From Sporichthyaceae bacterium (GTDB lineage Bacteria > Actinomycetota > Actinomycetes > Sporichthyales > Sporichthyaceae): a stretch of 33,814 nucleotides of DNA. Made by a program: the position numbers and the translations under genes. Below the pieces are notes generated by a model. It searched no databases. It was not told the origin of the DNA and saw nothing but the letters and a program-made list of their open reading frames with translations. Below, piece by piece: positions 1-33,814 of this stretch. The stretch lies in the NCBI GenBank assembly GCA_036493475.1, contig DASXPS010000104.1, positions 1 through 33,814 on the forward strand, written 5' to 3'. Every line of letters begins with the position of its first letter. Position 1 is the stretch's first letter.

Positions 1-55
1 GGCCCGCAGTAGCCCCCGAACCCGAGGGCCGGAGGCCGGCCGGGCTGACGTCGCC

Positions 56-280
56 TAAAGCGACCGACCCACGACGGCGCTCAGCCACGCACGGCGGGAA
101 GGGAAGCAGCGACGAAGCACGCACGGCCGCAGGCCCGCCCGAACAACGGCGGGAGGCCCGACTCACGCGGGCGGCAGGCGATGCGAGCGGAGGAGCGTAA
201 AGCGACCGACCCACCACCAAGTTCAACCAGGCACGGACAGGAGGGAAGCAGCGACGTAGCTCGCGTCGCCTGCGGCCCGC
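56..280. repeat. Imperfect direct repeat, two ~85-base units in non-coding left edge
   Basis: Two related segments lie at about 56-140 and 198-280, offset by 142 bases. Both open with TAAAGCGACCGACCCA, share GGGAAGCAGCGACG about 47 bases further on, and end in a GGCCCGCCC-type run. The middle of each unit has diverged. No convincing gene covers bases 1-408: the short open frames there have low-complexity Arg/Gly/Pro translations typical of GC-rich non-coding DNA. The repeat may be a decayed duplicated intergenic element or a structured leader; its role is unknown. Confidence 0.5.
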
Positions 281-305
281 CCCCCACCCCGGGCACCAAA
301 CACCG

Positions 306-333
306 TTGCGTCCGGCCAACCCGCGGTTATAGC
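306..333 (+). promoter_or_regulatory. Possible promoter for the MFS gene
   Basis: TTGCGT (306-311) and TATAGC (328-333) are spaced by 16 bases and resemble primary sigma -35 and -10 boxes. The AT-richer GGTTATAG stands out in very GC-rich surroundings. It would give a leader of about 70 bases before the TTG start at 409. This is a pattern match only. Confidence 0.3.
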
Positions 334-408
334 GCGCGCTCGGCCGGACGTTACGGAGATGGTGGGGGCCGGAAAGGAGGGTGACTAGCCTTCCCGCAGG
401 AGAACCCC

Positions 409-1722
409 TTGGCGGACGGTTTGGAGCGCATGGCGGCGCAGGCATCTTCGGTGGACCCCGTCATGCGGCGCTCGATTTGGATCGCGGCGTTCGGGACGGT
501 GGTGGAGTGGTACGACTTCAGCCTCTACCTCTACCTCACGCCGGTCATGGGCCGAGTCTTCTTCCACAGCGAACACTCGACGATCCGCGCCTACCTGGTG
601 TTCGCCATCGCCTACCTGATGCGTCCGGTGGGGGCCATGTTCTTCGGCCACTTCGGCGATCGGATGGGCCGGCGCATCAGCCTGGTCATCTCCGCCGGGG
701 TGATGGCGGTGGCCATGGCGATCACCGCGCTGTTGCCGTCGTATGACCGGATCGGACCGTACGCGGGTGTGCTGCTGTTGCTCCTGCGTGCACTCATGGG
801 GTTCTCGGTCGGCGGTGAGTACACCGGCATCCTCGTCTACCTGCTGGAGGTCACCGGGCCACGGCGACGGGGGTATGTGGCCAGCTGGGCGCCGGCCACG
901 AGCCAGATCGGGGCGCTGCTGGCGGTGGGCCTGGCCACCCTGTTCACCGCCCAGCTGTCCGACGATGCGCTCGACGCGTGGGGTTGGCGGGTGCTCTACG
1001 GCGTCGGGGCGCTGCTGGCGACCGGCATGCTGCTCGCCCGCCGCTCGCTGCACGAGACGCCAACCTTCGACCGGCTCCGGGCGCAAGGGCGCATCTCGCG
1101 CGCTCCGCTGCGCGACGTGCTGCGCGAACAACCTCGCGGGGTGCTGGCCGCGTTCATCATGAGCGCGCTGGGCTCGGTCTCCTATTACGTCGCGATCGGC
1201 TACGTACCCACCTTCCTTTCCGATGTCGTCGGGAGGTCCCCGGTCAGCTCTTTGGCCCTGTCCACCATCGCCGGCGCGATCGTCTTCGCGGTCACCCCGG
1301 TCATCGGATGGCTCTCCGACGTCACCGGCCGCAAACCGGTGATGATCGGCACCGCGCTGGCCATCGCCCTCCCCGCCCTGCCCCTCTTCGCCGTGCTGAA
1401 CGCGGGGACCTCCGGACCCACGCTCGCCGCCATGGTGGCGCTCGCGGTGCCGGCGGCGGCGGCCAGCGCCGTCTTCGCTTCCGCCATCCCGGAACAGCTC
1501 GCCGCCGTCGGGCGGTTCAGCGGACTTGCCCTCGGCTACAACGCGGCCACGGCGCTGTTCGGCGGCCTCAGCCCGCTGATCGCCTCGGTCCTGGTCTCGG
1601 TCACGGGGTGGCGCCTCGCGCCCGCAGTTTTCCTGCTCGGCACCGGACTACTCGTCCTGCCCTTCCTGGTCCGGCTACCGGAGACCGCTCACCAGCCGCT
1701 ACCCGACGAGCCCCGCAGGTGA
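409..1722 (+). CDS. MHS-family major facilitator transporter
   Basis: Predicted 437-residue inner-membrane carrier with about 12 hydrophobic segments. The N-terminal GTVVEWYDFSLY and the RPVGAMFFGHFGDRMGRR loop between helices 2 and 3 are hallmarks of the metabolite:H+ symporter (MHS) branch of the major facilitator superfamily, whose members import organic acids, betaines or aromatic acids with protons. GGEYTG in helix 4 and SDVTGRKP between helices 8 and 9 also fit, and the length is typical. A TTG start at 409 is chosen because AGGAG (398-402) lies six bases upstream; an ATG at 430 is the alternative. The gene converges on the transporter operon, with only 12 bases between the two stop codons. 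The substrate cannot be read from sequence; an organic acid is the usual guess. Confidence 0.88.
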   Translation: MADGLERMAAQASSVDPVMRRSIWIAAFGTVVEWYDFSLYLYLTPVMGRVFFHSEHSTIRAYLVFAIAYLMRPVGAMFFGHFGDRMGRRISLVISAGVMAVAMAITALLPSYDRIGPYAGVLLLLLRALMGFSVGGEYTGILVYLLEVTGPRRRGYVASWAPATSQIGALLAVGLATLFTAQLSDDALDAWGWRVLYGVGALLATGMLLARRSLHETPTFDRLRAQGRISRAPLRDVLREQPRGVLAAFIMSALGSVSYYVAIGYVPTFLSDVVGRSPVSSLALSTIAGAIVFAVTPVIGWLSDVTGRKPVMIGTALAIALPALPLFAVLNAGTSGPTLAAMVALAVPAAAASAVFASAIPEQLAAVGRFSGLALGYNAATALFGGLSPLIASVLVSVTGWRLAPAVFLLGTGLLVLPFLVRLPETAHQPLPDEPRR

Positions 1723-1734
1723 TGGAGGTGAGCG

Positions 1735-2214
1735 CTACTTCTGCTGCAGGCCCCCGAGAAAGTCAGCAGCCTGACGCATGGTCACATCGCCGGGCTGCAC
1801 CACGGGTTGCAACTGGTCGGCTCCCTTCCGCGTCCCGTCCGCCATGGCCTGCAGGAAGGCATTGGCCTGCGGGTTGAACTGGGCCAACGGCGCCGTGCCC
1901 TGACGGCCGGCGTCGATGAACTTCGCCGACCCCGGCGCCATCGCCTGGAACGTCTGCGGGCCCGCGCCCTCCGCCAACAACACCTGGGAGGTCACCGGGT
2001 TGGCCTGCGGCGGGAACTGCGACACGCCCAGGTTCAACAACCCGGTGCCGATGCCATAGATCTCCGGCAGCACCAGCGTGGACCCGGTCGCGCAGTAGTC
2101 GAAGAAGTTCGACAGCCCGGTTACCCGGGGCGGCGGTGCATCATCGGCGTGTGCCGCGGGCGCGAACCCCAGCAGCGAACCACCCGCCACCACCACAGCC
2201 AGCAAAACCTTCAT
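1735..2214 (-). CDS. Small secreted protein of unknown function, end of the Liv operon
   Basis: 159 residues beginning MKVLLAVVVAGGS with a classical signal peptide likely cleaved after AAHA, so the mature protein is exported. I recognise no domain; the mature part is rich in Gln, Pro and Ala with a single Cys (DYCATGS). The start at 2214 is chosen because it begins the signal peptide directly and has GAGAGGAC just upstream. An ATG at 2232 overlaps the livG stop as ATGA and would add six residues, so ribosomes may re-initiate from there. It is the last gene of the long minus-strand transporter unit, which suggests (inference) an extracytoplasmic accessory role in uptake. Confidence 0.65.
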   Translation of the reverse strand: MKVLLAVVVAGGSLLGFAPAAHADDAPPPRVTGLSNFFDYCATGSTLVLPEIYGIGTGLLNLGVSQFPPQANPVTSQVLLAEGAGPQTFQAMAPGSAKFIDAGRQGTAPLAQFNPQANAFLQAMADGTRKGADQLQPVVQPGDVTMRQAADFLGGLQQK

Positions 2215-2228
2215 CGTCGTCCTCTCGC

Positions 2229-3008
2229 TCATGCGGCGTCCTTGCCCAGGTACGCGGCCTGCACCTCGGCGCTGGTGCGCACGTCCTGCGCGGTGCCGGC
2301 CATCAGCGGCTTGCCGAAGTCCAGCACGAAAATCCAGTCACAGATGTCCAGCACCAAACTCATGTCGTGCTCGACCATGAGGATCCCGATGCCGCGCAGC
2401 GCCACCAGGTCCCGCAGCAGCTCACCGAACGCCTTGGACTCCGCCGGGTCCAGACCCGACGACGGCTCGTCGAGCAGCAGGATCCGCGGCCGCCGGGCCA
2501 TCGCCCGGGCGAGCTCCACCAGCCGGCCCTGACCGGTGGACAGCGACCCCACCACCCGATCGGCCATCGGCGCCAACCCGGTGTCGTGCAGGATCTCGTC
2601 AGCCGCCCGGCGGATCTCCCGTCGCCGCGCCCGACCCGCGGATCGCAACCCCAGTTGGGAAACCGGGTCCCAGCTCAACCAGCGGGCCTCAACGCCGAAC
2701 TCCACGTTCTCCCGCACGGTCATCGTGGTGAACAGCTCCAGGCGCTGGAACGTGCGGCCCAGGCCCATCCGCGCACGACGTGACGGCCCGTGCCGCGCGA
2801 GGTCCTCGCCGTCGAGGGAAACCTTGCCCGCTGCCGCCGCCTGCAGCCCGCTGCACACGTTGAACAACGTGGTCTTGCCCGCGCCGTTCGGACCGATGAG
2901 GCCGGTAATCCGGCCGGGCGGGGCGTGCACGCTCACCCCGTCCAACGCGGTCAGTCCACCGAAGCGGACAACGACGTCCTCGGCCCGCAGGCCTTCCGCC
3001 TGGCTCAT
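2229..3008 (-). CDS. livG: Liv-type ABC transporter ATP-binding protein LivG
   Basis: 259-residue cytoplasmic ATPase that would energise a branched-chain-amino-acid-type (HAAT) importer together with LivF and the LivH-LivM permease. Visible motifs are Walker A GPNGAGKTT (about 39-47), an ABC signature LSTGQ (the usual form is LSGGQ), Walker B ILLLDEPSSGLD and the switch histidine in VEHD. The FQRLELFTTMTVRENV segment is typical of LivG. The ATG at 3008 is chosen because it overlaps the livF stop as ATGA; a longer frame reaches upstream but duplicates livF coding sequence. This is the only LivG in the window, although there are two complete LivHM/LivF sets, so it may serve both. Confidence 0.93.
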   Translation of the reverse strand: MSQAEGLRAEDVVVRFGGLTALDGVSVHAPPGRITGLIGPNGAGKTTLFNVCSGLQAAAAGKVSLDGEDLARHGPSRRARMGLGRTFQRLELFTTMTVRENVEFGVEARWLSWDPVSQLGLRSAGRARRREIRRAADEILHDTGLAPMADRVVGSLSTGQGRLVELARAMARRPRILLLDEPSSGLDPAESKAFGELLRDLVALRGIGILMVEHDMSLVLDICDWIFVLDFGKPLMAGTAQDVRTSAEVQAAYLGKDAA

Positions 3009-3706
3009 GCCACTCCCTCCCCCAGATACCGGGAGAACACCGCGCCGCCCTCGCACTGCGCGGGCTCGCCGACAAACACCACCCGGCCCTTGTGCAGGAT
3101 GTAGACGTAGTCCGCGATGGCCAACGCCCGGTGCACGTACTGCTCGACGATGAGCAGCGAGCGGCCCTCCGCCTTCAACATGGCCACCGCGTTGAACAAC
3201 TCGTCGATGACCACCGGCGCCAACCCGACCGACAGCTCGTCGATCATCAGCAGCGCAGGCTGCGTCACCAACGCCCGGGCCACGGCCAGCATCTGCTGCT
3301 GGCCACCGGACATGGTCCCGGCGGTCTGGGACAACCGCTCGCCCAACACCGGGAAGTACTTCGTCGCGGTACGCACCGCCTCGGCCTTGCGTCGACCTCG
3401 CACGTGCATGGCCAGGTTCTCCGCCACCGTCAGGTTGCGGAAGATGCCGCGGCCCTCCGGGATCAGGCAGATGCCCGCCTCGACCCGGCTGTGCGGGGCG
3501 CTGTGCGCGAGCGGCCGGCCGTTCCAGAGCAGGTCACCCGCACTCGGGTGGACCAGGCCGGCGATGGTCTTCAGCGTGGTGGTCTTGCCGGCGCCGTTGG
3601 AGCCGAGCAGCGCCACCGTGGCGCCGTCCGGCACCATGATGCTGACGTCGTGCAGCACCTCGGTGCGCCCGTATCCGGCGCGCACATGGCGCAGTTCCAG
3701 GCTCAT
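3005..3706 (-). CDS. livF: Liv-type ABC transporter ATP-binding protein LivF (copy 1)
   Basis: 233-residue ATPase starting MSLELRHVRAGYG. It has Walker A GSNGAGKTT, the LivF-typical ICLIPEGRGIFRNLTV segment, signature MSGGQQQMLAVARAL, Walker B LLMIDELSVGLAP and the VEQYV switch region. LivF pairs with LivG at the cytoplasmic face of the permease. The start at 3706 fits family length and its ATG overlaps the stop of the upstream mini-ORF cassette (3703-3783) as ATGA. The same frame stays open upstream through the cassette, so an N-terminally extended form is formally possible but unlikely. The livG start overlaps its stop. Confidence 0.93.
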   Translation of the reverse strand: MSLELRHVRAGYGRTEVLHDVSIMVPDGATVALLGSNGAGKTTTLKTIAGLVHPSAGDLLWNGRPLAHSAPHSRVEAGICLIPEGRGIFRNLTVAENLAMHVRGRRKAEAVRTATKYFPVLGERLSQTAGTMSGGQQQMLAVARALVTQPALLMIDELSVGLAPVVIDELFNAVAMLKAEGRSLLIVEQYVHRALAIADYVYILHKGRVVFVGEPAQCEGGAVFSRYLGEGVA

Positions 3707-3783
3707 CGACGTCCCTCGTTCCTCGGGACGCCGATGAGGCACGATCGCACTGTGCTCATTGATGAGCTCGCAAGCTCGCTCAT
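3703..3783 (-). repeat. MIRU-like cassette, full copy 1 (26-codon mini-ORF)
   Basis: An 81-base interspersed element exactly filling the gap between the LivHM fusion and livF. On the minus strand it is an open frame beginning MSELASSSMSTV and ending in a TGA that forms ATGA with the livF start; its own ATG forms ATGA with the LivHM stop. Bases 3705-3735 form an 11-bp stem (one G.U) around the loop GAGGAACGA, which carries the Shine-Dalgarno of livF while the livF AUG begins in the stem. ATGAGC flanks both ends. Codons such as TCA, ACA and AGG are unlike the GC-ending codons of neighbours. Whether the peptide itself matters is unknown. Confidence 0.85.
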
Positions 3784-5726
3784 CTCGTGGCCACCAACCG
3801 CTCGGCCATGCGGGCCCGACGGGCCGCAACGCGCGGTACCCCGTCCTCGGCCCACCGTGCCACGAAAGCCTTGCGGGGTAGCTCGGTGAGCATCCCGATC
3901 ACGCCATTGGGCGCCTGCGCGAACACGATGGCGGCCACGCCGAACGCGGCGGTCTGGTAGTTGATGACCGAGGCGGAGGTGAAGAACGCCGGGATCGCCA
4001 CCAGCAGCAGCGTGGCCAACGTGGCCCCGCCCAGCGTCGCCGCACCGGCCGCGACCAGCACGGTCACCCACAGCATCGAGGACAGGAAGTTGAAGCTGGT
4101 GGTGGAAACGCTGCTCACCTGCGCACCGAGCAGTCCGCCGGCGATCGCCGCGAAGAACCCGCTGGTGCAGAACACCACGGTCCGCGCGGCGGTGGTGTTG
4201 ATGCCGAGCGTCTCCACCGCGACGTTGCTGTCCGCGGTGGCCCGCAGCAGCCGACCCAGCCGGGTGGCCCGCACGGTCTCGATGACCACCACCGACACGA
4301 TGGAGATCACCAGCACGAACCAGTAGAACCCGTTGGTGCCGGTCAGGTCGTGCCCGAACACCGACGGCCGGTTCACCCCGAGCTGGCCCGGGGGGCCGAA
4401 CACCCACGAGGTGCGGAACAGCAGGTTCTGGAACAGCACACCGAAGCCGAAGGTGGCCAGCGCCAGGAACAGCCCGGACAACCGGATCGCCGGGATGGCC
4501 AGCAGGCCGGCCACCGGCACCACGATCAACCCGGACAACAACAGCGCGGGCACGAACGGCACGCCCTGGTGCTGGAGGTGCCCGAGGGTGGTGGCGCCCA
4601 GCGCCACGAAAACCGCGTGGCACAGGGAAATCTGCCGGGACAGACCGAGCAGCAGGCTGAGGCTGGCGAACACCACCAGCATGGCCAGCGCGGTCGTCGC
4701 GGTGGTGACCCGACTGTCCGTGGCGATCGACGGGATCGCCAGAGCCACCGCCCCAATGCCGATCAGCAGCGCGGTGGGGAACCGCCGCGCGCCCGGCGCC
4801 AGCCCGGCCGCCGAGGTACGCGCGCTCACGTTACGAGTCAGTTCCACGAAGCTGCCGCGCTTGCTGACCAGCAACACCCCGAACAGCACGATGAACGGCA
4901 GACTCGGCGGAAGACCACCGAGCCAGGTGTGCGAGGTCGCCCAGCGGCCGGTCCACTTGGTGGACAGCTGCCCGGCGATACCGAGCCCGATCGCACCCAC
5001 GTAGGCGATCGGCAGGCTACGCAGCTTGCCCAACGCGGCCGCGCCGAACGCCTGCACCACCAGCAGGGTGAGCAGGGTGGCGTCCACCCCGAGGGTCGGC
5101 GCGAGCAGCACGCCGGCCAGCGCTGCGAACGAGGACCCGAGCATCCAGGCCATCGCCGTGGTGCGCGAGGCGTTCGCCCCGGTCAGTTCGGACAGCTGCG
5201 GATCGTCGACCACCGCGCGCATGTCCAGTCCGGTCTGGGTGCGGGTGAAGAAGAGGACCAGGCCCAGGCCCAGCCCGGCGGCGATCGAGGTGATCGCGAT
5301 CTGGTCGTAGCCGACGTTGACCTGGCCGAGGTCGACCACTCCGGAGGGGAAGATGTTCGGCACCGGGCGCACGGTCGGCCCGTACTTGATGATGACCGCG
5401 CCCTGCAGTGCGATCAGCAGGCCGATGGACACCACCACGTACGCGGCGGAACCGGCGCCGACCAAACGGCGGAACAACGCCTTGTCCACCACGATGCCGA
5501 TCAGTGGGCCGAGCCCGAACACGATCAGCAGCAGGGCGAGCACGGGCTTCACGTGGTGGGTGACGGTCAGCGTGTAGTACACGTAGGCCGAAACCATCGC
5601 GACCGTGCCGTGCGCGAAGTTGAACACGCCGGACGTGGTGTAGGTAACCACCAAGCCCAGCGCTGCCAACGCGTAGATGGAGCCGGAGGTGATCCCCAGC
5701 ACCAGGAATGGCAGGTAATCGCTCAT
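3780..5726 (-). CDS. Fused LivH-LivM ABC permease (module 1)
   Basis: 648-residue membrane protein joining the two permease subunits of a Liv-type importer. The first half (about 1-310) is LivH-like: it opens with LPFLVLGITSGSIYALAALG and has TYTTSGVFNFAHGTVAM. The second half (about 320-630) is LivM-like, with LLLGLSRQISLCHAVFVALG and FLALATFGFGVLFQ. Such fusions form both halves of the transmembrane channel in one chain. The ATG at 5726 lies eight bases after the upstream stop and begins directly at the first helix. Its TGA overlaps the mini-ORF cassette. A paralogous fusion is at 14061-15968 and the end of a third at 33316. The family transports branched-chain amino acids, amides, urea or aromatic acids; the substrate here is not known. 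Confidence 0.93.
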   Translation of the reverse strand: MSDYLPFLVLGITSGSIYALAALGLVVTYTTSGVFNFAHGTVAMVSAYVYYTLTVTHHVKPVLALLLIVFGLGPLIGIVVDKALFRRLVGAGSAAYVVVSIGLLIALQGAVIIKYGPTVRPVPNIFPSGVVDLGQVNVGYDQIAITSIAAGLGLGLVLFFTRTQTGLDMRAVVDDPQLSELTGANASRTTAMAWMLGSSFAALAGVLLAPTLGVDATLLTLLVVQAFGAAALGKLRSLPIAYVGAIGLGIAGQLSTKWTGRWATSHTWLGGLPPSLPFIVLFGVLLVSKRGSFVELTRNVSARTSAAGLAPGARRFPTALLIGIGAVALAIPSIATDSRVTTATTALAMLVVFASLSLLLGLSRQISLCHAVFVALGATTLGHLQHQGVPFVPALLLSGLIVVPVAGLLAIPAIRLSGLFLALATFGFGVLFQNLLFRTSWVFGPPGQLGVNRPSVFGHDLTGTNGFYWFVLVISIVSVVVIETVRATRLGRLLRATADSNVAVETLGINTTAARTVVFCTSGFFAAIAGGLLGAQVSSVSTTSFNFLSSMLWVTVLVAAGAATLGGATLATLLLVAIPAFFTSASVINYQTAAFGVAAIVFAQAPNGVIGMLTELPRKAFVARWAEDGVPRVAARRARMAERLVATR

Positions 5727-5734
5727 CAGACCGA

Positions 5735-6550
5735 CTACTGCTCGGCGCAGATCGCGCAGCGCTCGACACCGGCCGGCAACGCGACCGGGTCGACCTCGGA
5801 AACGGCCTCACCGTGCAGCATGGCGCAGTGCGCCGCGTGCGCGAACCGACCGCCGTTGATGACCAGCAGGCGGCCGTCGGTCCGACGCACCGCGGCCACC
5901 GCGACCGGCTCTCTGGTCTCGAAGCGGCGCAGCAACGCGCGGCGGCGGAACTGCAGCCGTCGCTTGCCGATACCCGCCTGCATCGCAACCGCACCCACGG
6001 CCAGCACCACCACGAGCGTCGCCCATGCCGTCGAGGTGTACGCCGCACGTTGGGCGGACGCGTGCGCGGCGTGGTACCAGGCCAGGAACCCGCACAGCAG
6101 CGCGACGGCCAGCGCCGCGCCGGGCATCTTCATGGCGAGCACGGCGGCGTCACCGCCGGTGACCCGCTGCGCCAGACCCACCTTCACCGGCGTCGTCCGG
6201 TGCCCGTTGCTGGTGGCCGCGCTGCGCGCGGTCGTCCGCACCGACTCGACACCGTCGGCGTCGGACGGCGACCCCAACTGCTCCGGCGACAGCCGCAGGA
6301 TCGCCGCCTCGATGCGGTCGAGCTTGCGCCACTCGTCGTGCATGTCCGCGGAGCTGTACAGCAACGCGCCCACGCCGAGCAGGAACACTCCACCGAGGCC
6401 ACCGGAAATCAGGTACGCCAGGGCATCCGGGACGTACTTCGTGTGCGCCACACCGTGGTAACCCACGATGAGCGCGATCACCCCGGCCGCCAGGCAGGCC
6501 AGGGCGGCCGCCCGGTCCCATTGGGACTTGAGCACTGTCAGGACGTTCAC
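5735..6550 (-). CDS. Unknown membrane protein with C-terminal Cys/CxxC tail (fused form)
   Basis: 271 residues. The N-terminal part (MNVLTVLKSQWDRAAALACL) has two membrane helices followed by SSADMHDEWRKLDRIEAAIL, a charged amphipathic stretch. Two further helices lie around residues 135-185. The C-terminal domain is cytoplasmic-looking, Arg-rich, and ends with HAAHCAMLHG and CAICAEQ, a Cys plus CxxC arrangement that could bind a metal. I recognise no named family. The same architecture recurs split into two adjacent genes (16507-16803 and 15965-16510), again directly before a LivHM fusion, which argues for a conserved accessory of this transporter (inference). The GTG start overlaps the upstream stop as GTGA. 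Confidence 0.75.
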   Translation of the reverse strand: MNVLTVLKSQWDRAAALACLAAGVIALIVGYHGVAHTKYVPDALAYLISGGLGGVFLLGVGALLYSSADMHDEWRKLDRIEAAILRLSPEQLGSPSDADGVESVRTTARSAATSNGHRTTPVKVGLAQRVTGGDAAVLAMKMPGAALAVALLCGFLAWYHAAHASAQRAAYTSTAWATLVVVLAVGAVAMQAGIGKRRLQFRRRALLRRFETREPVAVAAVRRTDGRLLVINGGRFAHAAHCAMLHGEAVSEVDPVALPAGVERCAICAEQ

Positions 6551-7869
6551 GACGAACGCCCTCCCTTCACGCGTCGGGCCACCGAGGTCAGCACGAGCAC
6601 ACCCGTACCGATCGCGAAGGCCAAGTAGAAGAACTCAAGTTGGGGGTGCACGTCGAGGGTCTCCAGCGCGGTGCGTTCGGTGCCGGAGGCCATGGGTTGG
6701 AGATTCACCGTCGGCGGCTGTGACGAGGTGCCGGCCGGCAGCGTCGGGGTGCCCGCTACCGGCACGATCGGGGACACCGCGTCGGACGGCAGCGCCGGCA
6801 GGGACGCCGGGGGCGCCACAGCCGGTGTGGTGTCCGAGCCGGTGCCCGTCGCGGAACCCGCGGTACCCGCGGCGGTACCCGAGCCGGTCGTGCCGACCTC
6901 CGGGGTCAGCGACGACGAGGAGCCGACGATGCTGCTGGACGCGTTGCCGATCAGCGTGCGGGCCACCCCCACCGGGGAACCGTTGAACGGCAACTTGCCG
7001 CGCTGCAGGATCTGCACCCCGGCCGAGCCGCTGCCGCCGTCGTTGCCGGCCAGCGACACGCTTACCCCGGACGAGGCCAGTGCCTTGTTCAGTGCGGCCA
7101 ACCCGTCCTTGTCCGACGTCCCACCGCTGTTGCCCGGCGCCGTGATGCCCTCCTTATCGAGCCCCACGGTCTGCCCCAGCACGCTCACCCCGATCACGTC
7201 GGTGAGCGAGGTGGTGGTGGGCTTGCTGTCGCCGGGGTGCAACAACGAGACGGTGTGCACGTGCACCTCGGCGATGCGCAGCACGCCGACGTCGATGCCG
7301 CGGGTGATGCTGTCCGCCGTCGAGGTCATGGTGCCGTCCGCGCCGATGGTCACCGAGGAGTTCTGCAATGAACCCGAGGTGACGATGACGCCGGCCGTCG
7401 GACCGGCGGCCTTCGCCGCCGACACCGCCGAGCGTGGCCCGGATTCCGCGTCGAGCGTGATGGTGCCGCTGGCGTCCTGCGCGGAGGCCTTCGGCGTCAG
7501 GTTGCCGTCGGTCACCACGTAGAGCGGGTAGGTGAACGGGAAAGCCTGCCCCGTACCCACGTTGGCCAACGCGGGGGCATTGACGATGGTGTCGCCCGGG
7601 TACGGGAACGACGCGAACGCGGTGCCCGCGCCGGAGGAGTTCACGTCGGCCTGGGCCACCGGCCCACCGACGTCGTAGAACTGATCCACCACCAGGAAGC
7701 CGGGGAAGTCATAGCTGGTACGGATCCCGCTGGCGTTCGCGGTGCCCACCGCGACCCCGCCGCCGGGCGGCGGAATGTCCGCTGCCTTCGCCGGGGTCAC
7801 GCCGAGCACGCCCAACCCACCGAGCCCGAGCAGGCCGGCCCACACAGTTCCTCGCACGAACGCGCGCAT
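6547..7869 (-). CDS. Secreted FPYPGD protein with C-terminal membrane anchor (module 1)
   Basis: 440 residues starting MRAFVRGTVWAGLLG, with a signal peptide probably cleaved after PAKA. The mature protein carries AFASFPYPGD near residue 80 and a long Ser/Gly/Thr-rich region around 300-390 (GSGTAAGTAGSATGTGSD). One hydrophobic segment (FFYLAFAIGTGVLVLTSVA) with a basic tail lies at the C terminus. This predicts an extracellular domain tethered to the membrane; there is no sortase motif. A paralog with the same plan lies at 16877-18169. Neither resembles a family I can name. The start is at the ATG in the TGATG overlap with the binding-protein stop; its end overlaps the next gene as GTGA. Confidence 0.75.
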   Translation of the reverse strand: MRAFVRGTVWAGLLGLGGLGVLGVTPAKAADIPPPGGGVAVGTANASGIRTSYDFPGFLVVDQFYDVGGPVAQADVNSSGAGTAFASFPYPGDTIVNAPALANVGTGQAFPFTYPLYVVTDGNLTPKASAQDASGTITLDAESGPRSAVSAAKAAGPTAGVIVTSGSLQNSSVTIGADGTMTSTADSITRGIDVGVLRIAEVHVHTVSLLHPGDSKPTTTSLTDVIGVSVLGQTVGLDKEGITAPGNSGGTSDKDGLAALNKALASSGVSVSLAGNDGGSGSAGVQILQRGKLPFNGSPVGVARTLIGNASSSIVGSSSSLTPEVGTTGSGTAAGTAGSATGTGSDTTPAVAPPASLPALPSDAVSPIVPVAGTPTLPAGTSSQPPTVNLQPMASGTERTALETLDVHPQLEFFYLAFAIGTGVLVLTSVARRVKGGRSS

Positions 7870-9350
7870 CACGTACCCGGCTTCCAGTCGGGGGCGCACA
7901 CAAAGCCGCCATGCTGGACGAACTTGCCACCCTGCACCTGAATCGGTGAGATGCAGCGGTTGGTCATGGTGCGGTCATCGCCCAGCGGGAAGGTAACGCC
8001 GGGCAACAGCCCGCCGAGCTTCTCGCCGTGCACCGACCGCAGCAGCGCGATCATGTCCGCCGCGGTGACCGTCTGCTTGTTCAACGCGAGCGGTGCGTAC
8101 TTCTCCAGCAGCTTGCCGAACACGAACGCGCCGGCGCCCACGTCGCCCATCACCTTGCCCGGCTGGTAACGCGCCATCGCCTCGCGATAGTCCGCGAGCA
8201 GCGGGGAGGTGGAGTAGGCCGGGGTGCGGCTGGCCAGGATCAACCCGTTCAGGATCGGGCCCTGGTCCAGCGTGGCCTGGATACCGAGGTTGTAGGTGCC
8301 GGAGAACACCGGGGAGTAGTTCTGTTGTTTGGCGTTGCGGGCCACCCGGCCGACGCTGGCGCTGTCCAGCAGCAGCACCACCACGTCCGCACCGGCGTTG
8401 CGGGCCTGCAGCAACTGTGCGGTGTAGTCCGGCTGCACCAGCGAAACCTGCGCCTTGTAGACCATGCTCAAGCCCTTGTAGGGCAGGAAATGGCTGAAGC
8501 TGGTCATCTGCTGCGCGCAGGTGGCCGCCTCCTGGCAGTACAGGATCGCTGCCTTGCGGTGGTCGGTCTGCGCCAGGATCGTGTTGATGAATCCCCAGGC
8601 CTGGCCGATGTCCGCGCCGTTCAATGGGTTGAAGACCATCGACGAATGGTCCGACGAGATCGCCGCCCCGATGCTGCCGATCACCGGCACGCCCTTGGAC
8701 TTCAGGTACGGCAGCGCGCCGTCGAGCTCACCGAAGGTGTACTCGTTGAAGATGGCGACCGCGTGCTCCTGCTCCACGCACTTCTGCGCGATGGACTGCG
8801 CGTTGGCCGCGGCGCCGCCATCGTCGGCGATGATCATCTTTACCGGGTGACCGGCCAGGCCGCCCTTGGAGTTGATCCAGGACGCCCACGCCGCGTTCGC
8901 CACCGGCGCCGGGCCGGAGACCGCGCCCAGCACGCCGGAGGCGTTGCCGAACGAGCAGAGCGTGATCGGGTCGCGCGGGCCGGTGGGCAACGGCAGGTCC
9001 GCCTTGGCCTTCGGCGCGGCGGCAGCAGCGACCGGCTGGGCCGCGGACTTCGCGGTCTTCGCCGTGCCTGCCGCGGGTGCGACCGGCGCGGTCACCGCGG
9101 CGGGTGCGTTGGCCGCAGCGGCGGGCGCCGCCGCGCCGGCGGCCGGTGCATCAGCCGTGGGGCCGGCGTCGATCGCGGTGCCGCCCGGCTGTGCCGCTAC
9201 CGGTTGGCTGAACGCGGCCTGGCCCACGGCCAATTCGTTGTCGCTCAGGGCGCTGCCGCAGCCGGCCAGCATCAGCGAGCCGACCACCGCCACGGCCGCC
9301 GCGACGGCGGCCCGCCCGCTTCTATGTGAACTGTGTCGGTGCAAACGCAT
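7869..9350 (-). CDS. Liv-type substrate-binding lipoprotein (module 1)
   Basis: 493 residues. The signal peptide ends in the lipobox LAGC, so the protein should be lipid-anchored on the outer face of the membrane. An Ala/Pro-rich low-complexity linker of roughly 100 residues (for example APAAGAAAPAAAANAPAAV) precedes a periplasmic-binding fold of the LivJ/LivK type: ITLCSFGNASG, WINSKGGLAGHPVKMIIADD and QPDYTAQLLQARNAGADVVV. It would capture the ligand and deliver it to a LivHM permease. The ATG at 9350 is preferred because GAGGAG lies five bases upstream; a GTG at 9368 overlapping the previous stop is the alternative. Two paralogs occur at 12544-14049 and 31763-33280. Confidence 0.88.
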   Translation of the reverse strand: MRLHRHSSHRSGRAAVAAAVAVVGSLMLAGCGSALSDNELAVGQAAFSQPVAAQPGGTAIDAGPTADAPAAGAAAPAAAANAPAAVTAPVAPAAGTAKTAKSAAQPVAAAAAPKAKADLPLPTGPRDPITLCSFGNASGVLGAVSGPAPVANAAWASWINSKGGLAGHPVKMIIADDGGAAANAQSIAQKCVEQEHAVAIFNEYTFGELDGALPYLKSKGVPVIGSIGAAISSDHSSMVFNPLNGADIGQAWGFINTILAQTDHRKAAILYCQEAATCAQQMTSFSHFLPYKGLSMVYKAQVSLVQPDYTAQLLQARNAGADVVVLLLDSASVGRVARNAKQQNYSPVFSGTYNLGIQATLDQGPILNGLILASRTPAYSTSPLLADYREAMARYQPGKVMGDVGAGAFVFGKLLEKYAPLALNKQTVTAADMIALLRSVHGEKLGGLLPGVTFPLGDDRTMTNRCISPIQVQGGKFVQHGGFVCAPDWKPGT

Positions 9351-9364
9351 GTCCACTCCTCGAC

Positions 9365-10480
9365 TCACCGGTTCCCGATGAACGACTGTGCGGTGCCGGT
9401 CGGCGCGTCGGCGCCGATGAACTTGGCGAGCAGCTGGCTGGCCGGGTTGCTGAACTTCATCGGCGCGTCCGGCGGCAGCAGCCCGATGGAGATCATCATG
9501 TTGCCCGCGCGGTGCATGAGGATGGACAGCTTCAGCGCACCGAACGCCTCATAGAAGTCGGCATGCTTGACCTGATGTCCGGTCAGCTCGGTGTAACGAG
9601 CGATGATCGCGTCCCGGTCCGGGAAACCCTCGGGCAGCGGTAGGCCGATGCCCTCGGTGTGGTGGCGCTGCAGCAGCAGCCACCAACCCAGGTCTTGCTC
9701 CGGCGAACCGAGGGTGACCATCTCCCAGTCCAGGATCCCGGCGACACCGAGCTCGTCGCTGATCAGCAAGTTGCCCAGCCGGGCGTCGCCCCAGTTGAGC
9801 ACGGTCGGCTCGGCACCGGGCTTGTTGGCCTCGATCCAGGCGAAGCCGGCCTCGATGGTCGGGTTCACCTCGCCCTCGGCGGCCCAGGCGTAGGTGTTGC
9901 GCCAGTCCGCGATGGACTGCTCCAACGGGGTGGCGCCCAACTCGGGGTGGTCCAGGAAGTCCAGGCCCAGCGCCTTGTAGTCCGCCGCGTGCACCTTGGT
10001 CAACGCGATCAGCGCGTTGTCGCACATGGTTGCCCGTTGCTCGGGGGTCAGCTCGTCGAGCACCCACCCGGTGGCGGTGAACGGCGGGTCGTCCGGGGCG
10101 ATGCGCCCACTGAGGCGTTCCATCACCAGGAAGTGCGAGCCGAGCACGGAGGTGTCGGTCTCCACCCACGGGGTGGCCGGCACCGGGGCGTCAGTGTGCT
10201 GCGAGAGCGCGTGCAGCACGCGCTGCTCGGTGACCAGGTCGTAGCGCGGGAACACGCCCGGGCCGGTCGGCGCGACCCGGGCCACATACTGCGCGCTGTG
10301 CGGGCCGGACTCGTCGGTCCACGAGGCGTTGAACATCAGCGTCTCGTTGGACATCCCGCTTGCCTGCGGGATCGTCACGTCGGTGACCTGCACGTCGCGT
10401 GCGCCGGGCAGCTTGCCGATCAACCAGTCGCGCAGTTGGATCGCGGACTTCTCCGGGTCGCGGGTGTTGGCCAGTGCCAT
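9365..10480 (-). CDS. APH-family phosphotransferase (ACAD10/11-like)
   Basis: 371-residue soluble protein of the aminoglycoside-phosphotransferase/choline-kinase fold, the branch found in catabolic operons and fused to acyl-CoA dehydrogenases in eukaryotic ACAD10/11. The catalytic loop is NWGDARLGNLL (about 229-239), with Asp232 and Asn237 and Trp in place of the His of the common HGD form. The metal-binding DWE lies at 251-253. Eukaryotic ACAD11 works on hydroxylated fatty-acyl chains, so phosphorylation of a hydroxyl on the imported substrate is plausible but inferred. The ATG at 10480 is chosen for the GAGGAG six bases upstream. Drug resistance is unlikely given the context. Confidence 0.85.
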   Translation of the reverse strand: MALANTRDPEKSAIQLRDWLIGKLPGARDVQVTDVTIPQASGMSNETLMFNASWTDESGPHSAQYVARVAPTGPGVFPRYDLVTEQRVLHALSQHTDAPVPATPWVETDTSVLGSHFLVMERLSGRIAPDDPPFTATGWVLDELTPEQRATMCDNALIALTKVHAADYKALGLDFLDHPELGATPLEQSIADWRNTYAWAAEGEVNPTIEAGFAWIEANKPGAEPTVLNWGDARLGNLLISDELGVAGILDWEMVTLGSPEQDLGWWLLLQRHHTEGIGLPLPEGFPDRDAIIARYTELTGHQVKHADFYEAFGALKLSILMHRAGNMMISIGLLPPDAPMKFSNPASQLLAKFIGADAPTGTAQSFIGNR

Positions 10481-10490
10481 AGCGGGCTCC

Positions 10491-11528
10491 TCAGCTGCTC
10501 TTGTTGCGCGCCTTGAGGGCACGCTGGTAACGGTCGAACCAGATCTCCTGGTAAGTGGCGTGAGTAACCCGCCCGTGCGCGTCCGTCCAACGGAACACGC
10601 TGTCGTGGAAGGCCACGTTGGGCCAGGCCGGAATCACCGCGGTGGCGATGGCCTCGCCGGTGAACCGGTGGATGGCCCCGGTGGAGTCCTCCGCCTCGAT
10701 CTCCTGGCGCAGGGTGGCGAAGGTGATCGGCTGCTGCTCCAGCACATTGCGCCTGACCCGGACGATGTCCAGGGTCTTGTCGCCCTGTTGCAGCCAGGCG
10801 AAGTGATGCGTCGGCTTGTCGGCCGGCATGTCGAAGATGCCCGCCCAGGTCGGCTCGGTGTCCGCAGCCTCGAAGGAGATCTGATTGAAAATCAGGTCCT
10901 CACCGAAGTACATCGGGGACCAGCCCACCGGCGGCACCGGCACTCCCCCGCGGTTCTCCTTGCGCACCTGGCGCCAGGAGCGGTCGCGCGGGGCGTAGCA
11001 GTCCACGTCGAACTGCTCGCCGTTCAACGTCACCGTGCCGACCGCGTGCATGAACTGCTCGGTCCCGCCGGGGGAGCGACCGGGATCGTCGTGATGGTCT
11101 TCTTCGCCGGGCATGATGTGCCCGCGGGCGAGCAGCGGAGTGACCGCGGCCTGGACGATGTCGAACGAGGTGTCACCGTCGGAGTAGGTCAGTCGCGCGG
11201 TGCGGCCGGGTTCGATGAACTCGATGCTCAGCCCGTTCGCGGTGGTGATGCGGTTTCCCTCCACCGTCGGCCACGGCATGGTGATCTGGTAGTCGAGGTG
11301 CTCGATGTCGGTCGGGGTGTAATTCTCGGTACCCCGGAAGATCGCCACCCCGCCCTGGCACAGCGGGAAAGCGGGTTGGTAACGGATGTAGATGAAAGCG
11401 CCGATCCGCGCCTCGGGCACGGAGAACCCGAAATAGTGCGTGTGAATGGTGTGCGGGTCCCACGTCTCGCCGGGCCCCGGCAGGGGCAGCACGAGGTCGG
11501 AGGACGCCGGGTGCGTACCGAGGCTCAT
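10491..11528 (-). CDS. Lipocalin-like DUF7065/AttH-type protein
   Basis: 345 residues with no signal peptide. The motif CYAPRDRSWRQVR near residue 185 matches the RDxSWG/RxxR motif of the hydroxyneurosporene-hydratase/AttH-like double lipocalin fold and its DUF7064/7065 relatives. That fold binds hydrophobic ligands such as steroids or isoprenoids; catalysis has been shown for only a few members. A second protein with the same motif is encoded at 20508-21452, also directly after a multi-helix membrane protein. The start at 11528 is in ATGA overlap with the mini-ORF cassette; upstream in-frame sequence belongs to the cassette. The family assignment rests on one motif and general composition. 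Confidence 0.65.
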   Translation of the reverse strand: MSLGTHPASSDLVLPLPGPGETWDPHTIHTHYFGFSVPEARIGAFIYIRYQPAFPLCQGGVAIFRGTENYTPTDIEHLDYQITMPWPTVEGNRITTANGLSIEFIEPGRTARLTYSDGDTSFDIVQAAVTPLLARGHIMPGEEDHHDDPGRSPGGTEQFMHAVGTVTLNGEQFDVDCYAPRDRSWRQVRKENRGGVPVPPVGWSPMYFGEDLIFNQISFEAADTEPTWAGIFDMPADKPTHHFAWLQQGDKTLDIVRVRRNVLEQQPITFATLRQEIEAEDSTGAIHRFTGEAIATAVIPAWPNVAFHDSVFRWTDAHGRVTHATYQEIWFDRYQRALKARNKSS

Positions 11529-11605
11529 CGACCCACCTCGTTCCTCGGTGCGCCGATGAGGCACGTCGGCACTGTGCTCATTGATGAGCTCGCAAGCTTG
11601 CTCAT
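11525..11605 (-). repeat. MIRU-like cassette, full copy 2
   Basis: An 81-base copy between the 7-TM gene and the DUF7065-type gene, with ATGA overlaps at both ends. The mini-ORF is again 26 codons (MSKLASSSMSTV start). The terminal hairpin keeps the GAGGAACGA loop; relative to copy 1 two stem pairs have changed on both sides (U-A to C-G and C-G to A-U), with one G/G mismatch. Confidence 0.85.
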
Positions 11606-12525
11606 CGCAGCGCCCCCACGATTGGCGCCGGCGCGGGAGCCGTCGGCGTCGAGATCGGCATGTCCGCGGCGGCGTCAGCCTTGGCAGAGGGCATGACCAG
11701 CGCCTTGATCTGATCGAAGACGTTGCCCTCGTGGCCGCTTTCCGGTTGGGCGACGGCCAACGAGATGAACCACACCGCGTACAAACAGAGCCCGAGGGTG
11801 ACGCCGCACGCGGCATAGGTGGCGAACCACGACACGTCATGCTGGTTGAGCGTGAGCCACATCGGCCATGCGGTGGCGCCGTTGGCCAGGCCGTCGGCCA
11901 TCGGGATCAACGGGATCACGCCGAGCAGGGCCAGCGGGGTACTCACCTGCTTGCGCAGGAAGTAGATCAACGCACCGGCGACCATCGGCATCACCGGGTT
12001 GACGAAGCCCCACCATATGGGGAAGCCCCACGGGTTCAACGGCTGCTTGCCGTAGTACAGGTAGGTGTGCATGAGGATGCCCGGCGACTCCAGCGCCAGG
12101 TCGACGATGCAGTCCAACGCCCACAATTGGAACAGCATTTTGCGGGTGATGCCGTTCTGGAAGAGCCGGCTGGCGAAGTAGCCCAGGCCGCCGACGTACC
12201 ACGGGTACACGAAGCAGATGTAGAGCGGCATCGTGCGGTCCAGCACGGTGAAGGTACCGAGCGCGTTGTTCTCCTTGAGGTACACCTGGCCGAGCACGTC
12301 GACGACGGGCTCCATGCCGGCCGCGAACGCACCGCCGATCAGGCAGTACAGCAGGACCGGGTCCTTGTGCTTGCGGATGCGTTGCAGGGAGTAGGCGAAC
12401 ATCCCCAGCAACGGCAGGAAGATGAAGATGTTGAAGATCGTCTCGGGCGTCTTCGGCATCCGGTCCTGGGTCGGAGGCTGCGGGATCGTCGGGACGTCCC
12501 CGGCGAGCTGCAGAAGCAGGTGCAT
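11602..12525 (-). CDS. Seven-helix membrane protein of unknown function
   Basis: 307 residues with about seven hydrophobic segments (such as TIFNIFIFLPLLGMFAYSL, LLYCLIGGAFAAGMEPVVDV and FATYAACGVTLGLCLYAVWF) and aromatic loops rich in Trp, Pro and Tyr. The C-terminal tail is Pro/Ala-rich and probably disordered. I recognise no transporter motif. It is placed between a binding lipoprotein and a lipocalin-like protein. A different membrane gene occupies the same position before the other lipocalin-like gene (19773-20492), so a partnership between such pairs is plausible. GCGAGGGAG lies six bases before the ATG at 12525. Confidence 0.75.
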   Translation of the reverse strand: MHLLLQLAGDVPTIPQPPTQDRMPKTPETIFNIFIFLPLLGMFAYSLQRIRKHKDPVLLYCLIGGAFAAGMEPVVDVLGQVYLKENNALGTFTVLDRTMPLYICFVYPWYVGGLGYFASRLFQNGITRKMLFQLWALDCIVDLALESPGILMHTYLYYGKQPLNPWGFPIWWGFVNPVMPMVAGALIYFLRKQVSTPLALLGVIPLIPMADGLANGATAWPMWLTLNQHDVSWFATYAACGVTLGLCLYAVWFISLAVAQPESGHEGNVFDQIKALVMPSAKADAAADMPISTPTAPAPAPIVGALR

Positions 12526-12543
12526 GATTCTCCCTCGCGTCTA

Positions 12544-14049
12544 TCAGATGCAGTTGAACTTGGTGCCCTGGGGCGCGAAGAAGCCGCGCTTGTCAAAGGC
12601 CATGGGGGCGTAGCAGAAGTTCTCCGGCGCATGCGCTTCGCCGAAGGTGTACGTGGTCGGCGGGATCAGCCCACCGAGGGTTTCGGACTTCACCAGGCCG
12701 AGGCCCTTGTAGATCAGCGCCCGGGTCAGCGGCGCGGTGCGCGCCGAGGGACCGAGCAGGTCCACCACGCGCTCAAGCATGGTCGCGCAGGACCAGGCCA
12801 GCGCGCTGGACGCCTCGATGCGCACGGTGGGGGCGTAGCGGGCCATCGCGGTGCGGAACAACTTCTCGCCGAGAATGTCCGCGCCCTGGGAGAACGGGAA
12901 CACCGGCGCGGCCATGGACAGCGTGGCGTTCTGCAGGTTGGTGTCCGATGGGTCGAAGCCGGCCTGGCTGGCGGTGATGGCGATGGGCACGGCCAGCCCG
13001 ACGGTGGCGCAGGACCGGGCGGTGCGGGAGACGCCACCGGCGTCACCGGCGAAGATCAGCGCCTGCACGCCCGCGGTCTTCGCGGCCTGACAGGCGGAGG
13101 TGAAGTCGTTCTGGGTCAGCGAGATCTGCGTCTCGTACGCGATGTCCATGCCGAACTTCTTGGCGTAGCCATCTTTGTCCAGGGTGTCGCGGAACGCCGT
13201 GCACGCGGTGGACTCGACGCAGTAGAAGATGCCGAGCTTCTTCACACCCTGCTTCGCCAACGCTTGCACGGAGCCGGCGAACTGCGCGCGCTCGTTTCCG
13301 CCCACCGGGAACAAGTCCGGGGACAGGCGCCAGTCCGGGGTGACCTGGTCGCCGCCGATGGCGGCGATGTGCATGCTCTCCACGCCCTTGCGGAAGCCCT
13401 GCACGTCCAGCGGGGCGTAGTTGGCGACCAGGGCAACGGCGTTGCGCTGCTGCACCATCTCCTTGACCGCGGCCTCACTGCGCGCCGGGTCGGAGGCGGT
13501 GTCCTTCTGGAACAGGGTGACCGGGTGGCAGCCGATACCGCCGCGCAGGTTCACGTCGCGCACCCACACCGGCAGCACATTGAGCGCGCCCTGGTTGTTC
13601 GCACCGACCAGGCCGGAGAAAGCGCCGACCTGACCGATGACCACCGGCGGGCCCTGGGTGGTGCAGCCGACGGCGACCGCGGGCGCCGGCTTCCCCGCGG
13701 TGGCGCCCGCCTTTGCCTGCCGCGCCTTCGGCCCGACGACCGGCGTGGTCGTCGCGGCGGCGGGTGCAGCAACCGCGGCGGGGGCCGAGTCATCGCTTCT
13801 TGTTCCGGCGTTTTGGGCTATCGGAGCCCCGGGATAGCCCGAAACGCCGGACGAAGATGTGGTGGTGGTGGTGGTGGGAGTTTCGGCGGCCGCGTGCTCC
13901 AGGGCGGCGACGCGACCGTTCAGGTCGCCGCCCTCGGCGGCGACGATCTGCGCGGAGTCCACCCGCGAGCCGCCGCAGGCGGGCAGCAGGAAGCCGGCCA
14001 CGACGAGCACCACGCCGACGCGCAGCGCCCGGCTGCGACGGTGGAACAT
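12544..14049 (-). CDS. Liv-type substrate-binding lipoprotein (module 2)
   Basis: 501 residues. MFHRRSRALRVGVVLVVAG leads to the lipobox LPAC, then a short charged stretch (SAQIVAAEGGDLNGRVAALE), a Thr run and an Ala/Thr/Pro linker. The LivJ/LivK-like domain follows (QVGAFSGLVGANNQGALNVL, RGGIGCHPVTLFQKD, LTQNDFTSACQAAKTAGVQA). The ATG at 14049 follows AAGGAG by six bases. An in-frame ATG at 14064 overlaps the permease stop as ATGA and is a good alternative adding five residues. The linker-coding part contains a 19-bp inverted repeat and a GGT/ACC run, listed separately. It probably serves the LivHM fusion encoded just upstream. Confidence 0.87.
   Translation of the reverse strand: MFHRRSRALRVGVVLVVAGFLLPACGGSRVDSAQIVAAEGGDLNGRVAALEHAAAETPTTTTTTSSSGVSGYPGAPIAQNAGTRSDDSAPAAVAAPAAATTTPVVGPKARQAKAGATAGKPAPAVAVGCTTQGPPVVIGQVGAFSGLVGANNQGALNVLPVWVRDVNLRGGIGCHPVTLFQKDTASDPARSEAAVKEMVQQRNAVALVANYAPLDVQGFRKGVESMHIAAIGGDQVTPDWRLSPDLFPVGGNERAQFAGSVQALAKQGVKKLGIFYCVESTACTAFRDTLDKDGYAKKFGMDIAYETQISLTQNDFTSACQAAKTAGVQALIFAGDAGGVSRTARSCATVGLAVPIAITASQAGFDPSDTNLQNATLSMAAPVFPFSQGADILGEKLFRTAMARYAPTVRIEASSALAWSCATMLERVVDLLGPSARTAPLTRALIYKGLGLVKSETLGGLIPPTTYTFGEAHAPENFCYAPMAFDKRGFFAPQGTKFNCI
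13804..13851. repeat. Long inverted repeat inside the binding-protein linker
   Basis: Arms at 13804-13822 and 13833-13851 are complementary over 19 bases with one T/G exception, around a 10-base loop. The repeat lies wholly within coding sequence (residues about 67-82, including SGYPGAPIAQNAG) in a region expected to be disordered. It would form a strong hairpin in mRNA and might be a small palindromic insertion in the linker. Confidence 0.8.
13858..13877. repeat. GGT trinucleotide run encoding poly-Thr
   Basis: Five perfect GGT units (13861-13875) plus a flanking TGT encode six consecutive Thr residues (ACC/ACA) in the lipoprotein linker. Such tracts can change length by slippage; in-frame changes would only alter linker length. 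Confidence 0.75.
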
Positions 14050-14060
14050 CTGACGCTCCT

Positions 14061-15968
14061 TCATGACAGCGCCTCCCGGGTCGTGAACGACGGCGCCGCC
14101 AACCGGGCGCCGGCCGGACCGCTGCGGCCCAGGCGGTGCGCGGAGGAGCGCACACCGCGGGCGAGCAGGGCCGAGCCCCGGGTCGGCAGGTCGACCGCGG
14201 ACAACACCGCGGCGACGCCGAAGGCCAATTGGAACCACAGCGCGGTGCGTGCCCCGTCGAAGTAGACGAGCGGGATCACACTGATCACCGGAGCGACCAC
14301 CGCGGCGGACAAGGTGCCGGGACCGGCCAGCGACAGCACGGCCAGGATCACCATCGAGTTCACGTAGTTGTAGGAGTCGGCGGACACCGAGGAGAACACG
14401 CACGCACCGAGCGCCCCGGACAGCGCGGCCAACGCGGCGCTGACGCAGAACACCAGGGTGCGGGTGATGTTGACGCCGGCCCCCAGGGTGGACAACGCGA
14501 CCGGGGAGTCCGCCAGGCCGCGCAGCAACCGACCCAGCCGGGATCCCTCGAGCACGCCCACCCCGATCAGCGCCAGCACACACACGGCCAGCACCAGGTA
14601 GTAGTACTGCGTGTCGCCGTCCAGCGCGGCCGGGCGGCGGGTGGTGTGCCCGCGGGTGCCGAAGAAGAAGCTCTTGCCGTACATGTACTGGGCGAGCAGG
14701 ATGCCGAAACCCAGCGTGGCCAGGCCCAGGTACAGCCCGGACAGCCGGATCGCCGGGATGGCCACCACCGCGCCCACCGGTACCGCGATCAGCGCGGCGA
14801 CCAGCACGGCCACGCCCCAGGGCAGCCCGTGGTCCAACAACCGGCCCACCGCGGCGCCGCCGATGGCCGCGAAACCCACCTGGCACAGGGAAATCTGCCC
14901 GGAGACGCGGACCAACAGCACCAGGGAGAGGAACAGCAGCACCTGGGTGCCGGCCACCGTGTAGGAAGTGCCGTGCACGCCCCAATAGGACGGTGCGGCG
15001 AACGCCGCGACGGCCAGCACGGCCCAGCCGATCAACTGCGTCTTGGGGTTGGGCCGGTGGCCGCGCGGCTTCGGGCGCACCTTGCCACCGAGTTCGGCGA
15101 GTTTGTGCCGCGGCAGCACGATCAGCACCACGAACAGCACCAAGAACGGGGTGTTCACATCCAGGCCGTGCATCCAGGAGTGGTGCACCGCGGACTTGGA
15201 CAGCAGCGCCTGCAGCACGCCGACCGCGAGGCCACCGGCGTAGGCCAGCGGCAGGCTGGTGAACGCGCCGATGGCGGCGGCGCCGAAGGCCTGCACCACC
15301 AGCAGGGACAGCAGGGTGACGTCGAGTTGCTGCTGCGCGCTGGCCAGCAGGATGCCGGACACCGCGGCGAACGAGCAGCCGATCAGCCAGGAGAACCGAC
15401 GCACCCGGGCCGGCGCGACCCCGGTGAGGGAGAGCAGCGCAGGGTCGTCCACCACGCCGCGCATGCCGCGCCCGAGCCGGGACCGGGAGAAGAACAGGTA
15501 CAGCGCGACCGCGGAGCTCAATCCGAACACGACCACCACCACGTTCTCCGTGGTGACGTGCACGCCGGAAACAGTGAACGCGGTGTGCGGGGTGAGCAAC
15601 GGTTCGAAGGTACGCGCGGACGGGCCGTAGAGCAGTGCGGCGAGCGCCGGGATGGCGACGACCAATCCGACGGTGGCCACCAGCTTTGCCCCGGTCGGTG
15701 CGCCGGCCAGGCAGCGGGCCAGTTGCTCCATGATCAATCCGGCCACCACACCGAAGCCGAGCACGGCGACCGCCGCGGCCAGCGGCCAGACCAGACCGTG
15801 TTCCTGACGCAGCTGGTGGAACACCACCGCGGCCGCGGCTGCCACCGCACCGTGCCCGACGTTGAGCACACCGGAGGTCTTGTAGGTGAGCACGAGGCCC
15901 ATCGCCGCGATGCCATACACCGACCCGACGACGACGCCGATGACCAGGAACGGAACGTACGCGCTCAC
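14061..15968 (-). CDS. Fused LivH-LivM ABC permease (module 2)
   Basis: 635-residue paralog of the permease at 3780-5726. The LivH half opens VPFLVIGVVVGSVYGIAAMG and has LTYKTSGVLNVGHGAVA. The LivM half contains LVRVSGQISLCQVGFAAIGG and LGLATLGFGILLAQYMYG. The GTG start at 15968 overlaps the preceding stop as GTGA inside the short repeat copy (15963-16014), where it sits in the hairpin stem. The stop overlaps an upstream in-frame ATG of the binding-protein gene. It has its own LivF (18169-18867) but no LivG in its module, so it may share the ATPase encoded at 2229. Confidence 0.92.
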   Translation of the reverse strand: MSAYVPFLVIGVVVGSVYGIAAMGLVLTYKTSGVLNVGHGAVAAAAAVVFHQLRQEHGLVWPLAAAVAVLGFGVVAGLIMEQLARCLAGAPTGAKLVATVGLVVAIPALAALLYGPSARTFEPLLTPHTAFTVSGVHVTTENVVVVVFGLSSAVALYLFFSRSRLGRGMRGVVDDPALLSLTGVAPARVRRFSWLIGCSFAAVSGILLASAQQQLDVTLLSLLVVQAFGAAAIGAFTSLPLAYAGGLAVGVLQALLSKSAVHHSWMHGLDVNTPFLVLFVVLIVLPRHKLAELGGKVRPKPRGHRPNPKTQLIGWAVLAVAAFAAPSYWGVHGTSYTVAGTQVLLFLSLVLLVRVSGQISLCQVGFAAIGGAAVGRLLDHGLPWGVAVLVAALIAVPVGAVVAIPAIRLSGLYLGLATLGFGILLAQYMYGKSFFFGTRGHTTRRPAALDGDTQYYYLVLAVCVLALIGVGVLEGSRLGRLLRGLADSPVALSTLGAGVNITRTLVFCVSAALAALSGALGACVFSSVSADSYNYVNSMVILAVLSLAGPGTLSAAVVAPVISVIPLVYFDGARTALWFQLAFGVAAVLSAVDLPTRGSALLARGVRSSAHRLGRSGPAGARLAAPSFTTREALS

Positions 15969-16014
15969 CGCTCGTCCCTCGCGGTGGTGTTGATTGAGAG
16001 CTCGCTGCGCTCAC
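15963..16014 (-). repeat. MIRU-like element, short copy 5
   Basis: A 52-base shortened relative of the 81-base cassette. On the minus strand it starts GTGAGCGCAGCGAGCTC, keeps the AATCAACA stretch, lacks the middle and ends with CACCGC-GAGGGACGA-GCGGTG. This is a perfect 6-bp hairpin (15966-15986) with the same 9-base loop as copy 4. Both ends read GTGAGC instead of ATGAGC. The upstream gene reads through it, so the element encodes its last residues, and its hairpin contains the GTG start of the LivHM fusion. Confidence 0.65.
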
Positions 16015-16510
16015 CGGCGCACACCCCGCACGCGACGAGGTCCAGGTCCCCGGCGGTCAGCGCGCGCATGTCCTTGCCCGCCACCAGCAGGCAATCCGGG
16101 GCGTGGTGGTGACGCATACCGACCCGGGTGACCCGGCCCGCGGCGGGCCCGGCGGCCCGCGCCGGCGCGCGCAGTCGGTCCCGGCGGGCCTTGACCGCCA
16201 GCAGCACCGCGCGGTGCTCGGCGCGCACCCTGCGCAGGCCCAGGCCCAACCAAATACCGATGCCTGTGCAGGCCACCGTCACGCCGAGGACCGCCAGCGC
16301 GGTCCAGCGCACCTGCTCGGTCCAGTCCACCGTGCCACCCGCGCCGTACCAGGCGATGCCGAGGATGACCACCGCCACGGTCAGCGCCAGCGCCACGAAG
16401 CGGTGCTCCCCCGGCCGCCACGGCGTCGTGGCGCGGACGTCGGCCGTCCCGGTGCGCCGGGCCGCCCGGGCCGGCATCACCTGACGAGCCATCAGGCCGG
16501 TGGAAGTCAC
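15965..16510 (-). CDS. Membrane protein with C-terminal Cys/CxxC tail (split form, second half)
   Basis: 181 residues with two membrane helices (FVALALTVAVVILGIAWYG and LAVLGVTVACTGIGIWLGLG), an Arg-rich stretch, then HHHAPDCLLVAG and ACGVCAGE, matching the HCAMLHG and CAIC tail of the protein at 5735-6550. It therefore corresponds to the second half of that paralog. Its last residues (about SELSINTTARDER) are encoded by the short repeat copy. The GTG start at 16510 overlaps the preceding stop as GTGA; an ATG six codons later is possible. Function is unknown; metal binding by the three Cys is an inference. Confidence 0.72.
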   Translation of the reverse strand: MTSTGLMARQVMPARAARRTGTADVRATTPWRPGEHRFVALALTVAVVILGIAWYGAGGTVDWTEQVRWTALAVLGVTVACTGIGIWLGLGLRRVRAEHRAVLLAVKARRDRLRAPARAAGPAAGRVTRVGMRHHHAPDCLLVAGKDMRALTAGDLDLVACGVCAGERSELSINTTARDER

Positions 16511-16803
16511 GAAGAAACCCGCCCGGTGGCCGCGGCCTCGGCGTCGGCCAGTTCCTGGCGCAGCGAACGCAGCTCACGCCACTCGTCGCGCAGGTCGGCG
16601 GACACCCACATCATCCCGGCCACCGCGCACAACACCACGCCCAGCGCGCCGGCGGAGATGAAGTACGGCAACTGCTGGGCCACGTGCGGGGTGCCGCTGA
16701 TACCGACGTAACCGTTGATCAGCACAACCGCCGCCGCGATCAGAGCGCCGACCGCGATCGCGCGGTCCCACTGCGCCTTCAGGTACGTGATCAAGTTGCT
16801 CAT
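16507..16803 (-). CDS. Small two-helix membrane protein (split form, first half)
   Basis: 98 residues, MSNLITYLKAQWDRAIAVG start. It aligns with the first third of the protein at 5735-6550: both share the L..L.K.QWDRA start, two helices separated by a short loop, and SADLRDEWRELRSLRQEL after the second helix. The ATG at 16803 overlaps the mini-ORF cassette stop. The gene and its GTGA-overlapped neighbour together reproduce the fused paralog, meaning a fission or fusion event in this family. Confidence 0.75.
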   Translation of the reverse strand: MSNLITYLKAQWDRAIAVGALIAAAVVLINGYVGISGTPHVAQQLPYFISAGALGVVLCAVAGMMWVSADLRDEWRELRSLRQELADAEAAATGRVSS

Positions 16804-16880
16804 CGACACACCTCGTTCCTCGGTGCGCCGATGAGGCACGACCGCACTGTGCTCATTGATGAGCTCGCGGGCTCGCTCAT
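16800..16880 (-). repeat. MIRU-like cassette, full copy 3
   Basis: An 81-base copy with ATGA overlaps to the secreted-protein stop and to the start of the 98-residue membrane protein. The mini-ORF begins MSEPASSSMSTV. Its hairpin has all 11 stem positions paired when two G.U pairs are counted, and shows the same two compensatory changes relative to copy 1 as copy 2. Confidence 0.85.
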
Positions 16881-18169
16881 GGGCGCACCCCTCGCGCGAC
16901 AACGATGCGGACGGTGACGACCCCGATCAGGCAGGCGCCGATCAGCGCCAGGTAGGCCCCGCGGGCGCCGCTGCGGTGCAGCGCGAGCGTTGATGCCAGC
17001 GGCGTGAACTCACGCGCCGGGCTCTGCGAAATCAACGCGACGGTCGGCACGCCCCCGGGCAACGGCGCCGCCGCCGGCGCGACGACCGGTGCTGCGGGCA
17101 GCGCGGCGGGCAGACCGGTACCGGCCACCGGTGAGGCCGGGGCCGCCGCGGTGGGCGGCGCGGCGGGCAGGCCGGAGATGAGCCGCGCGTCGATCAGCGC
17201 GTTGGCCTGGCCGATGTCCAGGCGCACCGCCGAGGAGCCCGCGAAGCCGGCCGGGTTCGGCGGTGGCGCGGGCAGCGTCGCGGTCAGCGAGAGCACCGGG
17301 GCGAGCACGCCGGTCGCGGTGTCCGTGGCGGCCTGGTAGCTGCCGGTCACCCCGGCCGCGGCCAGCGCGGCGAAGAAGTCCTTGGTGGCGATCGGGATCT
17401 CCACGCCGTTCCCGGCGGGCGGCTCGAAATAGAACTGCCCGTTGCGCAGGGCGAAGGAGGGCCCGACCACTGCGCCGCCAGGACCGGCGTTCGGGGTCTG
17501 CGACGGCGGGGTGAAGTGCACGCCGGGCACCCGCAGTGCGTCGATCTCCAACGCGCTGCTGCGGGTGAGCTTGCCGTCGGCGTCGGCCGCCACCTTCGCC
17601 ACGCTGTGAATGCCGTCCAGGGTGACCAGGCCGGCCAGGTCCAGCGCAGACTGGCGGGCCTCGGCCAGCGCGGCCACCGTGCCGTCGTCGGTGTGCTCGA
17701 TGTGCGCGGTGGACACGTAGCCGGTGGAGGCGCTCAACGACTCGGCGCGGGCATCGGCGACGCGATCGGAGCTCCGCGCGGCCAGTTCGATGCCCGGCGC
17801 GCTCACGCTGTTCGGGTCGTCGCCCAGTTCGGCATGCGCGTAGAAGGGGTACTGCGGCAGCGGCGGCGAGCCCGGCACCACCGCGCTGATCAGGCCGGGC
17901 AGGCCGACCAGCCCATCGCCGGGGTAGGGGAAGGCGGCCAGCGCGGACGAGCGAGGCAACGAGCTGAGCCGGGCCTCGGCCGCCGGGCCGGAGGCCTCGG
18001 GCACCACGCCCAGCGGCGTGTTCCCGCTGGTGTAGGTGACCCGCGCGCCGTAGGCGACCGCGGAGGCGTCGTAGGTGGTCTCCGCCCGCGCCGTGCCGGG
18101 CGCCAGGGTCACCGCGCCGAGCACCGCGGCGCCCGCGGCCAGCGCGGCGGCAACGGTCCGAGGTCGCAT
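16877..18169 (-). CDS. Secreted FPYPGD protein with C-terminal membrane anchor (module 2)
   Basis: 430 residues, MRPRTVAAALAAGAAVLGA start. The signal peptide is likely cleaved after TARA. It shares ALAAFPYPGD (near residue 80), a Pro/Ala-rich stretch (about 340-390) and a final membrane helix (YLALIGACLIGVVTVRIVV) with basic tail with the protein at 6547-7869; elsewhere the two have diverged widely. It is predicted to be an extracellular, membrane-tethered accessory of the second Liv-type module. The ATG at 18169 is in a TGATG overlap with the livF stop; a much longer open frame upstream is an antisense or out-of-frame shadow. Confidence 0.75.
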   Translation of the reverse strand: MRPRTVAAALAAGAAVLGAVTLAPGTARAETTYDASAVAYGARVTYTSGNTPLGVVPEASGPAAEARLSSLPRSSALAAFPYPGDGLVGLPGLISAVVPGSPPLPQYPFYAHAELGDDPNSVSAPGIELAARSSDRVADARAESLSASTGYVSTAHIEHTDDGTVAALAEARQSALDLAGLVTLDGIHSVAKVAADADGKLTRSSALEIDALRVPGVHFTPPSQTPNAGPGGAVVGPSFALRNGQFYFEPPAGNGVEIPIATKDFFAALAAAGVTGSYQAATDTATGVLAPVLSLTATLPAPPPNPAGFAGSSAVRLDIGQANALIDARLISGLPAAPPTAAAPASPVAGTGLPAALPAAPVVAPAAAPLPGGVPTVALISQSPAREFTPLASTLALHRSGARGAYLALIGACLIGVVTVRIVVARGVRP

Positions 18170-18867
18170 CAGTGCGCTCCCGTCCCGAGGTAACCGGCGA
18201 AGATGGCGTCGCTGTCGACCTCGCCGGGCTCGCCCGCGAAGCCGATCCGGCCGCGGTCGAGCAGGTACACGTAGTCGGCGGCCTCCAGCGCGCGGGTCAC
18301 GTACTGCTCGACCAGCAGCAGGCTGGTGCCCTCCGCGGCCAGGGCCCGCAGGAACACGAAGATCTCGTCGACAATCTTCGGCGCCAGGCCCATCGAGACC
18401 TCGTCCAACAGCACAACCTTGGGCCGCTGCACATAGGCACGCGCCAGCGCGAGCATCTGCTGCTCGCCACCGGACATGGTCCCGGCGATTTGGCTCATTC
18501 GCTTGCCCAGCTTGGGGAATGCGCTTGTCGCGCGCTCGAGGGCTTCGCGCTCCTGGCGCGGGCGGGCCTGCAACAGGATGTTGTCCCGCACGCTCATCGT
18601 GGGGAACACGCCGCGGCCCTCGGGCACATGGCAGATGCCGCGCGCGACGAGTTGTTCCGGGGCCCGGCCGGTGACGTCGTCCCCGTCCACCAGCAGCCGA
18701 CCGGCGGTGGGGCGCAGCAGGCCGGAGGCAACGCGCAGCAGCGTGGTCTTGCCCGCGCCGTTCGCGCCGAGCAGGGCGACCACCGAGGACGGCGGCACGG
18801 CCACGCTGACCCCGCGCAGCACGGGCACGGCGCCGTAAGCGGCGTGCACGTTCTCCACGAGCAGCAT
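18169..18867 (-). CDS. livF: Liv-type ABC transporter ATP-binding protein LivF (copy 2)
   Basis: 232-residue ATPase, MLLVENVHAAYGAVPVL start, with Walker A GANGAGKTT, ICHVPEGRGVFPTM, signature MSGGEQQMLALARAY, Walker B VVLLDEVSMGLAP and VEQYV. The ATG at 18867 follows GGAGG by four bases and fits family length; the frame extends further but into promoter-like sequence. It is the first gene of the 17-kb minus-strand unit and diverges from the TetR gene at 19109, which may control it. Confidence 0.92.
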   Translation of the reverse strand: MLLVENVHAAYGAVPVLRGVSVAVPPSSVVALLGANGAGKTTLLRVASGLLRPTAGRLLVDGDDVTGRAPEQLVARGICHVPEGRGVFPTMSVRDNILLQARPRQEREALERATSAFPKLGKRMSQIAGTMSGGEQQMLALARAYVQRPKVVLLDEVSMGLAPKIVDEIFVFLRALAAEGTSLLLVEQYVTRALEAADYVYLLDRGRIGFAGEPGEVDSDAIFAGYLGTGAH

Positions 18868-18959
18868 GAAGCCTCCATATGGGTGCGGGCTGCCGCCGTC
18901 GGTGGGTTCGCGACACCGATCCGGGGCCCGAAATCTCCCGCTGACCAAAAAGTAGCACT

Positions 18960-18990
18960 TGCTGTATAACTTCTTCAAGACTGAAAGTTG
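18960..18990 (-). promoter_or_regulatory. Likely promoter of the 17-kb transporter operon
   Basis: Bases 18945-19015 are an AT-rich island in an otherwise GC-rich region. On the minus strand TATACA (18963-18968) is a good -10 box and is preceded by AACTTTCAGTCTTGAAGAAGTT, an imperfect inverted repeat that could bind a regulator. A clear -35 box is not evident. The leader to the livF start would be about 90 bases. Confidence 0.4.
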
Positions 18991-19050
18991 ATTTCAAAAA
19001 AGTTCCGTGCCACTCTGTGTCCAGGCGCCGGCGCAGTCCCACCGGCTCTG

Positions 19051-19080
19051 TTGACCTTTTTTGCTGACGTGACGTCAGAT
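19051..19080 (+). promoter_or_regulatory. Promoter and palindromic operator of the TetR gene
   Basis: TTGACC (19051-19056) and TCAGAT (19075-19080) are spaced by 18 bases. Between them lies CTGACGTGACGTCAG (19064-19078), a perfect palindrome with 7-base arms. This placement between -35 and -10 is typical of TetR autoregulation. The half-site CTGACGT recurs in the palindrome at 21496-21509. Confidence 0.5.
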
Positions 19081-19108
19081 CGCTTCTGTTTAGGGGAGAC
19101 TCGAACCC

Positions 19109-19744
19109 ATGCTGAGCCGCGGCGCACAGAATGGCGAGGCGGAGGGCCGTACCAGGACCGACCGTCGCCGCGAGCGGACCCGCGGGAAGCTCACCGACGC
19201 GACCCGGGAACTGATCGCCGAGAAGGGCGTCGCCGGGCTGCGCATCCAAGAGATCACCGACCGCGCTGATGTCGCGCTGGGCTCGTTCTACAACCACTTC
19301 GAGTCCAAGGAGGCCGCTGTCGAAGAAGTGGTCGCGGGCAGCCTGCGGGACATCACCGAGACACTGGCCTCGGACCCGGTGGAGGATGCCGGTGAGTTGG
19401 TCAGCACCGCCATCCGGCGCTTCGTCGGCCTGGCGTACACCGACCCGGACTTCGCCCGCCTGGTGGTGCACCTGGACCACGCAGAGGACATTTTCGCGGT
19501 GGCCGTGTACCCGGCCGCACGTTCTGCGGTGGAGCGCGGCATCAAGGAGAAACGCTTCAGCGTCCCCGACCTCGACGTCGCCGTCACACTCATCGTCGGC
19601 GGCGCGCTGGCCCTGATGCGCAGCATCGTCGACGACCGACTGGGCGCCGGCGCCGACCGGCACTACGCCCAGATCAGCCTGTGTGCGCTCGGGGTACCGG
19701 CCACGGACGCCGCCAAGATCGCCCGCCTGCCGCTGCCCCGCTGA
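19109..19744 (+). CDS. TetR-family transcriptional regulator
   Basis: 211 residues. The N-terminal helix-turn-helix region (about 25-75) includes RGKLTDATRELIAEKG, IQEITDRADVALGSFYNHFESKEA, the classical TetR DNA-binding signature. The C-terminal ligand-binding domain is helical. It is divergent from livF copy 2 and leads a short plus-strand unit with a membrane protein and a lipocalin-like protein, so it may repress both directions and respond to the imported ligand or its CoA ester (inference). GGGGAG lies about ten bases before the ATG. Confidence 0.9.
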   Translation: MLSRGAQNGEAEGRTRTDRRRERTRGKLTDATRELIAEKGVAGLRIQEITDRADVALGSFYNHFESKEAAVEEVVAGSLRDITETLASDPVEDAGELVSTAIRRFVGLAYTDPDFARLVVHLDHAEDIFAVAVYPAARSAVERGIKEKRFSVPDLDVAVTLIVGGALALMRSIVDDRLGAGADRHYAQISLCALGVPATDAAKIARLPLPR

Positions 19745-19772
19745 CCGCTTGCCCACGTCGGAGGACGCCGCA

Positions 19773-20492
19773 ATGAACCAACTGGCCCAGAAGATCTGCC
19801 TGCACTTCACGTGGCTGTTCGTGGCTTTGGTCGGCGGCGCGTTCGCGGTGGCCGGCTGGATTCCGCCGTTCTCCCCGAACGGCAGCTTCGAGCAATTGGC
19901 GGCCCACTTCCACCACCACCAGAACGTGCGCATCGCCTCGGCGATGTTCTTCTTCGGCGGCGCGTTCTTCGTCTTCCCGTCCGCGGTGTTCGCCGCGCAA
20001 CTGCGCCGCATCGAGGGTCCGCGCTCGGTCTACGCGCAGGCGCAGATGCTCATCTCGGCGGTAGGCGTGCTGTTCATCATGATCCCGGCCGCACTGTGGC
20101 TGGCCATCTCCTACTACAACGGCGTGCAGGACGACGTCGTCGTGGTGCTGAACGCGGTCGCCTGGTTCATGATTCTCGGCGCGGTCAGCAGCGCGATCCT
20201 GCAGAACGTGGGCATCGGCTTGTGTGTGCTCGGCTCCGACGGCAGTGTCTACCCCCGCTGGGTCGGCTACGTGAACCTCTACTGCGCCATGGGTCTGATG
20301 GTCGGCATCCTCATCCCGTTCTTCAAGCACGGTCCGTTCGCCTGGAACGGCGTGTTCGGCTTCTGGGTCGTCGCCGTCGACTTCTTTATCTGGGTGTTCG
20401 TCATGTACTTCACCACGCTGAAAGCGGTCAACGCCGACGTCGCGATGCCGACGTCGGACGTCGCGGAGCCCGTGCTGGTCGCGGCGCGCTAG
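19773..20492 (+). CDS. Six-helix membrane protein of unknown function
   Basis: 239 residues with about six membrane segments (for example CLHFTWLFVALVGGAFAVAG, SAMFFFGGAFFVFPSAVF and LISAVGVLFIMIPAALWLAI) and a His-rich loop (AAHFHHHQN, about residues 46-54). No family is recognised. The ATG at 19773 follows GGAGGAC by six bases. It sits 28 bases after the TetR gene and 15 bases before the DUF7065-type gene, mirroring the membrane/DUF7065 pair at 12525-10491. Confidence 0.78.
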   Translation: MNQLAQKICLHFTWLFVALVGGAFAVAGWIPPFSPNGSFEQLAAHFHHHQNVRIASAMFFFGGAFFVFPSAVFAAQLRRIEGPRSVYAQAQMLISAVGVLFIMIPAALWLAISYYNGVQDDVVVVLNAVAWFMILGAVSSAILQNVGIGLCVLGSDGSVYPRWVGYVNLYCAMGLMVGILIPFFKHGPFAWNGVFGFWVVAVDFFIWVFVMYFTTLKAVNADVAMPTSDVAEPVLVAAR

Positions 20493-20507
20493 GAGGAGCA
20501 AGAGTTC

Positions 20508-21452
20508 ATGGGCGGCGGTTACCAGTACAGCGTCGACGACGAGGGCAGCCACTCTGCCGGGCCGGATCCGTGGTGGCAGGAAAGCGTGTTCGTGCACTGG
20601 TACGACGCCACTCACAAGGTCGGCGGCGTGCACCGCATCGGACATGAGCCGCACGCGAACGGCGGCGAGGCCGCGGTGCAGTGCTTCGTGTTCGACGCGT
20701 ACTCCAGCTACCGCCGGGTGGGCCGGGTGCCGCTGCTGCCGGCCGAGACCGAGCGCGGCTTCCGCGCCGCCGGCAGCACCTGGGACATCGAGGACGGGCT
20801 GCCCCGGGTTCGGGTCAAGGAGGACGGCCTGGAGTTGGACCTGCGGATCGACAACTTCTATCCGCTCACCGACTTCTTCCCCTCCAGCGGCAGCATGGTC
20901 GACGACTTCGCCAAACACCACTACGAGACCTCGGGTCGCGCGCGCGGCACCGCGAGCATCAACGGCCGCGAGTACGTCGTCGACGCGCTCTGCCACCGCG
21001 ACCACTCCTGGGGCCCGCGCCGCTGGGACATGCTGCTCTCCCACCGCTGGGTGTCCGGCTCGCTCGGCCCGGAGCTGTCCTTCGGTTCGATGGCCTGGCA
21101 CGCGATCGACGACAGCACGGTGAGCATCGGCTACATCGTGCGCGAGGGTGAACTGATCCTCGCCGAGAGCGTGGACATCGTGACGTTCATGGAGACCGAC
21201 GCGATGACCCACCGCGGCGGCATCCTCACCCTCAACCTGCCGGGCGGCGAGCAACTGCGCGCGCACTGCACGGTGGTCAACGGCGTGGTCACCACCAACC
21301 ACGGCGTCTACTGGGTGGACTCGCTGTGTGAGGTCACCATGGACGACGGCCGCACCGGCTTCTGCGACTTCGAAATCTCCACCAATCCCCGCGCCGGCAC
21401 CCGCGAGGTCAAGGTGGCCAAGCACGCCGCCATAAACGACGGCTGGAGCTAA
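20508..21452 (+). CDS. Lipocalin-like DUF7065/AttH-type protein (second copy)
   Basis: 314 residues without signal peptide. CHRDHSWGPRRW near residue 165 is the conserved motif of the DUF7064/7065 group related to hydroxyneurosporene-hydratase/AttH double lipocalins. Many Trp and aromatic residues (WDIEDGLPRV, FDFEIS-like strands) fit a beta-rich ligand-binding fold. GGAGGAGC precedes the ATG by eight bases. It may bind or convert a hydrophobic intermediate such as a steroid or terpenoid; this is inferred from the fold family and neighbourhood. Confidence 0.72.
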   Translation: MGGGYQYSVDDEGSHSAGPDPWWQESVFVHWYDATHKVGGVHRIGHEPHANGGEAAVQCFVFDAYSSYRRVGRVPLLPAETERGFRAAGSTWDIEDGLPRVRVKEDGLELDLRIDNFYPLTDFFPSSGSMVDDFAKHHYETSGRARGTASINGREYVVDALCHRDHSWGPRRWDMLLSHRWVSGSLGPELSFGSMAWHAIDDSTVSIGYIVREGELILAESVDIVTFMETDAMTHRGGILTLNLPGGEQLRAHCTVVNGVVTTNHGVYWVDSLCEVTMDDGRTGFCDFEISTNPRAGTREVKVAKHAAINDGWS

Positions 21453-21495
21453 AACCGCGTAACGTCAACAAAAACGTGGCCTTAGCCCTCACTTT

Positions 21496-21509
21496 CGCTG
21501 ACGTCAGCG
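21496..21509. promoter_or_regulatory. Perfect palindrome CGCTGACGTCAGCG, candidate operator
   Basis: A 14-base perfect palindrome lies between the DUF7065-type gene and the small membrane protein gene. It shares the CTGACGT half-site with the palindrome in front of the TetR gene (19064-19078). A TATTCT box lies about 20 bases downstream. It could be a second site for the same regulator, though half-site spacing differs by three bases. Confidence 0.4.
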
Positions 21510-21546
21510 CCCTTTGCCTTCGCGTCTATTCTGCAAAGGCTGAAAA

Positions 21547-22059
21547 ATGTCCCGCCTTGCCCTGGTTCGCCCCTCATCCAGGGCTCACTGTGAACGCATG
21601 GCCGTTCTCTGGGAAAGCGCTGTTTCCGCGAGTGCAGGCATCGCTCTGCAGCCGGCTGACCACTCCCCGCGAGTGCAGTCCCGCCCGTTCGGACCCCTGC
21701 CGCGCGCGGCGGTCGCGATCTACGGAGCCGTGCTGGCCCTGGCCGGCCTGACGCTGTGTTTCCTGGCCGGGACCGGCATCGCGTTCCGGGCGGCGGGCGC
21801 CAACGCCCTGCTGCTCGGCGTGGGGTGCATCCTGCTCGCGGCCCGCGTGGGTCGTGCGCCGCGAAAGACATCGCGCGACGCCGCGCCCGAGGCCGTTGAC
21901 ACGAAGCTCGTGGCTGCGCGCGTGGTCAGCGAGTTGGAGGACCTGCGGCGGCAGGTCGCGGAGCTGACGGAGCAGTGCGCGACGTTCGACGTCCAATGGA
22001 CCGACAAGGACCCCCGAACGCGGACGCCTCTCGCACCCCAGTCGTCGGAGGTCCAGTAG
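21547..22059 (+). CDS. Small membrane protein with C-terminal coiled coil
   Basis: 170 residues if begun at 21547 (AAGG seven bases upstream) or 153 if begun at the ATG at 21598; the start is uncertain. Two adjacent hydrophobic helices (AVAIYGAVLALAGLTLCFLAG and ANALLLGVGCILLAA) are followed by a charged heptad-like segment (VVSELEDLRRQVAELTEQC). No family is recognised. It is the last plus-strand gene before the convergent Rieske operon. The 156 bases between the two (22060-22215) hold no clear gene or strong terminator. Confidence 0.6.
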   Translation: MSRLALVRPSSRAHCERMAVLWESAVSASAGIALQPADHSPRVQSRPFGPLPRAAVAIYGAVLALAGLTLCFLAGTGIAFRAAGANALLLGVGCILLAARVGRAPRKTSRDAAPEAVDTKLVAARVVSELEDLRRQVAELTEQCATFDVQWTDKDPRTRTPLAPQSSEVQ

Positions 22060-22215
22060 CTGACGGCGCGTTAGTTCGTGGTGGGGCGGGCGCCAGGAGA
22101 CACAACTGACGGGCAGAGTTGAAACCAGAGTCGCAAACCCGGGCTCGAAATCGCCTCGCCCGTTTCAACCATGCCCACCAGTGGTGTGCCGGCGCGGCGT
22201 CATCGGCCACGACGG

Positions 22216-22443
22216 CTATTCGGCCTCGCGCCAGCGTTCGGACGACGGGTCGAGCAGGGTGCGCAGATGCTCGTCGGAGGCCCAGCACAGGGCTTCCAGG
22301 ATGAGCGCGTCGACGTAGCCGACGCGGTCGCTGCTCATGTCCTCAATGCGCAGCCGGGGTCCGTTGCCGCTGCGGTCGATGGACAGCCGGACACACGCGA
22401 ACTCGCTGTCCACGATGCCGAGTTGCTCGAGGCTCTCGTCCAT
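22216..22443 (-). CDS. Small protein of unknown function ending the Rieske operon
   Basis: 75 residues, MDESLEQLGIVDSEFACVRL start. The composition is ordinary for a soluble acidic protein, with strand-like N-terminal and helical C-terminal parts (ILEALCWASDEHLRTLLD). There are no Cys pairs that would make it a ferredoxin. Its ATG lies one base after the beta-subunit stop, which supports it as a real co-translated gene although no strong Shine-Dalgarno is visible. I cannot assign a function. Confidence 0.6.
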   Translation of the reverse strand: MDESLEQLGIVDSEFACVRLSIDRSGNGPRLRIEDMSSDRVGYVDALILEALCWASDEHLRTLLDPSSERWREAE

Positions 22444-22444
22444 G

Positions 22445-22921
22445 TCAGAGCAGGATGCTCAGCGTGTTCAACGGGTGCTCCCGGTCCACCAGGGTGACCT
22501 TCTTGAACGACATGCGCACGTCGTCGGCCACCCGGCGCAGCCGGTACTCATAACGCCCGGCCCACATCGTGGTGCGGTCGTCGCGGGATTCCACGACCAA
22601 GGCGGTCGCGCCGATCACCGTGTCGCCCTCGTGCTCACCGAGCAGTTCCACGTTGCTGATCAGTCGGCAGACACTGGACTTCGGGTTCTGCGAGTGCCGT
22701 TTGCCGGACTTCAGCTGGCGTACCCGGGTGCCGATGCGCGAGCGATTGTCGAACAGCACCGAGACATTGTTCGCCGGGTCGGTCGCGGAGTCCCCACCGG
22801 CCGGTACCCAGTAGATGGCGTCCTCGGTCCACAGCTCCTCCCACGAGTCGTAGTCGTGGGTGTCGGCCAACCGTGCCTCGCGGTAGAGGAAGGCCTCGGC
22901 CTCGATCAGGGTGAGCGGCAT
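22445..22921 (-). CDS. Ring-hydroxylating dioxygenase beta subunit (SnoaL-like fold)
   Basis: 158 residues, MPLTLIEAEAFLYREARLAD start. The LYREARLADTHDYDSWEELWTED opening, the central NVSVLFDNRSRI and the WAGRYEYRLRR strand are characteristic of the small subunit of Rieske non-haem iron oxygenases, an alpha+beta barrel that supports the catalytic alpha subunit. The ATG at 22921 overlaps the alpha stop as TGATG, so equal translation of the two subunits is expected. Confidence 0.9.
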   Translation of the reverse strand: MPLTLIEAEAFLYREARLADTHDYDSWEELWTEDAIYWVPAGGDSATDPANNVSVLFDNRSRIGTRVRQLKSGKRHSQNPKSSVCRLISNVELLGEHEGDTVIGATALVVESRDDRTTMWAGRYEYRLRRVADDVRMSFKKVTLVDREHPLNTLSILL

Positions 22922-24186
22922 CAGTGATCCATCAGGGTCATGTAGTGGCGCCAGATCGCGCGCAGCGTGGTCTCGTCGGTGTTGTTGCTGACCGTGAAGC
23001 CCTCCGCGTCGGTGTGTTCGCGGTTCAGCCCACGGGCGATCAGCACCCATTCCGGGTTGCGCGCGGCCACGCCGCGCTGGTTGCGCTCGTACATCTCCGA
23101 GTCATCGGCGAGCAGGAAGCCGGCCGGGCCGACCGAGCCGATGGTCTGCTGCAGCACGCGGCGATTGAGGTCGGCCGCGTCCTTGAACTGCATGCAGGTG
23201 ACGTGCTGCACGGTCTGGTCCACGGCCAGCGGTTGGATCTGGAACAGCTGGATCTCCGCGATGAACAGGCTCGGGAAGATCATCACGTGCGGGGAGCCGT
23301 CGATCATGATCTCCTCGGCGGCCTTGCCGTAGGAGTCGCGCATCGCCTGCACGTAGTTCGGCACCTTCTCCGCGGTGGTGCCGAACCAACCCATGGGTTC
23401 GGCGATGCGGCGGAACTCCGGGCGCAGGTCGTTCTCCGTGTGCCCGTTGCCGAGGTCCCGGCACAGCGCGGTGGAGTTCTCGCTGTACAGCGCGCCGATG
23501 CCGCTGGTGGCCACGGAGAAGATGGAGGAGTGCACGAACTGCGGGTGGTAGCCGTCGGTCTCGTTCTCCAGCAGCATCTTCCAGTTGGCCTTGACCCGGT
23601 GCTTGAGCCAGCCCGCGGTCAGCTGCACCTCACCGGCCGGCGAGATACGCGCCAGCCGGTCGAGGCACTCGGTGGCGGCACCCAGATGTTCTCTCAGTGA
23701 CGGGCCATCAGGAGCGAACGAGCCGAACACGAAACCTTGATAGGACTCCACCCGCGGCACCCGGCCGAGGGTGATGTTGCTCTTGTCCAACACCCCGTCG
23801 TAGCCTTGCTTGTACGGGAAACCGAGCAGGTCGCCGTTGTTCGCATAGGTCCAGCCGTGGTACTGACAGCGGAAGGCCAGCGTGTTGCCCTTCGGCGCCT
23901 CGCAGACCAGGTTGCCGCGATGGGCGCAGCGGTTCTGCAGCAGGTGGATGCTGCCGTCCTTGGCCCGGGTCATGATCACCGACTGCGGGCCGATGCTCTT
24001 CACCACGTAGTCGTTGGGCTCCGGGACCTCGCTTTCGTGTCCGACGAAAACCCAGGTGGAGTAGAAGATCCGCTCCATCTCATCGGCGAAGATGGCCGGG
24101 TCGGTGTAGATCGACCCGTGCACCCGATCCGGGCGGACGAGCTCTGCGTATCTCGATGTCTCTGTGCGAGATCCGACGGGGGTCAT
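22921..24186 (-). CDS. Rieske non-haem iron oxygenase, alpha subunit
   Basis: 421-residue catalytic subunit of an aromatic-ring-hydroxylating dioxygenase. The Rieske [2Fe-2S] ligands are visible as C87-x-H89 and C107-x2-H110. The mononuclear iron site lies in ENETDGYHPQFVH, with D211 as the electron-transfer Asp and H214 and H219 as ligands. The enzyme would hydroxylate an aromatic or alicyclic acid using electrons from a ferredoxin and reductase, neither of which is encoded in this window. The start at 24186 is in ATGA overlap with the thiolase stop. The substrate is unknown; benzoate-type substrates are typical of the two-subunit group. Confidence 0.93.
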   Translation of the reverse strand: MTPVGSRTETSRYAELVRPDRVHGSIYTDPAIFADEMERIFYSTWVFVGHESEVPEPNDYVVKSIGPQSVIMTRAKDGSIHLLQNRCAHRGNLVCEAPKGNTLAFRCQYHGWTYANNGDLLGFPYKQGYDGVLDKSNITLGRVPRVESYQGFVFGSFAPDGPSLREHLGAATECLDRLARISPAGEVQLTAGWLKHRVKANWKMLLENETDGYHPQFVHSSIFSVATSGIGALYSENSTALCRDLGNGHTENDLRPEFRRIAEPMGWFGTTAEKVPNYVQAMRDSYGKAAEEIMIDGSPHVMIFPSLFIAEIQLFQIQPLAVDQTVQHVTCMQFKDAADLNRRVLQQTIGSVGPAGFLLADDSEMYERNQRGVAARNPEWVLIARGLNREHTDAEGFTVSNNTDETTLRAIWRHYMTLMDH

Positions 24187-25379
24187 GCTGCACTCAATTC
24201 CTTGCCGACGATCGACACGAAGGACACGCACGCCCCGGGGCGTCCGCCGAGGTTGTGGGTCAGACCCAGGGTGGGGTTGTCCAGCTGCCGCTCGCCCGCC
24301 TCACCGCGGAGTTGCAGCCAGCACTCGAACAACATGCGCAGCCCGGAGGCACCCACCGGGTGCCCGAAGGACTTCAGCCCGCCGTCGGGGTTGACCGGCA
24401 GCCGGCCGTCGAGGTCGAAAGCCCCGTCCAGCACATGCTTCCAGGCCTCCCCGCGCGGGGAGAACCCGAGGTCCTCCATCAACACGATCTCGGTGGGGGT
24501 GAAGCAGTCGTGCACCTCGGCCAGGCTGAGCTGGGAGGCCGCGTCGGTGATGCCGGCCTGCGCGTAGGCATCCGCGGCGCTGGCCACCACCTCGGGGAAG
24601 GTGGTGTAGTCATACCCGGGGTCGACCGGGCCGGAGCCGGGGCCGGCGATCAGCGACAGGCCCTTCACGAACATCGGGCGGTCGGTGTAGCGGTGGGCGT
24701 CCTCGGCGCGCACGATGACCGCCGCGGCGGCGCCGTCGGAGACCCCGGAGCAGTCGAAGACACCCAGCCGCCCGGCGATCAGCGGGGAGCCCGCGATCTT
24801 CTCCTTGGGTACCGCCTTGCGGAACTGCGCGCGGGGGTTGCGCGCCCCGTTGACGTGGTTCTTCCACGCGACGTGGGTCATTGCCTCGCGCATCGCGGCC
24901 GGGTCGACGCCGTACTTGGCGCAGTAGGCCGGGTCCAACAGGGAGAACGCCGCGGGCGCGGTGGAGGTGAGTTCGGCCGAGGTGCCGTCCGAGGCCATGG
25001 CCGGGCGGACCAGCCCGGAGTAGCCGCTGTCCTTCAGCTTCTCCACCCCGACCGCCATCGCGGTGTCGTAGGCACCGCAGGCCACCGCGTAACAGGCGTT
25101 GCGGAAGGCCTCGGACCCGGTGGCGCAGAAGTTCTCCACCCGGGAGACCGGCTTGTTGTCGATGGCCAGCGGACGGGACAGGGTGAGCCCGGACAGCCCC
25201 GAGGTCATGGTGCCCAGCCAGTAGGCGTCGATCTCCTCCGGCGTCAGCGCATCCCCGGACAGGCACTCGGTGACCGCGTCCACCAACAGGTCGTCGACCG
25301 AGCGGTCCCAGTGCTCACCGAAGGTGGTGCAGCCCATCGCCACCACGGCAACGCGGTCCCGGATCCCTCTACTGGCCAT
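24183..25379 (-). CDS. Thiolase family protein (SCP-x/acetyl-CoA C-acetyltransferase-like)
   Basis: 398-residue thiolase-fold enzyme of the lipid-transfer-protein/SCP-x branch. Cys85 in VENFCATGSEA is the nucleophile position; H290 in EVHDCFTPTE, H340 in SFGHPVGASG and C384 near GGRPGACVS complete the active-site set. It should make or cleave a carbon-carbon bond on a CoA ester, such as the last beta-oxidation step or an aldol-type cleavage. It overlaps the HMGCS/DUF35 gene by 11 bases, and GGAGG lies six bases before its ATG. Thiolases of this branch are known to need a DUF35 partner, which the neighbour provides. Confidence 0.9.
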   Translation of the reverse strand: MASRGIRDRVAVVAMGCTTFGEHWDRSVDDLLVDAVTECLSGDALTPEEIDAYWLGTMTSGLSGLTLSRPLAIDNKPVSRVENFCATGSEAFRNACYAVACGAYDTAMAVGVEKLKDSGYSGLVRPAMASDGTSAELTSTAPAAFSLLDPAYCAKYGVDPAAMREAMTHVAWKNHVNGARNPRAQFRKAVPKEKIAGSPLIAGRLGVFDCSGVSDGAAAAVIVRAEDAHRYTDRPMFVKGLSLIAGPGSGPVDPGYDYTTFPEVVASAADAYAQAGITDAASQLSLAEVHDCFTPTEIVLMEDLGFSPRGEAWKHVLDGAFDLDGRLPVNPDGGLKSFGHPVGASGLRMLFECWLQLRGEAGERQLDNPTLGLTHNLGGRPGACVSFVSIVGKELSAA

Positions 25380-26733
25380 CGGATTCCTCCATCAGGCGGG
25401 CCTTCCAGAAGTAGTTGTGCACCCCGTCGGCGGTGTACAGGCGACGGAAGGTCAGCCGTACCCGGCGGCCGATGGCCACCTCGTCTGCTCGGGCGTCGGC
25501 CAGCTCCAGCAGGCTGCGGCCACCGCCGTCGAAGTCGACCACCGCATTGATCATCGGCGGGGACGGGGAGAAGGCCAGCCGGTCGACGGTGTAGGTGGCC
25601 ACCGTGCCGACCGCGTCGGCCAGCGACGTCTTCGTCATCTGACCCACCGTCCGACAGGATGCGCAGACCCGGGCCGGCGGCAGGTGCACGAACCCGCACT
25701 TGTCGCAGCGGCTGCCGACGAAGGCGAACTTCCAACCGGCGTTGCGTGCCGCGGGCGGACCGGCCGGACGCTCCGGCTCGGGCCGACGGGGTAGCTCGCG
25801 CTCCAGGAAGCCGCGCCAGGTCAGGTACGTGGCATACGGAATGGCTCGGCCGGCCTCCAGTTGTGCGCGCACGCCGGCTCGGGTGCTGCCCACCCGGTCG
25901 GTGGTCCGCCACACGGTCGCGTCCGCGCCGTCCACCGCGCTGATGGTGAGGATGGTCTGGCCGGGGGTGGCGCGGTCCAACACGTCGGCCAGCCGCAGCC
26001 CCAGGTCGGCGGCCCCGGCGTGGCCGAGCGGGAGAACGTCCTGCGCGCCGTACTTCGAGGCCAGCGTGGCCGCGGTGCGCGCGTGCGGGGAGGAGACCAC
26101 GACGTGGTCGGCGGCGGTGATGCCCGCCTCACCCAGCGCGCGGGCGACGGCCTCGGCGACCAGCGGGGTGTACATCTCCAGCCCGAAGCGCTCTTCCCAC
26201 TGACGACTCGTCAGATCACCGGGCGCGCGCCAGCGGTCCAAGAACTCGGCGGTGAGACTCGCCGCGGCCACCGGCACGGCCAGCGCGTCCGCAACGGGCC
26301 CGAATCGGAACGCCGCGCCGCCGTCGGCACCCTCGCGTTCATCGGCCGAACCGGGCATCCCGACCCGGACGTCGGCGAACACCGCGAGCCCGCCCCCGGC
26401 CGCGGCCGCACGCAACGCACCGGTGCCCGAGCGCGAGGAACCGGCCAGGTCGACCGCGAAGCCGTCCTCGCCCGCGCCCACCGCGGCGTGCACCGCGGCG
26501 GCGTTGGTCTTCTCCGCGTACGGCGGGGAGGTGGTGGCGAACCAGAGCGGGCCGATCGGGCCTTCGGCGATCGGCCGCGCGGCCGCCACGCCCATGGTGG
26601 TGGCGTCCTCGTCGAACCCGGCGACGACCCGCGACCCCTTCGGCGATCCTGTGCCCAGGGTGGCCGCGAGGTCGGCGAACTCCAGCCGGTGCACCGGCAG
26701 GTAGGCGCCGTATCCGACGATGCCCTGAGTCAC
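25369..26733 (-). CDS. HMG-CoA-synthase-like / DUF35 zinc-ribbon OB-fold fusion
   Basis: 454 residues. Residues 1-300 resemble HMG-CoA synthase/ketosynthase III (GIVGYGAYLPVHRL, TTSPPYAEKTNAAAVHAA, VVSSPHARTAATLASKYG). Residues 335-450 are a DUF35 acyl-CoA-binding domain, with zinc-ribbon cysteines C343, C346, C357 and C360 followed by an OB fold. Where HMG-CoA synthases have the nucleophilic Cys, this protein appears to have Ser99/Ser100 (LAGSSRSGTGAL), so the first domain may be non-catalytic or altered. Archaeal thiolase/HMGCS/DUF35 complexes and actinobacterial steroid thiolase-DUF35 pairs are the closest known parallels. The GTG start at 26733 is preceded by GAGGAG. The promoter is listed separately. 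Confidence 0.83.
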   Translation of the reverse strand: MTQGIVGYGAYLPVHRLEFADLAATLGTGSPKGSRVVAGFDEDATTMGVAAARPIAEGPIGPLWFATTSPPYAEKTNAAAVHAAVGAGEDGFAVDLAGSSRSGTGALRAAAAGGGLAVFADVRVGMPGSADEREGADGGAAFRFGPVADALAVPVAAASLTAEFLDRWRAPGDLTSRQWEERFGLEMYTPLVAEAVARALGEAGITAADHVVVSSPHARTAATLASKYGAQDVLPLGHAGAADLGLRLADVLDRATPGQTILTISAVDGADATVWRTTDRVGSTRAGVRAQLEAGRAIPYATYLTWRGFLERELPRRPEPERPAGPPAARNAGWKFAFVGSRCDKCGFVHLPPARVCASCRTVGQMTKTSLADAVGTVATYTVDRLAFSPSPPMINAVVDFDGGGRSLLELADARADEVAIGRRVRLTFRRLYTADGVHNYFWKARLMEESDGQ

Positions 26734-26757
26734 GCCCGCTCCTCGGTCAGTCTGCTC

Positions 26758-26807
26758 GGACAGTGTGTCCAGACAGAACGTTACCAAACGGCTGAGGGGA
26801 ACGCCAA
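26758..26807 (-). promoter_or_regulatory. Promoter with TetR-type operator for the HMGCS/thiolase/Rieske operon
   Basis: On the minus strand TTGGCG (26802-26807), an 18-base spacer and TAACGT (26778-26783) are followed directly by TCTGTCTGGACACA and the near-palindrome GGACAGTGTGTCC (26758-26770). The operator would cover the transcription start. Nearly the same block precedes the P450 gene (31030-31080), next to a TetR gene, so that regulator is the likely repressor of both. Confidence 0.65.
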
Positions 26808-26833
26808 CGTGTGCAGCGCGCCCGTTCCCACCA

Positions 26834-26891
26834 CCTCTCATGGCGTGTGGGGGTATCAGGACGCCTTGATGGCCCGACACGCCATGAGAGG
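26834..26891 (-). terminator. Strong hairpin after the SDR gene, likely terminator
   Basis: Perfect 15-base inverted repeat: CCTCTCATGGCGTGT (26834-26848) pairs with ACACGCCATGAGAGG (26877-26891) across a 28-base loop that itself has a weak ATCAGG/CCTTGAT hairpin. It lies 17 bases past the SDR stop and upstream of the next promoter, the right place to end the P450-SDR transcript. There is no U tract, so it may act with Rho or serve another purpose. Confidence 0.5.
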
Positions 26892-26908
26892 ACGTGGGAT
26901 TGGCGGCG

Positions 26909-27631
26909 TCAGCAGCCGATGCCCATGCCGCCGGAGACGCCGAGGACCTCACCGGTGATGTAGGACGCGGACTCCGAGCAGAGGAAGGCGACGGCGGCGG
27001 CGACCTCGTCGGGCGTGCCGAGCCGATGCAGTTCGGTCGCGCCGATCATCGCCTGCACCATGGCATCGCCGCGGTCGCCGAGCGCGCGCACCTTGTCCAG
27101 CAGCGGGGTCTCGATCGGGCCGGGGCAGACGGTGTTCACGGTGATCTGGAACCGCGCGCTCTCTCGGGCGATGGACCGGCCGAACGCGATCACCCCGCCC
27201 TTGGTCGCCGCGTACACCGCGTTGCCCTTGGAGCCCAGCCGGCCGGCCTCCGAGGCCACGTTGACGATGCGCCCGTATTTGGCGCGTTGCATCGCGGGCA
27301 GCACGGCCCGGGTGCAGGCGAACACGCCCTCCAGGTTCACCGCCAGCAACCGCCGCCAGTCCTCCGGCTGCACGTCGGTGAACCAGGAGAACTCGTCGTA
27401 CCCGGCGTTGTTCACCAGGATCGCAGCGTTGGACTCGCCGAGCACGTCGAGCACCTGCTCGGCGTCGGCCACATCCAGCACCACCGCGCGACCACCGACC
27501 GCCTCGGCCACGACGTGCGCCGGTTCGGCATCGCGGTCCACCACCCACACCGACGCCCCGGTCTTGGCCAGCGCCGCGCAGATCGCCGCACCGATCCCCC
27601 GCCCGCCGCCGGTGACCACCGCGACGCTCAT
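26909..27631 (-). CDS. Short-chain dehydrogenase/reductase (SDR)
   Basis: 240-residue NAD(P)-dependent oxidoreductase of the classical SDR family. The cofactor motif TGGGRGIG is at 7-14, NNAG is near 74-77, and the catalytic Ser127, Tyr140 and Lys144 (YAATK) are present. D32 after the second strand (VVDRD) favours NAD(H). It probably oxidises a hydroxyacyl-CoA or a hydroxyl made by the oxygenases. The ATG at 27631 overlaps the stop of mini-ORF cassette copy 4. It is the last gene before the hairpin at 26834-26891. Confidence 0.92.
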   Translation of the reverse strand: MSVAVVTGGGRGIGAAICAALAKTGASVWVVDRDAEPAHVVAEAVGGRAVVLDVADAEQVLDVLGESNAAILVNNAGYDEFSWFTDVQPEDWRRLLAVNLEGVFACTRAVLPAMQRAKYGRIVNVASEAGRLGSKGNAVYAATKGGVIAFGRSIARESARFQITVNTVCPGPIETPLLDKVRALGDRGDAMVQAMIGATELHRLGTPDEVAAAVAFLCSESASYITGEVLGVSGGMGIGC

Positions 27632-27708
27632 CGATGCACCTCGTCCCTCGGTGCGCCGATGAGGCACGACCGACCTGTGCTTGTTGATGAGCTCGCAAGC
27701 TCACTCAT
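27628..27708 (-). repeat. MIRU-like cassette, full copy 4
   Basis: An 81-base copy between a crotonase gene and the SDR gene, outside the transporter operon. It is the most diverged full copy: the mini-ORF has ACA for the internal ATG and GGT for GTG, but stays open for 26 codons. The downstream ATGA overlap is kept; upstream the mini-ORF starts three bases after the crotonase stop instead of overlapping it. The hairpin has 10 of 11 positions paired and the loop is GAGGGACGA. The left end reads ATGAGT and the right end ATGAGC. Confidence 0.82.
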
Positions 27709-27711
27709 GTC

Positions 27712-28503
27712 TCAGCGCCCCTCGAAGCGCGGCGCGCGCCGTTCGATCACCGCGGCCAAACCCTCGCGCGCATCGTAGGTACCAGATAGCTCGGAGACCG
27801 TGCGCGACTCGTCGGGCAGCGCGGTCTCCACGCTGCGCCCGACGCCGTCCCAGAGCAGCCGCTTGGCCGCGCCCAGGGCCAGCGGCGCGCCGGCGGCCAA
27901 CTGTTCGGCCAGGGCGAACGCTTCGTCCAGCAACGTCGTGTCGTCGACCACCCGGTTCACCAGGCCGATGGCCTTGGCCTGCTCAGCGTCCAACGTGGGG
28001 TTGGTCAGCACCAGTTCCATCGCGGTGCGGATGCCGACGATGCGGGACAGCGTCACCGACACCCCGGCGTCGGGTGCCATGCCGGCCCGGGTGGCTCCGG
28101 GCAGGAACTTGGCCGAGCGCCCGGCCACCACTAGATCGGCGGCGCACACCAACCCGAACCCGCCGCCGCCGGCCGCGTACCCGTGCACCGCGGCGATCAC
28201 CGGGGCGCGCAGGTGCATCAGGCCGGAGGCCACCATCTGCAGCCAGGTGGTGGCCTCGCGCAGGTAGTCCGGCAACGCCTCGCCCTTGGACGCGAAGTCC
28301 TTCACATCCCCGCCGGTGCAGAAGTTCGGCCCGGCGCCGGACAGCACCAGTGCGCGCAGCCCCGGTTCGCCGTGACAACGCATCACCTGGTCGTGCAGCT
28401 CGCGCAAGAACGCATTGCTCATCGCGTTGGACGCAGCCGGCCGGTTCAACAACAGGTGCCCGACCCCGTCCTTGCGCAGCTCGAGCAGCACCTGGTCGGT
28501 CAT
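27712..28503 (-). CDS. Enoyl-CoA hydratase/isomerase family protein (isomerase-like)
   Basis: 263-residue crotonase-fold protein, MTDQVLLELRKDGVGHLLLN start. The oxyanion-hole segments LSGAGPNFCTGGDV and GYAAGGGGFGLVCAADL are clear. Neither of the two Glu residues of classical enoyl-CoA hydratase appears in the expected places (GGGFGL, and ATRAGMAPDAG). The MAPDAG segment instead resembles PaaG/enoyl-CoA isomerases, where that Asp is important. An isomerase or other crotonase reaction is therefore more likely than hydration. The start at 28503 overlaps the preceding crotonase stop as ATGA. Confidence 0.86.
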   Translation of the reverse strand: MTDQVLLELRKDGVGHLLLNRPAASNAMSNAFLRELHDQVMRCHGEPGLRALVLSGAGPNFCTGGDVKDFASKGEALPDYLREATTWLQMVASGLMHLRAPVIAAVHGYAAGGGGFGLVCAADLVVAGRSAKFLPGATRAGMAPDAGVSVTLSRIVGIRTAMELVLTNPTLDAEQAKAIGLVNRVVDDTTLLDEAFALAEQLAAGAPLALGAAKRLLWDGVGRSVETALPDESRTVSELSGTYDAREGLAAVIERRAPRFEGR

Positions 28504-29267
28504 GGGTTGTCCTTCTTCCGGGTGGAGAACGACTCGGCCGCGGCGGCCCCGCCGGAGCCGAGGAGGTGATCGAGGACGGCGGACAGTTCCGCGTCCAACG
28601 CCGCGGGCAACGGCAGGGCCAGGCCCTCGCGGATCAACCGCTTGCTTGCCGCGCGAGCGGCCCGCGATCCCTTGGTCAGTCGGCGCACCAATGCGGCCGC
28701 CGCCTCGTCCAGGTCGACGTCCGGCACCACCCGGTAGAGCAGTCCCCACTCACAGGCCTGACGGGCCGTCAGGGTGTCGCCGGTGAGTACCAACGCCGTG
28801 GCGCGGGCCTGACCGATCAGCCGCGGCAACAAGGCCGTGCCGCCGCCACCGGGGATCTGCCCGAAGCGCGCGTGGATGTCGGCCAGCGTCGCGGACTCGG
28901 CGGCGATGGCCACGTCCACCGCCTGGATGAGTTCGAAGCCGCCGGCCACCGCGTGACCCTCGACCACCGCGACCACCGGCACCTCGGCTGCGGCGATCGC
29001 CGCCGTGGCATCACGGAACGCGGTGAACAGTTCGGCCAGCGCGGCGCGACCCGCCTCGCGCAACGCCATGAGCTCTTCGAAATCCCCGCCCGCACAGAAC
29101 GTCCCGCCCGCGCCGCGGATCACAATCACCGACACCCGCGGCGCCAACGCCCGCACCCCGGCGCCCAGTTCCCGCGCCAGGTTCAGCGAGATCGCATTGC
29201 GGGACGCCGGGCGGTTCAGCGTGAGCCGGCCGACGTTGCCGTCGACCTCAACCTCGACGTCCGGCAC
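28500..29267 (-). CDS. Enoyl-CoA hydratase/isomerase family protein
   Basis: 255-residue crotonase-fold protein. IRGAGGTFCAGGDFEEL and GHAVAGGFELIQAVD form the CoA-binding oxyanion hole. The Glu in GGFEL matches the first catalytic Glu of enoyl-CoA hydratase, while the second position appears to be His (LADIHARFGQIPGGGG). It likely acts on a CoA ester in the beta-oxidation-like pathway with the MaoC protein and the next crotonase. The GTG start at 29267 lies two bases after the MaoC gene stop. Confidence 0.87.
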   Translation of the reverse strand: MPDVEVEVDGNVGRLTLNRPASRNAISLNLARELGAGVRALAPRVSVIVIRGAGGTFCAGGDFEELMALREAGRAALAELFTAFRDATAAIAAAEVPVVAVVEGHAVAGGFELIQAVDVAIAAESATLADIHARFGQIPGGGGTALLPRLIGQARATALVLTGDTLTARQACEWGLLYRVVPDVDLDEAAAALVRRLTKGSRAARAASKRLIREGLALPLPAALDAELSAVLDHLLGSGGAAAAESFSTRKKDNP

Positions 29268-29269
29268 GG

Positions 29270-29725
29270 TCAGCGCACGTACCGGACGATGGCCTCCAGT
29301 ACGCAGGCCGGCTTGGCCGCGCCACGCATCTCCAACGTGCCCGCGAGTACCGCCTGGACGGTGGCGGCGTCCAGCGCCTCGACGCCGGCCAGCGTGAGGT
29401 GCAACCGGACCGCGGAGTTGACCGGCACCGGCGCGGGATAGCGCACCTTGTTCAGCCCGTAGTTGATGCCCATCGAGATCCCGTTGACCGTGTAGATCTC
29501 ACCCATCAGCAGCGGGAACAACGACAGCGTCAGCAACCCGTGCGCGATGGTGGTCTTGAACGGACCGTCCGCCGCGCGCACCGGATCGATGTGGATCCAC
29601 TGCCGGTCCCCGGTCGCCTCGGCGAAGGCGTCGATCTGTGCCTGATCCACCGTCAGCCACTCCGACGTGCCGAGGTTCTGCCCGGCGGCGGCGGCGAAGG
29701 TGTCGAGATCATCGAAGATGCGCAT
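29270..29725 (-). CDS. MaoC-like (R)-specific enoyl-CoA hydratase
   Basis: 151-residue hot-dog-fold protein with the hydratase-2 motif ATGDRQWIHIDPVRA, giving catalytic Asp40 and His45, and TIAHGLLTLSL. Single-domain MaoC proteins of this length hydrate trans-2-enoyl-CoA to (R)-3-hydroxyacyl-CoA. The ATG lies three bases after the P450 stop, so the genes are co-translated. It supplies a hydratase that could complement the poor catalytic residues of the two crotonases. Confidence 0.9.
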   Translation of the reverse strand: MRIFDDLDTFAAAAGQNLGTSEWLTVDQAQIDAFAEATGDRQWIHIDPVRAADGPFKTTIAHGLLTLSLFPLLMGEIYTVNGISMGINYGLNKVRYPAPVPVNSAVRLHLTLAGVEALDAATVQAVLAGTLEMRGAAKPACVLEAIVRYVR

Positions 29726-29728
29726 CGG

Positions 29729-30988
29729 TCAACCCAGATTCAGTCGGTACGGCAGCCGCTTGACCGCGGACATGAAGTTGCCGACCAGGTAATCCGGCTC
29801 ACCGACCTCGAACTCCGGCACCCGGGTCAACAGCTCGCCCCAGATGCTACGCAGCTGGGCGCGGGCCAGCATGGTGCCCAGGCAAAAGTGCGGACCACCG
29901 CCGCCGAACCCGACGTGCGGGTTCTCCTCGCGCCGCACGTCGAACTGCCACGGGTTGGCGAACGCCGCCTCGTCGCGGTTGCCGGATTGGTAGAACAGCC
30001 CGATCCAATCGCCCTCGGAGATCTGCGCTCCGCGGAACTCCACGTCACGGGTTGCCGTGCGCCGGAAGGTCATCACCGGGGTGGCCCAGCGGATCATCTC
30101 CTCCACCGCGGTGCCGATGCGCCCGTCGAAGTCCTCCATCAGGACCTTGCGCTGCTCGGGGAACTCGGTGAACGCCCGCGCGGTGTGCGAGATCGTGTTG
30201 CGGGTGGTGTCGTTGCCGGCCACCGCCAGCAGGATGAAGTAGGCCGCGATCTCCTCGTCGTTCATCGTGCGGCCGTCGACCTCGGCCTGCACCAGCGCGG
30301 TCATCAGGTCATCGCGCGGGTCGCAGCGGCGGGCCTCGGCGATCTCCAGCGCTATGCGCAGCAGGTTCAGCGTGGAGTTCATCAGCAGCTCCTCGGGGAG
30401 CAACTCGCCGCGCACCTCCTCATCGGCCCAGGAGGTCAGGCCATCGACGCTCTCGGTGGCCTCGCCCCGGTAGTCCTCGTCGACGCCCATCATCTCGAAG
30501 ATGGTCATCATCGGCAGCCGCCGGGACACCGCGGCCACCAGGTCGCCCTCGGGGTGCTGGACCAGGTCGTCGACGATGCGCTCGGCCTGATTGGCGATCT
30601 GCCCCTCGATCTGCGCCACCCGCCGCGGGGTGAAGGCGCTGGAACACAGCCGGCGCAGCTGCAGGTGCCGTGGGGAGTCCATGGCCAGGAACGAGCTGAC
30701 CGTCTCCAGGATCGCCACCGGGACGTCCTCCAGCGTGATGCCCTCGCCGGAACAGAAGGTCTCCGGATCGGTGCTGATCGCGCGGATGTCCTCGTTGCGC
30801 ACGATGGCCCAGAAGCCTCCGACGCCTTCCTCCGGCGGCATCATCGAGCCCTCGGCCGGCGGGTGATAGCTGACCGGCCGCTCGGCGCGCAGGATGCGCA
30901 GCGACTCGTCCCGCTCCCGCGGCGTGCCCGACCAGAAACTCAGCGGGGAGAGGGAGACCGGGTCGAAGTCCGGCTTGGCGTGGCCCAT
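29729..30988 (-). CDS. Cytochrome P450 monooxygenase
   Basis: 419-residue soluble bacterial P450. The I-helix oxygen-binding motif AGNDTT is at 257-262, the ExxR pair is E297/R300, and the haem loop FGGGGPHFCLG has Cys369 as the iron ligand. The overall pattern (MDSPRHLQLRRLCSSAFTPR, FRRTATRD) resembles actinobacterial CYP124/125/142-type enzymes that oxidise sterol or branched-lipid side chains; that subfamily call is tentative. Ferredoxin and reductase partners are not encoded here. The ATG at 30988 is preceded by GAGAGGA nine bases upstream. Expression is probably governed by the promoter/operator at 31030-31080. Confidence 0.93.
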   Translation of the reverse strand: MGHAKPDFDPVSLSPLSFWSGTPRERDESLRILRAERPVSYHPPAEGSMMPPEEGVGGFWAIVRNEDIRAISTDPETFCSGEGITLEDVPVAILETVSSFLAMDSPRHLQLRRLCSSAFTPRRVAQIEGQIANQAERIVDDLVQHPEGDLVAAVSRRLPMMTIFEMMGVDEDYRGEATESVDGLTSWADEEVRGELLPEELLMNSTLNLLRIALEIAEARRCDPRDDLMTALVQAEVDGRTMNDEEIAAYFILLAVAGNDTTRNTISHTARAFTEFPEQRKVLMEDFDGRIGTAVEEMIRWATPVMTFRRTATRDVEFRGAQISEGDWIGLFYQSGNRDEAAFANPWQFDVRREENPHVGFGGGGPHFCLGTMLARAQLRSIWGELLTRVPEFEVGEPDYLVGNFMSAVKRLPYRLNLG

Positions 30989-31029
30989 GAGTCCGGGTCC
31001 TCTCGGAAAGGCACTCGTACACTGTGCTC

Positions 31030-31080
31030 GGACACTGTGTCCAGACAGGAACGTTAGCCTGTCCACGCGCCGTTCGGCAA
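31030..31080 (-). promoter_or_regulatory. Promoter with GGACACTGTGTCC operator for the P450 operon
   Basis: On the minus strand TTGCCG (31075-31080), an 18-base spacer and TAACGT (31051-31056) are followed by the perfect palindrome GGACACTGTGTCC (31030-31042). A further CACAGTGT repeat follows the palindrome. The -35 box lies within the 3' end of the TetR gene, and the TAA stop of that gene forms the start of the -10 box. The arrangement is that of a repressor site blocking transcript initiation, with the adjacent TetR protein the obvious candidate. Confidence 0.68.
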
Positions 31081-31728
31081 GCGAGTGATGCCCCCGACCA
31101 CCAGGTCCGTCATCTCCTTGGTCACCACCTCGGCCGGCGGGCGGCGGGTGACCCCGGCGAAGAACCAGTCGTCCAGCACGGCCATCGCCATCACCATGCC
31201 GAAGGTCGCGCGCACCGAGATCGTCGGATCACCGGACAGCCCGCGGCCGGCCATCTCTCGGCGGGTGAACTTTTCCAGCCGCCGGATCGGCCGGGCGAAG
31301 GCGTCGGTGATCGGCAGGCCGTCCGGGTCGGCCTCGTCCTCGAAGTTGTGCGCGGTGATCAGCGCGACCACCAGCTCACGGTGTTCCCGCATCAGCGCGT
31401 GCAGCGAGGTGATCCAGGCGCCGGTGAGCTCGTAGGTGGTCATGGTGTTGGACTCGTGGGTGGCTTCCCAATCGTCCACAAAGCCTTCGATGATGCCGCG
31501 GAACGGATCGACCACCGCCGCTCGGAACAACCCCGCTTTGTTGCCGAAATGGCGGAAGATCAAGGCTTCGCGCACCCCGGCCTGCTCGGCGATCTCTCGG
31601 GTGCTCGCCCCCGCGTAGCCGCGGGTGGCGAACAAGGTCCGGGCGCTGTCCAGCAACAGCCCGCGCACGACCGCAGACGGTCGACGCACCCGGATCGGCG
31701 GTGCAACTTCCTCCTTGGCGACAGTCAC
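31054..31728 (-). CDS. TetR-family transcriptional regulator
   Basis: 224 residues. The helix-turn-helix region (about 20-70) reads RGLLLDSARTLFATRG followed by STREIAEQAGVREALIFRHF, with the typical FRHFGNKAGLF end. The C-terminal domain is helical with a large hydrophobic core, as in regulators sensing acyl-CoA or lipid ligands. The GTG start at 31728 has GGAG upstream. It lies immediately before the P450 operon in the same direction and probably represses the twin promoters at 31030-31080 and 26758-26807 (inference from shared sites). Confidence 0.92.
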   Translation of the reverse strand: MTVAKEEVAPPIRVRRPSAVVRGLLLDSARTLFATRGYAGASTREIAEQAGVREALIFRHFGNKAGLFRAAVVDPFRGIIEGFVDDWEATHESNTMTTYELTGAWITSLHALMREHRELVVALITAHNFEDEADPDGLPITDAFARPIRRLEKFTRREMAGRGLSGDPTISVRATFGMVMAMAVLDDWFFAGVTRRPPAEVVTKEMTDLVVGGITRLPNGAWTG

Positions 31729-31749
31729 CGTGCTCCGTTCCTAGCAACG

Positions 31750-31768
31750 TTCTGAATGGTGCTCAGAA
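31750..31768 (-). other. Short inverted repeat at the end of the binding-protein gene
   Basis: TTCTGA (31750-31755) and TCAGAA (31763-31768) flank seven bases; the arm includes the TGA stop of the binding-protein gene. It may be a weak terminator or an operator in front of the TetR gene. Evidence is limited to the symmetry. Confidence 0.25.
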
Positions 31769-33280
31769 ACCCGTCGGCAGACCCTTGAAGCACTCGTACT
31801 TACTGCCCTTGGGAGATCCGTACCCCTTCTCGGTAATGGTCAACGAGAAGTAGCAGTCGTTCTGCGTGGCGGGCACGCCCTTGTTGAACTTCAACGGCGG
31901 CGCCAACCCGTTCAACGTGTCTCCGTCGACCTTCCACAGCCCGTCGAGCACCATCTGCGTGGTGATCGGGCCGTTTCGGGCCTGCTCGTACACGTTGGCG
32001 ATCGCGGCCTCGAACAACTTGCCGGAGGTCCAGGCGTTGATCGAGTCCTCGTCCACCTGCGAGCCCGGCGCGTAGGTGTTGTACGCGGCCTGGAACTCCT
32101 TGGTCCCCGGTGTGTCCGACGCGGTGAACGGGGCATCGCCGGTACCCAAGTACACGCCCTGGGCACGCAGGTTCGGGTCCTCGGCCGCGGTGGCGGACAC
32201 CGCCAGTGCTGCGGTGGCCACCGGCGGGCTGTAGTTCAGTGCCCGGCACGAGCGGGACAGGCGCCCGCTTCCGGCGCCCTCCAGGGAGTAGAACACCACC
32301 TCGGCCTTGGCGCTCTTCATTGCCTGACACTCGGCGGTGTAGTCCGGATTGGTGATCGAGGAGACCTTGCGCAGCACGGTTTTCAGGCCGGACTGCGCGG
32401 CCATCGCCTCGAAATTCTTGTTGATGGTGCCGCAGATCGACGCCTCGACGCAGTAAATCAAGCCGGCGGTGGTGGCCTTTACCGAATGCGCCGCCTCCCG
32501 GATGCCACCGGTGTAGGCGGCCAGCGCGGACCCTCCCTGCGGGAACATCCACGGGTCGTTGAACCAGGCCGGTTCGATCAGGTCCCCGCCCACAAAGGGA
32601 ATCTTGTTCTTGTCCGCGAAGGTCTGCCCGGCCGGGAATGTGGTCGGAATACCGGCCGCGATGATCGCGACGACGTGGTGACTGCGCACCAGTTCGGTGA
32701 GGTTGGAGGTGACCCGGGCGGGGTCGGCCCCGTCGTCCATCTGGTACATCTCCACCGGGTGGCACTGCACCCCGCCGTGGGTGTTCACAAAGCGCACCCA
32801 CAGCGCCAGACCGGTGCGCAGGTTCGCGGTGGACGCACCGATGATGCCGGACGTCGGGGCAGTCTGACCCAGCGGCACCGGGGCCAGCGTCGCCTTGCAG
32901 GGCGAGTTCGGTCCGGTGGCAACGGCGGCCACGGGTTCGCCTGCCGCAGCGGCACCCTGCACCTTGGCCGTCTTCGGGGTCTTGCCGGTGGCGGCGACGG
33001 TGGTGCCGGCCGCCGGTGCACCGGCGGCGACCGTACCGCCCGCCGTTGGAACTGATGGTGCCTGCGCTGCGGCGGGTGCGGCAGCGGGCTGCCCACCCAG
33101 CAGGCTGTCCGCGCCGGCCGGAGTGGCGCCGACGCCCGCGCTGTCCCGGGTGACCGCGCTACGGGCGGAGCCGTCGGCCGCGTCGATCCGCGCGTCGGAG
33201 ACACGCGTACCGCAGCCGGCCATCGGCAACGCAACCACCAACGCCAACCAGGCCCAGCGGCCTCGACGGGAAACTGCCAT
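31763..33280 (-). CDS. Liv-type substrate-binding lipoprotein (third copy)
   Basis: 505 residues from the ATG at 33280 (MAVSRRGRWAWLALVVALPM), ending the signal peptide in the lipobox MAGC. After lipidation come TRVSDARIDAADGS and an Ala/Gly/Thr/Pro linker of about 100 residues (TGKTPKTAKVQGAAAAGEP), then a LivJ/LivK-type binding domain (PLGQTAPTSGIIGASTANLR, THGGVQCHPVEMYQMDDGAD, ITNPDYTAECQAMKSAKAEV). An in-frame ATG at 33319 overlaps the permease stop as ATGA and would lengthen the n-region by 13 residues; either start is possible. It is partnered with the third LivHM fusion at the right edge. Confidence 0.87.
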   Translation of the reverse strand: MAVSRRGRWAWLALVVALPMAGCGTRVSDARIDAADGSARSAVTRDSAGVGATPAGADSLLGGQPAAAPAAAQAPSVPTAGGTVAAGAPAAGTTVAATGKTPKTAKVQGAAAAGEPVAAVATGPNSPCKATLAPVPLGQTAPTSGIIGASTANLRTGLALWVRFVNTHGGVQCHPVEMYQMDDGADPARVTSNLTELVRSHHVVAIIAAGIPTTFPAGQTFADKNKIPFVGGDLIEPAWFNDPWMFPQGGSALAAYTGGIREAAHSVKATTAGLIYCVEASICGTINKNFEAMAAQSGLKTVLRKVSSITNPDYTAECQAMKSAKAEVVFYSLEGAGSGRLSRSCRALNYSPPVATAALAVSATAAEDPNLRAQGVYLGTGDAPFTASDTPGTKEFQAAYNTYAPGSQVDEDSINAWTSGKLFEAAIANVYEQARNGPITTQMVLDGLWKVDGDTLNGLAPPLKFNKGVPATQNDCYFSLTITEKGYGSPKGSKYECFKGLPTGF

Positions 33281-33315
33281 CTTGATCCCGGTCCTCTCGG
33301 GGGAACTGCTCACGT

Positions 33316-33814
33316 TCATGGCGTGGGTACCGGCGCGTGCGCGGCGCGGTGCCGGTGGTGGAAGTCCTCCAGGCGCACCGACGCGGGGCCTGTGCGTCGT
33401 TCGGTGAAGCGCGCCGCGGTGGTGGCGAACCATCGCTCATAGGCGCCCTGCGAGCCGATCGCCGCGAGGATCGCGGCCGCACCGAAGAACATCTGCAGAA
33501 CCTGGAAGAAGTCCGGGTCGGTGATGTAGTTCGGCACCACAAAGAGCAGCAACGGCGCGACCACGGCGGCGGCCACGGTGCGCCGTCCGGAGATGGCCAG
33601 TACAGCCAGCACGATCAGCGACTGCACGAAGAAGTAGCTGTCGCTCTTCACCGCGCCGAACATCGAGGCGTACAGGGCGCCGCTGATCCCGGCCATGAAG
33701 CCGGCGATGCAGAACACCAGCACGCGGGAGACGTTCACCGCCAGACCCAACGTGGACAGCGCCACCGGCGCATCGGCCATGCCGCGGAGCAGTCGGCCGA
33801 GGCGGGAGCGTTCG
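33316..33814 (-). CDS. Fused LivH-LivM or LivM permease, C-terminal part (cut by window edge)
   Basis: The reading frame stays open to the window edge, and translation upstream of the internal ATG gives ERSRLGRLLRG, so the gene begins outside the window. The visible 165 residues contain the LivM C-terminal pattern ADAPVALSTLGLAVNVSRVL, FCIAGFMAGISGALYASMFG and two later helices, closely matching the ends of the two fusions at 3780 and 14061. Whether the missing part contains a LivH half cannot be seen. The stop overlaps an in-frame ATG of the binding-protein gene as ATGA. Confidence 0.88.
   Translation of the reverse strand, partial: ERSRLGRLLRGMADAPVALSTLGLAVNVSRVLVFCIAGFMAGISGALYASMFGAVKSDSYFFVQSLIVLAVLAISGRRTVAAAVVAPLLLFVVPNYITDPDFFQVLQMFFGAAAILAAIGSQGAYERWFATTAARFTERRTGPASVRLEDFHHRHRAAHAPVPTP

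Follow-up and report, generated by a model that had tools for sequence, protein, structure and literature searches.

A MIRU-like repeat cassette between actinobacterial genes as a candidate ribosome relay with a possible hairpin gate in one subclass

Can dispersed repeats enter between coupled genes without breaking the coupling, and add a translation gate as they do so? The question is raised by a 77-bp cassette present four times on the minus strand of the window, by which we mean the whole stretch of DNA analyzed (33,814 nt; contig C104 of a 4.27-Mb Sporichthyaceae genome, G000), with starts at 3783, 11605, 16880 and 27708. The high G+C of the window and the genes it carries also suggest an actinobacterium.

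The cassette and its probable insertion sites

Cassette 1 (3707..3783) lies between genes for a branched-chain amino-acid permease upstream (5726-3780) and an ABC ATPase downstream (3706-3005). It encodes a mini-ORF of 26 codons (MSELASSSMSTVRSCLIGVPRNEGRR*; 3703..3783) whose start shares the ATGA at 3783-3780 with the permease stop and whose stop shares the ATGA at 3706-3703 with the ATPase start; its 3' part folds as a hairpin (3702..3738). The other copies, all on the same strand, are cassette 2 (11529..11605; hairpin 11560-11524; mini-ORF MSKLASSSMSTVPTCLIGAPRNEVGR), cassette 3 (16804..16880; hairpin 16835-16799; mini-ORF MSEPASSSMSTVRSCLIGAPRNEVCR) and cassette 4 (27632..27708; hairpin 27663-27627; mini-ORF MSELASSSTSTGRSCLIGAPRDEVHR), which begins 3 nt past the upstream stop. 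The downstream genes in the window are unrelated (the ABC ATPase, a short-chain dehydrogenase and two genes without a Pfam match), so we rejected the idea that the cassettes mark a regulon of related genes. Rfam gave no match above its gathering score within the window. Other repeats in the window are two 88-nt direct repeats, 77% alike, before the first gene (53-140 and 195-282), possibly another small repeat family, and long inverted repeats at 26817-26908 (42-nt arms, 8-nt gap) and 13791-13864 (32-nt arms, 10-nt gap), which may act as bidirectional terminators or belong to another repeat.

Where relatives lack the cassette, the empty site reads ATGA for three of the window cassettes and TGATG for the remaining one. 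The cassette 1 site is a plain ATGA overlap in the sister species (G001) and in three family members, the cassette 2 site an empty ATGA in the sister species, the cassette 3 site an empty ATGA in G002 and G003, and the cassette 4 site TGATG in G002-G004. At a further site between two conserved genes (L169; orthologs L280-L283), copy number forms a natural series across genomes: G001 has three 77-bp units in tandem, G000 a single unit of 62 bp, and G004 a plain ATGA without a unit. The two NTGAs flanking a cassette agree in their first base in 58 of 73 cassettes, as expected of target duplication. Because orthologous sites are empty, we infer that the cassette has been inserted repeatedly into NTGA overlaps, duplicating the NTGA; in a single case, an empty relative could instead reflect loss.

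The 5' module of the cassette occurs 13 times in G000 and 90 times in G001, versus 1 and 8 occurrences of the reversed pattern. We parsed 93 cassettes, 62 of which are 77 bp long; the genomes are mostly drafts and the G001 cassettes were sampled with one pattern, which makes the counts lower bounds. Several G001 cassettes stand in tandem arrays with 77-bp spacing. In most cassettes, an upstream ORF ends and a downstream ORF starts at the cassette ends, and 71 of 76 lead into an ORF of at least 70 codons or another cassette. The 3' hairpin is absent from most cassettes while the mini-ORF is kept. The N-terminal MSE(L/P/R)AS of the mini-ORF is conserved across families, and the second half of the peptide differs between cassette classes. 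We scanned 394 genomes of the class with a stricter pattern and found matches in three genomes, the third in another family; in that genome's order, a looser pattern brought up cassettes from several families, 65, 77, 80 and 95 nt long and flanked on each side by NTGA. Some other-family cassettes carry a partial version of the hairpin (L276, L277). In another actinobacterial family (L258-L261, L279) we noted a small mid-cassette stem with a GAA-type loop, apparently covarying by eye (CCGC-GAAC-GCGG, ACGC-GAA-GCGT, CCGGC-GAA-GCCGG), and a free GAGGAG before the start.

Two stems around two start codons

A sequence-only reading had described an 11-bp stem and 9-base loop at 3705-3735 of the minus strand. 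The sequence is as given there (AUCGGCGUCCC / GAGGAACGA / GGGACGUCGAU) and the hairpin stands, but the stem is longer: 14 bp, one of them a G-U pair (CUCAUCGGCGUCCC / GAGGAACGA / GGGACGUCGAUGAG, 3738-3702). It takes in the downstream AUGAG, and pairing covers the whole AUG and extends two bases into the second codon, where only the AU of the start codon had been proposed. The double changes from U-A to C-G and from C-G to A-U described for copies 2-4 are present, alongside one mismatch each in copy 2 (G-G) and copy 4 (C-A). Taken by themselves, the four window copies say little, since copies 2-4 probably inherited the change from a common ancestor.

Covariation across genomic copies, a check named beforehand, proved strong over hairpin copies from two species. 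A covariance model built from 21 copies and used to search the genomes gave 22 copies at E below 1e-8 (13 in G000 and 9 in G001), with no hairpin found in three other genomes of the family. In the 21 copies scored, standard pairs fill 96.4% of stem cells, double-changed cells number 47 versus 13.8 in shuffles, and the covariation score is 0.518 versus 0.167, with none of 500 shuffles as high; since the copies are related by descent, these cells are not independent events. Double-sided changes occur at 10 of the 14 stem pairs, and covariation in every slid register is far below that in the true register. In a tree-aware test, a home-made procedure like R-scape in which substitutions were replayed on a tree built from the hairpin itself, stem pairs 11-27, 12-26, 13-25 and 1-37 ranked as the top four among 666 column pairs. 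Two of these have E = 0.007 over all 666 pairs, and all four fall below 0.05 when the test is limited to the 14 proposed pairs (E scaled by 14/666). Covariation extends into the second codon of the downstream gene, as in TTCATC/GATGAA (L108, L110) and CCCATC/GATGGG (L102).

The departures from standard pairing favor an RNA-level constraint on the 3' hairpin. On the transcript strand, noncanonical stem cells comprise 17 G-U, 1 C-A and 10 others; transitions in a DNA palindrome would produce G-U and A-C equally often, and the surplus of G-U therefore points to constraint on RNA of the mini-ORF strand. Counted by distinct position and type combinations the ratio is 7 to 1, a modest excess because copies share ancestry. 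Compared with dinucleotide shuffles, all four window cassettes give more stable predicted folds (z from -2.5 to -4.1), each of them folds better on the transcript strand than on the complementary one, and the stem has a stability of about -17 to -31 kcal/mol.

Hardly any variation is seen in the loop GAGGAACGA, which holds GAGGA and also codes for mini-ORF residues RNE. A scan of the whole genome collection with the loop motif gave 38 stretches, none with a paired stem, so the exact hairpin is not widespread among the species of the collection; chance matches in unrelated genomes pair at 11 or fewer of 14 stem positions. Searches of plasmids and phages gave no match. Among other motifs seen, Flavobacterium genomes share one like GTCATTCCGAGGAACGAGGAATCTCCGTGAG, partly palindromic, whose likeness to the loop is due to chance or convergence (L056, L057, L062, L064, L070, L073, L076, L077, L079, L080, L082, L083, L086, L088). 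Many contigs of one Akkermansia metagenome-assembled genome carry TATAAAATAG(A/T)TGAGCCCGAGGAACGAGGGCGGCAGATGAGAGGCAGG, a dispersed repeat that bears no relation to the hairpin (L055, L061, L063, L067, L068, L078, L081, L084, L092).

The sequence-only reading also placed the Shine-Dalgarno in the loop. The loop does contain GAGGA, but this lies 13 nt from the AUG; the likelier motif is a second GAGG (3714..3717 in cassette 1), 7 nt before the downstream ATG, half in the loop and half in the stem. An SD-like motif precedes 45 of 76 cassette-borne downstream starts, versus 14.5% of control RTGA sites. The predicted probability that the start codon is unpaired is 0.025 in hairpin cassettes and 0.31 in cassettes without the hairpin. 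The stem predicted to occlude the downstream start lies within the upstream (mini-)ORF, which ends exactly at that start, so that a ribosome terminating there would open the stem. Together with the covarying hairpin and the signs of RNA constraint, this makes the proposed switch, coupling downstream translation to that of the mini-ORF, plausible where the hairpin occurs. As a general principle the switch did not hold up: the hairpin is present in only 22 of more than 90 cassettes, and nearly all keep the mini-ORF and two NTGA overlaps, which indicates that the family conserves the relay and not the switch.

A second stem surrounds the start codon of the mini-ORF (3762..3783 in cassette 1). There, AUGAGC pairs with GCUCAU, or with GCGAAU via two G-A mismatches. 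The start base covaries with its partner: in G001 the combinations are 26 A-T, 31 G-C and 6 others, that is 57 of 63 paired versus 31 expected, and in other families 15 of 17 are paired. This 5' stem is found in nearly all cassettes tested and is thus more general than the 3' hairpin. Its departures, 3 G-T versus 3 A-C, do not favor RNA over DNA. The 5' stem may gate the start of the mini-ORF in the same way.

Frame retention, proposed mechanism and alternatives

In 19 of the 22 hairpin copies, the mini-ORF start lies exactly 77 nt ahead of the downstream start, which the mini-ORF stop overlaps (through NTGA, with one exception among the 19); the mini-ORF's own start overlaps the TGA of the upstream gene in most hairpin copies. 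The exception in sequence is L102, where the TGA is lost by ATGGG, yet the mini-ORF ends in TGATG. Three length variants still connect the neighboring genes: L104 (158 nt) has 53 codons, L109 has two mini-ORFs chained by ATGA, and L093 (69 nt) reads in frame into the downstream gene as a fusion. In L099, L110, L113 and L116, a +1 indel is offset by a -1 indel at differing places, which argues for selection on the frame and not on the peptide. All parsed cassette lengths are 2 mod 3, but we gave this no weight because it is built into ORF-based parsing; the frame argument uses only the hairpin-defined lengths and the compensated indels. The sister-species ortholog of cassette 3 (L049; G001:C36:109600-110700) is a decayed copy that has lost most of the hairpin; an in-frame fusion joins its mini-ORF to the downstream gene, which thereby gains a new N-terminus. 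The copy fits a translated mini-ORF, but shows the hairpin to be dispensable at that locus.

We consider it fairly probable, from sequence comparison, that the cassette is a MIRU-like interspersed repeat that inserts at NTGA and relays ribosomes through its mini-ORF, with a gate added in the hairpin subclass. The 77-bp cassette would enter an NTGA stop-start overlap inside an operon, with duplication of the NTGA. Ribosomes ending the upstream gene would restart on the mini-ORF, end there and restart on the downstream gene, and by this relay the insertion would keep translational coupling. Most cassettes lack the hairpin, so it would not be needed for the relay. In the hairpin subclass, the downstream start and half of the Shine-Dalgarno would be held in the 14-bp RNA stem, keeping free 30S subunits out. 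Covariation and the G-U bias suggest that downstream translation there depends on a ribosome passing through the mini-ORF. The second stem, which covaries too, possibly gates the mini-ORF start likewise.

The main alternative is that the two stems act at the DNA level, as signals of a non-autonomous mobile element used in transposase recognition or target choice and kept by recent spread, with no role in mRNA. Dispersal of the repeat, NTGA duplication, tandem arrays and family-wide palindromes all fit this account, as does the lack of G-U bias in the 5' stem. So does L113: its two ends read TTGA, and in each stem precisely that base is left unpaired, as expected if it came from the target. The 17-to-1 excess of G-U over C-A in the 3' hairpin, the frame-restoring indels and the spread of most cassettes without that hairpin count against it, and we regard it as doubtful as a full explanation; DNA-level roles of the stems in mobility are possible. 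A combined version, in which the repeat targets stop-start overlaps by internal base-pairing with NTGA and its stems later serve as two serial mRNA gates, seems unlikely to us. If true, one palindrome would serve both target choice and translation-neutral insertion in a widespread actinobacterial mobile repeat.

The nearly invariant GAGGA-containing loop could also be read as a landing site, displaying a Shine-Dalgarno for translation of the downstream gene independently of the mini-ORF. The distance of the loop motif from the AUG, the half-paired state of the well-spaced GAGG, the start codon within a stable stem and the coding of RNE by the loop make this quite improbable. Still less credible is a functional 26-residue peptide with the RNA features as by-products: MSE(L/P/R)AS is kept across families, but the second half of the peptide depends on the class, versions shifted in frame (MSERSELINEHS...) are tolerated, and variation at third codon positions only slightly exceeds that at the others. 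That the hairpin is a chance palindrome in GC-rich coding sequence, for which its small size is the sole argument, is refuted by the shuffles and the tree-aware test, and the incomplete pairing of chance matches in unrelated genomes likewise speaks against it; we assign it almost no weight.

Comparison with known systems

REP and ERIC elements are short dispersed palindromic repeats without a transposase of their own. The cassettes resemble them in being short, dispersed and palindromic but, by description, differ in that each is an ORF set within NTGA overlaps, its frame and orientation preserved. MIRU repeats serve for strain typing around the world, and their effect on translation is unsettled. 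Supply et al. in 1997 reportedly described MIRU as carrying a small ORF that overlaps both neighbors and as inserting at DTGA sites; the open literature we searched gave only indirect statements of this description. We know of no description of covarying stems around both start codons for MIRU.

MIRU are short interspersed repeats of 46-101 bp (PMC3914561), among them identical 77-bp units arrayed in tandem in the senX3-regX3 intergenic region (PMC4213456) and 77-bp plus 53-bp repeats at MIRU04 (PMC2453075). Differential translation within operons has been proposed for them (PMC2734929). The cassettes share the repeat length and the many loci (77 bp in 62 of 93), the position between operon genes in the same orientation, the small ORF overlapping both neighbors at DTGA, and insertion into DTGA coupling sites, with the exception of cassette 4, which is offset by 3 nt at an empty site of TGATG. 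They also share tandem arrays with copy-number variation, compared here between genomes of different species. The hosts are organisms other than M. tuberculosis. Likened to MIRU by anatomy and published descriptions, the cassette would work as MIRU do.

For translational coupling itself, both termination-reinitiation and RNA unfolding have been described (PMC12548453), and coupling at overlapping gene pairs has been tested experimentally (PMC6728339). The cassettes resemble these systems in their 4-nt NTGA overlaps and in a stem-occluded start opened by upstream translation (PMC6728339, PMC12548453), the latter as predicted here. They differ in that a dispersed repeat brings both the overlap and the stem, and does so before unrelated genes. 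A MIRU-like family in other actinobacteria, with stems covarying through start codons, makes the translation question testable.
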